DNA from: a virus
Length of the DNA stretch: 44,161 nt
Reading direction: 5' to 3' (one strand)
IMG/VR virus record: IMGVR_UViG_3300021197_000255
Location: 1-44,161 of that record
The notes beneath the pieces were generated by a model, which saw only the letters and a list, made by a program, of their open reading frames with translations, was not told the DNA's origin and did not search any database. Below are positions 1 to 44,161 of this stretch, one piece after another. The position numbers and the translations under genes were made by a program. Numbering within the stretch: the first letter of the stretch is position 1; the number at the start of each line of letters is the position of its first letter.

Positions 1-854
1 ACTCCATCAGGAGATAAAAATAACAAGTCACCGCCTATCTCTTGAATACTACCGCCTGATACACAGCCTACATTTGTTGTAATAGGAACAACTGCTACAG
101 TGCTAGAGTTATTTATGTTTACAAGCTTGTGAATACTATTCTTGCAGAAAATAATTAAGTCGCTACGAAAGCTTGCTAGTCCTACTACAGCATCTTCAAT
201 TACAATGCTTCCTGATCCAGTACTAGTAAAGTCATCAATGTCATTAGTGCCGCTGTAGAATATAGTATTCTTAGCTGTAGATGCTCCAGCAACTACTAAA
301 TGTTTATCGTGTATCACACCAACAGCAGGGCCTGTGGTTCCGCTGACTGTTATCTCTTTTGCAAAGAATGTACGATTAGTTACGTCTGAATCTGTACCCG
401 TCATTTGGAATAGGAAAGGTTCGTTTACACCATCACAAATAACTAGCTCACCATAATCTGATGTACCCTCATATAAAGCAAAACTGCATCGTCCTTGAGA
501 AGTACGTGCAGCTACTGAGCGTCCTGTAAATGTAGAGTAATTATCCCCTGACCCAGATACGCTTGCTCTGTTTATTTGTAGCCAAGTAGTCTCTCCGTCT
601 TGACTAAAAAATATTCCTGTTCCTGAACAAACAACTACGCCATCTGCGTACACTGCCATCCCAAGAATAGTTGCACTACTATTAGGTCTGGTATCTCCAA
701 ACTGTGTAAAGCCATCTATTCGCCTATAACCACCGTCAGGGTCTACTTCAAAATTGCTAAGGCGTGTAGCAAACCCCGGCTGAGAAAGCATTTCTAGCTG
801 GTTTAAGTTGACATTTAAGCCACCTTTGCATGAAAATCCCCAAGGCTGAGACAC
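1..854 (-). CDS. tail nozzle / tail tubular protein B-like, partial (C-terminus off window)
   Basis: An open frame runs leftward from a GTG at 854 (it shares bases with the TAG of the upstream gene) and leaves the window at base 1 after about 284 codons, so the C-terminal part is missing. The protein begins MSQPWGFSCKGGLN and is rich in Gly, Ser and Thr with alternating hydrophobic residues. Repeating segments such as GMAVYADGVVVCSG, DKHLVVAGAS and SDLIIFCKNSIHKL look like beta-propeller blades. That layout, and the place directly after the adaptor-like gene, fits the T7 gp12/nozzle type of podovirus tail protein. The family is inferred from context and composition; no catalytic motif is expected or seen. 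Confidence 0.7.
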   Translation of the reverse strand, partial: MSQPWGFSCKGGLNVNLNQLEMLSQPGFATRLSNFEVDPDGGYRRIDGFTQFGDTRPNSSATILGMAVYADGVVVCSGTGIFFSQDGETTWLQINRASVSGSGDNYSTFTGRSVAARTSQGRCSFALYEGTSDYGELVICDGVNEPFLFQMTGTDSDVTNRTFFAKEITVSGTTGPAVGVIHDKHLVVAGASTAKNTIFYSGTNDIDDFTSTGSGSIVIEDAVVGLASFRSDLIIFCKNSIHKLVNINNSSTVAVVPITTNVGCVSGGSIQEIGGDLLFLSPDG

Positions 855-1621
855 TACACAAACCTCACACGATCATCTTTAAAATATCCCGGCGTTGGTT
901 CCATTAAATGCAATCGCATTAAGCGTAGTCCACGTTTATAATCTTCAAGAGCAAAAGCTGCTGCTTGTGAATCTTCTTTAAACTGATGTACATAGTATCT
1001 AGCTCTAGCTAGTAATACTGTTTTATATACATCTGGAAATACTGTTTCATCACCAAAAGCATCTAAAGCTGTAGGTAGGTTATATGCAAAATACCAAACA
1101 CGATATACTTTATCAGGTATAGGACTTAATCCAAAGTTTCTTCCATCAGGACTTTTTATTATACGCTTTGGTACGCCATACTGTTGTGTATCTGCGTCAT
1201 CTAAATTTTCACTGATTCTGTAGTAATCTTTAAACTCTTCAATCGTTGTAAATCTAAGATTACGAGATTCATAAGGTGCAGACTCGCCACTAACGCCTAC
1301 AGTAGTTAAATAAAAATTATCCCAATCAATGTACCCATAGTCTGTAGTCAATGAAGAACTGGCTGGCTTTAACTCATAAAAACGAGTACCAGCAACTGTT
1401 TCAATATATACATTGCCGTACATAGGATCTACAGCACCGCTTTCTGCTACAGCTAAAAAGGGCCACTGGGGTTCTTCATTAACAATATCAAAGTATGCTC
1501 TGTTAACTATATCTTTAACGTGTTGTTGCACACCAATAGCATTAGCAAAAGTAGAAGAAGTCAATGCAACTTCATTCATCTCTCGCAGTAGCTCATTTGT
1601 TAATGAAAGATAAGTAGCCAT
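854..1621 (-). CDS. tail adaptor (tail tubular protein A-like), 255 aa
   Basis: The protein starts MATYLSLTNELLREMNEV, the typical opening of head-tail adaptor proteins of marine podovirus-like phages, in which helix-rich subunits sit below the portal ring and join it to the nozzle. An N-terminal helical part (LTNELLREMNEVAL, IVNRAYFDIV) is followed by mixed sheet and a C-terminal helical part with ALEDYKRGLRLMRLH. It overlaps the preceding gene by TAATG and the following one by a few bases, so translation is probably coupled. The assignment rests on resemblance and on the order capsid - small proteins - adaptor - nozzle. Confidence 0.75.
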   Translation of the reverse strand: MATYLSLTNELLREMNEVALTSSTFANAIGVQQHVKDIVNRAYFDIVNEEPQWPFLAVAESGAVDPMYGNVYIETVAGTRFYELKPASSSLTTDYGYIDWDNFYLTTVGVSGESAPYESRNLRFTTIEEFKDYYRISENLDDADTQQYGVPKRIIKSPDGRNFGLSPIPDKVYRVWYFAYNLPTALDAFGDETVFPDVYKTVLLARARYYVHQFKEDSQAAAFALEDYKRGLRLMRLHLMEPTPGYFKDDRVRFV

Positions 1622-1767
1622 TATTTTTTATGTACCTTCTGTATTGCAAAGCTTGCTGTTTTACTAGACCCTGTATGTTTTTTATATCCATCTTTAGGAT
1701 CTTTCATAAGTTTGTAAGACTTACCACTTTTCATCCAGTGATAGCCTTTAGGTGCTTGAACTTTCAT
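1621..1767 (-). CDS. small basic protein, 48 aa
   Basis: ATG at 1767 to TAA at 1621-1623 encodes a 48-residue, lysine-rich protein (MKVQAPKGYHWMKSGKSYKLMKD at the start). It overlaps the Met-rich gene upstream by four bases and the adaptor start downstream by TAATG, so it sits in a strictly coupled head-gene operon. The motif GYHWMKSGKSYKLM suggests a compact, DNA- or capsid-binding minor virion protein, but no family is recognised. Its reality is supported by the exact fit between two genes, leaving no spare bases. Confidence 0.7.
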   Translation of the reverse strand: MKVQAPKGYHWMKSGKSYKLMKDPKDGYKKHTGSSKTASFAIQKVHKK

Positions 1768-2078
1768 CGTCCTTTAGGTAGGCTCATATTGTAGCCAGCC
1801 ATCTTGTTACACGCAGTTTCCATCGCATAGATGTCAGAAGATGCCTTACCACCATGACCTTTCATCATACGCTCTCCATGCGGAACACCACCATGCATCA
1901 TGCCATACTTTTTGCCGCCGCCCATCATTTGAGTACGCATCTTGCCCATCATATCTTCATCCATACGAGACATGCCCATAGCAGCTTTTTTACGCTTCAT
2001 ATCACCACCATACATCATCATACTTCTCCCTGTATACATATTAGGCACGTAGCCTTTCTTTCTTGGAACTTTATTCAC
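1764..2078 (-). CDS. Met/Gly/Lys-rich small protein, 104 aa
   Basis: About 21 of 104 residues are methionine, grouped as MMM, MMGK, MMGGG, GMMHGG and RMMKGHGG, with several histidines in between. No transmembrane segment or known domain is seen. Methionine and histidine pairs can bind Cu(I) or other soft metals, but a flexible virion protein with low-complexity composition is equally possible. The gene overlaps its neighbours by ATGA-type junctions on both sides and lies between the capsid gene and the tail adaptor, so a head or connector role is likely. The rightward frame opposite it is a shadow. Confidence 0.75.
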   Translation of the reverse strand: MNKVPRKKGYVPNMYTGRSMMMYGGDMKRKKAAMGMSRMDEDMMGKMRTQMMGGGKKYGMMHGGVPHGERMMKGHGGKASSDIYAMETACNKMAGYNMSLPKGR

Positions 2079-2287
2079 TAATCTTGCTCCATTGAGAATG
2101 TTTTACTTTTCTGTCTAGCTGATTCAAACTCTGTAGCATATTCTGTAGTGTCTTCACCTTTATTAAAGATACGATCATAGTTATCTTTGTATTGTGAAAG
2201 ATTCATTCCTTTACGAAACCTACTGCCTTTACCAGCAATAGTTTTTCTAAACGTAACAGGTTTTGCATCTGAACCAATCTGAGGCAT
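2078..2287 (-). CDS. conserved-looking hypothetical protein, 69 aa
   Basis: A 69-residue basic protein starting MPQIGSDAKPVTFRKTIAGKG. It is the first gene after the capsid gene terminator, and its stop overlaps the start of the Met-rich gene. It has charged, helical stretches (NLSQYKDNYDRIF, TEYATEFESARQKSK) and no recognisable domain. Its operon position suggests a minor virion or assembly role. Confidence 0.65.
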   Translation of the reverse strand: MPQIGSDAKPVTFRKTIAGKGSRFRKGMNLSQYKDNYDRIFNKGEDTTEYATEFESARQKSKTFSMEQD

Positions 2288-2300
2288 AAAATATCTCCAA

Positions 2301-2330
2301 TAAAAGGAAAGGGGCCGCCTAAGCAGCCCC
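2301..2330 (-). terminator. rho-independent terminator after major capsid gene
   Basis: Read on the minus strand, an 8-bp stem (GGGGCTGC / GCGGCCCC, one mismatch) with a TTAG loop at 2311-2330 is followed by the T-rich run TTTCCTTTTA. It begins 8 bases after the capsid gene stop. A partial terminator here is common in phages and lets the capsid gene be expressed above the distal genes. Confidence 0.75.
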
Positions 2331-2338
2331 GTCCAGTA

Positions 2339-3328
2339 CTAGTCGATGCCGTAGAAAGCAGACACAAGAGCTTCGCCACGAAGTACCTGTGCGCCATATA
2401 CGTGCAGACCGCGAACAATATCACCAAAGCTATCTGGGTCACGAAGAACCTCAGTGTTGGTGATTGTTTGTGCAGTAGCTGTAGAAGACATATGACCAGC
2501 CAAAACTTTACCAGCAGCGTTAGTCGTTGCGGCAATGTTGTTTGACTTGTACATATCAAATCCACGAAGCTTGCCAGAGCTTACCAATCCATTACGGATT
2601 GAGCCTTGACCTGCGTTGTAGTCAACTGACAAGAGCTTAGAAGAACTCTGAACAAGTACTTCATAAAACTCTGGATTAGCAAGGAACCATCGTCCTTCTT
2701 CAGGTACGTTTTGCTCATCAAGCAAACGAGCCATACGAGAAAGAACATCAATAGGATCATGCTCACTGCCAGCAAAACCAATGTCCAAGTTACCAGTACC
2801 GTCAAAGGTGCCAGCAGCAAGGTCAGTAGCGTTGTCAGAACCAAGAACGTGGTTAGGGCTAGAAGCCGACACACCAGCAAACATCTCAGCAATAACACCT
2901 GCATCAAAAGCATCACGCAATGCGTAAGCTGCTGAAGAGGTTGCTACGTCGCGGAAGTTAACGTGAGACATATTAGTTTCAATATCATCAACGATGAATT
3001 TGAAAGCGTTAGCAATGTCTACAACCAAGGTTAGTTCTTGGTCAGTAAGTTTAGTAGCAGTTACATCAGCGCCACGTTCATACTGATAAACAGTAATCTC
3101 TGGCTCTTTGATGATTCGTACACTATCGCCAAAAGCTGAGATTTCGCCAGCATAGTCAGTGTTAGTGATTGCTTCTACTACAGAAGACTTACGGAAAAAG
3201 TTTAGTACCTGCTTGGAATAAACTTTAGGTAGGAAAAACGAGTTGTTCTGTCCTGATACGGAGTTACCAAAGTTACCATTGGTATCCGTAGATTGCTCAA
3301 AAAATTGATCTGATTGGTTAAAAGCCAT
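2339..3328 (-). CDS. major capsid protein, 329 aa
   Basis: The 329-residue product (MAFNQSDQFFEQSTDTNG start) has the size and pattern of T7-type HK97-fold capsid proteins: a polar N-arm, then FLPKVYSKQVLNFFRKSSVVEAI, a central GDSVRIIKEPEITVYQYERGADV sheet region, DIANAFKFIVDDIE, a helical DAFDAGVIAEMFAG segment, and NPEFYEVLVQSS followed by FDMYKSNNIA. The gene follows the scaffold-like gene and has a terminator after it, as expected for the most abundant structural protein. Codon use is more regular and richer in GC than in the neighbours, which also fits high expression. Confidence 0.9.
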   Translation of the reverse strand: MAFNQSDQFFEQSTDTNGNFGNSVSGQNNSFFLPKVYSKQVLNFFRKSSVVEAITNTDYAGEISAFGDSVRIIKEPEITVYQYERGADVTATKLTDQELTLVVDIANAFKFIVDDIETNMSHVNFRDVATSSAAYALRDAFDAGVIAEMFAGVSASSPNHVLGSDNATDLAAGTFDGTGNLDIGFAGSEHDPIDVLSRMARLLDEQNVPEEGRWFLANPEFYEVLVQSSSKLLSVDYNAGQGSIRNGLVSSGKLRGFDMYKSNNIAATTNAAGKVLAGHMSSTATAQTITNTEVLRDPDSFGDIVRGLHVYGAQVLRGEALVSAFYGID

Positions 3329-3352
3329 GTTAATATACTCCTAGTAAAACAT

Positions 3353-4186
3353 TTATTTTACTACTCTGCCCTCCATCATAGCTTGTTTGATTTCATCTTC
3401 GTATCTATCAAACTGATCAAGGGACATAGCAGCTATTTCCCGTTCAGTCCAGATCTTAGGTTGCTTAGAATCTACAGAGGTGGTTTTTGTTGATACCATA
3501 TCCGCTGCACTTCCTTGTGGCCTTTTCTGTCTGGGCTGTGATTGTGTTTGAGACTTGCCAGTTTCTAACTTATAAAGATCTATAGCTTTAGATGCTAAAG
3601 TTACATTATCTGGATTATTATAAATCCAATCTTGAATCTGATCTGGTTGTTCCTTTGCCCATTCATGGAAGTCCTCATCACCTCTAAGATCTTCAAAATC
3701 AGGGTGTCGTTGCTTCAGTGTAGACTCAGCTTCTCGTCGCAATACTTCAGACTCGCGTTGCCGCATAGACTGTAGTTGTGCTTCAAGATCTGCTACCTGT
3801 CGCTGACTTTGCATGTGTGCAACAGTCTCAACCGTATTGTACAAATCAGGATACTCCTGTTTAAAAGACTCTAACTCTTCTTCAGACTTAGGAGGCGAAT
3901 AAGCAGGTTGTGCTTGCATAGCTTCAGCACGGAGTTCTTGCTCCGTCTGTTTAAACTCTGCAAGTTTTTGATCATAATGTTTTTTTAAATCATCGTATCG
4001 CTTTTTATAGTTCGTTCTTTTACGAGGTTGAGCTTCTTCTTCAGGGGCCTCTTCTGGGGTAGCCTGTTGTTGCTCTGCATAAAATAAACCATCTGCATCA
4101 CCCATTTTAGGGGTGTCTGGCGTGTGCCAAGCTTTACGTGCATTATATGGATTACTTACTTCCTCTTCGTATTGTGTTTCTGACAT
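3353..4186 (-). CDS. capsid assembly scaffolding protein, 277 aa
   Basis: The protein is strongly charged and Gln/Glu-rich, with long predicted coiled coil (roughly residues 60-145: YKKRYDDLKKHYDQKLAEFKQ, DLEAQLQSMRQRESEVLRRE) and a short basic C-terminus ending KQAMMEGRVVK. It lies directly upstream of the capsid gene, the usual place for podovirus scaffolds. It probably lines the procapsid and is expelled on maturation. The assignment is by composition and position; no motif is diagnostic. Confidence 0.8.
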   Translation of the reverse strand: MSETQYEEEVSNPYNARKAWHTPDTPKMGDADGLFYAEQQQATPEEAPEEEAQPRKRTNYKKRYDDLKKHYDQKLAEFKQTEQELRAEAMQAQPAYSPPKSEEELESFKQEYPDLYNTVETVAHMQSQRQVADLEAQLQSMRQRESEVLRREAESTLKQRHPDFEDLRGDEDFHEWAKEQPDQIQDWIYNNPDNVTLASKAIDLYKLETGKSQTQSQPRQKRPQGSAADMVSTKTTSVDSKQPKIWTEREIAAMSLDQFDRYEDEIKQAMMEGRVVK

Positions 4187-4203
4187 TTCTCAATCTCCTT
4201 CAC

Positions 4204-4275
4204 GGGGCTTGTGTCTTGCAAGGTAGCCATTATTAACTCCGTCGAGTAAATGGGGCTTGTCTTACCAAGGTAGCC
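4204..4275 (-). repeat. two direct repeats in the scaffold-gene leader
   Basis: Two copies (4252-4275 and 4204-4228, minus strand) share GGCTACCTTG, then AAGACA (AAGACACA in the second copy), then AGCCCC, spaced 48 bases apart. They differ in the middle (GTAAG versus CAAG). Each copy can fold into a small hairpin with GGCT/AGCC outer pairs and CTT/AAG inner pairs. A 24-codon frame starts with ATG at 4230 inside the second copy, preceded by ACGGAG, and overlaps the scaffold start; whether it is translated is unclear. The element sits between the 361-aa gene and the scaffold gene and may control scaffold translation or mark an RNA-processing site. Confidence 0.6.
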
Positions 4276-4281
4276 GTAAAA

Positions 4282-5367
4282 TTATCGGAGGCTGGGCATC
4301 CTGTTGGCACCCATCATAAGCTTCTCAATTTCTTCTTTGGTCTTGCTCATTCCGGGATCTTCTTCATCCATCATTCCACCTTCAGCCATCGCTTGTAAAC
4401 CGCCATCGTAGGCACGTTCAGCATCATCCATCATTACTTGGAGATTGTCTGCGCCTATTTGGTCGGTTGCTTTTTTGGTAAATACAAACTCACCGTCCGA
4501 CAATCGGGCAGGTATAGAGTCTGATACACCAGTTCCGGGGCCGTCTACTTCGCCAGCACCCGAAAATTCTGAAGCAGTTGTAATTACTTTATCTAAAATG
4601 TCAGATAAGCGATCATCTTGTTGTAGTACACCTGCTAGGTAATTTTGTTCTGAGTCATTTAGTGACTCGTCCATTACATACGAAATGTAATCATCTTCCA
4701 TTTGCTCATCAGGAAGTTGTGAAGCCATTACTTCATCCATTTCATCTGCTGGGATGTTTGGATAGGTGTCTACTGGCATACCTTCTGCTGGCATCATTAA
4801 TGAGCCTTCTGCTTTTTTATCTCTTTCTTCAAGCATCTTCATCATTTCTAGATGCCTTTTCATATTTTTGTCCATTTCTCCTCTACGTTCTGGAGACATT
4901 AAATCACGATCAGAGCCAAATTTTTTATCTGCTTGTCTTTTAGTTATTCTCATAGCCATACTAAGATCAGTAACTTTTCCAGCCTCAATAAGTTTTTTAG
5001 CTTCATCAAATACATATTTATTTTTTTCATCTAATTTAGGTTCTTCTGGATAAACTTCTGAACCTTCTGCAAAAACGCCACGACCTTTAAGTACATCTGC
5101 TTGAGTTACTTCTCCATCACCTGTAAGATCAGGAAACTTACCGCCTTCAGCAAATTTAGGCATTTCTACAGGTTTAAGATCATACCTTTTACCATCTAAT
5201 TCTATTTTAGGATCTTTATCAGTTTCAAAAAATTTCATTGAACCTTTTAAATCTTTAACTTTAACTTTTTTACCGCCTATAGTTACAGTTGCATCAGGCG
5301 AAGTTTTTTTAGAAGGCATTTTAACTGCATTGCTTCCTTTTAAATCTTCAAGTATACTTTTAGCCAT
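4282..5367 (-). CDS. virion-associated protein with dockerin/EF-hand-like loop, 361 aa
   Basis: An acidic, helical protein between the portal and scaffold genes. At about residues 79-91 it carries DLTGDGEVTQADVL, which has the D-x-T-G-D-G-x-(V)-x-x-x-D spacing of an EF-hand or dockerin calcium loop. The N-terminal part has VTIGGKKVKVKDLKG; the C-terminal part has GTGVSDSIPARLSDGEFVF, a sequence type often seen in phage head proteins. It overlaps the 78-aa gene upstream by eight bases. A protease or assembly function is not visible, so it is called only as a head-operon protein. Confidence 0.7.
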   Translation of the reverse strand: MAKSILEDLKGSNAVKMPSKKTSPDATVTIGGKKVKVKDLKGSMKFFETDKDPKIELDGKRYDLKPVEMPKFAEGGKFPDLTGDGEVTQADVLKGRGVFAEGSEVYPEEPKLDEKNKYVFDEAKKLIEAGKVTDLSMAMRITKRQADKKFGSDRDLMSPERRGEMDKNMKRHLEMMKMLEERDKKAEGSLMMPAEGMPVDTYPNIPADEMDEVMASQLPDEQMEDDYISYVMDESLNDSEQNYLAGVLQQDDRLSDILDKVITTASEFSGAGEVDGPGTGVSDSIPARLSDGEFVFTKKATDQIGADNLQVMMDDAERAYDGGLQAMAEGGMMDEEDPGMSKTKEEIEKLMMGANRMPSLR

Positions 5368-5596
5368 TTTCTTCTTTCCTTTCTAAAACTTCATTTACTA
5401 CTTGAGGTAACTCTAGCAGCCTACCCAGCAAACTCATCTTCCCCTGACTGCGGAACATTTCCTGTTCCGATGTTGCCGCCACCAGTACCTGTAACTCCAA
5501 GGTCTTGAGGTTGTTCAGGTACTCCTCCAGCGGCTCCCAGTGGGCCTTGTTCTTGACCAGTGGGGCCAGCTTCCGCGCCAGTTGCTTGTCCAGCAT
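5360..5596 (-). CDS. small helical protein overlapping the portal gene out of frame, 78 aa
   Basis: This frame starts at ATG 5596 with an AGGA motif eight bases upstream and ends inside the start of the 361-aa gene. Its first 176 bases overlap the end of the portal gene in another frame. The product (LEEYLNNLKTLELQVLVAATSEQEMF, LLGRLLELPQVVNEVLE) is a well-formed amphipathic helical protein with the Q-G-x-x-x-x-L-x-x-L-L pattern of small proteins often encoded just after phage portals. The portal frame over the same bases is low-complexity Gly/Gln/Pro, which suggests that this shorter frame is the one under coding constraint. Confidence 0.75.
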   Translation of the reverse strand: MLDKQLARKLAPLVKNKAHWEPLEEYLNNLKTLELQVLVAATSEQEMFRSQGKMSLLGRLLELPQVVNEVLERKEENG

Positions 5597-7574
5597 TTTG
5601 CATTCCTATGATTTGTGCCATCATTGCTGCTTCTTCAGGATCATTTAAAAGTTCATCCGGATCAAGATCTAAGCTGTAAGCAAGTTCACTGATAAGCTTG
5701 TTAATTTTAATAAACGGAGCAACGGCAGGGTTAGCTGCTGTTTGCAAGAACATAGTAAGTCTTTGACTCCGTACCTCTTTCTGCATCAGGCTGTTTGTTC
5801 CTGTTGCTTTAACTTCTAAGTCTCCTTCAACATCAAGATCACTTTCAAGAAACTGCATATTCCATTGGAAGTAAGCTTCGCCAAGAGGCTTTAAAAGAAA
5901 ATCGTCCAAGTTTTTAATAACTGTTTTAATATTAAGTGACGCTGCACCTAGTAACATAGACATACCAGAGGCAGTCCTAGTCATGCTTTGAACACCTGTT
6001 TGTCCATGAGAATAACTAGGAATACCCGTTTGTTCATCTGCTAACTGCCTGAACTTATCGAACATCATCATATTTTCTTGGGAAGTGTTAGGGAACTTTA
6101 AGCCGTTAATAGCTGTTCCCGGCACACCTGCTTGGCGACGAAACACTTTGCCGGGATATATTTCCATGCTTTGACCACCCACAAGGGCAGTTTCATCCAC
6201 ATCAAATACAAGTGATCCTGACAATGCAAGATTATCAATAGCCATGCGAGCATGACCGTTCATAATCTTTTGCGAATCGTCCATGTTTTCTGCTACGCCA
6301 ATTCCAAAAAAGCTATAGGGATTACGCTCATAGGTAAAAGCGTGGTAAGGTACTCTAAAAGGCGTGAATGGATTAACCACTGCCCTAAGCATCTTACCGT
6401 TGCAAATCCATGCGTTAATTTGGATTTCATCTAGATCATCTACTCCTTCATCAATTTCCATACCAACTTGACGAGCATACTCTGCATCCATGACGCCCCA
6501 ATACTCTAAGACTTCAAACTGACTAGAACCATAGTCATCGCTACGGCTGTCATCTTTTAGTTCTTGTTCGTAATCTTTTTCAATATAGTTAGGCCCCATC
6601 TGAAGACATTCACGTATTGCATCTTTGTCAAAGTATGGTAGTTTGCTAAGACCTCTAAGTTGAGTACGGTTCATACGATGTCTATGAAACACGTACTCAC
6701 ACTCTGCCATTGTCGTTGCATTAGGATCAGGAAAGAAATCCCATATACTTACAAACTCTATGCGCGGTACTCTAACAGATACAGGGCTGTAAGACCTTTC
6801 TCCATCTTCCGTACTCCAACGATTAAGAGTTTTGTTAAAGTTGAATGGGCCTTTTACAATACCTGTCCCAAACAACGCTGCTTCAAACAAAGAGTTTCTT
6901 ATTTCACTAGCACCATTAGATTCTTCAATCTGATCGTGTATAAGCTTTTCCATCCGTCTAGCAGCCTTTTGTGCTGGACTAATTTCAAGTGCTTCTGGAA
7001 TAGGAGATAAGCCTTCTTTAAGACTATCTTTTGCTAGTTCTTCTACTCTTTGTTGTTCAAATTTCCCTGTGCCGTAAGTTGCTCCAGCTTTAAGAACACG
7101 CCCATCGCCTTCATAACCTACGTCATAGGGATTTTCTTTTTCTACTTCTTGTTCTGTAATAGAAGTTTCAATTCCCGGTATTGGATTTTGAGTATCTAAG
7201 TGTGCATGTTCTGCTACGCCTTCAGGTACTTTAGTTTCGCTAATACCAATAGGAAATTTATTAGCTCCAAATATAACATCTACAAGCTGTCCGTATGCAG
7301 CAAGTACTTTAGTTTTTGTAATCTTTACAAATACTCTAGACTTTTCAGATTCTCTAAATCTTATATTTTTACCATATAAGCCACGGTAGTTATGGTATGC
7401 TGTAAGCCAACGTGACTCATCTAAGTCTCTTGCATTTTCAGCCGAAAGAAACCTGTCCTGAATTAAACCTACAAGATTATTTTGCAGGTTTTCTTCAAGA
7501 GTAAGGTTTATTCCTTGCTCTTCCTCTTCTTGTTGAAAGTAGAGTTCATTAGATGTTAAGTTATTTTCAGCCAT
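5421..7574 (-). CDS. portal protein, 717 aa
   Basis: A large portal of the podovirus type: an N-terminal region with DRFLSAENARDLDESRWLTAYHNYRG, a central stem region with EVLEYWGVMD, RNPYSFFGIGVAENMDDSQKIMNG and RMAIDNLALSG, and MTRTASGMSMLLGAASLNIK near the clip/wing part. The ring it forms is the DNA entry channel and the docking site for terminase and the tail adaptor. The last 60 or so residues are Gly/Gln/Pro-rich and overlap another gene. It lies between the decoration-like gene and the head-assembly genes, as in related phages. Confidence 0.9.
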   Translation of the reverse strand: MAENNLTSNELYFQQEEEEQGINLTLEENLQNNLVGLIQDRFLSAENARDLDESRWLTAYHNYRGLYGKNIRFRESEKSRVFVKITKTKVLAAYGQLVDVIFGANKFPIGISETKVPEGVAEHAHLDTQNPIPGIETSITEQEVEKENPYDVGYEGDGRVLKAGATYGTGKFEQQRVEELAKDSLKEGLSPIPEALEISPAQKAARRMEKLIHDQIEESNGASEIRNSLFEAALFGTGIVKGPFNFNKTLNRWSTEDGERSYSPVSVRVPRIEFVSIWDFFPDPNATTMAECEYVFHRHRMNRTQLRGLSKLPYFDKDAIRECLQMGPNYIEKDYEQELKDDSRSDDYGSSQFEVLEYWGVMDAEYARQVGMEIDEGVDDLDEIQINAWICNGKMLRAVVNPFTPFRVPYHAFTYERNPYSFFGIGVAENMDDSQKIMNGHARMAIDNLALSGSLVFDVDETALVGGQSMEIYPGKVFRRQAGVPGTAINGLKFPNTSQENMMMFDKFRQLADEQTGIPSYSHGQTGVQSMTRTASGMSMLLGAASLNIKTVIKNLDDFLLKPLGEAYFQWNMQFLESDLDVEGDLEVKATGTNSLMQKEVRSQRLTMFLQTAANPAVAPFIKINKLISELAYSLDLDPDELLNDPEEAAMMAQIIGMQNAGQATGAEAGPTGQEQGPLGAAGGVPEQPQDLGVTGTGGGNIGTGNVPQSGEDEFAG

Positions 7575-7580
7575 AATTTA

Positions 7581-8150
7581 CTAGTCTGGAGTCACACCAA
7601 GATGTTGAAACTCAATAATAAACGTAGCTGTGGTTGCTGCTGTAGCCAAATCATTTGCAAGAGGCTTTAAGCGTATATGCAGTGTACGCGCAGCGGAGCT
7701 ATATAATGATGCTGAAAGCGTCATAGCTTCTGAAGTAGCTGGGCCACCGCTCATTGTAGAAAAAGCATTAGCTGCGGCTGGAACACCATTAGCAATAATG
7801 TACAAAGGGGTGTTAGCAGTAATAGTAACAGCACTACCGCCATCATCCGCAATAGCTTTTTCATTAATAATTTGTCCCCCACCTGCTGCTGTTCCTAAAT
7901 CAAAATCAATATCGTCACCTGATGCGCCAGCAGTAACCAAGTTACCATTAGCAATCATAATAAGATTTTTAATTGAAGTATCAGCAGGTTGAGTAAAGCT
8001 AACGTCATAAGTAGCATTAGCAGTTACAGCAATCGTACCTGTAGTAGTTGATGTAGCTGAAGTAATTACGTTATCTGCAAGGTCGCGTACATCTCCTGTA
8101 CGTGAAGAGTTACGTCCTGTATCTCTAATTTTTACAACTGGATTTGACAT
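7581..8150 (-). CDS. decoration or minor virion protein, beta-rich, 189 aa
   Basis: An Ala/Thr/Ser/Gly-rich product (MSNPVVKIRDTGRNSSRTGD start) with repeated beta-strand-like patterns such as TGTIAVTANATYDVSFTQ, SAVTITANTPLYIIANG and ATFIIEFQHLGV. There is no signal peptide or membrane segment. Its place between terminase and portal, and its composition, fit a capsid-surface or connector protein. The specific role is not known, and the longest frame on the opposite strand is a shadow. Confidence 0.65.
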   Translation of the reverse strand: MSNPVVKIRDTGRNSSRTGDVRDLADNVITSATSTTTGTIAVTANATYDVSFTQPADTSIKNLIMIANGNLVTAGASGDDIDFDLGTAAGGGQIINEKAIADDGGSAVTITANTPLYIIANGVPAAANAFSTMSGGPATSEAMTLSASLYSSAARTLHIRLKPLANDLATAATTATFIIEFQHLGVTPD

Positions 8151-8162
8151 TTATGTTCTCCT

Positions 8163-9848
8163 TTAATATCCAAATTCTGAATCAACTGGCGTATAAGCCT
8201 GTTCCATCCTCATGTGTCTAAACTGATTAAATATATCATTGACCTTGGGCCTTGACATAATTAAATACCTTAACGCATCATAAGCGTGATCAGGTGCATG
8301 TGTATCGACATCTTCAGGATTAGACTTGTCTAATGGTATACTTTGTAGTTCACGTATCAAGTTAGGGCAACTGTTAAATATCTGTATTTTTGGTCTGCCA
8401 CTTGGTTGCACTCGTAAGTATTCATGTATTTGAATCTTACCCTGAATTCTATTCTTATCTGCTCTTCGCAGTTTATGCCCACCTCGTTGTAATGTTTCTC
8501 CAACTGTAGGGCCTGTAGTGCCTGTTCTGTTCCACGCTGCTGTATCTAGTACACCTTGAACAGAAAAAGGATCTTCTACTTCCATATTTGTTATCATAAT
8601 AGCTAAGTCTTCGCCTGTAAGTCCTTTACGATACAACTCTCTATAAATTATAAGGGTGCCATCAGAAGGATCAACACAACCCCAAATGCAAGCACTTTCA
8701 GACGCATAGCCATAGTCAATACCTTTTACCCTTTCCCATCCTACTGGGATTTCAAAAGGAGCTATAACATGAACTCCTATATCAAATTCTGTAAAAGCTG
8801 CTCCCTCTGTTATGTCCCAATTACCTTCTAGTAATTGTTTTCGTTGTATATCCGGCAATGCTTTTAACATTTGTTCGTATCTGCCATCTTGAGCAAGATA
8901 CGGATTATCTTCTAGTCTAGCAGGTATAAATTTACGTGTTAATCCATCCTTGCCTGTAAAGCTTTCATTAGGCTCGTTGGGTAGTACATATCGTTTTTTT
9001 ACCCAAGTTGCTCCGACTCCTCCGGGGTTCGCTGTGCAACGCATATATGGTTCTATTTCTGGATCAGTTGTTCGTAAACGTGATGCTAAATAGTTCCATG
9101 AAAATTCTGTATTAAGATGTGTAATTTCATCAAAACCAATCCATGAGTAGGCTTGACCTTGGTATCTGTACACATCTGCATCTCGCTCAAGGTAGCCAAA
9201 CTCTAGTTTAGCTCCTGATGGAAATGTCCAGATCTTTTCAACTTCTCTAAACCTACAACCGGGAAAAGCCTTTGGGTATAACTCCCTAGACTTATCTATT
9301 AACTCCCTCAGTTCAGGCATTGAGCGTCTTAGTATTAACGCTCTGTGAGCAGCCCTATGAGCGAATCTGAGGGGATCTACAAGCATAGCATAAGATTTAC
9401 CACCTCCTGCTGCGCCACCATAAAGAACGTCTGTTTCACCTGCCGCCAAGAAATCTGTCTGCGGCCCTTCGTTTGGTCTAAAGATTACATTTTCTAATGC
9501 TTCTTCTTTAAGTTTTTTAGGTAAAGCAACTACATTATCTTCTGTAATTATTTTACCTTTAGTAGATGATTCAGAATTATCTAGCTTGGCTAAAGTTTCT
9601 TTAGAAGCAGATAAAGAAGTTTTGTAAGCGTTAAGTTTAGAACGTGTTTTTTCTAGTCTTTTTTCTTTTAACCTAACAGCTCTACGAGCTTCTATTTTCT
9701 TCTTTGTAGCAGAGTGGTAGTTATACCCTCTTGATTTAGATCCTTTAGCTCTACCCGATCTCTTTTTAGGTGTTCCGTCTTTCTTTAAAACAAAATTCCC
9801 ATCAGAGTCTTTTTGGTAAGCATCTGGATTTATTTCCCAATCATCCAT
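8163..9848 (-). CDS. terminase large subunit, 561 aa
   Basis: DNA-packaging ATPase and nuclease. Residues 123-134 give an adenine-binding segment (FRPNEGPQTDFL), 144-152 the Walker A loop GGAAGGGKS, and 236-241 the Walker B WIGFDE. The C-terminal half has the RNase H-like nuclease acids in GIDYGYASE, GVLDTAAW and APDHAYDALRY. The first 100 or so residues form an unusual Lys/Arg-rich extension (KKRSGRAKGSKSRGY, KEKRLEKTRSKLN) not needed for the fold and perhaps DNA-binding. The gene overlaps the 74-aa linker gene by eight bases. Confidence 0.93.
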   Translation of the reverse strand: MDDWEINPDAYQKDSDGNFVLKKDGTPKKRSGRAKGSKSRGYNYHSATKKKIEARRAVRLKEKRLEKTRSKLNAYKTSLSASKETLAKLDNSESSTKGKIITEDNVVALPKKLKEEALENVIFRPNEGPQTDFLAAGETDVLYGGAAGGGKSYAMLVDPLRFAHRAAHRALILRRSMPELRELIDKSRELYPKAFPGCRFREVEKIWTFPSGAKLEFGYLERDADVYRYQGQAYSWIGFDEITHLNTEFSWNYLASRLRTTDPEIEPYMRCTANPGGVGATWVKKRYVLPNEPNESFTGKDGLTRKFIPARLEDNPYLAQDGRYEQMLKALPDIQRKQLLEGNWDITEGAAFTEFDIGVHVIAPFEIPVGWERVKGIDYGYASESACIWGCVDPSDGTLIIYRELYRKGLTGEDLAIMITNMEVEDPFSVQGVLDTAAWNRTGTTGPTVGETLQRGGHKLRRADKNRIQGKIQIHEYLRVQPSGRPKIQIFNSCPNLIRELQSIPLDKSNPEDVDTHAPDHAYDALRYLIMSRPKVNDIFNQFRHMRMEQAYTPVDSEFGY

Positions 9849-10065
9849 TTTCTACTATCTTTTTTAAACCCATGTGGCTCAACTTACGTCCTGTTTTATG
9901 TTCTATCCAAAGAGCGCCTTCGCGTAAGCTTAAAGCTTTTTCTTTTATTAGAGGCTTAATTTCGTTTAAGACTTCTATTTGTTCTGGAACCTCTTCTAGA
10001 AACAAAGGGTCTTCAGAAAGAACATAACCAAAAGGAACTGTAGAACTTGTCCTACGTTTCAACAT
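9841..10065 (-). CDS. small protein between the terminase subunits, 74 aa
   Basis: The product starts MLKRRTSSTVPFGY and ends in LSLREGALWIEHKTGRKLSH followed by MGLKKIVE, a helix-turn-helix-like arrangement. The sentence-like pattern FGY-LSEDP-LEEV-ALSLREGA is one I associate with small proteins encoded between terS and terL in marine phages, but no named family is claimed. It overlaps terS by 14 bases and terL by eight, so all three are likely translated together and could form one packaging complex. Confidence 0.75.
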   Translation of the reverse strand: MLKRRTSSTVPFGYVLSEDPLFLEEVPEQIEVLNEIKPLIKEKALSLREGALWIEHKTGRKLSHMGLKKIVENG

Positions 10066-10435
10066 TAATAACTACCTCTTCTTTAGCAGGTAGCACAAAA
10101 ATCCCTCCTTCAACTTTATGATTAACATCTAGTCTGTCTGATTTTCCCAACCCCACCCTATCTAAGATAGTTTGTGCAGCTTGAAGTCTTTGATTGACTT
10201 GCGGCATAGGTTGATCAGATTCCATAACTTGCACAAGCTTCATGGCAGCTTTAGGTGCAGATTGCGCTAATATCCCAGATGCTAAGTCCACAATCTCGTT
10301 CTGTAACGCTTTTGTAACTTGCCAATGAGTATTAGGAGCATAGCCAGCTAATTCAGCGGCTCGTTTAGGATCACCTCCTGTATCAACTAAATGATCTAGA
10401 AAAGTTTGTTGTTTTGTTGTCAATTCTTTTTTCAT
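10052..10435 (-). CDS. terminase small subunit-like protein, 127 aa
   Basis: The start chosen is ATG 10435, giving MKKELTTKQQTFLDHLVDTG. A longer frame back to 10513 would run through the promoter. The N-terminal DPKRAAELAGYAPNTHWQVTKAL is a typical DNA-binding helix-turn-helix of small terminases, followed by a helical oligomerisation part (PKAAMKLVQVMESDQP, QRLQAAQTILDRVGLG). It is the first leftward gene after the divergent promoter, and the predicted transcription start coincides with its ATG, so the mRNA may be leaderless. Confidence 0.85.
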   Translation of the reverse strand: MKKELTTKQQTFLDHLVDTGGDPKRAAELAGYAPNTHWQVTKALQNEIVDLASGILAQSAPKAAMKLVQVMESDQPMPQVNQRLQAAQTILDRVGLGKSDRLDVNHKVEGGIFVLPAKEEVVINVET

Positions 10436-10441
10436 GTTCTT

Positions 10442-10470
10442 ATTATAGAAGTAGTTTACAGATTTGTCAA
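10442..10470 (-). promoter_or_regulatory. consensus sigma70 promoter for the leftward packaging/head operon
   Basis: On the minus strand TTGACA (10470-10465), a 17-base spacer and TATAAT (10447-10442) match the bacterial sigma70 consensus at all twelve positions. The expected start point about seven bases further on is 10435, the A of the terS ATG. No phage polymerase gene is seen in the window, so host RNA polymerase is the likely user. Confidence 0.9.
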
Positions 10471-10489
10471 GTTTTTTCTTGACAAATCT
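10460..10489. repeat. inverted repeat covering both divergent -35 elements
   Basis: Twelve-base arms (AGATTTGTCAAG and CTTGACAAATCT) flank a TTTTTT centre. Each arm holds the complete -35 hexamer of one of the two divergent promoters. The arrangement could simply reflect mirrored promoters, or it could be an operator at which one dimeric protein controls both directions. Confidence 0.85.
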
Positions 10490-10507
10490 CAAATCTATCT
10501 CTATAAT
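10479..10507 (+). promoter_or_regulatory. consensus sigma70 promoter for the rightward early operon
   Basis: TTGACA (10479-10484), a 17-base spacer and TATAAT (10502-10507) give a perfect consensus. Transcription would begin near 10514 and run through a leader of about 670 bases of hairpins before the first early gene at 11182. Confidence 0.9.
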
Positions 10508-10555
10508 ATCCATAGACCCACCGGGGCTATATCTATATCTACATAGCCCTTAAAA

Positions 10556-10623
10556 GACTTTGAAGACCCGCCCAAACTGCTTTGGAGGTTGGTAGGACTT
10601 TGAAGACCCGCTTAAACTAGTTT
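10556..10623 (+). repeat. two 28-base direct repeats, 40 bases apart
   Basis: Copies at 10556-10583 and 10596-10623 share GACTTTGAAGACCCGC exactly, then differ at four positions before a shared TTT. The motif CTTTGAAGA recurs in the first hairpin at 10698. They could be iterons or protein-binding sites in the early leader. Confidence 0.7.
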
Positions 10624-10697
10624 ACATTCAATTTCTCCTTAAAATGTATATGATTTAGTATATATATAGGGGGAGGGGTATGGCCACCTGCCCAGCC

Positions 10698-11071
10698 CTT
10701 TGAAGATCTAAGAAGATCTTCAAAGTGCTTTACTATTCTATGGATTGCCACTAAATAATCTATGAAGTCTCAAGAGACTTCAAAGATTATTTAATTTCAT
10801 AGCTCTAAAGTCTCTTGAGACTTTAGAGATTTAGCTCCAGCCTAAAGACTTTCTAGTTTACAAAGTAAACTGAAAGGCTTTAGAGTCTTCTAAGTAATAT
10901 ATTACTTAGAAGATCTTTATAGTTTTCAACAAGTTGAAAACTAAATAGCCCACCGACCTCAAAGCCAATCTAGGTCTTCCTAAGAAGACCTAAAGCCTTC
11001 CAAAACTAAAAGACCCAAGGGGTCTTTTAACCCTTTAAATCTATAAAACCTCTTAGGTTTTATAGATTTAA
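10698..11071 (+). repeat. array of nine consecutive hairpins
   Basis: Nine inverted repeats follow one another: 10698-10725 (12 bp, loop AAGA), 10752-10793 (20 bp, one mismatch, loop AA), 10803-10828 (12 bp, loop TT), 10842-10883 (18 bp, one bulge and one mismatch), 10886-10913 (13 bp, self-complementary), 10920-10943 (11 bp), 10971-10992 (9 bp), 11007-11029 (10 bp, followed on its 3' side by TTTT, terminator-like) and 11035-11071 (17 bp, perfect). Loops are two to four bases. A tenth hairpin with a conserved core follows directly at 11072. Confidence 0.85.
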
Positions 11072-11130
11072 TAGACTCTATATTTTTAAGAAGGAAGGTC
11101 TTACGACCTTCTTAAAAATATAGAGGTCTA
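11072..11130 (+). repeat. bulged core hairpin, copy 1
   Basis: An outer stem (TAGAC, then TCTATATTTTTAA, pairing with TTAAAAATATAGA and GGTCTA with one bulged base) encloses a four-base GAAG bulge and an inner 7-bp stem GAAGGTC-TTAC-GACCTTC. The inner part is identical in copies 2 and 3, while the outer stem differs but still pairs. It ends 52 bases before the first early gene. Confidence 0.85.
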
Positions 11131-11135
11131 AAGCC

Positions 11136-11153
11136 GCCGGGCTTCGGCTCGGC
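11136..11153 (+). promoter_or_regulatory. UUCG tetraloop hairpin before the first early gene
   Basis: A 7-bp GC-rich stem (GCCGGGC with GCTCGGC, one G-U pair) closes a C-TTCG-G tetraloop, an extra-stable RNA hairpin. No T-run follows, so it is not a normal terminator. It lies 28 bases before the ATG at 11182 and could protect the mRNA or a processed 5' end. Confidence 0.7.
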
Positions 11154-11181
11154 ACCGAAAAAATACGATTAGGAAACTAAT

Positions 11182-11556
11182 ATGGCTAATTATGATTTGA
11201 CTCGTCCTGCGACCAACAAAGCAATCTACGCTGTGGCAGCGAAGCTGGCTTACAATTTCATCGGTGAAAACGATCTCAAGCGTTTTGAGTTTAATAAACT
11301 CAAAGCTCGATTCGGTGCCGTGATCAAGTCGGTTCACGATGGTCAGCCCTTGGCTGGTGACATCGACAAGTTGTTCAAGGTCAAGAAAATTACTGCGAAG
11401 AACTCGGCGGCTGCTAAGTACCTTAAGGTACTTAAAACTGAAGATCTCAAGCCGAATCAAGAAGCTCCGATCACTGCCAAAGGCAAAGTCTCAAAGAACT
11501 TTAAGACTTCCTCGGCTCCTCGAATTGCTACTGCTGCTGACCTTGGAATGATCTAA
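11182..11556 (+). CDS. first early gene product, unknown, 124 aa
   Basis: A basic 124-residue protein (MANYDLTRPATNKAIYAVAAKL start; KLFKVKKITAKNSAAAKYLKVL; TAKGKVSKNFKTSS) with AGGAAAC upstream of the ATG. It is the first gene after the hairpin leader and is followed by a terminator, so it is likely expressed early and strongly on its own. Codon choice is richer in GC than in neighbouring early genes. A nucleic-acid-binding takeover protein would fit its charge and position, but no family is recognised; the overlapping leftward frame is a shadow. Confidence 0.8.
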   Translation: MANYDLTRPATNKAIYAVAAKLAYNFIGENDLKRFEFNKLKARFGAVIKSVHDGQPLAGDIDKLFKVKKITAKNSAAAKYLKVLKTEDLKPNQEAPITAKGKVSKNFKTSSAPRIATAADLGMI

Positions 11557-11558
11557 AC

Positions 11559-11588
11559 TTGACAAAGCCCCTTCGGGGGCTTTACAAT
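11559..11588 (+). promoter_or_regulatory. sigma70-like promoter with a terminator hairpin in its spacer
   Basis: TTGACA (11559-11564), an 18-base spacer and TACAAT (11583-11588) form a near-consensus promoter that overlaps the end of the first early gene. The start point would be near 11595, just before the GGAG and ATG of the next gene. Confidence 0.65.
11564..11583 (+). terminator. terminator-like hairpin with TTCG loop
   Basis: AAAGCCCC-TTCG-GGGGCTTT is a perfect 8-bp stem followed by only a short T-run (the last TTT is in the stem) and ACAAT. It begins eight bases after the stop of the first early gene. It may stop most early transcripts while a new start is made from the promoter whose spacer it occupies. 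Confidence 0.7.
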
Positions 11589-11612
11589 CCCTTTGTAATT
11601 TTTGGAGTTGTT

Positions 11613-11888
11613 ATGAGTAGATTAGATGATTTGCGAAAAGAAATAGATGTTCTTGTAGATGAAATAAAAATTGAAAAAGCTGCGTTAGATATTCTATCAA
11701 AAGCTCTCTTAATTCCTGATAATACTGAACGTCTTAAAGAGATGTCAGATAAAATTTATTTACTTTTCATGGATCAATATCGGCGCTGTCAACACTTAGA
11801 TAATCTTCTTGGCTATAAGCAAGAAGAACTATTCATACTTTTAGATTTAGACTGCGATGAATTAGAAATTGAGGAGGTTTGCCAATGA
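11613..11888 (+). CDS. helical early protein A, 91 aa
   Basis: The start is ATG 11613, with GGAG seven bases upstream; the frame extends further back but without a ribosome site. The acidic protein MSRLDDLRKEIDVLVDEIKIEK is largely coiled coil, with a LIPDNTERLKEM linker and a C-terminal acidic tail. It resembles the next gene product (MSR opening, central P-x-(N/G)-x-R-L, helical C-half), so the two may be diverged duplicates. Its function is unknown; it belongs to a compact early operon. Confidence 0.7.
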   Translation: MSRLDDLRKEIDVLVDEIKIEKAALDILSKALLIPDNTERLKEMSDKIYLLFMDQYRRCQHLDNLLGYKQEELFILLDLDCDELEIEEVCQ

Positions 11889-12148
11889 GTAGAGAATTGT
11901 TAAAAAATAATTTGCGAGAGAAAGTAATTGATCTTGATATAGATATTCAGGTTCAGAAAAGTCTAGCGGAGCAATTAGAAGGTATTAAAGTTCCTGCTTC
12001 TGGCAACCGCCTTGTAGACTTAAATGTGGAAGCTAAGATTACCGATCTTGTTATAGAAACAAAGCGGCATATAATAGATCTAATTGATCTAAGAATAGAA
12101 GCCCTTAAAGAATTACTAGAGATTGTAGAAGACGAGGAAGCTGCGTAA
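11885..12148 (+). CDS. helical early protein B, 87 aa
   Basis: ATG 11885 overlaps the previous stop as ATGA and has GAGGAGG eight bases upstream, so it is preferred to the TTG at 11879. The product (MSRELLKNNLREKVIDLDID) is acidic and helical, with ASGNRLVDLNVEAK in the middle and LKELLEIVEDEEAA at the end. It parallels the preceding protein and may be a tandem paralogue. No domain is recognised. Confidence 0.7.
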   Translation: MSRELLKNNLREKVIDLDIDIQVQKSLAEQLEGIKVPASGNRLVDLNVEAKITDLVIETKRHIIDLIDLRIEALKELLEIVEDEEAA

Positions 12149-12378
12149 TGTTAAAGTTTGGATGGTACTTGTTGTTTTTTGTTTACTTTATTTTAACTCT
12201 TTTTATGACAGGAGGCACAATACTGTGGTTCTATGAGTTGTTAGTTTATGGTGTCAAGTATGAAACTGGCGCTATAATCGGCAGCTTTTTATTTAGTATT
12301 GCTTCGGTGGGAGCTTGGACAATCACTGTAAGTGTTTATCATTTGATGCGGCACGATCTGCGTTATAAAGGTAAATAA
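12148..12378 (+). CDS. small membrane protein, two transmembrane segments, 76 aa
   Basis: TAATG links it to the previous gene. Residues about 4-30 (FGWYLLFFVYFILTLFMTGG and on) and 40-66 (TGAIIGSFLFSIASVGAWTI and on) are hydrophobic helices joined by a short loop, with a basic tail RHDLRYKGK. It probably sits in the host inner membrane early in infection. Exclusion of other phages or effects on host transport are possible, but nothing identifies the role. Confidence 0.75.
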   Translation: MLKFGWYLLFFVYFILTLFMTGGTILWFYELLVYGVKYETGAIIGSFLFSIASVGAWTITVSVYHLMRHDLRYKGK

Positions 12379-12386
12379 AACTAGGA

Positions 12387-12444
12387 AGCCCTACTTGTTT
12401 CTAAGAAGGAAGGTCTTACGACCTTCTTAGAAACAAGTAGGGCT
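12387..12444 (+). repeat. bulged core hairpin, copy 2
   Basis: A perfect 18-bp outer stem (AGCCCTACTTGTTTCTAA with its complement) and the invariant inner stem GAAGGTC-TTAC-GACCTTC are separated by the one-sided GAAG bulge. It stands 24 bases before the next gene. A weak -10-like TATAAA lies at 12364-12369. Confidence 0.88.
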
Positions 12445-12467
12445 ATTATTAATGGTGGGAGCCAACG

Positions 12468-12701
12468 ATGAGATTGATTAATGTAATTGCTTCGGAGATT
12501 GAAAATGATTGGGTTAAAGTTAATTATGCTGCTCGTCCTTATCTTGATGCCATGAAAGAACTTTATACTATCAACGACGCTTACTATTTAGATAGTGCCG
12601 ACGGTATTGTATCAAGATTCCTAGCAAACGCTGGGTCATGGCGAGGCGATGTTGCCCGTAAAGTTAAACAAGAATTAAAGGAAATGCTAAATGGAGTGTA
12701 G
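12468..12701 (+). CDS. hypothetical early protein, 77 aa
   Basis: GTGGGAG lies upstream of ATG 12468. The product MRLINVIASEIENDWVKVNY has a helical, mixed-charge sequence with YLDAMKELYTINDAYYLDSADG and GSWRGDVARKVKQELKEML, a pattern I associate with short proteins found widely in phages but cannot name. It begins directly after hairpin copy 2 and overlaps the next micro-gene by 11 bases. Confidence 0.75.
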   Translation: MRLINVIASEIENDWVKVNYAARPYLDAMKELYTINDAYYLDSADGIVSRFLANAGSWRGDVARKVKQELKEMLNGV

Positions 12702-12816
12702 TTGCGAGCGATGTGGTGCAGTTAAATGTATTTATTCAATGGCTTATGTTGAGATGAAATTGTTGTGTGCTAAGTGTGCGATGGTGGCTGTCAACTGGAG
12801 TAAAAACAATGACTAA
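12691..12816 (+). CDS. zinc-ribbon micro-protein, 41 aa
   Basis: ATG 12691 to TAA 12816 gives 41 residues with CSCERCG near the start and CAKC near the end, the paired-cysteine layout of a small zinc ribbon. A similar 44-residue protein occurs at 15192. It overlaps the genes on both sides by a few bases. It probably binds nucleic acid or a host protein; the partner is unknown. Confidence 0.65.
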   Translation: MECSCERCGAVKCIYSMAYVEMKLLCAKCAMVAVNWSKNND

Positions 12817-13621
12817 TTTAATAACTTCAACGGCCTTTGAAGCTATAAAGCCCTACAAAGATTATATATATAATTATAAATACCCTTTGTTAGGTTTTAA
12901 TAGTTCTACTAAGGTCTTAAAAGGCTTTAAATTAAAAGATTATACCACAGGTATATTGTATTTGCAACCATCAAATGCTGTAGCTACTAAAACTTTATGT
13001 GCTTATGCTACTACTGCTGGGTGTGAAGATGAGTGTTTAGGTAAAACTTCTGGTCGACTTGCAATGAATCAATCACAATTAGCTATGACTAGAAGGACGG
13101 TGCAGTATCTTAAAGATCCCGATGGCTTTAAAGACCGCCTTAGAATTGAGATACTTAAGAAAGAAACAGATAACTACTGCATTCGCCTCAATGGTACTAG
13201 TGATGTGGATTGGTCTGATCTGATTGAGTCGCTGCCTAACATACAGTTTTATGATTACACTAAGATCTTAACTAGAGTTAAGAAAAATAAACTATCTAAC
13301 TATCATTTAACTTACTCAGCATCCTTCAACAATACAAAATGTATTAATAATTTTATTAAGGCCGTGAAGCTGGGCTTGAATACAGTAGTGTCTTTCAATA
13401 CTAAAGAAGCTAAGGGTGAGTTCAAGATACCGTCGCACATTTATGTGCGAGGAAGTAAAGTAAATTTATCTAGCTTTGACACTACCGACTTAAGATTTTT
13501 AGATCATAATGGTGCGGTAGGATCGTTGAAGCGCAAAGGATCACAAAAGAAAACTAGATTAGATGAGCTTGGTAAATTTAATTTCTTTGCAGATCCTATA
13601 ACAATTAAAGCGGCGGCTTGA
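12809..13621 (+). CDS. GP88-family-like cysteine-motif protein, 270 aa
   Basis: The start is ATG 12809 (GGAG upstream), not the longer frame from 12767. The protein MTNLITSTAFEAIKPYKDYI has a cysteine-rich segment LCAYATTAGCEDECLGKTSG followed by RLNGTSDVDW, NIQFYDYTKIL and HLTYSAS. This order (Cys cluster with GR/GK, then a W-containing strand, then FY-YTK) resembles phage GP88-type proteins, which are thought to bind metal or an iron-sulfur cluster. The function is unknown. The stop codon lies inside the next promoter. Confidence 0.6.
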   Translation: MTNLITSTAFEAIKPYKDYIYNYKYPLLGFNSSTKVLKGFKLKDYTTGILYLQPSNAVATKTLCAYATTAGCEDECLGKTSGRLAMNQSQLAMTRRTVQYLKDPDGFKDRLRIEILKKETDNYCIRLNGTSDVDWSDLIESLPNIQFYDYTKILTRVKKNKLSNYHLTYSASFNNTKCINNFIKAVKLGLNTVVSFNTKEAKGEFKIPSHIYVRGSKVNLSSFDTTDLRFLDHNGAVGSLKRKGSQKKTRLDELGKFNFFADPITIKAAA

Positions 13622-13646
13622 CAGGTCAACTAAAATACTTTATAAT
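13618..13646 (+). promoter_or_regulatory. consensus sigma70 promoter before hairpin copy 3
   Basis: TTGACA (13618-13623), a 17-base spacer and TATAAT (13641-13646) match the consensus exactly. The predicted start at about 13653 coincides with the left arm of the third bulged hairpin, so the transcript would begin with that structure. The -35 overlaps the stop codon of the preceding gene. Confidence 0.9.
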
Positions 13647-13650
13647 TCTT

Positions 13651-13696
13651 ACCTGTTTTTAAGAAGGAAGGTCTTACGACCTTCTTAAAAACAGGT
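13651..13696 (+). repeat. bulged core hairpin, copy 3
   Basis: The outer stem ACCTGTTTTTAA with TTAAAAACAGGT (12 bp, extendable by about three pairs) encloses the GAAG bulge and the invariant inner stem. It lies at the predicted 5' end of the transcript for the DUF932 gene. Confidence 0.88.
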
Positions 13697-13803
13697 AGGT
13701 CGGTTGGGTGCACCGTGAAGCATGACCCGTCGCCTCCTTCGGGAACCTTAAAGAGCGACAGTAAGAAGTTGGTAACTTATTATTTTATAACTATGGAGTT
13801 CGT
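13697..13803 (+). other. structured leader of the DUF932 gene
   Basis: Between the hairpin and the gene, the leader can form GTCGC/GCGAC around a TCC-TTCG-GGA hairpin (about 13729-13758), and it carries the self-complementary GGTGCACC just upstream. A nine-codon frame begins at ATG 13722 within it. I do not recognise a riboswitch class. Confidence 0.45.
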
Positions 13804-14748
13804 ATGAATACAGTAGTATCAATGTTCGGCAACCGATCAGCACTTGACACCCTAAGAAATGATGGGTATGGCGGTGCTGATTTTGAAGTGGCTTCTTCAC
13901 CAGTACTTTATAAGACTAATGATTTCGGACACCATGTACTGAGCGGTAAGCGAGTTTACTTTCGAGAAGATACTGGTGATGCTTTAGCAATCCACGGCGA
14001 GCGGTACAAGCCTGTGTCTCACAAAGAAATGATTGATACTGCTCGCAATGTACTAGAGCGTAGCGAGTTAAACCTTGATGGCATCAAAGAAAGAATTGAA
14101 GTTGGCGACAACGGCTCAGTTTGTTTTGTTCGGCACTTGCTGCCCAACCATGAGATACAAACTCCTGATGGTGACACGGCACAAATGACTATGTTGCACA
14201 TCAATTCTTTTAACTCAGTGTGGCCTTACCAAGCCAGTGCTGGAGCGCATCAATCAGCCTGTACTAATCATCAAGTATTTGTTACTGGTGCTGCCACAAT
14301 CTACAAGGCTCGACATACTCAGAAGTTAAATGTAGATCATGGCGCTAGACAGTTGAATGGTATTATCGGGATGCTGGATAAGCAGAATGAGATATGGGCT
14401 GAGTGGGCTAATAAAGAAGTTAAGGATACAATTGCTTTCATCCACATTGCAGAGGCTGCGGGTTCTAAGTTTGCAATAGGTAAAGTTTCTGAAGGTGAGC
14501 GAGTGTATGATATTATGAATATGCCTACTGCCTACAACAACAGCAGTTTAGTTTACATGTGGGATAAATATACAACACATTACCGCCGCAACATGGGTAA
14601 CAATCATTGGGCTTTGTACAATACATTAACTGATTGGTCTAGCCATCATCGCGGTAGCCGTAAGAACTCTGTAGACTTTCCAGTTGCTCAAGTTAAAAAG
14701 TCTGAGCGGGTGCAGAAAGTAATTAGTTCTTTCCCGCTCGCTGCATAG
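13804..14748 (+). CDS. DUF932 family protein, 314 aa
   Basis: The protein MNTVVSMFGNRSALDTLRND carries the DUF932 hallmarks: AIHGERYKPVSHKEMIDTAR, VCFVRHLLPNH, MLHINSFNSVWPYQASAGAH and SACTNHQVF, then a helical C-half ending in SERVQKVISSFPLAA. The family is widespread in phages and plasmids with no established biochemical role. Here it has its own consensus promoter and structured leader with GGAG upstream of the ATG, suggesting strong early expression. Confidence 0.85.
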   Translation: MNTVVSMFGNRSALDTLRNDGYGGADFEVASSPVLYKTNDFGHHVLSGKRVYFREDTGDALAIHGERYKPVSHKEMIDTARNVLERSELNLDGIKERIEVGDNGSVCFVRHLLPNHEIQTPDGDTAQMTMLHINSFNSVWPYQASAGAHQSACTNHQVFVTGAATIYKARHTQKLNVDHGARQLNGIIGMLDKQNEIWAEWANKEVKDTIAFIHIAEAAGSKFAIGKVSEGERVYDIMNMPTAYNNSSLVYMWDKYTTHYRRNMGNNHWALYNTLTDWSSHHRGSRKNSVDFPVAQVKKSERVQKVISSFPLAA

Positions 14749-14834
14749 TTTTCCTTGCCACCTGAGTAAGTGGATAAACTTCTCAATCCCTGAGCATGGT
14801 GTAAAACTGCTCGCTTTTAACTTGGAGATTAGTA

Positions 14835-14975
14835 ATGGATGACGTTAGCAATTTTATTAATTACACTATTGCATGGAGCGACAGAAAACAGTCTTATGTT
14901 TTGGTCGTAGATCCTGATGAGTTTGAAAGACTGTTACGCCAGCTAGTAAATGGGGAGAATGAAAATGAAAACTAG
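14835..14975 (+). CDS. small acidic protein, 46 aa
   Basis: ATG 14835, preceded by TTGGAG, gives MDDVSNFINYTIAWSDRKQS and ends ENENEN. It lies 86 bases after the DUF932 gene; those bases hold only weak stem-loops. Its end overlaps the next gene. The function is unknown, and its support is the ribosome site and fit into the operon. Confidence 0.55.
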   Translation: MDDVSNFINYTIAWSDRKQSYVLVVDPDEFERLLRQLVNGENENEN

Positions 14976-15195
14976 AATCCATGTTAATCAACACAATATT
15001 AAATCAAATAGTAAAGGTGCTAAGCTGCCTGTGATTTCTGTCAAAGACTACAAACAAAATAGAAAAGCTAATCATGCTGCTGTAGTAGATGATGATGGCA
15101 AGGCGTTAGTAAAAGTAATTTATTCACCAGACAACCCACTACCTTGTGGCGCTAAAGTTTGGATTGAAACTGATCTTGAGGTAATAACAATATGA
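14965..15195 (+). CDS. hypothetical protein, 76 aa
   Basis: Three in-frame ATGs occur (14950, 14959, 14965). GGGGAG at 14952-14957 favours 14965. The basic N-half (MKTRIHVNQHNIKSNSKGAK) is followed by beta-like VVDDDGKALVKVIYS and LPCGAKVWIETDLEVITI. It may be a small nucleic-acid-binding protein. It overlaps the next micro-gene by four bases. Confidence 0.65.
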   Translation: MKTRIHVNQHNIKSNSKGAKLPVISVKDYKQNRKANHAAVVDDDGKALVKVIYSPDNPLPCGAKVWIETDLEVITI

Positions 15196-15326
15196 CGCAA
15201 GATAATTTAATTAAATGTGCTAACTGTAAAAAACTTTCTCCACCTTTAGAGATGGTGCATGTTTGGCTCAGGACTTTGTGCGGAAAGTGTGCCAGTAGAA
15301 AATTACTTGGAGTTAAAGCAAGATGA
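15192..15326 (+). CDS. zinc-ribbon micro-protein, 44 aa
   Basis: ATG 15192 to TGA 15326 encodes MTQDNLIKCANCKKLSPPLE with CANC and, later, CGKCASRK, again a four-cysteine ribbon as in the 41-residue protein at 12691. It overlaps both neighbours with ATGA-type junctions. The two are probably related small metal-binding early proteins. Confidence 0.65.
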   Translation: MTQDNLIKCANCKKLSPPLEMVHVWLRTLCGKCASRKLLGVKAR

Positions 15327-15505
15327 AAAATATAATTGATGTGTCGAACCACATACTAAAATACTCCCAAGTATATCTATGTGAAACTGAGTGTACCGAT
15401 TTAGTTCGTGAAGAAGCACTTCAATTATGCTTGAAACACGGTGAAGAATTTGTAATTACTTTTATAGAAACCTACTTAGATACAATAGTTGAGGAGATGA
15501 CATGA
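15323..15505 (+). CDS. hypothetical helical protein, 60 aa
   Basis: The product MKNIIDVSNHILKYSQVYLC has three cysteines (YLCETEC, ALQLCLKHG) and an acidic helical C-half. It overlaps its neighbours by four bases on each side in a run of tiny early genes. No family is recognised. Confidence 0.6.
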   Translation: MKNIIDVSNHILKYSQVYLCETECTDLVREEALQLCLKHGEEFVITFIETYLDTIVEEMT

Positions 15506-15729
15506 GTGCAGTAGATGTTAGGGCAGAGTTTTTATCTGATATAGATGATTGGTTTTGTCAACTATTTGCAACCCGCATAATGGCACCACTACCTAAAAAC
15601 TCTAGAGTAAAACAAAAGTTTATTCACTTTGTTGAAGATAGATGTAGCGAGGTAGGTTGCTGGAAACTTGGCGATGAAACTTTAGGCGAGTTATTTTCAG
15701 AATTTTTAGATGACTTGGCGAACTGGTAA
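15502..15729 (+). CDS. hypothetical acidic protein, 75 aa
   Basis: Coupled by ATGA to the previous gene. MSAVDVRAEFLSDIDDWFCQ is acidic and aromatic, with CSEVGCWKLGDETLGELFSE near the end. No membrane segment or known motif. Strong negative charge is typical of small phage inhibitors of host DNA-binding enzymes, but that is only a possibility. Confidence 0.6.
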   Translation: MSAVDVRAEFLSDIDDWFCQLFATRIMAPLPKNSRVKQKFIHFVEDRCSEVGCWKLGDETLGELFSEFLDDLANW

Positions 15730-16025
15730 TGCATATTAAAACTATGTTGAAGATGAAAGATTTATTCTTGAATCCTAAACGGAGCGATTGCTTTGTAACT
15801 TGGATGTTTTTAGATGGCTGGCGACTCTGCGAAGTAACTATAGGCAGTAAGAAAGCAGTACTAAAACCCCTTGCTGGAGGCAGGAAAAAAACTTTAACTA
15901 TCAGACAGATAAAGGAGGAACTTAAATCTACTTATTGGTATGCTGCTCGTCAGGATGCCAGTGCAAAAGCCCAAGCGGAGGGAAAGAAAAAAAGAAAAGC
16001 TAATTGGGAACGCGATTACGCTTGA
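15729..16025 (+). CDS. hypothetical basic protein, 98 aa
   Basis: MHIKTMLKMKDLFLNPKRSD begins the protein; WMFLDGWRLCEVTIGSKKAV is beta-like; the end KAQAEGKKKRKANWERDYA is strongly basic. It shares the A of TAATG with the previous gene. Its stop overlaps the -35 of the SSB promoter. It may bind nucleic acid. Confidence 0.65.
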   Translation: MHIKTMLKMKDLFLNPKRSDCFVTWMFLDGWRLCEVTIGSKKAVLKPLAGGRKKTLTIRQIKEELKSTYWYAARQDASAKAQAEGKKKRKANWERDYA

Positions 16026-16049
16026 CTTTCTTTTTAAAATCCGTATAAT
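16022..16049 (+). promoter_or_regulatory. sigma70-like promoter for the SSB gene
   Basis: TTGACT (16022-16027), a 16-base spacer and TATAAT (16044-16049) precede TTGGAG and the SSB ATG at 16081. Eleven of twelve hexamer bases match the consensus. Confidence 0.75.
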
Positions 16050-16080
16050 CACGTAACGATAATTTATTGGAGAAATTTTT

Positions 16081-16506
16081 ATGGCAGTATTAGAAGGCAC
16101 CGCTTATTGGGCAGCAGTAACTACACCCAATACAACCTTTGACCCTGTGTATACAGTAAACTTAGTTGTGGATAATGAGACTGCATCTGGATTTGAAGAT
16201 CGTGGTTTCAAGGTTAAGCAAATGGATGAAGGCCCTGCAATCATAATTAAACGTAAGGTGAACGGGCCTAATGGTATGATTCGCAAAGCACCTATCCTTA
16301 TGGATCGTATGAAGAAGGAGGTTGACGTTGCGGTTGGTAACGGCTCTCGCGTTAAGGTGCAGTACAAAGAATGGGAGTCGGTCTGGAACGGCAAGACCTT
16401 TAAGGGTCTGGACTTTGTCAAGATGCAGATTCTAGATCTTGTGCAGTACGATAACGGTGAAGCCGATGAGTTTGAAGTTGAAGGTGAGGAGGAAGCTGAA
16501 CTATGA
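16081..16506 (+). CDS. ssb: single-stranded DNA-binding protein, 141 aa
   Basis: An OB-like protein (MAVLEGTAYWAAVTTPNTTF; YTVNLVVDNETASGF; SRVKVQYKEWESVWNGKTFK) ending in a very acidic tail DEFEVEGEEEAEL, as in phage SSBs that contact polymerase and helicase through that tail. It coats single-stranded DNA during replication and recombination. It has its own promoter and ribosome site and a terminator two genes later, so it can be made in excess over the replisome enzymes. Resemblance is to marine podovirus SSBs; the fold assignment is by eye. Confidence 0.8.
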   Translation: MAVLEGTAYWAAVTTPNTTFDPVYTVNLVVDNETASGFEDRGFKVKQMDEGPAIIIKRKVNGPNGMIRKAPILMDRMKKEVDVAVGNGSRVKVQYKEWESVWNGKTFKGLDFVKMQILDLVQYDNGEADEFEVEGEEEAEL

Positions 16507-16742
16507 GTGAGCAACAAGGTTGGACATACACTTCTGAAGCTGGAACCTACACTGTAGATAGGTTTACAGATGAAGGTAAGAGTGCTTTTGTTTTAATTAT
16601 AGAAACAGATAAAGAAATACAGCAAACTAAAAAGACCTTAGCTAAATTAGAAATGGCTGCTCAAGGTTTCAATGCAGTAGTGCTTGAACAACTGACAGAA
16701 GATATGCTGGTCGAAGAGGAGGCGGCTCAAGAAACAGAATAA
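16503..16742 (+). CDS. small acidic protein in the SSB operon, 79 aa
   Basis: Overlaps the SSB stop (ATGA). MSEQQGWTYTSEAGTYTVDR is followed by FVLIIETDKEIQQTKKTLAK and an acidic end VEEEAAQETE. It may be an SSB partner or regulator because the two genes form a two-gene unit between a promoter and a terminator. No family is recognised. Confidence 0.7.
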   Translation: MSEQQGWTYTSEAGTYTVDRFTDEGKSAFVLIIETDKEIQQTKKTLAKLEMAAQGFNAVVLEQLTEDMLVEEEAAQETE

Positions 16743-16749
16743 ACTTTAT

Positions 16750-16772
16750 GGGGGTCACACGACCCCCTTTTT
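16750..16772 (+). terminator. rho-independent terminator before the helicase gene
   Basis: GGGGGTC-ACAC-GACCCCC is a perfect 7-bp stem with TTTTT directly after it. It ends only 12 bases before the helicase start and shares its leader, so it should reduce transcription from the SSB unit into the replisome genes. Confidence 0.9.
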
Positions 16773-16784
16773 CTGGAGAACTAT

Positions 16785-18431
16785 ATGGCCTTTGTAAAGT
16801 ATCACTTGCCCTGCCCAAACTGCGGAGGAAGTGACCCAGTATCTGTAGATCAAGATGGTCACGGTTACTGTTTTAGTTGTAATACTTTTTTGCGAGACTA
16901 TGATAAAGGAGAAACTACTATTCCAGATATTAAAACCTATCAACGGAATGCTAACATGGGCAGCGATGAAGGAACTTTCCAAGCACTAGATGATAGACGT
17001 ATCTCTTTGGATACAGCTAAAAAGTACGGTGTAAAGTCTAGCCCTAACACACACTACTATCCTTATTATATTTCTAATGAGATGGTATCTACAAAGATTC
17101 GCTATTGTAAAGACAAAGACTTTTCTTGGCGCGGGTCTGCAAAAGGAGTAATGTTATTCGGACAACAAGCCTTCCAATCAGGCGGTAAGTTTGTCACATT
17201 AGTTGAAGGCGAGTGCGATGCGATGGCAGCTTATGAGTTGCTAGGGTCAAAGTGGCCTGTAGTGTCAGTAAAGAATGGCGCTAGTGGTGCAGTAAAAGAT
17301 GTCAAAGAAAACTTAGAGTTTTTAGAATCTTTTGATTGTGTGGTTATAAACTTTGATAATGATAAGGTAGGTAAAAGTGCAGCGAAGCAAGTCGCAAGGG
17401 TACTACGCCCCGGCAAAGCAAAGATCCTCTTCTTACCAGAAGAGTTTAAAGATGCCAACGATATGCTCAAGCAGGGCAGAAACAAGTCGTATGTCACAGC
17501 ATGGTGGGCAGCTAAAAGCTACACGCCTTCTGGTATTATTAACGTATCTGACATGGGGGATGACTATTTTAATCGTCCTACAGTAGCATCTGTTCCCTAC
17601 CCTTGGAACGGTTTAAATAAAAAGCTTTACGGTATGAGACAAGGTGAGCTTGTCACTCTTACTGGCGGCACAGGACTAGGTAAGTCTTCTATTACTAGAG
17701 AGATAGAACATTGGCTAATTAAAAATACAAAAGATCGTGTTGGTATTTTGGCTCTTGAAGAAAACAAAAACCGCACTGTGGATGGCATTGTTTCTATTGA
17801 GGCTAATGCTAAGCTGTACATTAATCAGATTAGAGAAGAGTTCCCTGAAGAAGAATGGAGAGCGCACTATAATAGTTTGTTTGCGGGTGAATCTAAAGAT
17901 AGACTATGGATCTACTCACACTTAGGGCAGCATGACATAGAAGAAATATTTTCTAAGATACGCTACCTGACAATCGGATGCGACTGTAAGTGGGTGATTG
18001 TTGATCACTTACATATGCTAGTATCTTCTATGGTTGACGGTGATGAGCGTAGGTCAATAGATAGTATTATGACTCGTCTTAGATCTATGGTTGAAGAGAC
18101 AGGGGCGGGGATGATTCTTGTATCTCATTTGCGTAGGGTAGAGGGTAACAAGGGACATGAGCAGGGGGTTACAGTAGGACTATCACACCTTCGCGGTAGT
18201 CAATCTATTGCACAACTAAGCGATTGTGTTATTGCCTTAGAGCGCAACCAACAAAGTGATGATCCTGAAGAGGCCAACACTACACACCTTAGAGTATTAA
18301 AATCACGGTACACTGGTGACGTTGGCATGGCTTCTCATTTAGTGTACGATAACGAAACTGGTAGATTAAGTGAGCGGTTTGATGAGGAGCCTGATGAGTT
18401 CTACGATGAATCTGATGGGATACCTTTCTAA
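16785..18431 (+). CDS. DNA primase-helicase, T7 gp4-like, 548 aa
   Basis: A bifunctional replication protein. Cys10, Cys13, Cys29 and Cys32 form the primase zinc ribbon. A Toprim region has Glu141 in LVEGECDAMAA and the acidic NFDNDK near 189-194. The RecA-like helicase has Walker A GGTGLGKSS at 294-302, EENKNRTVDGI after it, and Walker B WVIVDHLHML. The C-terminus is acidic (EEPDEFYDESDGIPF), as in T7 gp4, where it contacts the polymerase. GGAG stands upstream of ATG. Its stop codon overlaps the polymerase start. Confidence 0.95.
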   Translation: MAFVKYHLPCPNCGGSDPVSVDQDGHGYCFSCNTFLRDYDKGETTIPDIKTYQRNANMGSDEGTFQALDDRRISLDTAKKYGVKSSPNTHYYPYYISNEMVSTKIRYCKDKDFSWRGSAKGVMLFGQQAFQSGGKFVTLVEGECDAMAAYELLGSKWPVVSVKNGASGAVKDVKENLEFLESFDCVVINFDNDKVGKSAAKQVARVLRPGKAKILFLPEEFKDANDMLKQGRNKSYVTAWWAAKSYTPSGIINVSDMGDDYFNRPTVASVPYPWNGLNKKLYGMRQGELVTLTGGTGLGKSSITREIEHWLIKNTKDRVGILALEENKNRTVDGIVSIEANAKLYINQIREEFPEEEWRAHYNSLFAGESKDRLWIYSHLGQHDIEEIFSKIRYLTIGCDCKWVIVDHLHMLVSSMVDGDERRSIDSIMTRLRSMVEETGAGMILVSHLRRVEGNKGHEQGVTVGLSHLRGSQSIAQLSDCVIALERNQQSDDPEEANTTHLRVLKSRYTGDVGMASHLVYDNETGRLSERFDEEPDEFYDESDGIPF

Positions 18432-20179
18432 TGCAGTTAGTATTTGATATAGAAACAGACGGTGTAGAAGCTACAAAGGTCTGGTGTATTGTAGCTTATG
18501 ACATTGACACAGAAAAAGTATATTCCTTTGCGCCCGATGAGCTTGATGCTGGAGTTGAACTACTAACTAAAGCAGATAAACTTGTAGGCCATAACATTGT
18601 AAACTTTGATGTGCCGCTTGTTAAAAAGTTTTTTAATGTAGACTTAACTGAAACTGCAACATTAATAGATACATTAATTTTATCAAGACTGTTTAATCCT
18701 ACTAGAGAGGGCGGTCACGCTCTTGCTGGTTGGGGTTATAGACTAGGACATCCTAAAGGAGAGTTCAAAGATTTCTTAGGCGGATACAGCCAAGAAATGT
18801 TAGACTATTGTATAAACGATGTGCTTGTTAACGCTAAAGTTCTTGAACATCTTAAAAGAGAAAGCAAAGGTTTCTCTGCTCAGTCGGTTGAAATAGAACA
18901 CAAGATTGCTAAGTTGGTAGATGATCAGCGCAAGCATGGATTCTTTTTAGATATGAAAACTACAACGCTGTTACAGGCTGAGTTAGAAGAAGAATTAAAT
19001 GCTGTTATGGCTGAAGTCCGTAAAGAGTTTAAGCCTAAAAGAGAAGTGTATACACTTAGAATAGCTTATAATGCTGATGGCGCAGTGTCTAAGTTCGCTA
19101 CTTGTAGAGAGTTAAAGAAACGTGTACGTCTTGATGACGATGAGTATGATCAAATTAGCGAGCATAAAAAAATAAAAAGAATTATACGAACTGACTTTAA
19201 CTTAGGCTCTCGTCCCCAAATAGCAGCATATCTTCAAGACTTTGGCTGGAAGCCTAAAAAGTTTACACCTACTGGTCAACCAGTTGTGGATGAAGGTACT
19301 CTTAAAAAGATTAAAAACATACCACAAGCTCAGTTGATTGCAAGATACCTTATGCTACAGAAACGATTAGGAATGGTCGCTTCGTGGTTAGAAGAAGTAG
19401 AAGATGATAGCAGAGTACACGGCTATGTTAATCATAACGGTGCAGTCACAGGCAGGATGACACATAGACAACCTAATACTGCTCAAATTGTCAGCAGTAA
19501 TTCAGAGTACGGTAAAGAATGTAGAACATGCTGGACTGTACCTGAAGGTAAGAGGTTGGTAGGTATAGATGCTTCTGGCTTAGAACTTAGAATGTTGGCG
19601 CATTACTTAGACGATGAGGAGTACACAAATGAAATCATTAACGGAGACATCCACTCTCATAACCAAAGAATTGCGGGACTTGAATCAAGAAGTCAGGGAA
19701 AGACTTTCATCTATGCGCTACTCTATGGAGCCGGAGACATTAAACTTGGCACAGTGGCTGGTGGAGGCCGAGACACTGGTGCAAAACTTAGAAAATTATT
19801 CTTTGATAATCTCCCAGCATTTAAAGCTCTTAAAGATAGAGTTGGAAGAGCGTCTAAAAAAGGATACATAAAAGGTTTAGATGGACGCAAGTTAATTGTT
19901 CGTAGTCAACACGCCGCCCTGAATACTTTGTTGCAGAGTGCTGGTGCAATTGTAATGAAAAGGGCGCTGATACTTTTTACAGAGTACACTAAACATTTAG
20001 ATGCTCATGTCGTGGCTAATGTTCACGATGAGTGGCAGGTAGAAAGCGCAGCGGATGTTGCGGAAGAAGTAGGTAAGATGGGTGTCAAAGCTATTAAAGA
20101 TGCTGGCCTGTCATTTAATTTAGCTTGTCCTTTGGATGGCGAATACAAAATAGGAGACAACTGGTATGACACTCACTAA
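18431..20179 (+). CDS. polA: family A DNA polymerase, 582 aa
   Basis: The N-terminus MQLVFDIETDG has the exonuclease I Asp and Glu, and DYCINDVLVNAKVLEHL carries exonuclease III, so a proofreading domain is present. Polymerase motif A is GIDASGLELRMLAHY, motif B is RSQGKTFIYALLYGAG and motif C is VHDEWQ. The residue matching E. coli position 762 is Tyr, as in T7. At 582 residues it is shorter than T7 gp5 (704). It is coupled by TAATG to the helicase gene and is the replicative enzyme. Confidence 0.95.
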   Translation: MQLVFDIETDGVEATKVWCIVAYDIDTEKVYSFAPDELDAGVELLTKADKLVGHNIVNFDVPLVKKFFNVDLTETATLIDTLILSRLFNPTREGGHALAGWGYRLGHPKGEFKDFLGGYSQEMLDYCINDVLVNAKVLEHLKRESKGFSAQSVEIEHKIAKLVDDQRKHGFFLDMKTTTLLQAELEEELNAVMAEVRKEFKPKREVYTLRIAYNADGAVSKFATCRELKKRVRLDDDEYDQISEHKKIKRIIRTDFNLGSRPQIAAYLQDFGWKPKKFTPTGQPVVDEGTLKKIKNIPQAQLIARYLMLQKRLGMVASWLEEVEDDSRVHGYVNHNGAVTGRMTHRQPNTAQIVSSNSEYGKECRTCWTVPEGKRLVGIDASGLELRMLAHYLDDEEYTNEIINGDIHSHNQRIAGLESRSQGKTFIYALLYGAGDIKLGTVAGGGRDTGAKLRKLFFDNLPAFKALKDRVGRASKKGYIKGLDGRKLIVRSQHAALNTLLQSAGAIVMKRALILFTEYTKHLDAHVVANVHDEWQVESAADVAEEVGKMGVKAIKDAGLSFNLACPLDGEYKIGDNWYDTH

Positions 20180-20669
20180 GAAATGTATTGAGTGCGAAGC
20201 TGTTTTAACTGAAGATAATTGGTATCCTTCTTTTGTAGGAAAGAAACATTATAAATGTAAGTCTTGCTATGATGAAAGACGCATCCTTAATAGGTATAAA
20301 AAAAGATATGGAAGTTTAAATAAAGCTATAGCAAGGCTAATTTATGTATCTACTAAGAAGAAATATGATGCTGTTAGAGAAGGTCAAATATATATTATAC
20401 GTAACCCTGCTTTCCCTAGCTGGTGTAAGGTAGGCATGGCTGTTGATGCAGAAGACAGGCTGAAGCAGTACCAAACATCCTCACCGTACAGGGACTACGC
20501 TCTTGTTGCGGCATGGGATGTTGAGGACAGAAGAGAAGCTGAAAAGCAAGCCCATGCTTTGATGGAGCAGCACTATGAGCGCCGTGGTGAGTGGTTTGTT
20601 TGTGATTCTAGTTTGTCTGTAGCTAAACTAAATAACTTATTTGAGGAAAAACAGCTTGAACTCTTCTAA
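20166..20669 (+). CDS. GIY-YIG nuclease-type protein with zinc motif, 167 aa
   Basis: An N-terminal C4 cluster (CIEC ... CKSC, residues about 8-37) is followed by a basic helix and a GIY-YIG/T5orf172-like domain: GQIYIIRNPAFPSWCKVGMA, DRLKQYQTSSPYRDY and YERRGEWFVC. The order Y-I-x(n)-KVG-x(n)-R-x(n)-E-x(n)-W-F is that of the family. It could be a homing-type or recombination nuclease. It overlaps both the polymerase and exonuclease genes by about 14 bases, so it is integrated into the operon rather than a recent insertion. Confidence 0.8.
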   Translation: MTLTKKCIECEAVLTEDNWYPSFVGKKHYKCKSCYDERRILNRYKKRYGSLNKAIARLIYVSTKKKYDAVREGQIYIIRNPAFPSWCKVGMAVDAEDRLKQYQTSSPYRDYALVAAWDVEDRREAEKQAHALMEQHYERRGEWFVCDSSLSVAKLNNLFEEKQLELF

Positions 20670-21513
20670 ATCTTTAAACACTTTAGTAGAAGATATCTAC
20701 ACTAAAATTGAAAAATTATCTAAAGGAGAAGACATTCAAATATCTGCCGAACTTGTGGATGAGTTTGGTGAGAGCATGAAAGATGCTTTACTTCACTGGG
20801 CTACGCCAAGGACACAGAGTAAAGGGCTGCGTATGAGCAACATAGGAAAGCCCTCTAGACAACTTTGGTATGATATTAAAGAAAATAGTCCCGACTCTAG
20901 TATAGACGCGCCTACTCAAATTAAATTTTTGTATGGTCATCTGCTAGAAGAACTACTACTTTTCTTTGTGCGGCTCTCAGGACACGCTGTTAGCGATGAG
21001 CAAAAAGAAGTAACTGTTAATGGTATAAAAGGTCATATGGACTGTAAAATAGATGGGCAAGTTGTAGATATTAAAACAGCTTCCAGCTATGCTTTCCGAA
21101 AGTTTTCAGAAGGTACGCTTGCAGATCAAGATGACTTTGGATATTTGTCACAACTAGCAGGGTATGAAGAAGCTGAAGGTACAGATGGCGGCGGCTTTCT
21201 GGTGATAAACAAAGAGTCAGGAGCTTTGTGCCTATATCAGCCCGATGATATGGATAAGCCTAATGTAAAAGAAAGAATTAAATATCTTAAGTCTTCTATA
21301 AAGCTTGCAAATCCTCCTGAAAGATGCTATAATCCTATACCGGAAGGTGCTAAAGGTAATGAAAAGTTACCCCGTCCCTGCACCTACTGTCCCCATAAAT
21401 TTAAATGCTATGCTGACGCTAATGATGGCGAAGGACTTAGAACTTTTAAGTATTCTAAGGGGCTTATGTATTTAACAAAAGTAGTAGTTGAACCTAGAGT
21501 AGAAGAGATATGA
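20656..21513 (+). CDS. PD-(D/E)XK exonuclease, RecB/Cas4-like, 285 aa
   Basis: The start chosen is TTG 20656 (GAGG nine bases upstream), which gives the common opening LNSSKSLNTLVEDIY; TTG 20641 is an alternative. Catalytic residues appear as Glu in HLLEELL, Asp in GHMDCKI and D-x-K in VVDIKTAS. The C-terminus has CTYCPHKFKC, part of an iron-sulfur-type cysteine set, but the N-terminal cysteine of Cas4-type proteins (usually near SN-GKP) is replaced (GKPSRQLWY). It probably degrades host DNA and makes ends for recombination. Confidence 0.85.
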   Translation: MNSSKSLNTLVEDIYTKIEKLSKGEDIQISAELVDEFGESMKDALLHWATPRTQSKGLRMSNIGKPSRQLWYDIKENSPDSSIDAPTQIKFLYGHLLEELLLFFVRLSGHAVSDEQKEVTVNGIKGHMDCKIDGQVVDIKTASSYAFRKFSEGTLADQDDFGYLSQLAGYEEAEGTDGGGFLVINKESGALCLYQPDDMDKPNVKERIKYLKSSIKLANPPERCYNPIPEGAKGNEKLPRPCTYCPHKFKCYADANDGEGLRTFKYSKGLMYLTKVVVEPRVEEI

Positions 21514-21806
21514 ACAGCAAGACATTAAAAAAAATAAGAAAGAAAAGCACGGACATATTGTGCGGCTGGGTGCAGTCTCTTGTATCTGATAAAGAAAAAA
21601 GTAAAATAAACGCAACCAACGTAGAAACTTTTTTAGCCGAGCAAGAATATATATACAAGCGAAAGACACTATACCTTAGTGTGTACAGTAAAAAGTGGGT
21701 AGTGTCCATACTTAAAAAAATGGTAGCTGATGGGCATGACATAAATGAAATAAATTATGAGTACTTTAATTCAAACTATCTAAGGTATCTTAGTGGCAAG
21801 AGTTAA
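21510..21806 (+). CDS. hypothetical basic protein, 98 aa
   Basis: Starts MNSKTLKKIRKKSTDILCGW with a lysine-rich opening, then FLAEQEYIYKRKTLYLSVYS and a mixed-charge C-half. It overlaps the exonuclease stop by four bases and the endonuclease start by 14. No family is recognised. It lies between two nucleases and may be a partner of either. Confidence 0.65.
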   Translation: MNSKTLKKIRKKSTDILCGWVQSLVSDKEKSKINATNVETFLAEQEYIYKRKTLYLSVYSKKWVVSILKKMVADGHDINEINYEYFNSNYLRYLSGKS

Positions 21807-22305
21807 ATCAGGCGCTCGTAAACGCCGCGTCCCCCGCCTTAAAAAACTTATAAAGCCAGATGGAAATAAATATGATTCTATTTGGGAAGCTCTACTGCAT
21901 GAGTCAATACTTAAAGATTGGGAACATCATGTTGATTATGTAGAGTATGTAATTGAACACAAATATGAACCTGATTTTGTGCGTATGATAGACGGCAAGA
22001 AAATACTTTTAGAATCTAAAGGTAGGTTTTGGGACTTTGCAGAATACAATAAGTATATCTGGATTAAAAAATATTTACCTGAAGATACTGAATTAGTATT
22101 TTTGTTTGCCAACCCATCTGCCCCTATGCCGGGGGCAAAGCGCAGAAAAGATGGCACTAAAAGATCTCACGCTGAATGGGCGTGGAAGAATGGGTTCAGA
22201 TGGTTTAGTGAAGACAGTATCCCTGATTCGTGGATTGATGTAAAAGCTAAAGAGTCTGAAGAGTTTAAAAATAGAAACAGTAAACTTAACTTGGAGATGG
22301 AATGA
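21793..22305 (+). CDS. endonuclease I (Holliday-junction resolvase), T7 gp3-like, 170 aa
   Basis: GTG 21793 starts the product MARVKSGARKRRVPRLKKLI. The T7 endonuclease I acids are present: Glu in YDSIWEALLHE, Asp in YEPDFV, and E-x-K in LLESKGR. It cuts branched DNA, resolves concatemers before packaging and breaks down host DNA. T7 gp3 has 149 residues; the extra length here is at the N-terminal basic arm and the C-terminus. It follows the exonuclease, as in T7-like replication modules. Confidence 0.92.
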   Translation: MARVKSGARKRRVPRLKKLIKPDGNKYDSIWEALLHESILKDWEHHVDYVEYVIEHKYEPDFVRMIDGKKILLESKGRFWDFAEYNKYIWIKKYLPEDTELVFLFANPSAPMPGAKRRKDGTKRSHAEWAWKNGFRWFSEDSIPDSWIDVKAKESEEFKNRNSKLNLEME

Positions 22306-22688
22306 GTATTGATGATGCGACACCAGAAGAGTGGAATTCTCTGAGGGATAAGACAATAGGAAGAGACAATAAGTTTCTGGAGTGGCTTGATGACGAAGAA
22401 GACGTACCTAATGATCATCCTTTATTCGGCGAAAATATACCTGATAATAGTAGTAAAGATGCTGTTAACAGTCCTGCTCACTACAATAACGGGAATGTAG
22501 AATGCATTGATGCTATACAGGCGATGCTTACGCCTGATGAGTTTGTAGGTTATCTGCGTGGTAACTCTTTGAAGTACCGCTGGAGATTCAGATACAAGAA
22601 GAAGCCTATAGAAGACCTACGCAAAGCTTGTTGGTACGAGGAGCGTTTGCTCAGGTTCTTGATGGAGAATCAGGATGTCTTGGGATAG
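22302..22688 (+). CDS. DUF3310 protein, 128 aa
   Basis: An acidic N-half leads to the DUF3310 signature AVNSPAHYNNGNVECIDAI, GYLRGNSLKYRWR, KKPIEDLRKACWY and ERLLRFL. The family includes T7 gp1.7, a nucleotide kinase-like protein that confers sensitivity to dideoxythymidine. It is coupled to endonuclease I by ATGA. A nucleotide-metabolism role fits with the following ribonucleotide reductase. Confidence 0.9.
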   Translation: MSIDDATPEEWNSLRDKTIGRDNKFLEWLDDEEDVPNDHPLFGENIPDNSSKDAVNSPAHYNNGNVECIDAIQAMLTPDEFVGYLRGNSLKYRWRFRYKKKPIEDLRKACWYEERLLRFLMENQDVLG

Positions 22689-22839
22689 GAAAGAAGAACG
22701 TAGGGAAAGGTTTCAAAAGCGTAAACAATCTAAAAACAAAGCACGTACCAGAGGGTATAGGCAGTCACAGTTAAGAGAGAAGGAAGACATTGATGACATT
22801 AAAAACTGGGAAGATGAATTACTTAGGAATAGAGATTGA
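22675..22839 (+). CDS. Arg/Lys/Glu-rich small protein, 54 aa
   Basis: ATG 22675 to TGA 22839 encodes MSWDRKEERRERFQKRKQSK and KNKARTRGYRQSQLREKED, highly charged and probably helical. It overlaps DUF3310 by 14 bases and NrdA by 47 in a different frame. It could bind nucleic acid. It is too short for reliable family assignment; its plausibility rests on composition and on the chained overlaps. Confidence 0.6.
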   Translation: MSWDRKEERRERFQKRKQSKNKARTRGYRQSQLREKEDIDDIKNWEDELLRNRD

Positions 22840-24676
22840 CTACGACAAAGAAGAACTACTAAATGAGTTCTCTTTAGAAACTTTAAAAGACAGATACTTT
22901 TGGGAAGATGAAACACATGCTCAAGAAGCTTTCGCACGGGCTGCTGTATACAGTGCTACTTATCAAGGACATACTGACTTCAATCTTGCACAGCGACTTT
23001 ATAATTACGCAAGTTCTAATTGGTTCATGTTTAGCACTCCTATCCTTAGCAACGGGGGAACCAAACGTGGTTTACCTATCTCTTGCTTTCTTAATTATGT
23101 TCCTGATTCAAGGCGTGGTCTATCTGATCACTATGATGAGAACATATGGCTCGCAAGTTCGGGTGGAGGCTTGGGTGGATATTGGGGTGATGTTAGGAGT
23201 AATGGGGTATCTACTGCTAACGGTAGTGAGTCTACTGGTAGCATTCCATTCATGCATGTTGTAGACAGTCAGATGCTTGCTTTCAATCAAGGTGTTACTA
23301 GGAGAGGTTCTTATGCGGCGTACATGGATATTAGTCATCCAGAAATTGAAGAGTTTATTGCAATGCGGAAGACTACTGGAGGTGATCTCAATCGCAAGTG
23401 CCTTAACCTGCATAACGGTGTCAGTATATCTGATGAGTTCTTATACTCCGTACAGCACGACTTACCTTGGAGACTCATTGACCCTAAATCTAAACAAGCA
23501 ATCAAAACAATTCAAGCGCGTGACTTATGGTGGCAGCTAATACACACCAGAGCAGAAACAGGCGAGCCATATATTGTTAACCTTGACCGCTGCAATGAGG
23601 CCCTGCCACAACAGCAGAAAGACTTAGGACTTAAAGTGCGTCAAAGTAATTTATGTTCTGAGATTACTCTACCTACTAGCGAAGAACGTACAGCAGTTTG
23701 CTGCTTGTCCAGTGTTAACTTAGAATACTTTGATGAGTGGAAAGACGATGAGTTGTTTATTAGTGACCTAGTTACCATGCTGGATAACACATTAGAACAC
23801 TTTATTGATAATGCTATACAAACAGTAGGTATATTAGAACAGTGCGATACCTTACAGGAGTTTAAGTATCATGTTGACTTGGATAAAAAAGGTTTTACAA
23901 AAGCCGCTTATAGTGCATATAGAGAACGGGCGATTGGTCTTGGTGCGATGGGCTTTCATTCTTATCTTCAACGTAATGGAATCCCTTTTGAAGGAATGTA
24001 CGCTGCCAGCTTTAACAATAGATCCTTTAAACATATCAAGGAAAGAGCTACTGAAGCTAGTGTACAGTTGGCTGGATCTAGGGGCGAAGCTCCTGATATG
24101 GTTGGGAGTGGTCGCCGTAACTCACATCTGCTTGCTATTGCTCCTAACGCCAGCAGCAGTATTATATGTGGTGGAACGAGTCCTAGTATTGAGCCTACGA
24201 GGGCTAACGTATTTACGCACAAGACTTTAACAGGTTCTTACAAAGTAAAGAACAAGTACTTGGAGAAGTTACTAGATGAGAAAGGGATCAATACTGAAAA
24301 GACTTGGAAAGAAATCGCCGCTAATGAAGGCTCTGTGGAAACTTTGGAAGCGTTATCTGAAGAAGAGAAAGAAGTCTTTAAAACCGCACCGTCTATTAAC
24401 CAGATATGGGTTATTGAACACGCGCTCCAAAGACAAAAGTATGTCTGTCAAGCGCAGTCAGTAAACTTATTCTTCATACCGCCACCAGCTACAGCAGATC
24501 AGGAGGTACATGATGAGTATCTGGAATATATTAATAATGTACATTGGCTGGGAGCTAACAAACTCAAATCTATGTATTACCTCCGCTCTAATGCAGCTAG
24601 AAATACAGAGAATGTTAATATTAAAATACCAAGAATTAACTTAGAAGAAGGGGAGTGTTTAAGCTGTGAAGGTTAA
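22793..24676 (+). CDS. nrdA: ribonucleotide reductase class I alpha subunit, 627 aa
   Basis: Reduces ribonucleoside diphosphates to deoxy forms. ATG 22793 with AAGGA upstream is preferred to TTG 22790. The N-terminal cysteine is in GLPISCFLN; the radical cysteine and glutamate are in SNLCSEITLPT; the third cysteine is in AVCCLSSVNLEYF. A phosphate-binding loop NASSSIICGGTSPSIEP and a C-terminal GECLSCEG (swinging-arm cysteines) follow. There is no ATP cone, so activity is probably not down-regulated by dATP. NrdB is encoded seven genes later. Confidence 0.93.
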   Translation: MTLKTGKMNYLGIEIDYDKEELLNEFSLETLKDRYFWEDETHAQEAFARAAVYSATYQGHTDFNLAQRLYNYASSNWFMFSTPILSNGGTKRGLPISCFLNYVPDSRRGLSDHYDENIWLASSGGGLGGYWGDVRSNGVSTANGSESTGSIPFMHVVDSQMLAFNQGVTRRGSYAAYMDISHPEIEEFIAMRKTTGGDLNRKCLNLHNGVSISDEFLYSVQHDLPWRLIDPKSKQAIKTIQARDLWWQLIHTRAETGEPYIVNLDRCNEALPQQQKDLGLKVRQSNLCSEITLPTSEERTAVCCLSSVNLEYFDEWKDDELFISDLVTMLDNTLEHFIDNAIQTVGILEQCDTLQEFKYHVDLDKKGFTKAAYSAYRERAIGLGAMGFHSYLQRNGIPFEGMYAASFNNRSFKHIKERATEASVQLAGSRGEAPDMVGSGRRNSHLLAIAPNASSSIICGGTSPSIEPTRANVFTHKTLTGSYKVKNKYLEKLLDEKGINTEKTWKEIAANEGSVETLEALSEEEKEVFKTAPSINQIWVIEHALQRQKYVCQAQSVNLFFIPPPATADQEVHDEYLEYINNVHWLGANKLKSMYYLRSNAARNTENVNIKIPRINLEEGECLSCEG

Positions 24677-24851
24677 ATTATTTTTACTGTTATTATTGTT
24701 ACCTGCCTGTGCCACTGACGGTACTCAACGAAGCAAATGGGATTACTACAGTCCTAAAAATACAAAGTGTCCAGATTCTCACATAGCAGTATGTAGGAAA
24801 TATGGCCCCCATATGATTTGTGAATGCAGAAAGAAGACCAAACATGTCTAA
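24666..24851 (+). CDS. small lipoprotein, 61 aa
   Basis: GTG 24666 overlaps the NrdA end. MKVKLFLLLLLLPACATDG is a signal peptide with a lipobox (L-P-A-C), so the mature protein would be a lipid-anchored 46-residue peptide with four further cysteines (CPDS, CRKYG, CECRKK). A periplasmic or outer-leaflet role such as superinfection exclusion or spanin-like help in lysis is possible. Its position inside the nucleotide operon is odd. Confidence 0.7.
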   Translation: MKVKLFLLLLLLPACATDGTQRSKWDYYSPKNTKCPDSHIAVCRKYGPHMICECRKKTKHV

Positions 24852-25089
24852 GCATCCAATAGAAAACTGTCAGTATTATATATGGGAAGAAGATAGGCTT
24901 GCATCTTACGAAGAGTTCAAAGAATTCTACGCTGCAAAAGAAGTTGAGGATACTAAGTTTAAAAACTTTTGTATCCAGCAGTGGGCTGAGTATGCAATGA
25001 ATTATAACAAACTAGATAAACTTAGTTTTAGAATATGGACTGCTAGAAATGAGAAGGAGTTAAAAGAAAAATGGAAGACCACAAATTAA
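24844..25089 (+). CDS. hypothetical acidic protein, 81 aa
   Basis: ATG 24844 overlaps the lipoprotein end. The product MSKHPIENCQYYIWEEDRLA is aromatic and charged, with FKEFYAAKEVEDTKFKNFCI and KELKEKWKTTN. No domain is recognised. The frame upstream to 24820 lacks a better start. It overlaps the next gene by 19 bases. Confidence 0.65.
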   Translation: MSKHPIENCQYYIWEEDRLASYEEFKEFYAAKEVEDTKFKNFCIQQWAEYAMNYNKLDKLSFRIWTARNEKELKEKWKTTN

Positions 25090-25271
25090 AAGCATTAAAG
25101 AGCATGTACAAAGCTCAGATAATGTGGGCTGGTTCAGAGCTTAAAAACTATCTTGAGAATCCAGCAGCCGTAGGCGAGCATACAATGCTTGAAACTATGG
25201 ACGAGTTAGTAGGTAAGATAGCTGAAGCAGAAGATAAACTAGTTGTACTAGAGACTTTTTTCAATGAGTGA
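25071..25271 (+). CDS. hypothetical helical protein, 66 aa
   Basis: MEDHKLKALKSMYKAQIMWA is largely helical, with LENPAAVGEHTMLETMDELV and AEAEDKLVVLETFFNE. Overlaps the preceding gene by 19 bases and the oxygenase by eight. Its function is unknown. Confidence 0.65.
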   Translation: MEDHKLKALKSMYKAQIMWAGSELKNYLENPAAVGEHTMLETMDELVGKIAEAEDKLVVLETFFNE

Positions 25272-25974
25272 CATACGATTTAGGGACGAAATAAAATATA
25301 AAATGCTGCCACTACCTTCTGTGTTTATGATGGAGGCAGACTTTCCTATAGAGCATGTAGATACTTTAAATACTTTTCTAGATGATCTACTGTTACAAGA
25401 AGATAGGCTTACTGCTGCTGATACTCTTGTAGGACAGATCCAAGCAGGTGAGCAACTACGTATGGATCATACTCACAAGGACTTACAACACGTTAGAGCA
25501 TATCTACAGAACATGGCTGTACACTACGTTGGTCAGTTCTTTGAGAACACAGGACAAGCATTAGATGGTGATAGACAGATAGACATAGATGAGTTGTGGT
25601 CTGTACACAGTTACGAAGGTGACTATAATCCTATACATGACCACGGCACTAAGACTATAATGGGGATTAGTTGCACAACATGGACTAAAGTTCCAGAACA
25701 AATAGAAAAACTAAATGCACCACACATAGGAGATTTTAGTTACTACAATGCTTCAGGGTGTGTTGATGGATTCTTAGAATTTGTTTATGGCCAAAGCGCA
25801 GTTAATGATAAAGAACGACTAAAGCCTACACAGGCAGTAGTATTTAAACCAGAGATAGGTAAGATATACTTCTTTCCTTCTTGGCTACAACACATGGTAT
25901 ACCCATTCAAAGGTGAAGGAGAGCGCCGTACTGTAGCTGCAAACTTAAACGCATTCCCAGTGGAGAAACAATGA
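25264..25974 (+). CDS. 2OG-Fe(II) oxygenase-like protein, 236 aa
   Basis: The double-stranded beta-helix pattern is visible: HSYEGDYNPIHDHG (His125, Asp126, His127 give the first iron ligands), GISCTTWTKVP, IYFFPSWLQHMVYPF (distal His), and GERRTVAANLNAF with the Arg that would bind 2-oxoglutarate. This fits the putative 2OG-Fe(II) oxygenases common in marine phages, whose substrate is unknown (DNA, protein or metabolite). It sits between the two reductase genes, coupled by ATGA to the MazG-like gene, so a nucleotide- or DNA-related substrate is attractive. Confidence 0.82.
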   Translation: MSDIRFRDEIKYKMLPLPSVFMMEADFPIEHVDTLNTFLDDLLLQEDRLTAADTLVGQIQAGEQLRMDHTHKDLQHVRAYLQNMAVHYVGQFFENTGQALDGDRQIDIDELWSVHSYEGDYNPIHDHGTKTIMGISCTTWTKVPEQIEKLNAPHIGDFSYYNASGCVDGFLEFVYGQSAVNDKERLKPTQAVVFKPEIGKIYFFPSWLQHMVYPFKGEGERRTVAANLNAFPVEKQ

Positions 25975-26276
25975 ATAGAACAATGGTAGATTTAGTGACT
26001 CTTTGGAGTTACGAAAAAGGTATCATAAACAACAGCACACCACTTGCACAGTTTGCAAAGCTTGTATCAGAGATAGGAGAACTCGGCGATAACATTGCTA
26101 AGCAACGAGATATTGCAGACGATATAGGCGACTGCCTTGTGGTGTTAAACACACTAGCAGTTATGCACGACACAGACCTAGACCAGTGTTTACGTGTAGC
26201 TTACTTAGATATTAAAGATCGTAAAGGCCATATGAACAGTAATGGCGTATTTATAAAAGAAGGAGATGTGGCTTGA
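25971..26276 (+). CDS. MazG-like nucleotide pyrophosphohydrolase, 101 aa
   Basis: A compact all-helical protein with the metal motif E-x-x-E in SEIGELGDN and D-x-x-D in DDIGDCLVVL; the canonical second motif is E-x-x-D, so one Glu is Asp here. It would hydrolyse NTPs or alarmones such as (p)ppGpp. In phages such proteins are thought to adjust the host nucleotide state. It is coupled to the oxygenase and to a 55-residue protein downstream. Confidence 0.85.
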   Translation: MNRTMVDLVTLWSYEKGIINNSTPLAQFAKLVSEIGELGDNIAKQRDIADDIGDCLVVLNTLAVMHDTDLDQCLRVAYLDIKDRKGHMNSNGVFIKEGDVA

Positions 26277-26440
26277 AGGAGTTACCTGAAATAACTGTTA
26301 AAAGCGTTATAGAAAATGAAGATGGTTCTGGAAGTGTAGAATTAGACTTAGATCCTGCGGCAGTAAAATTATTACTTGATATAGGATTTACGCAGCTATT
26401 AGCAGAACATTTAGAAAGTACAAAGGAAAAAGAAGTATGA
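26273..26440 (+). CDS. small acidic protein, TTG start, 55 aa
   Basis: TTG 26273 overlaps the MazG-like stop, with AAGGAG eight bases upstream. It encodes MKELPEITVKSVIENEDGSG, then SVELDLDPAAVKLLLDIGFT and an acidic-basic end, a small alpha/beta arrangement. Its stop overlaps the NrdB start (ATGA). The strong ribosome site and exact fit support it despite the unusual start codon. Function unknown. Confidence 0.7.
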   Translation: MKELPEITVKSVIENEDGSGSVELDLDPAAVKLLLDIGFTQLLAEHLESTKEKEV

Positions 26441-27399
26441 GCTTACTAGACACTAGAGATTACTACAAACCATTTGAGCATCCTTGGATGTTTGATTACT
26501 ACTCACAGCAAAATCAGATGCACTGGTTCCCTGAAGATGTACCACTGCACAATGATGTAAAAGATTGGCAAGACTTAGATGAGTCTGAAAAGAATTTACT
26601 TACACAGATCTTTAGATTGTTTACTCAGTCTGATGTAGATGTTGGGTCTGGTTATGTTGATCGTTACATGAAGATTTTTAAGAAGCCTGAAGCACGTATG
26701 ATGATGGGTGCCTTTCATAACATGGAGTCAATACATCAACACGCTTACAGTCTGCTACTAGACACCGTAGGAATGCCAGAGGTAGAGTATAAGGCGTTTG
26801 CAGAGTATGAGGCTATGGCAGATAAGCATGAGTATATCGACGGTGTGCGGGTCACTAAGGGCGATAGACAGTCCATTGCCAAGGCGCTGGCTATCTACTC
26901 AGCCTTTACTGAAGGGCTACAGTTGTTCTCCAGCTTCATAATCCTTTTAAACTTCCCACGCTTCGGTAAGATGAAGGGCATGGGACAGATTATTACATAT
27001 AGCATACGCGATGAGTCTATGCACGTAGAGGCAATGACCAAGCTGTTCAGAGAGTTTATTCAAGAAAACATTGAACTGTGGACTGATGACTTCAAAGCTG
27101 AGATCTATCAGGCATGTCGTGAGATGGTTGATCTAGAGGATAGATTCTTGGATCTTGTGTTTGAACAAGGCGACATACGTGGACTAACAAAGAAAGAGAT
27201 GCAGCAGTACATTAGGTACATTGCAGACCGTAGGCTGCTACAGCTAGGCTTAAAACCTAATTACAATGTAAAAGATAATCCACTAGATTGGCTTGATGAT
27301 GTGTTGGGTGTAGAGCATCAAAACTTCTTTGAAGGCCGTGCAACTACTTATATGAAGGCGGGGCTACGTGGTAACGTAGAAAAAGTGAAGTTTGCATGA
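26437..27399 (+). CDS. nrdB: ribonucleotide reductase class I beta subunit, 320 aa
   Basis: Iron-binding helices show the first acid in FTQSDVDVG, Glu and His in MESIHQHAY, Glu in EGLQLFSSF, and Glu and His in RDESMHVEA. The Tyr four residues after the first His (HQHAY) is at the radical position, so a tyrosyl-radical enzyme is expected. It generates the radical used by NrdA. The gene is in the same operon, seven genes downstream of nrdA. Confidence 0.94.
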   Translation: MSLLDTRDYYKPFEHPWMFDYYSQQNQMHWFPEDVPLHNDVKDWQDLDESEKNLLTQIFRLFTQSDVDVGSGYVDRYMKIFKKPEARMMMGAFHNMESIHQHAYSLLLDTVGMPEVEYKAFAEYEAMADKHEYIDGVRVTKGDRQSIAKALAIYSAFTEGLQLFSSFIILLNFPRFGKMKGMGQIITYSIRDESMHVEAMTKLFREFIQENIELWTDDFKAEIYQACREMVDLEDRFLDLVFEQGDIRGLTKKEMQQYIRYIADRRLLQLGLKPNYNVKDNPLDWLDDVLGVEHQNFFEGRATTYMKAGLRGNVEKVKFA

Positions 27400-27605
27400 A
27401 AGAAGGTAATATAATATCTTTTAAAGTATTTGTAAATTCGCAAGGCATTCTAATGACAGAGCATTCTAGAGTACCTGATAAAGATTTACATAAAGTATTT
27501 AATAGTTATGACATGGCTTACATTACACGCATATTAAATACAACAGACCCTAAGTTAAAAAACTTACACGAAGAAATACAACAAGATTTAGAGGTATTAA
27601 AATGA
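27396..27605 (+). CDS. hypothetical protein, 69 aa
   Basis: MKEGNIISFKVFVNSQGILM begins a small alpha/beta protein with HSRVPDKDLHKVFNSYDMAY and a helical end. It overlaps NrdB by ATGA and the next gene by four bases. No cysteines suggest a glutaredoxin, and no family is recognised. Confidence 0.65.
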   Translation: MKEGNIISFKVFVNSQGILMTEHSRVPDKDLHKVFNSYDMAYITRILNTTDPKLKNLHEEIQQDLEVLK

Positions 27606-27772
27606 CAATAAGCGAGGTTTTTAATTTTTGTGTTTACGTGTTGCAAGTAATTGGTAATTATACAGGCTGGGGCTACGAACTAGCTAACATAATTATTTTT
27701 ATTTTTATTCAGCCTTTACTTATACTTTTATTTGCAGGATTGTGGTTGCGTGGAAAGTATACTACCACTTAA
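27602..27772 (+). CDS. small membrane protein, 56 aa
   Basis: ATG 27602 to TAA 27772. After MTISEVFNFCVYVLQVIG comes a strongly hydrophobic segment of about 20 residues (IIIFIFIQPLLILLFAGLW) and a basic tail LRGKYTTT, so one transmembrane helix with a basic C-end. It is the last rightward gene and overlaps the end of the leftward operon by 11 bases. A role in host membrane change is possible. Confidence 0.65.
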   Translation: MTISEVFNFCVYVLQVIGNYTGWGYELANIIIFIFIQPLLILLFAGLWLRGKYTTT

Positions 27773-28076
27773 CTTTGTCAGCCCAGTAAGCTGCTGACAT
27801 CTTGCCACGTTTAATGTTTTTAGCGTGTCGAGCTTTGAAAGACTTACGTTTAGCTTTCATTCTAGCTGACTCACCTGCTTTAGGTTTACCTGCTGTTTTA
27901 GCTCCTTTCTGTCCAAAACGAATAGTCTTTATGTTATCCCCTTCTTTGGCTACTACAATATGAGACTTCTTTGGATGGTTAGGAGTTCTTTTTGGTTTAT
28001 TAAAACCAGACACACCCGCCCTAGCTAGTCTAGGATCACGCTTAGACTTACCGCCTTTTTTATAATCTTCTCTCAT
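27762..28076 (-). CDS. Lys-rich conserved phage protein, DUF6321-like, 104 aa
   Basis: A strongly basic protein (MREDYKKGGKSKRDPRLARAGVSGFN start) with KRTPNHPKKSHIVVAKEG, IRFGQKGAKTAG, RRK-like SFKARHAKNIKRGKMSAA and YWADKVKW. This order matches a protein widely present in marine phages that I associate with DUF6321. No membrane segment. It is the last gene of the leftward run and its end overlaps a rightward gene. A DNA- or virion-associated role is plausible. Confidence 0.8.
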   Translation of the reverse strand: MREDYKKGGKSKRDPRLARAGVSGFNKPKRTPNHPKKSHIVVAKEGDNIKTIRFGQKGAKTAGKPKAGESARMKAKRKSFKARHAKNIKRGKMSAAYWADKVKW

Positions 28077-28318
28077 TTCTTTCTATAGCTCCTTGTCTTT
28101 TTCGCAATCTTCTTAGGCTGCTTGCTATGCTGCTTACCCTTCTTAGTGTCTTCACGCTTCTTACGTGTAGTCGCTGCATATTCTTTAGATGATAAAGATT
28201 TAATAGCTTTCTCAGGCAGGTAACGCTCTCCAGTTTCACTAGATTTTTTACCAGACTTAGTACGCCACTTCTGCTTTGTCCAAGATTTCAAAGACTTTTG
28301 AGATTTTTTAAGTGCCAT
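28073..28318 (-). CDS. Lys-rich DUF5872-like protein, 81 aa
   Basis: The product LKSWTKQKWRTKSGKKSSET followed by GERYLPEKAIKSLSSKEYAA and a lysine-rich end resembles small proteins of the DUF5872 kind seen in many marine phages. It is more than a quarter Lys, with no cysteine and no membrane part. It overlaps its downstream neighbour by four bases (ATGA) and its upstream neighbour by TAATG. Function unknown; nucleic-acid or capsid association is suggested by charge. Confidence 0.78.
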   Translation of the reverse strand: MALKKSQKSLKSWTKQKWRTKSGKKSSETGERYLPEKAIKSLSSKEYAATTRKKREDTKKGKQHSKQPKKIAKKTRSYRKK

Positions 28319-28407
28319 TATTGATCATGTCCTTTGTCTTGCTGCTGTTTTATCCACTCTTCAAGTTCTTTTTTACTTCTTGTTTTTTGTTGGGCTTGTT
28401 TTGCCAT
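28318..28407 (-). CDS. micro-protein, 29 aa
   Basis: ATG 28407 is preceded by AGGAGGAAGC, a near-perfect ribosome site, and the frame ends with TAATG on the next gene start. The product MAKQAQQKTRSKKELEEWIK plus QQQDKGHDQ is a single charged helix. It overlaps the end of the 100-residue gene by 35 bases. Confidence 0.55.
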   Translation of the reverse strand: MAKQAQQKTRSKKELEEWIKQQQDKGHDQ

Positions 28408-28675
28408 GCTTCCTCCTAAGAGCTTCTTTAGCTTTCTTAGCTATGTCTGCTTGTTTGGACTTACCAGCTACTTTGGCTCGCTGCTCCATTACAGTAAGTA
28501 TCTGTATCTTACGAGCGTAAGGTTTACTGATACCTTTTACTTTACGAGCAGTGTCTCTAGCGTCTTGGACAGTGGCATATTTAATACGCACAGTATCTTT
28601 AGGATTTTCATCCGTATACAAACGTCTGCCACTGCCCTTTGGCTTTTTACCTGTTCCTTTTTTAGGATCTGCCAT
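28373..28675 (-). CDS. Lys/Arg-rich conserved phage protein, 100 aa
   Basis: The opening MADPKKGTGKKPKGSGRRLY and then TDENPKDTVRIKYATVQDAR is one I know from many marine phage genomes, followed by KVKGISKPYARKIQILTVME and a basic tail. It has no named function. Strong positive charge and late-operon position suggest a virion-associated or DNA-binding role. It overlaps the end of the YRG-repeat gene upstream by 14 bases. Confidence 0.78.
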   Translation of the reverse strand: MADPKKGTGKKPKGSGRRLYTDENPKDTVRIKYATVQDARDTARKVKGISKPYARKIQILTVMEQRAKVAGKSKQADIAKKAKEALRRKHGKTSPTKNKK

Positions 28676-28826
28676 CCCATTTTACTCCACGATAAATGCC
28701 CTTCTTTGGCTTTGAAGTCTCTTCAGTTGTGCCTTTATGTTTGACACCCCTGTAAACTCCCTTCTTAGCTATAACCTTCTCTTCTTTCTGAGAACCCACA
28801 CGCAAACCTCTATAGTAATTATCCAT
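28662..28826 (-). CDS. YRG-repeat micro-protein controlled by a glutamine riboswitch, 54 aa
   Basis: The start chosen is ATG 28826, with GGAGG eight bases upstream; the longer frame to 28859 has none. The product MDNYYRGLRVGSQKEEKV has repeated units YYRGLR, KKGVYRGVKHKG and KKGIYRGVKWDG. A glutamine-type riboswitch lies 34 bases upstream. Small peptides of this type follow the Downstream-peptide riboswitch in cyanobacteria and their phages and, for cellular homologues, interact with nitrogen-metabolism enzymes; whether this one does is unknown. Confidence 0.75.
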   Translation of the reverse strand: MDNYYRGLRVGSQKEEKVIAKKGVYRGVKHKGTTEETSKPKKGIYRGVKWDGRS

Positions 28827-28860
28827 AGTATACCTCCAGTTAGTATTGAAATTAATCAAT

Positions 28861-28907
28861 GCGTTCCTTCGACACCATGCCTACTTCCGTCCCAATAGGG
28901 ATGAACG
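28861..28907 (-). ncRNA. glutamine riboswitch (glnA / Downstream-peptide class)
   Basis: Read on the minus strand, CGTTCATCCC, then TATT, GGGACGGAAGTAGGC, ATGGT, and GTCGAAGGAACGC match the glnA/Downstream-peptide consensus: P1 is CGTTC with GAACG, P2 is CCC-TATT-GGG, and the invariant ACGGAAGTAGG and CGAAGGAACG segments are intact. These RNAs bind L-glutamine and control the gene just downstream. Here that is the YRG-repeat protein, whose ribosome site is about 25 bases further on. Confidence 0.87.
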
Positions 28908-28919
28908 TGTTAAGTTAAA

Positions 28920-29108
28920 TTATTTGTATCCACCTCCTGCGGCTTTGTATTCTTTAGCGAGCCTCTGTGCTTTACGCGCACTCCATTGTCCCGGCTTCCC
29001 GCCGCTTGAACTTGCTTTAATCTTGTTGAATAGTCGTTTACGCATGGTAGGCTTAGTGTAGTTACCAGCCTCATTTACCCTAGATTTACTTTTTTTCTTA
29101 GCAGCCAT
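28920..29108 (-). CDS. conserved marine-phage basic protein, 62 aa
   Basis: ATG 29108 (AGAGGAA upstream) gives MAAKKKSKSRVNEAGNYTKP, then MRKRLFNKIKASSSGGKPGQ and WSARKAQRLAKEYKAAGGGY. I recall nearly the same sentence from many marine phages, including T4-like cyanophages, with no assigned function. It is basic and probably helical at the C-end. The longer frame upstream lacks a ribosome site. Confidence 0.82.
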   Translation of the reverse strand: MAAKKKSKSRVNEAGNYTKPTMRKRLFNKIKASSSGGKPGQWSARKAQRLAKEYKAAGGGYK

Positions 29109-29109
29109 A

Positions 29110-29352
29110 TTATTCCTCTTTCTTTGCTGGATCTCTAAACAGTATCTTAGTACCTGCATCAGTTGTTTGAATCTCACGTATTCTGCAATACGATTCAAAA
29201 AACCTATTCCTTCCTCCAGTAACTAAACTTATTGATTGATTATTCAAAGCATCTGAATATTCTAAACAAGAAGTTAGCTCCCTGAAAAAAAACTCTTCTC
29301 CTGTAGGTTGTCCTCTTTCTAATATTATAAGGACAAAAATCATCATAGTCAT
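29110..29352 (-). CDS. hypothetical protein, 80 aa
   Basis: Starts MTMMIFVLIILERGQPTGEE with a short hydrophobic N-end and then FFFRELTSCLEYSDALNNQS and a charged C-end DPAKKEE. Several ATGs near 29352 make the exact start uncertain. It overlaps the upstream gene by four bases. The N-terminal hydrophobic stretch is too short for a sure membrane helix. Confidence 0.6.
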   Translation of the reverse strand: MTMMIFVLIILERGQPTGEEFFFRELTSCLEYSDALNNQSISLVTGGRNRFFESYCRIREIQTTDAGTKILFRDPAKKEE

Positions 29353-29579
29353 GCTTTAAGATCTACCGTATATTTATCTTGATTATAAATTTTTAGAATA
29401 GTAACCAGCAACTGACCATTTTTATATTCATAGTAAAACTGTTCAAGATAAGTTATAGCCTGTACAGCCCCTTTAACTGCAAAAGTTTTCTGCTTTACAG
29501 AATACATTTCTCTTACCTTGTCAGGTACTATAGACTCCTGTGCGTTAACACTATTAGGAAAAGGAGGTATAGCTTCCAC
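29349..29579 (-). CDS. hypothetical protein, 76 aa
   Basis: A GTG at 29579 overlaps the preceding gene. The product MEAIPPFPNSVNAQESIVPD is followed by VREMYSVKQKTFAVKGAVQA and a beta-like tail YKNGQLLVTILKIYNQDKYT. No family is recognised. It is supported by its chained overlaps in the operon. Confidence 0.6.
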   Translation of the reverse strand: MEAIPPFPNSVNAQESIVPDKVREMYSVKQKTFAVKGAVQAITYLEQFYYEYKNGQLLVTILKIYNQDKYTVDLKA

Positions 29580-29818
29580 TACAATCTTCTTTTCTTCTTA
29601 ACAGCCTCCACTTTTACTGCTGTAGGTGCCTGTAGCTCCCATGTTAGCAGCAGCAGCTTAGTGTCCCATGCTGTTCCAAGGACTCTTGGCGCTTGGTTAC
29701 GCACATACACAGTCGCTCCGTATCCGCACTTTTGGTAGTTGTAGCGCAGCCACATCTCCGCAACTTTGTGTCGCTTTGCTGGGGGCTGGACGTAGCGTAG
29801 CATTCTGTATTCTCGCAT
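29579..29818 (-). CDS. hypothetical basic protein, 79 aa
   Basis: MREYRMLRYVQPPAKRHKVA with KCGYGATVYVRNQAPRVLGT is basic, with alternating strands and a lysine-rich end. There is no strong ribosome site, and the base composition is richer in GC than around it; overlapping frames on both strands (for example at 29644-29850 minus and 29668-30072 plus) make the choice of frame less certain. It is chosen because it abuts the next gene. Confidence 0.5.
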   Translation of the reverse strand: MREYRMLRYVQPPAKRHKVAEMWLRYNYQKCGYGATVYVRNQAPRVLGTAWDTKLLLLTWELQAPTAVKVEAVKKKRRL

Positions 29819-29853
29819 GTCGCAGAATAAGTTTGGTCGTTCTGGATCATAGA

Positions 29854-30156
29854 CTAATTCTTGCTCAAGAGTGCTTGAACCAATGCGGCGATTTGTTCGT
29901 TCGTTTTCTCCTGAATTTTTTCCTGTCGCTCCAAGCTGGAAACGATGGCCTCCACTTTGGCGCTCGTTACTGCCTGTGCTTGACCGTTCGCTTGAGCCTT
30001 TTTTGCAGTTTCCTCCGCTATCTGAGCTATGCGCTCACGATCTTCTGCGGCATGTGCAGTATTAGCTTGTAGTACACCCCAAGCAACTGCTAAGCTTACA
30101 GCGGCAGCAGCTATAGGCAACGCCCATTGTGGTATTTTAATACTTCCGTCACTCAT
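29854..30156 (-). CDS. membrane-anchored coiled-coil protein (possible spanin), 100 aa
   Basis: The product MSDGSIKIPQWALPIAAAAV has one N-terminal hydrophobic segment (residues about 12-30) and then a long coiled coil (RERIAQIAEETAKKAQANGQ, SSLERQEKIQEKTNEQIAAL). This layout is that of an inner-membrane spanin or a signal-anchor structural protein. It directly follows the holin in the operon, which favours a lysis role. Confidence 0.65.
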   Translation of the reverse strand: MSDGSIKIPQWALPIAAAAVSLAVAWGVLQANTAHAAEDRERIAQIAEETAKKAQANGQAQAVTSAKVEAIVSSLERQEKIQEKTNEQIAALVQALLSKN

Positions 30157-30158
30157 AA

Positions 30159-30524
30159 TTATTTCCTCTTATTCATTATTCCCATTACAGATCTAACGCC
30201 AAATGATGCAGCAATAATTACAGACAAACTGTACTGATACCAATCTGGCATGTTTTCTAAAGCTTCAAAACCTGCTTGTACATATTCTACAGTTACAGGA
30301 AAGAAACAAAGCACAAGAGGTACACTAAATAAAAGTGTAAGCCACTCATCTTTCCAAGACTGACTTGACGCTCTAGCCATAGCAGTCTCCCAATCAGCAG
30401 CAGATTCAGCTTGCTTTACCATTACAGCAGCTTCTGCTTCTGCCTTAGCCTTGGTCTTAGCAGTCTTGCCTTCTAACCAAGTACCTCCAAGTTTTATTAA
30501 TCCATCAACAACTGGAATCGCCAT
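30159..30524 (-). CDS. holin, 3-TM type (PF11351-like), 121 aa
   Basis: The N-half is amphipathic and basic (MAIPVVDGLIKLGGTWLEGK, AKAEAEAAVMVKQAESAADWE), followed by SSQSWKDEWLTLLFSVPLVL and on, then WYQYSLSVIIAASFGVRSVM, and a basic tail NKRK. SWKDEW before the first membrane segment is typical of the GTA/phage 3-TM holin family. It would permeabilise the inner membrane at the time of lysis, and the M15 endolysin is encoded two genes upstream in the same run. Confidence 0.85.
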   Translation of the reverse strand: MAIPVVDGLIKLGGTWLEGKTAKTKAKAEAEAAVMVKQAESAADWETAMARASSQSWKDEWLTLLFSVPLVLCFFPVTVEYVQAGFEALENMPDWYQYSLSVIIAASFGVRSVMGIMNKRK

Positions 30525-30684
30525 CAGCCTCTTCCTCTTCTATCTCATTAATAATTATCTCTTGCTGCTCTTCAAACATTAAACGAAAATCTTCAAGCCG
30601 CATGAAGGGCATGTTGTGTTTAGCTTGATGCAGTTGATAAGTTTTGTAGACTTTACCCAAAAGATCCTCAGTGTAAAAAATCAT
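30505..30684 (-). CDS. small acidic protein in the lysis cassette, 59 aa
   Basis: GGAGCTACTA stands before ATG 30684, which overlaps the endolysin stop as TAATG; the frame to 30696 is less likely. The product MIFYTEDLLGKVYKTYQLHQ is helical and ends in the acidic INEIEEEEADGDSSC. It overlaps the holin by 20 bases. A lysis-timing role is possible from position only. Confidence 0.65.
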   Translation of the reverse strand: MIFYTEDLLGKVYKTYQLHQAKHNMPFMRLEDFRLMFEEQQEIIINEIEEEEADGDSSC

Positions 30685-31052
30685 TAGTAGCTCCATACGT
30701 GTGGCCTTGGCCTACCTTCAGAATTAGGTAGGTCATCTAGGTGTATAAATCGTACTCCTCCTTTCTGACTTACCCCTATCCCTGTAAAACCTGCCTCTAA
30801 AGCGCCCTGTAAGAGCCTGTGTGCCTGTTTCCCACGTACCGCTATATCTACAGCCCTACCCGATGCATGTGCCCCAGCGGCCTTTTTTCGAGCTTCTATG
30901 GGGTGATCTGGGCACCTGTAGGCAGAAGTAATAGGAAAAGCAAATCCCATTTTGTCGCGTAGTTCATCTACCTTCTGCATAAATGCAGGATCAATACCCT
31001 GCTCTTCACAGTGTTTACATTCTAGTTCTTTTTCTGTAAAATATTTGTACAT
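30684..31052 (-). CDS. M15-type peptidase endolysin, 122 aa
   Basis: Zinc peptidase of the VanY/M15_3 kind: SAYRCPDHP, GAHASGRAVDI (His and Asp ligands) and PHVWSY with the C-terminal His. It would cut cross-linking peptides in peptidoglycan. The start chosen is ATG 31052 with an AGGG upstream. A TTG at 31094 would add a 14-residue hydrophobic stretch (MLALLPLLFLVGIH) and could make a signal-anchor form. It stands in the lysis cassette with holin and spanin-like genes. Confidence 0.85.
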   Translation of the reverse strand: MYKYFTEKELECKHCEEQGIDPAFMQKVDELRDKMGFAFPITSAYRCPDHPIEARKKAAGAHASGRAVDIAVRGKQAHRLLQGALEAGFTGIGVSQKGGVRFIHLDDLPNSEGRPRPHVWSY

Positions 31053-31114
31053 ATGTATCCCTACTAAGAATAATAAAGGAAGTAAAGCCAGCAAGCTGTA
31101 CCTTACAACTAAAA

Positions 31115-32059
31115 TTAAATTTTACCTAAGTTAATAGCTATTGGACTTCCTTCCCCCTCACCGCTACCAAAATGTCTACCTACGTTTCTAACTTGCGCGT
31201 AAAGACTTGTACCTGCTTCAGCCACACCTTTTGCAAAGCCAAGCAAGTTACCGTCTACAGCATCATTAAAGTTATATCTATCTAAAACAATAGTCTCGCC
31301 TTCTTCATTTTTAGTAATACCGCCTTGACCTATAAAAGTTTTCATAGAGTATGAAGGATCTCCTAATTTAGATAATGTATCTAAAGTTTCAGTTTTTCCT
31401 TCGCCACCAAAAGTTACATCACCATACGCACTACCTGTGTCATAATCTTCATACTCTATAGCACTAGAGCCTCTTTTACGCGCTGTAATAACCGCTTGCT
31501 TTAAAGCTTCAATTTCTGAAGTTTTTAAATTATCTTCGGTAACAGGAGCATCACTACCGAAAACATCACTAATTAATTGTCTAATGTTTGTAGGTATTAT
31601 AGGTTCTGATTTTTCTGTAGGTCTACTAAAAAATCCTGATGTAGGAGTGCTTTCAGTACGCAGCCTGACATTTTGACCTACTTGAATTTTTCTAGGGTCT
31701 TTAATTTCAGGATTAAGTTTTCTTAACTCTGCCAAAGATAAGCCAGCAGTCTTTGCAACTTTACTAAGAGTGTCGCCCTTTTTAATTTTATACAAATCTG
31801 AAGGGCTAGGTTTATCTTCAGCATAAGCTTTAGGAAACAAAGAAAAACTAATTCCTTTTTTAGCTTCTTGTTTAGGCTGTTGCATTACTCTTTCTACATC
31901 TCTAACAGGAGGTCTATCAGTAGTAATAATAGTAGTACCTGTTCTAATCCTATCAGGATTTGCAATTTTATTAATACGTGCTAGTTCTGAAACTGTAGTT
32001 CCAAAAGCTTTTGCTATCTTACCTAAAGTGTCTCCACGTTTTATTTCATAACTGCTCAT
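31115..32059 (-). CDS. protein with two LysM domains, 314 aa
   Basis: Two LysM modules are clear: SYEIKRGDTLGKIAKAFG to the first RTGTTI (about residues 3-46), and LYKIKKGDTLSKVAKTAG to VGQNVRL (about 90-137). LysM binds peptidoglycan sugars. The C-half has no recognised domain but holds VTFGGEGKTETLDTLSKL and GEGEGSPIAINLGKI. It overlaps the 1748-residue gene upstream by four bases. It could attach virion or cell-wall enzymes at entry or act in lysis. Confidence 0.85.
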   Translation of the reverse strand: MSSYEIKRGDTLGKIAKAFGTTVSELARINKIANPDRIRTGTTIITTDRPPVRDVERVMQQPKQEAKKGISFSLFPKAYAEDKPSPSDLYKIKKGDTLSKVAKTAGLSLAELRKLNPEIKDPRKIQVGQNVRLRTESTPTSGFFSRPTEKSEPIIPTNIRQLISDVFGSDAPVTEDNLKTSEIEALKQAVITARKRGSSAIEYEDYDTGSAYGDVTFGGEGKTETLDTLSKLGDPSYSMKTFIGQGGITKNEEGETIVLDRYNFNDAVDGNLLGFAKGVAEAGTSLYAQVRNVGRHFGSGEGEGSPIAINLGKI

Positions 32060-35000
32060 GCTGCTGCTCCTTTAGCTTGCAAAGCTCTAAGAACTTTACC
32101 TCCACCGATAAAACCATGTCTGGGATCTTGAGGATCAAACTCTATAGCGCCCTCAACTTTAAATTGATTAGGCTTAAATAATACATAAGAGTACAAATCA
32201 TCAGAACCCTTTGGAGTATCTGTAGGATTAAAGTATTTAATAGAATCAAACCCTTGATCTTCTATTAGTTTTCTAACTAATAAATTTATTTCAGTTTTCT
32301 TTAGTTCTCTTATTAATTCAGCCTTTGGGGTTCCTTTAGTTTCTAAGTATTCACTATCTTCCCAAGCATAAAAATCATCTACTTTTTGTCTTATATTTTT
32401 TCTACCGTTTTTGTATTTTGCAATGTTTTGAGTAGGGGCTTCTGTTAATACTTTTTCAATTAATTCAGGTTCAATATCAGGATGATCTAATACAAACATA
32501 CCACTAGAACCTTCTGAAAATCCGGGTGAGTCAATTACCAAAGGATTTTTAACTTGTATATACCCCCGCATTATAGCTATAGGAGGCGTATCTTTTTTAG
32601 GAGGCTGTCGTAACCTAGCAGATATTTGTTTTGCACTAGGTAGATCTGGCTCATCTATATCGCCTCTACGTCGGTACAACGCCATTCTTTCAGCTTGTTC
32701 TTTAGTACCCATATGAAGACCTAATTCTCTGGGCATTGCTACAGCTTCTTCAAATTCATTATTAAAGCCGCTAGACACGGCCCTGTACATAACTCTTTTT
32801 TCTTGAGAGTCTGCAATATACATATCTTTATTTGCTTGTCTTTCAGCTTCAGGTATGCTATAATCTACTTCTTTAGTTTTAGTAGGTGCATTAACAAATA
32901 TTTTTCTAACTAAACGTTTTTCTTCTTCATTAAAAGAATCTACAAGTTTAGTAACTTCTTCTGGCTGTAACTGAAACTCATTTGACTGTTCCATAAAGTT
33001 GTTAAACTTATCTATCCATTGAGTTCCTGTAGTTCTAGCTCCTATAGTGTCTAATTCATGCTGTATAAAATAATCAATATCTTGAGCATCAGGGCCTAGC
33101 CTTTCACCAAGCTCACTATTACGATTAAAAGCATTAATCTGTTCTGGAGTGTATCCTCTAGCTTCGCTAAACTTTTGACCCATAATTAACTGACCTTCAT
33201 TGTCAATAAACTCAGGCATTGTTTCCCGTATATCGTCCATACTTAAATCATGTTTTTCATCTATATGAGATTTTAAACCTGTTAAAATATATTCTCTAAC
33301 ATCAGGATCTTCTAAGTCAGAAGGAACATCTACATCTTTAGATTTAAAAGCATCTTCAATATTAATAGCTACTTTTTCAGCGCCCTGCTGAGACACTTTA
33401 ATATTATTAGATTTAGTAGTATCTAGAATTGTATTTGTAGCATCTACTACAAAATCAGTAATAGCTCTAGTAATACCTCCCTTTACAAATCTTTTTCTTT
33501 CTGTGCGATCTTCTTCATCAATGTAAGCTTCGCCAGCTTGAGAGTCGTAAGGTCTTCCTGTCATTTTATCTATGCGTTCATCAGGTTCTTGCGATGCTCC
33601 TTCTACATCAACTATGCCGCCTTTTTCAAACGGCGCACGACGCTTTTTCTTTTCAAGATCAGCCCAAAATTTATCATATTGACGTTTAGCTTCTTTACCT
33701 GCAATAGGCCCTATAGCGCCATAAAAAGGCATACGACCTCCTATAATAGGAGCAATTTTGCCATAAGCCATTCCTCTTGCAATATCAGAACCTAAAGGCC
33801 CTGCAAGACTAGCTCCAGCATATAAAGGGTTGTCTGTCATTTCATATGTTTTAGCTGCTCTTTGAGCTAAATCTACAAGCACCCCATTACCACCCCAACG
33901 CGCTACGCCTTCAGCCGCTAACTGTGCTCCGCTTTTATCAGAGATACTGTCTGGGTTACGCACATAGTTTAGCCCTGTTGCGGCTGCTGTCATAGATAGT
34001 CCAGCAGCTATAGTATTAGCAGCCCCTACTGGGTTGTCTGAAAAATTAGTTAGTTTTCTAGCAAAATCTTTTAACACTACATTTGAAAAAGCAGCAGGAT
34101 AGCCCAACAATTCAGCAGCAAAAGCTCTTTTAGGATTAGACATCCATGCAGATTTAATTGCTGCTCGCGGGTTAGTATCAAGAACAACCTGACCTGCAAA
34201 TCTAGCAGCCCCTCGCTTTACATTTTTATAGAAAGGATCTTTAGAATTAAACTCACCTTCATTTCTGTTTACATAAGCTATACCCTGATCCACATCTATG
34301 TTTAGCTCAGCAAGTTGCTGTCTCATTCTTTTTATTCTTTTAGAATCTGGAAGAGTACCGTGCGCTGATATAGCTTTTAAGTTTTTATGTATTTCAGATT
34401 TACCGATATTATAAGATGTAAGCTGTACTAACTTAGTCCATTGGTCTAGAAAAGTAACTTTAAAAAATGCTCTGTTTATTTTTTTAAATGCATGGCCTGA
34501 TAAACTAGAATCTCCCAGCCTATCAGCAGAAGACACAGCAGCATTTTCTAAAAACATAAAAGATTCTCTCATTTCTTTTATAATTTCAGGATCTGATAAC
34601 CCCTGCGCTCCTAAAGCTCTACGCATTTTAGTAGTTAATAATTCTGCACCTTGGCCTAAAGCTTGTCCAAAACCTTTAATAGTAGCACCTACACCTGCTT
34701 TTTGCACGTTAAGAAGAACCTCAGTTAAACTAGATATAGTTGCTAAAGGTAGCGTAGACATTCTAACTGCTGTAACATAAGTATCTCTTATAAGCTGTGC
34801 GCCTTCTCCAAAATCTTGAATGTCTTCGCCTGTTATGCTTCTGTAAAGATTTCTTATGTCTTCAGCATCTGTATTATCAAATACATTACCAGTAGACTCT
34901 ACTTCTTGTTTTATAGGTTCTATCCATTTAGTTTGAAATTCTTCTAAAGAGTTTACACCTAATACTTTTCTTTTAGTGTAGGCATTTGCACTTTGTGTAA

Positions 35001-37302
35001 TATATTGAAAAAGAACATTTTCTACATCATTATCTAAAAATTCTTCGTACTTATTATCGTCAGTAATTTTACTAAATTTTCTAGCTGTAAAAAAAGAATT
35101 ACCAGAAACAAATTCAGAGCCTGAAGGCCCTTGATCGTCGGTATTTTTCTTAAGCATCCCTAAGATAATAGCATTTGCTTCTTCCATATCGGCAGCTTCG
35201 CCATCTTCAATTAAAAGTTTTGCAAATTTATTTTCACCTTTACCTGCTCTTGCTACTTTACTTCTTTGAGTCATAGGACGAGAAGTACCGTAAAAATCTT
35301 TCATTAACGCTTTACGATTCCAAAGCCTTGGAAAATAATCAGGAGTTATTTCATCGCCTGATATTAATCCTTCTTCTTTATTTTTAAGAATTACTTTATC
35401 TAAAACATTTCGTCTTATAGCCGCAGCCGCTTTAGTAATGTCTTCGCTTTGAGAAGTACCACCACGCAAAACTCTAAGCAATTCCGTATTAGATACATCT
35501 TTAAATCCTCGTACAGAGATATTACGAACTGCATTTAAACTTTCTACTAATTCAGAATACAACTCTCCTGCATAGTCCTTCCAAGTTTCATTAAAGTCCA
35601 TTCCAACTTGACGAGTTTCACTAGTAAAAGTTTCATTAGCATCGTGCCTAATTGTTTCAGCAAGTCTTTCAGCAGTACTAGATTGTCCTTTAAACTTAAC
35701 TAGTACTTTAGTAGGTCTTCCTAAAGCAACCTTACCATGAAAAGACTGAGTAATTTTATACAGCGCAGCCCTCGCATTGTCAGGACTCATTTCACCTGCC
35801 TGTACTTGAGTTATAATATCTCCTACTTCTTCAGTAGTTTGCTCGCCACCACCAACCTTAGCTGAAAATGCTTGAGCTTTTGAAGAAACTTCAGGGGCTA
35901 GTTCTTCAACTGGGTCTACAGAAGCGTCAGCTAAATCATCTAAAGCTTCATCTAGTTTAGCAGAAACAGCACCATATCTTTGGCCTCTGTTTTTATAGTT
36001 TTGAAAAGCTGCAAAAGCAAACTCTCTACTTTGTTTAGCTTTATTTAAGTCGTAAAAAACTTCACCCATCTCTTCCATTAAATAATCATCAGGATCGTCT
36101 ATATTAGGAAGATCTCGGTTTGCTTCGTAGTCCAGCATGTATTCTTCAAAGTCTAATCTATCAATATCATACTGTTCTAAAATTTCATCAACTTTAGAAT
36201 CTGGAATAAAGCCACCCCACAAACGCTCATCTCGCGCTTCTAAGTTTGCTTGCTTTGTAGACTGCCTAGCTTTTTTAGCATTAAACTGTTGTTGTCTTTT
36301 AGCAGTTTCTTCGTCAGGAGTTACATCTAGTATTAATTGTTCTACATCATCTGAAAATTCTAATTTAGCAGCTTGTGCATCTTCTAAAGTTATTTCATCT
36401 TGTACAGGTTGTCCTGTATCATTTACAACTCTGTTCTCAACTTCACCTTCATCGACTGCTGTTGTTAAGTTTTTATTAGCCATTTGACTTTCTACAAACT
36501 TACCAATACCTTTACCGATTAAGGCACCGCCTCCAAAGCCTACTCCTGTTGCAACACCAAGTCTTCCAGCATCTAATTCTTTTTGAATGTCTGCTGCCAT
36601 ATTAACAGACTGATCTCCAAGCTCTGCAAGACCTCCCCAACCAGCCCCAGCCGCTGCTGATTTTAAAGCAATAGAATTACTTGTATTACTTCCTACAAAA
36701 TTTAAAGCACTTTTTAACATGCCCCTTTCTAGTTTAGCGGCTTGCTTACTTGTTAGTTTAACCGCTGCACCGCCTAATCCTAGTGTTAAATAGTTTAAAG
36801 GGTCACTAGCTAAGTTAAGTGCATTATCTGTAAAAGCAGCTATATTTTCAAAAAAGCCTTCAGGATCTGTTTTATCCCATGCTTCTTTAATTTCTCTGTA
36901 AGCTTGTTTTACTTCTGGCGTAGCATTTTCTAGCATTCTAGCAGTTCCAAAAGAACCCATAGTTGTCCAACCATCTCGACGCAGACGGTCAATAATTAAA
37001 TCAGAAGGATCTAGTAGTCCTGATTTAAAAGCTAAACCTTCTCCTAGACTAGGCCCACTCCCTCCTGTAAACATTGAAGTTCCTAGAGTGCTACTTACCC
37101 AATCTTCATTTAAAAGACCCTCAGTAAGTATTTCAAAGTTCTTTTGCATTCTAGGATCAGCTTTAAAGTCTGACACAGACATAGTAGCTTCTTCAGGTGA
37201 AGCAGGTTCAGCAGGTCGTGTTTGCTGCGGAGCGCTTTCCATAAAAGCAGTAAATGCATCAGGATCAGTCAAATCTACAGAGGATCTAGTAATTTCGCCC
37301 AT
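32056..37302 (-). CDS. giant internal virion-like protein with ART-like C-terminus, 1748 aa
   Basis: The largest protein of the window. The N-third is acidic and helical (LNEDWVSSTLGTSMFTGGSG; GLGGAAVKLTSKQAAKLERG), the middle has transmembrane-like and glycine-rich stretches, and the last 245 residues resemble an ADP-ribosyltransferase of the kind found in phage polyvalent proteins: YRAVSSGFNNEFEEAV, GLHMGTKEQAERM, IRGYIQVKNPL-like segment, and GFDSIKYFNPTDTPKG, with SYVLFKPNQFKV. It probably belongs to the ejected internal core. The exact catalytic residues cannot be confirmed by eye. Confidence 0.8.
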   Translation of the reverse strand: MGEITRSSVDLTDPDAFTAFMESAPQQTRPAEPASPEEATMSVSDFKADPRMQKNFEILTEGLLNEDWVSSTLGTSMFTGGSGPSLGEGLAFKSGLLDPSDLIIDRLRRDGWTTMGSFGTARMLENATPEVKQAYREIKEAWDKTDPEGFFENIAAFTDNALNLASDPLNYLTLGLGGAAVKLTSKQAAKLERGMLKSALNFVGSNTSNSIALKSAAAGAGWGGLAELGDQSVNMAADIQKELDAGRLGVATGVGFGGGALIGKGIGKFVESQMANKNLTTAVDEGEVENRVVNDTGQPVQDEITLEDAQAAKLEFSDDVEQLILDVTPDEETAKRQQQFNAKKARQSTKQANLEARDERLWGGFIPDSKVDEILEQYDIDRLDFEEYMLDYEANRDLPNIDDPDDYLMEEMGEVFYDLNKAKQSREFAFAAFQNYKNRGQRYGAVSAKLDEALDDLADASVDPVEELAPEVSSKAQAFSAKVGGGEQTTEEVGDIITQVQAGEMSPDNARAALYKITQSFHGKVALGRPTKVLVKFKGQSSTAERLAETIRHDANETFTSETRQVGMDFNETWKDYAGELYSELVESLNAVRNISVRGFKDVSNTELLRVLRGGTSQSEDITKAAAAIRRNVLDKVILKNKEEGLISGDEITPDYFPRLWNRKALMKDFYGTSRPMTQRSKVARAGKGENKFAKLLIEDGEAADMEEANAIILGMLKKNTDDQGPSGSEFVSGNSFFTARKFSKITDDNKYEEFLDNDVENVLFQYITQSANAYTKRKVLGVNSLEEFQTKWIEPIKQEVESTGNVFDNTDAEDIRNLYRSITGEDIQDFGEGAQLIRDTYVTAVRMSTLPLATISSLTEVLLNVQKAGVGATIKGFGQALGQGAELLTTKMRRALGAQGLSDPEIIKEMRESFMFLENAAVSSADRLGDSSLSGHAFKKINRAFFKVTFLDQWTKLVQLTSYNIGKSEIHKNLKAISAHGTLPDSKRIKRMRQQLAELNIDVDQGIAYVNRNEGEFNSKDPFYKNVKRGAARFAGQVVLDTNPRAAIKSAWMSNPKRAFAAELLGYPAAFSNVVLKDFARKLTNFSDNPVGAANTIAAGLSMTAAATGLNYVRNPDSISDKSGAQLAAEGVARWGGNGVLVDLAQRAAKTYEMTDNPLYAGASLAGPLGSDIARGMAYGKIAPIIGGRMPFYGAIGPIAGKEAKRQYDKFWADLEKKKRRAPFEKGGIVDVEGASQEPDERIDKMTGRPYDSQAGEAYIDEEDRTERKRFVKGGITRAITDFVVDATNTILDTTKSNNIKVSQQGAEKVAINIEDAFKSKDVDVPSDLEDPDVREYILTGLKSHIDEKHDLSMDDIRETMPEFIDNEGQLIMGQKFSEARGYTPEQINAFNRNSELGERLGPDAQDIDYFIQHELDTIGARTTGTQWIDKFNNFMEQSNEFQLQPEEVTKLVDSFNEEEKRLVRKIFVNAPTKTKEVDYSIPEAERQANKDMYIADSQEKRVMYRAVSSGFNNEFEEAVAMPRELGLHMGTKEQAERMALYRRRGDIDEPDLPSAKQISARLRQPPKKDTPPIAIMRGYIQVKNPLVIDSPGFSEGSSGMFVLDHPDIEPELIEKVLTEAPTQNIAKYKNGRKNIRQKVDDFYAWEDSEYLETKGTPKAELIRELKKTEINLLVRKLIEDQGFDSIKYFNPTDTPKGSDDLYSYVLFKPNQFKVEGAIEFDPQDPRHGFIGGGKVLRALQAKGAAA

Positions 37303-37303
37303 A

Positions 37304-39022
37304 TTAAAGCCTACTTATAATTTCATATACCGAATAAGTGTTACCCTTACTATCTGCTACTAAAGGCTCAAACAAATGACTATAAGCTGGATCATTTTGA
37401 TAAGATGCAAAGTTTTGCTTCCAAGCAGATAACTGTCTTCCAGTTTTATCATTTTTAAGAGTATTTAAATTTGCATAAAACTCTTGACTATTAACAATAT
37501 TTTTAATATACTCAGAGTCTATATTGCCAGCATCTGATTTTTTAATACTACCAATAGCTTCTAAAATTTCTAAACTTGTCGGTACAGTTTGACGCAGACT
37601 TAACGAGTAATCCATTTCATTTTCTGTAACCCAATTATCCTGTACTATTCTTGACATATCATTTAATACAATATGCTGACTAATAGCTAAAGGTAAATCT
37701 TTAGAATTGTTTGAATATCTATCGTGGTTAGTAGCTCCAGCAATTTGTCCTGCTGCTGCAATCATATTAGAATAAGAAGCATCAAATAAATCTTTAGTAA
37801 CTTTATCATCTTCAACTTCGGTATCTCGTAATACATATTCACTATATGCTTGCCCACTACCATCTCTACCAATAGTCTGCCAATCAGCCCCAAGTGCTGA
37901 TTCAAATGTAGCCATACGTTGTCTAAAACTTTCTCCAGAAGCTTGAGCTTCAGTAGTTGAAACTCCCGCAGCACCTTTAGGATCAGGGCCTATCATAGTA
38001 TCTTCAACAGTAGGAGTACTTACAGGATTTCCATAAACATCTTGATGTACTGTAGTATTACGATTATATACAACACCGCCTATAGTATATTGCGATTGCG
38101 TAACTATTGGTTGAGTTTTTTTGCTTGTAGCTCCTTGTCCCGCAGCAGGAATAAACTTTTCGCGTGTCCTGCCCCAGCCATCTTGATAAGTAACTAACTG
38201 ACCTTGAGTAGTAGTTTGTTTTCCTGCAAAATAATTAGTTTGAACATGATCTTTTCTAGAAACTTCTTCATAGTCATCATCAGTAGCTTTGTATTGTTCA
38301 ATATTTTCTGCAATCTTTTTAGCTTCTAGTACGGGCCTTCCTGCCGCCAGTGCTGCTTTAGCAGCTTCAAGAGCAGTGACATCTGTAATAAACTCGCTTG
38401 CAGTAATATTAGACATAACAGAGTCTTGGCGTAAAGCTTCTTTACTTTTACCTCTAAACATACCCGCTATAGATTGACCTACTGCACTTAATGGACTATC
38501 AGCAATACCGTCATTAACTTTAATAAACTTATCAAAAGCTGCTGAATCATTACCTACGCGCAGCGCAGCTTGAGTAGCTTCATTAAATAAAGTTTCATTT
38601 TTCTTAGCTAGTTTTACAGCTTCGTTGTATACATAAGTATCAAAACCATCTTTAGTATATTCCTTCTCATCTACAGTACGCATAATTTGTTCTGAAAGTA
38701 AAGGAATATAAGAGTCTCTAAGATATCCTTGCACACCACTCTGATGCGCTTGAGCTTCGTCATTTCTTTTTAAATGCGCTATACTTTTAGCTACACCCGC
38801 ATTATACTTAGCCCTTGCAGCCATTATAGGTTCTTGGCGCATAAAAGAAGCAGCTTTCTTTTGTGCTGCACTTTGAGCAAGACTACCAATAATTCCTGCG
38901 CCTAAGCCAAGGAGTTGATCTCTTTGTTGACGTTTAAAATACTTTTCATCTTCTCGCTCACGACGAGCTACCCTTTCTCTTTGTTGAGAAAGAAGCGATT
39001 CACCTAGTTGTTCAATAGCCAT
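37304..39022 (-). CDS. internal virion-like protein, 572 aa
   Basis: Starts MAIEQLGESLLSQQRERVAR with a charged coiled-coil opening (REREDEKYFKRQQRDQ), a hydrophobic glycine-rich stretch GLGAGIIGSLAQSAAQKKAA, then long helices and a beta-rich middle (YTIGGVVYNRNTTVHQDVYG). Size, layout and place beside the giant protein fit a component of the ejected core of podovirus-like virions. It abuts its neighbours on both sides with one or no spare base. The function is by position. Confidence 0.7.
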   Translation of the reverse strand: MAIEQLGESLLSQQRERVARREREDEKYFKRQQRDQLLGLGAGIIGSLAQSAAQKKAASFMRQEPIMAARAKYNAGVAKSIAHLKRNDEAQAHQSGVQGYLRDSYIPLLSEQIMRTVDEKEYTKDGFDTYVYNEAVKLAKKNETLFNEATQAALRVGNDSAAFDKFIKVNDGIADSPLSAVGQSIAGMFRGKSKEALRQDSVMSNITASEFITDVTALEAAKAALAAGRPVLEAKKIAENIEQYKATDDDYEEVSRKDHVQTNYFAGKQTTTQGQLVTYQDGWGRTREKFIPAAGQGATSKKTQPIVTQSQYTIGGVVYNRNTTVHQDVYGNPVSTPTVEDTMIGPDPKGAAGVSTTEAQASGESFRQRMATFESALGADWQTIGRDGSGQAYSEYVLRDTEVEDDKVTKDLFDASYSNMIAAAGQIAGATNHDRYSNNSKDLPLAISQHIVLNDMSRIVQDNWVTENEMDYSLSLRQTVPTSLEILEAIGSIKKSDAGNIDSEYIKNIVNSQEFYANLNTLKNDKTGRQLSAWKQNFASYQNDPAYSHLFEPLVADSKGNTYSVYEIISRL

Positions 39023-39568
39023 TTATTGCTCCATACTCAGTAAACTTGGTTCAGGCGGCGCTGCTTGAGGCGGCGGCATCTCTTCTATTTTTTCTTCTAT
39101 TTCTTCAGGTAAAGGAATCTTTTGAGATTGTTGAGCTTGCTGAAGTCTTTGAAGAATTTCATAGTCTGTGGAATTGTTATCTAAACTTTCTTCTTCTCCC
39201 AGACTTCCATCAATAGTAAAGTCAATATCTGCACGTTCACATAAAGCCATTAAAATATATGTAATAGGCTCTAAAAGAAGCATCATTAAATCAGGATTCC
39301 ATTTGCCAGATTCAAAACCAGAAAAGATTAACAGTTTAGAAATTTCTAAAAGCGGAGTTCCTTCAGCAATAGCCTCCATAAACTGCATGTAATTATCTTC
39401 TTCAGTAATCTGCTCAAACACAAACTCAGAAGCTTCTTTGATTGTACTATACTGTGGTTGGCCTTCCCACGCCCAAGGAGTGTCGGGATCGTTAGCAAAA
39501 GACTCTCCCGGCGTAGCTCTATTTAATCCAGCTTTAAAATACTCAGTATTAATTTCTGGCATATTCAT
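39023..39568 (-). CDS. virion-associated acidic protein, 181 aa
   Basis: MNMPEINTEYFKAGLNRATPGESFA is followed by PDTPWAWEGQPQYSTIKEAS and ILMALCERADIDFTID. The order PGESF - WAWEGQPQY - EAS-F is one I recall from structural proteins of various marine phages (the first residues after PG often read S). The C-terminus is Gln/Glu/Pro-rich (PLPEEIEEKIEEMPPPQ). No enzyme motif. It lies between internal-virion-like genes. Confidence 0.7.
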   Translation of the reverse strand: MNMPEINTEYFKAGLNRATPGESFANDPDTPWAWEGQPQYSTIKEASEFVFEQITEEDNYMQFMEAIAEGTPLLEISKLLIFSGFESGKWNPDLMMLLLEPITYILMALCERADIDFTIDGSLGEEESLDNNSTDYEILQRLQQAQQSQKIPLPEEIEEKIEEMPPPQAAPPEPSLLSMEQ

Positions 39569-39569
39569 T

Positions 39570-40841
39570 TTATCTTCCTCCTCCCATCATAGTAGGAAAC
39601 GCAAACTGAGAAGTATTTCCAAACAAATTACTCATGCCTAAATAATCCATTGCTGATGCAGTAGCTCCATAAGGCTGTAAAGATGCGTTTAACTGTTGAG
39701 TATAGTCAGTAGCTTCTACAGAAGTCATAGGCAATGCCTCTACAACATATCCGGGGCCTCTGATTCCTTCATCTATTTCTGGAGGCTTTGCAGTGTATTG
39801 ATCATACATTTCTACGCCTTTTTGAATAGTTCCAAAAGGATCTTGCTCAAAAGAAGTTTTAACTTGTGATACACCAGTTTTTAATCCTTCCACTATAAAA
39901 TTAGAATCGCCTGTTGATGGAGCTAGTAAAGAATCTACACTTACAGGAGCCTCCATAGTGCTAACATCTCTTAACATTCCTGTGCCTATATCTTTAAACT
40001 CAGGAGATGGCGGCATGTCTAAAGGAGATCTAATAGCTCCGGGTGTTAACGAATCTACAGCACCTATATCTATATTTTCTCCCACAGGAGATACTTTAAA
40101 GTTTAAAGCGTCTGACTTAACTACATCGCCACCAAAAGTATCTACTGAAGGCAATGAAGGAGCATTAGCTATATTAGCAACCCCTTTAACATCAGGAATT
40201 ACTTTTTCAAAATCTAAGTTAAGAGTTTGACCAGTTAAATCTCCAAAGCCTGTTTCAGTTAGCGATCCAGCTACATCAGGATTTAAAGTTTTTAGTTGAT
40301 CTACAGATAACCCCGTACTACCACTAAGTTTATCTAGTGACATTCCTTGACCAATATTAACTGAATTTTTAAAAGGATTTAAAATGTTTCCAGCATCTAC
40401 TTTAATTTTTTCCATAACACTGTTTTGACCAAAAAAATTAGTAGCTGCGCCTTCGATATTAATTCCCGGTATTTTATTAAGTGCAGTTTTACCAAACTCC
40501 ATTAAACCGCTAGTAACAGTTTTAAAAGCGTTTAAACCTGTTTGCACAAAGCCGTGTCCAGCTTTAAGTACAGTACCTACACCCTTAACTAAAGTTCCCA
40601 AAGCACTTCCACTTAGTCCTGCAAAAGATCCTGATAAGCTTGCCATATTACCTACCATAGAACCAAGACCTTTAAATAAAGCACTGCCTATTCCGGGCAC
40701 AATAAACATCATAGCTAACTGTCCTGCAATGCCCATTTTACCCATGAACTTACCAAACTTTGCAAAACCTTTTTTAATGCCACGGCCTATCTTTTTAAAA
40801 ACTTTGCCAATGCCTTTAAATATTTTTTTAAAAAATCCCAT
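39570..40841 (-). CDS. membrane-active virion protein with LysM-like segment, 423 aa
   Basis: The N-terminus is strikingly cationic and amphipathic (MGFFKKIFKGIGKVFKKIGRG and KKGFAKFGKFMGKMG), like membrane-permeabilising peptides, then hydrophobic GQLAMMFIVPGIGSALFKGL. At about residues 163-210, GMSLDKLSGSTGLSVDQLKT and LTGQTLNLDF look like a degenerate LysM domain. A role in penetrating the envelope at genome entry is suggested. It lies just after the Gln/Asn-rich gene in the same operon. Confidence 0.7.
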   Translation of the reverse strand: MGFFKKIFKGIGKVFKKIGRGIKKGFAKFGKFMGKMGIAGQLAMMFIVPGIGSALFKGLGSMVGNMASLSGSFAGLSGSALGTLVKGVGTVLKAGHGFVQTGLNAFKTVTSGLMEFGKTALNKIPGINIEGAATNFFGQNSVMEKIKVDAGNILNPFKNSVNIGQGMSLDKLSGSTGLSVDQLKTLNPDVAGSLTETGFGDLTGQTLNLDFEKVIPDVKGVANIANAPSLPSVDTFGGDVVKSDALNFKVSPVGENIDIGAVDSLTPGAIRSPLDMPPSPEFKDIGTGMLRDVSTMEAPVSVDSLLAPSTGDSNFIVEGLKTGVSQVKTSFEQDPFGTIQKGVEMYDQYTAKPPEIDEGIRGPGYVVEALPMTSVEATDYTQQLNASLQPYGATASAMDYLGMSNLFGNTSQFAFPTMMGGGR

Positions 40842-40849
40842 TGTTCCTC

Positions 40850-43564
40850 CTAAGTGCCTACTACGCCTTTAACTAAACTAAATAGTGTGTTAATATTAGA
40901 AGAGTTTTTACCCCCTCCAGCAGCCGACTCGTTTGCTAATGCCGTTGCATATAAAGTAGTTTTTCTTTGTTCTTCATTCTCGTAAGAAGTTCTTAAAAAC
41001 GTAGCTTCGTCTCTAAGAGATTGCCAAATAAAAGCCTGTTCTGCTGAGTCCATTGCAAATACTTGCTGAGCGTTTAATTGATTAGCTGCGTTAGTTGCTG
41101 CTGTATTAATAGTATTTGCTTTTCTACGCCATTCTACATTTGACTGCTGTACGGCTTGAGCATTAGCAGCATTCCATGTATCACGTTGTAGTTCTATGTT
41201 TTCATTAAATTGATCTGCTTGAAATTTTAACTGAGCATTGTACTTAGCTACATCTGTAGCATTTTGTGCATTAATAGCATTTAATTTATTAGTTTCTGAA
41301 GCATTAAACTGAGACATTGCATTAGCTTGCGTACTATTAAACTGCCGCATGTTAGCTTCAGTTGTAGTTAAAAATTGATTTACTTGATTTTCAGAAGCCG
41401 CATTAAACTGCCTAGCTGCATTACTAGCTGCTTGATCTGATAGTATTCTTTGTTGTTTAGATTGCTGATCAAACATAATAGCTTGCTGTTCATTATTTAA
41501 GTTAGCCATATCCATAGATAAAAAACTTTGAGCATTAGTTACTGCAATTTTAGTTCTTTGATCTACTGTAGCCATGTCTAATGAAGCCATCGCTGTAGCG
41601 TTTTGAAGAGTAGCTTGTTGTCTGTTATTAAGATCAGCCAATACTAAAGTTTGCATTGCTTTACTATTAGCCAACTGTACTTGTTGCGCTGCGTTAAATT
41701 TAGTAAGATCTACATTAGCCATTGTTGTAGCATTGCGTATTGCTGTTTGTTGATCAACATTAAGTTGAGCTTGGTTCATATCAGCAGCAATCTTTGCAGA
41801 AGCTAAATTAGTTTGCATTGCAGTATTTAAATTAGCTAATTCTGTCTGCTGTGCAGCACTAAGATTCTGAGCAGATGCTTGATTTTGTGCTGTAAGATTA
41901 GCTAATCTCATTTGCTGATCATTAGTAAGATTAGCAAGTTCCATTTGTTGTTTAAAGGCTGCATTCTTACCAAGAAAGTCTGCTGCTACTTGCATCTCAG
42001 CTAAACGCTCTTTGTTTACTGCATCTTGATTAGCGCCTTGAGTAGCCGCATCAATTTGAAGATTAGCCAACTCCATTTGCTGCTCGTTGCCTAAGTTTTG
42101 AGCAGCAATAGCCTGTGCGTTTTGAGCATTTAGTACAGCAGCTTGCTGTCTGTTTTGTAAATTTTGTGTGCGTGTTTGTTGTTGCTGTTGAGCAGAAAGC
42201 ATAGTTGCTTGCTGATTAAAATTACTTTGTAGCACTCCCATTTGCTGAGCCATTTGAGCGGTTTGAGAAGCGGCTGTCTGTCTGTTAGATAAGTTAGCCA
42301 TGCGCCTTTGCATGTCTTGTGTAGACTGTGCAAGACTAGCTTGTTGCTCATTAGATAAATTTTGAGCAGCGCGTTGCTGTAAAGCTTGTGCATTACTTTG
42401 AGCTATCGGTAAAGCACTTTGTATAATAGCATTAAATAAAGCATCACGGCCTACTGTAGACGATGACAGGCCCCTCTGAGCCATTTGTTGCTCAACTGCT
42501 GCTAAAGCAGGTCTAGCCCATGCAGGAGTATTACCGTCTTCTAATCCACCTACTAAAGATTCCATTTGAGAAGATACTAAAGCTTCTGTAGGCAGTGCAG
42601 CTACTGCTGCTTTAACTTCTACAGGTTGATCATCTAGCTGAGCTTCTACAGTTGCAGGATTTTCTACAATAGCGGCTGTAATATCAGGAGGCAAGTTACC
42701 TACTTCAGCAATCATCGAAGCTGCTGCACCCTTAGCTGCTGTACCTTTAACAGTTCTTCTTTGTGCAGCTTCGTATCCTACAGTGCCTTCAATCATTGCT
42801 TCATCGCCTTCAGGCGCTGGAGTTCCTAGTATAGCACTTCGTTCTTGTTTTTCAGCTTCTTTAGTAGGAGAGACTTGAGCAGTTTCGCCTGTAACCTTGC
42901 CTACAAAAGCATCAGGAGATATTTTAAAAGTAGCTTCTCTTGCTAAAGTGCTTTCTTTTTGAGCTTGTGTAGTTTGTTGAGCTACTGCTCTTTCTGTTAA
43001 ACCTTTTACTTCTTCTACGCTTGCGATAGCTTCAGGACTTACTGTGCCTTCTGCTGCTTTAGTAGCTGCAAGAGCTTCAGCCTGTGTAGCAGTATATCCA
43101 GCAGCTTCAAAATCTTCAGGAGTAATAGCTTTCGATACAGCAGCACTTTGTATATTAGCGTTACTAGCTGCTACTTCATCTGCTGTTACTGCTGTTCCTG
43201 CATCTAACTTTTGAATATCTTCATCAGCGGTTTCTAAATTAGATAAAGGTTTACCTTCAGCATCTACACCTACTTGAGCTACATCTGCTTTAGCAGGAGC
43301 TTTAGCTGGGGCAGCGCCTTCTGTTACTGCTGCGGCTGCATCAGACACCTCCTGCCTAGTAGTTGAAGGAGCAGATGTACCGCCGCCGCCGGTGTCTCCT
43401 GCTGGCTGACCTGTTTGTGTATTTATTACAGTACCATCAGGCAAAGTAACATCTTCGGGTTCGTACTCTTGACGATTTGCTCCACCCGTAAATGCTTTAA
43501 TTCTTTTTTGTTTTAAAGATTTTAAAACTTTTTTATTATTTCTATTCGTTCTTTTCTTACTCAT
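40850..43564 (-). CDS. Ala/Gln/Asn-rich repetitive virion protein, 904 aa
   Basis: ATG 43564 overlaps the preceding stop (ATGA), so the longer frame to 43639 is not used. The N-third is Ala/Thr/Glu-rich; the central and C-terminal thirds are built of degenerate helical repeats of the form NL-N-QQ-A-LANLN (for example NLTNDQQMRLANLTAQ, NLSAAQQTELANLN and ADLNNRQQATLQNA). Repeats of this kind form long coiled coils. It is probably a structural rod or core protein of the virion; the receptor-binding role is not shown. Confidence 0.75.
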   Translation of the reverse strand: MSKKRTNRNNKKVLKSLKQKRIKAFTGGANRQEYEPEDVTLPDGTVINTQTGQPAGDTGGGGTSAPSTTRQEVSDAAAAVTEGAAPAKAPAKADVAQVGVDAEGKPLSNLETADEDIQKLDAGTAVTADEVAASNANIQSAAVSKAITPEDFEAAGYTATQAEALAATKAAEGTVSPEAIASVEEVKGLTERAVAQQTTQAQKESTLAREATFKISPDAFVGKVTGETAQVSPTKEAEKQERSAILGTPAPEGDEAMIEGTVGYEAAQRRTVKGTAAKGAAASMIAEVGNLPPDITAAIVENPATVEAQLDDQPVEVKAAVAALPTEALVSSQMESLVGGLEDGNTPAWARPALAAVEQQMAQRGLSSSTVGRDALFNAIIQSALPIAQSNAQALQQRAAQNLSNEQQASLAQSTQDMQRRMANLSNRQTAASQTAQMAQQMGVLQSNFNQQATMLSAQQQQQTRTQNLQNRQQAAVLNAQNAQAIAAQNLGNEQQMELANLQIDAATQGANQDAVNKERLAEMQVAADFLGKNAAFKQQMELANLTNDQQMRLANLTAQNQASAQNLSAAQQTELANLNTAMQTNLASAKIAADMNQAQLNVDQQTAIRNATTMANVDLTKFNAAQQVQLANSKAMQTLVLADLNNRQQATLQNATAMASLDMATVDQRTKIAVTNAQSFLSMDMANLNNEQQAIMFDQQSKQQRILSDQAASNAARQFNAASENQVNQFLTTTEANMRQFNSTQANAMSQFNASETNKLNAINAQNATDVAKYNAQLKFQADQFNENIELQRDTWNAANAQAVQQSNVEWRRKANTINTAATNAANQLNAQQVFAMDSAEQAFIWQSLRDEATFLRTSYENEEQRKTTLYATALANESAAGGGKNSSNINTLFSLVKGVVGT

Positions 43565-43782
43565 AGTAGCATACTTCCAAATACTGTTATTGATGTAGTA
43601 AATACTACCGTTATAACTAACCAAGCTAGTTTTTCCCATCGTGCTGCATGATTCTCAGTAGCCTTACGAAGTTCTCGTAACTCTACAGTACATTCAGCCC
43701 AGCGTTCTCCACATTCTCTTTCATGCTCTGCTATACGCTCTAAAGCCTCTAAAGCTACATCCATTTCTGTTTTAGCAGTCAT
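43561..43782 (-). CDS. coiled-coil protein with C-terminal membrane segment, 73 aa
   Basis: ATG 43782, with AGGTGAA upstream, is preferred to the GTG at 43794. The product MTAKTEMDVALEALERIAEH with ECGERWAECTVELRELRKAT is a charged helix, followed by one hydrophobic segment (KLAWLVITVVFTTSITVFGS) at the end. The layout resembles XhlA-like haemolysin/holin-helper proteins. It is coupled to the 904-residue gene. Confidence 0.65.
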   Translation of the reverse strand: MTAKTEMDVALEALERIAEHERECGERWAECTVELRELRKATENHAARWEKLAWLVITVVFTTSITVFGSMLL

Positions 43783-43794
43783 AAGTGTTTTCAC

Positions 43795-43956
43795 CTACTG
43801 CTTGGCTTTGCCAATGTTCAGTGCAATTACATCAAGAAACTTGTAGGCTTTAGCCACCAGTTCATCATCTTTTGGTGTAGGGGTTAATGCAGCTATAGCA
43901 GACGCTAAAGCTACAGCAGCGGTAAGTACGTTAAATACGTCAAATATGTATTCCAT
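43795..43956 (-). CDS. small membrane protein, 53 aa
   Basis: ATG 43956 (GAGG eight bases upstream) to TAG at 43795-43797. MEYIFDVFNVLTAAVALASA and IAALTPTPKDDELVAKAYKF give one hydrophobic helix followed by TPTPKDD and a helical end, a layout that recurs in small membrane proteins of marine phages. It may help membrane insertion of virion parts or lysis. It ends 13 bases before the next start. Confidence 0.65.
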   Translation of the reverse strand: MEYIFDVFNVLTAAVALASAIAALTPTPKDDELVAKAYKFLDVIALNIGKAKQ

Positions 43957-43958
43957 GC

Positions 43959-44161
43959 TTATGCCTCTGGATCATAGTCTGTAGCAGCAGAGATTGCTGC
44001 GGTGATCGTTGACATGTCTTCGCTGCCCCAATCGTCCAAGTCTTTCATAAACGACAAGTAGCCAGAGCTACGCATAACGCGCTCTTTCTTCTCTGCACTG
44101 GTCATGTCGTTACAAAACTCGTTTGAGTCATCAAGGCAGTTTGTGATTACGCTTACACTGC
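43959..44161 (-). CDS. hypothetical protein, C-terminal 67 codons only
   Basis: An open frame enters from the right edge and ends at TAA 43959-43961. Its end reads TSAEKKERVMRSSGYLSFMK and DLDDWGSEDMSTITAAISAA, then TDYDPEA, an acidic helical tail. It has codon use like its neighbours. The start lies beyond the window. Confidence 0.6.
   Translation of the reverse strand, partial: SVSVITNCLDDSNEFCNDMTSAEKKERVMRSSGYLSFMKDLDDWGSEDMSTITAAISAATDYDPEA

What the first reader, a model, noticed from the sequence alone, without database searches (positions are those of the whole stretch)
11072..13696. A bulged hairpin with an invariant core occurs three times, with compensating outer stems
Copies at 11072-11130, 12387-12444 and 13651-13696 share AAGAAG, then GAAGGTC-TTAC-GACCTTC, then TTA. 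The outer stems differ in sequence (CTATATTTTTAA, ACTTGTTTCTAA, ACCTGTTTTTAA) but each pairs fully with its partner. Covariation of this kind implies selection for the folded form (RNA, or a DNA cruciform), while the core and the one-sided four-base GAAG bulge are held constant. Each copy precedes a rightward early gene. T7-like phages process early mRNA at RNase III sites that are stems with asymmetric bulges, so these could be processing or stability elements; a protein-binding RNA or a phage-specific regulator site is also possible.
Basis: partly seen in the sequence, partly recalled or inferred. Interest (0 to 1): 0.85.

Follow-up and report, generated by a model that had tools for sequence, protein, structure and literature searches.

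The report
Capped RNA hairpin marking phage leaders
An uncultured marine bacteriophage and its relatives put the same long, oddly capped hairpin at the head of each block of early genes, next to the gene for a small basic protein that occurs in every genome with the hairpin, so it looks like an undescribed phage control signal read in the RNA.

Summary
Three hairpins with an identical cap and different, fully paired arms lie at 11076-11125, 12387-12444 and 13650-13697; shuffles never gave bulged stems above 12 bp (observed 21, 25, 20). Near-complete relatives also carry three, always on the strand of the downstream gene (about 70 copies, 29 contigs). Over 21 distinct elements, 474 of 479 lower-stem pairs are Watson-Crick. 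The cap GTCTTACGAC is nearly invariant; the 'bulge' is 3 or 4 nt (GAG, GAA, GAAG, GATA), not a constant four bases. Copy 3 starts at the predicted transcription start of a sigma70 promoter in four clades. The element occurs only in phages whose first early gene is a 124-aa basic protein, followed at once by an intrinsic terminator. Sister phages with a different first gene lack it. This resembles a nut- or put-type nascent-RNA site; function is inferred, not shown. Caveats: DNA template switching can create compensating stem changes (neighbouring hairpins flip loops between close relatives), so covariation alone does not prove selection; protein and hairpin sit on one exchanged block, so co-occurrence may be linkage. 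Rfam has no match. RNase III or stability roles remain possible.

The parts
11076..11125 (+). Copy 1: stem 11076-11093 / 11108-11125, bulge GAAG 11094-11097, cap GTCTTACGAC 11098-11107
   Evidence: extended foot 11072-11130
12387..12444 (+). Copy 2: stem 12387-12408 / 12423-12444, bulge 12409-12412, cap 12413-12422
13650..13697 (+). Copy 3: stem 13650-13666 / 13681-13697, bulge 13667-13670, cap 13671-13680; begins 4 nt after the -10 box
10479..10507 (+). Perfect sigma70-type promoter (TTGACA-17-TATAAT) for the rightward early transcript
   Evidence: same in relatives
10698..11071 (+). Leader array of perfect hairpins upstream of copy 1 (loops flip between relatives)
11182..11556 (+). p124: 124-aa basic protein (pI about 10, charge +11.6), first early gene, candidate partner of the hairpin
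11564..11583 (+). Terminator-like hairpin AAAGCCCC-TTCG-GGGGCTTT directly after p124
   Evidence: sequence; conserved in all clades
13618..13646 (+). Perfect sigma70-type promoter (TTGACA-17-TATAAT) directly upstream of copy 3
13701..13780 (+). Second structured RNA in the 5' UTR between copy 3 and the DUF932 gene
13804..14748 (+). DUF932-domain gene downstream of copy 3
12468..12701 (+). 77-aa gene downstream of copy 2 (variable gene slot in relatives)

Best explanation
The element is a nascent-RNA signal at the head of the early transcription units of an HMO-2011-related marine podovirus. Host RNA polymerase starts at sigma70 promoters and the transcript folds into a long stem of arbitrary sequence that presents a nearly invariant cap, GAR-GUC-UUAC-GAC. 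A trans-acting factor, most likely the 124-aa basic protein encoded just after copy 1, reads the cap on the emerging RNA and modifies transcription elongation so that polymerase reads through the intrinsic terminator behind that gene. This would work like a lambda nut site with N, or an HK022 put site. Shown: the structure, its conservation, its fixed strand, its link to promoters, leaders and the p124 gene, and the terminator-like hairpin after p124. Inferred: transcription start, binding by p124, and the antitermination output.
For: Three copies in each near-complete relative and none in sister phages. Always the strand of the downstream gene, although the other leader hairpins flip loops freely. 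Lower-stem pairs covary at 10 of 12 positions with 100% pairing, shuffled control 79%. Copy 3: distance from -10 box to cap is 23-24 nt in all 14 contigs, four clades, with the stem foot 4 nt after the -10 box. All 26 contigs with p124 have the element; none of the contigs with the other first-gene family (p159) has it. p124 has pI about 10 and charge about +11. p124 is followed at once by a terminator-like hairpin in 16 of 16 contigs checked, with co-directional genes behind it. This order (promoter, site, small basic protein gene, terminator) is that of the lambda pL-nutL-N-tL1 region (general knowledge). HK022 putL lies at its promoter and putR about 270 nt downstream of its own (PMC9378689), much like copies 3 and 1.
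Against: No binding or transcription data. p124 has no Pfam, PHROG, fold or phage-record match. Sister phages keep a basic first gene (p159) and the terminator but lack the hairpin, and no nut-like repeat was evident there. Element and p124 travel on one recombining block: gp88 and TerS trees split cleanly by type while DUF932 does not, so co-occurrence may be linkage. In two clades copy 2 lies just after a terminator, not before it. No boxA-like sequence accompanies the copies. The terminator of the window clade has a short T tail.
Confidence: 0.38

Rival explanations
1. RNase III processing or mRNA-stability element: the 20-33 bp stems are cut, or protect 5' ends, of early mRNAs as in T7-like phages.
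For: Stems of 20-33 bp in copies 1 and 2, asymmetric discontinuity near the top, intergenic positions, early operons.
Against: Cap sequence kept in almost every distinct element, which RNase III does not need (general knowledge). Copy 3 sits at the predicted 5' end of its transcript, where cutting would separate nothing, and its uninterrupted stem is only 15 bp in several clades.
Confidence: 0.25
2. Translational or autoregulatory operator: p124 or another phage protein binds the capped hairpin to control translation of the next gene.
For: Copies lie 23-106 nt before start codons; a basic partner candidate is encoded at copy 1.
Against: Hairpins do not overlap the ribosome-binding sites, and distance to the start codon differs widely between copies.
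Confidence: 0.12
3. DNA-level by-product: palindromes made and kept perfect by replication template switching, without a function of the stems.
For: Both-arm changes with almost no G-U intermediates (474 of 479 Watson-Crick; 33 two-sided and 0 one-sided changes), against 10 two-sided and 4 one-sided in the neighbouring UTR RNA. Loop flips in adjacent hairpins. Mechanism described in PMC8794818.
Against: Does not explain the conserved cap, the kept one-sided discontinuity, the fixed orientation in about 70 copies, or the stem foot at the predicted transcription start in four clades. It can explain how the arms change, not why the element stays.
Confidence: 0.12
4. Mobile regulatory cassette like the T4 promoter-stem-loop modules, spreading small genes.
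For: Copy 2 precedes different genes in different relatives and is missing, with its gene, in the L005/L006 type.
Against: Copies 1 and 2 have no adjacent promoter of their own; arms differ between copies, so they offer little homology for recombination; positions are otherwise conserved.
Confidence: 0.08

Closest known systems
Lambda nut site with N protein
   Same: Site in the early leader, followed by a gene for a small basic protein and then a terminator with early genes behind it; repeated in more than one early unit.
   Different: No boxA and no short boxB with GNRA-like loop; a long arbitrary stem with a different cap; p124 has no detectable similarity to known families; antitermination not shown.
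HK022 put RNA
   Same: One copy at the promoter and one a few hundred nt into another early leader; structured RNA with unpaired residues inside a stem.
   Different: put is about 70 nt with two stem-loops and acts without a phage protein (PMC9378689); here one stem-loop recurs three times with a nearly invariant cap.
T7 early RNase III sites
   Same: Long early-mRNA stems with an asymmetric discontinuity.
   Different: T7 sites lie between genes and share no fixed loop sequence (general knowledge); here the cap is fixed and one copy is predicted to be 5' terminal.
T4-type mobile regulatory cassettes (promoter plus stem-loop, Arbiol 2010)
   Same: Stem-loops repeated at junctions of small variable genes.
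   Different: Only copy 3 has an adjacent promoter; arms are not shared between copies. Paper not held here, content recalled from memory.
Template-switch hairpins (PMC8794818)
   Same: Perfect stems, simultaneous changes in both arms, loop inversions in the neighbouring leader hairpins.
   Different: The focal cap keeps its orientation and sequence.

Membership tests
Lambda-type nut/N | boxA sequence next to the hairpin | tested here: not met
   No plus-strand boxA-like match near the copies
Lambda-type nut/N | Short boxB hairpin with GNRA-like loop | tested here: not met
   15-33 bp stems, UUAC cap
Lambda-type nut/N | Small basic protein encoded between site and first terminator | tested here: met
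   p124, pI about 10, terminator-like hairpin after it
Lambda-type nut/N | Protein-dependent antitermination | not testable with these tools
   Needs an experiment
HK022 put | Located at or shortly after early promoters | tested here: met
   Copy 3 at the predicted start, copy 1 in the leader
HK022 put | Two adjacent stem-loops, about 70 nt | tested here: inconclusive
   Copy 3 is followed by a structured UTR; copies 1 and 2 lack that UTR
HK022 put | Acts without a phage protein | not testable with these tools
   Needs an experiment
T7-type RNase III site | Stem of about 20 bp or more with asymmetric discontinuity | tested here: inconclusive
   Met by copies 1 and 2; copy 3 has 15 uninterrupted bp in several clades
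T7-type RNase III site | Cleavage by RNase III | not testable with these tools
   Needs an experiment
Any Rfam 15 family | Match above gathering score | tested here: not met
   None reached it (L168, L075) or (window 10500-15000, E up to 5; all below gathering)
T4-type promoter stem-loop cassette | Promoter in every copy | tested here: not met
   Only copy 3 has an adjacent strong promoter

The most novel reading that the evidence does not exclude
A previously undescribed processive antitermination system in marine podoviruses: a capped nascent-RNA hairpin read by a new small basic protein, on an exchangeable early block that alternates with a second, hairpin-less type.
Probability: 0.3. Interest if true: 0.78.

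Novelty: new variant of a known kind. Interest (0 to 1): 0.62.

Why it matters
Phages of the HMO-2011 type are reported to be dominant and widespread in the ocean (PMC9038755), yet I found nothing on how their relatives control early genes. A defined RNA element with a candidate partner protein gives a directly testable early switch. The neighbouring hairpins also offer a natural experiment on how template switching makes and maintains perfect hairpins, and a warning that covariation alone does not prove selection for RNA structure.

Tried and rejected
Rfam: no match at gathering score. Near DNA search, and p124 or DUF932 protein search, of isolated phages: none. Isolates HTVC115P and HTVC103P (only the regions fetched), HMO-2011, CRP-1 and HTVC033P (first 50 kb) lack the element by scanner and covariance model; the only scanner hit there, in HMO-2011 with loop GTTA, looks like a chance match. 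p124 structure prediction: pLDDT 67, no fold match. p124 versus p159 profile comparison: suggestive N-terminal alignment, probability 1.6, not accepted as homology. Host: no relative of p124 or DUF932 in GTDB genomes, so the host is unknown; GC is 39%. boxA search: no support. No tRNA genes. Reading the covariation as direct proof of RNA selection was rejected because of the loop flips and the near absence of G-U intermediates. Hits in unrelated contigs to the short core patterns were mostly chance. Literature searches for a described hairpin of this kind found none.

Full report
What is there. The window is a 44,161-base virus record. Three hairpins with the same top lie at 11076-11125, 12387-12444 and 13650-13697, all on the plus strand. 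Their stems are 21, 25 and 20 bp with a one-sided four-base discontinuity. No dinucleotide shuffle of the window gave a bulged stem above 12 bp in 40 trials, and each folds far better than shuffled sequence.

Which phage. The terminase is 65-67% identical to Pelagibacter phages HTVC115P, HTVC103P and HTVC104P and about 43-50% to HMO-2011-type phages. The genome encodes primase-helicase, DNA polymerase A, ribonucleotide reductase and endonuclease I. No RNA polymerase turned up among the proteins scanned, but not every gene was scanned. The host is unknown.

Relatives. Searches with the DUF932 gene, the exact core and the 124-aa protein (p124) gave many uncultured relatives. Near-complete ones (G001, G002, G003) have exactly three copies, two shorter contigs (G005, G006) have two, and within each record all copies lie on one strand. 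My tally is about 70 copies in 29 contigs, all in the direction of the gene behind them.

Anatomy. Across 21 distinct elements, 474 of 479 lower-stem pairs are Watson-Crick, one is G-U and four are mismatches. In 12 equal-length elements, 10 of 12 lower-stem pairs change on both sides, none on one side, and all cells pair. The cap GTCTTACGAC is invariant except for one clade's copy 2 (GTCTTTAGAC). The discontinuity is GAG, GAA, GAAG or GATA. It usually repeats the stem beside it, so the bulge can slide between registers of nearly equal energy. One relative (L178, copy 2) has GAA where its near relatives have GAG, without a partner change, which places the unpaired bases next to GTC. A covariance model built only from elements with a three-base bulge finds the window's four-base copies at E = 2.7e-7 to 1.3e-6 and nothing in isolates or sister contigs.

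Position. A perfect sigma70-type promoter at 10479-10507 drives a leader of about 670 nt; copy 1 is its last long hairpin. Copy 3 follows another perfect promoter at 13618-13646. In 14 contigs of four clades the distance from the -10 box to the cap is 23-24 nt and the stem starts four bases after the -10 box, whatever the arm sequence. So the palindrome begins about where transcription should begin, which points to RNA rather than DNA as the active form. Copy 2 has no clear promoter; in two clades it sits directly on the tail of an intrinsic terminator.

The coupled gene and its terminator. Comparing genomes, p124 at 11182-11556 is the conserved window gene that tracks the element: present in G001, G002, G003, G005 and G006, absent from G004 and G008, which share most other genes. 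All 26 contigs with p124 have the element, while contigs with a different basic first gene (p159) have none. p124 has pI about 10. Directly after it lies a terminator-like hairpin in 16 of 16 contigs, and likewise after p159 in 7 of 7. The layout promoter, site, small basic gene, terminator, early genes is that of the lambda pL region. Trees show that gp88 and TerS split cleanly by type whereas DUF932 does not: p124, gp88 and the element sit on one block that recombines as a unit, so linkage is a real alternative to functional coupling.

Selection or mutation mechanism. The leader holds 7-9 perfect hairpins of at least 8 bp in nearly all element-bearing relatives (three in L196), and none of 10 bp or more exists anywhere in sister genomes G004 and G008. 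Between close relatives several of their loops are exact reverse complements. This is the signature of replication template switching, which also rewrites both arms together (PMC8794818). The lack of one-sided steps in the focal stems (0 against 33 two-sided changes), compared with 4 against 10 in the UTR RNA behind copy 3, fits the same process. So I do not take the covariation itself as proof of selection. The focal cap, unlike the neighbouring loops, never flips and hardly changes, and that is the better evidence for a strand-specific function.

Mechanism. Best supported is a nascent-RNA site read by a trans factor, most likely p124, acting on elongation and termination as nut or put do (HK022 putL at its promoter, putR about 270 nt downstream: PMC9378689). 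I give 0.38 to this specific model. RNase III or stability functions (0.25), a translational operator (0.12), a DNA-level by-product (0.12) and a mobile cassette (0.08) remain. By membership tests it is not a lambda nut site (no boxA, different hairpin) and not shown to be a put RNA; it may still work like one. Rfam has no match.

Noticed in passing
13701-13780: A second structured RNA in the UTR of the DUF932 gene: four helices, six covarying pairs, no Rfam match. Possibly a separate cis-regulatory RNA.
   Followed up: partly
10698-11071: Leader array of 7-9 perfect hairpins in nearly all element-bearing relatives, with loops that flip between close relatives; absent from sister genomes.
   Followed up: partly
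11182-11556 and L094:2807-3286: The first early gene alternates between two basic protein families with weak N-terminal resemblance, each followed by a terminator-like hairpin.
   Followed up: partly
L075:3575-3641, L168 around 2600: Copy 2 overlaps or abuts the tail of an intrinsic terminator in two clades.
   Followed up: partly
L399:4778-5077: Copy 2 of this relative lies in frame inside the 5' end of an open reading frame.
   Followed up: no
10442-10507: Two divergent, perfect sigma70-type promoters back to back, inside the longest open frame of the terminase small subunit gene, whose true start is probably further in.
   Followed up: no
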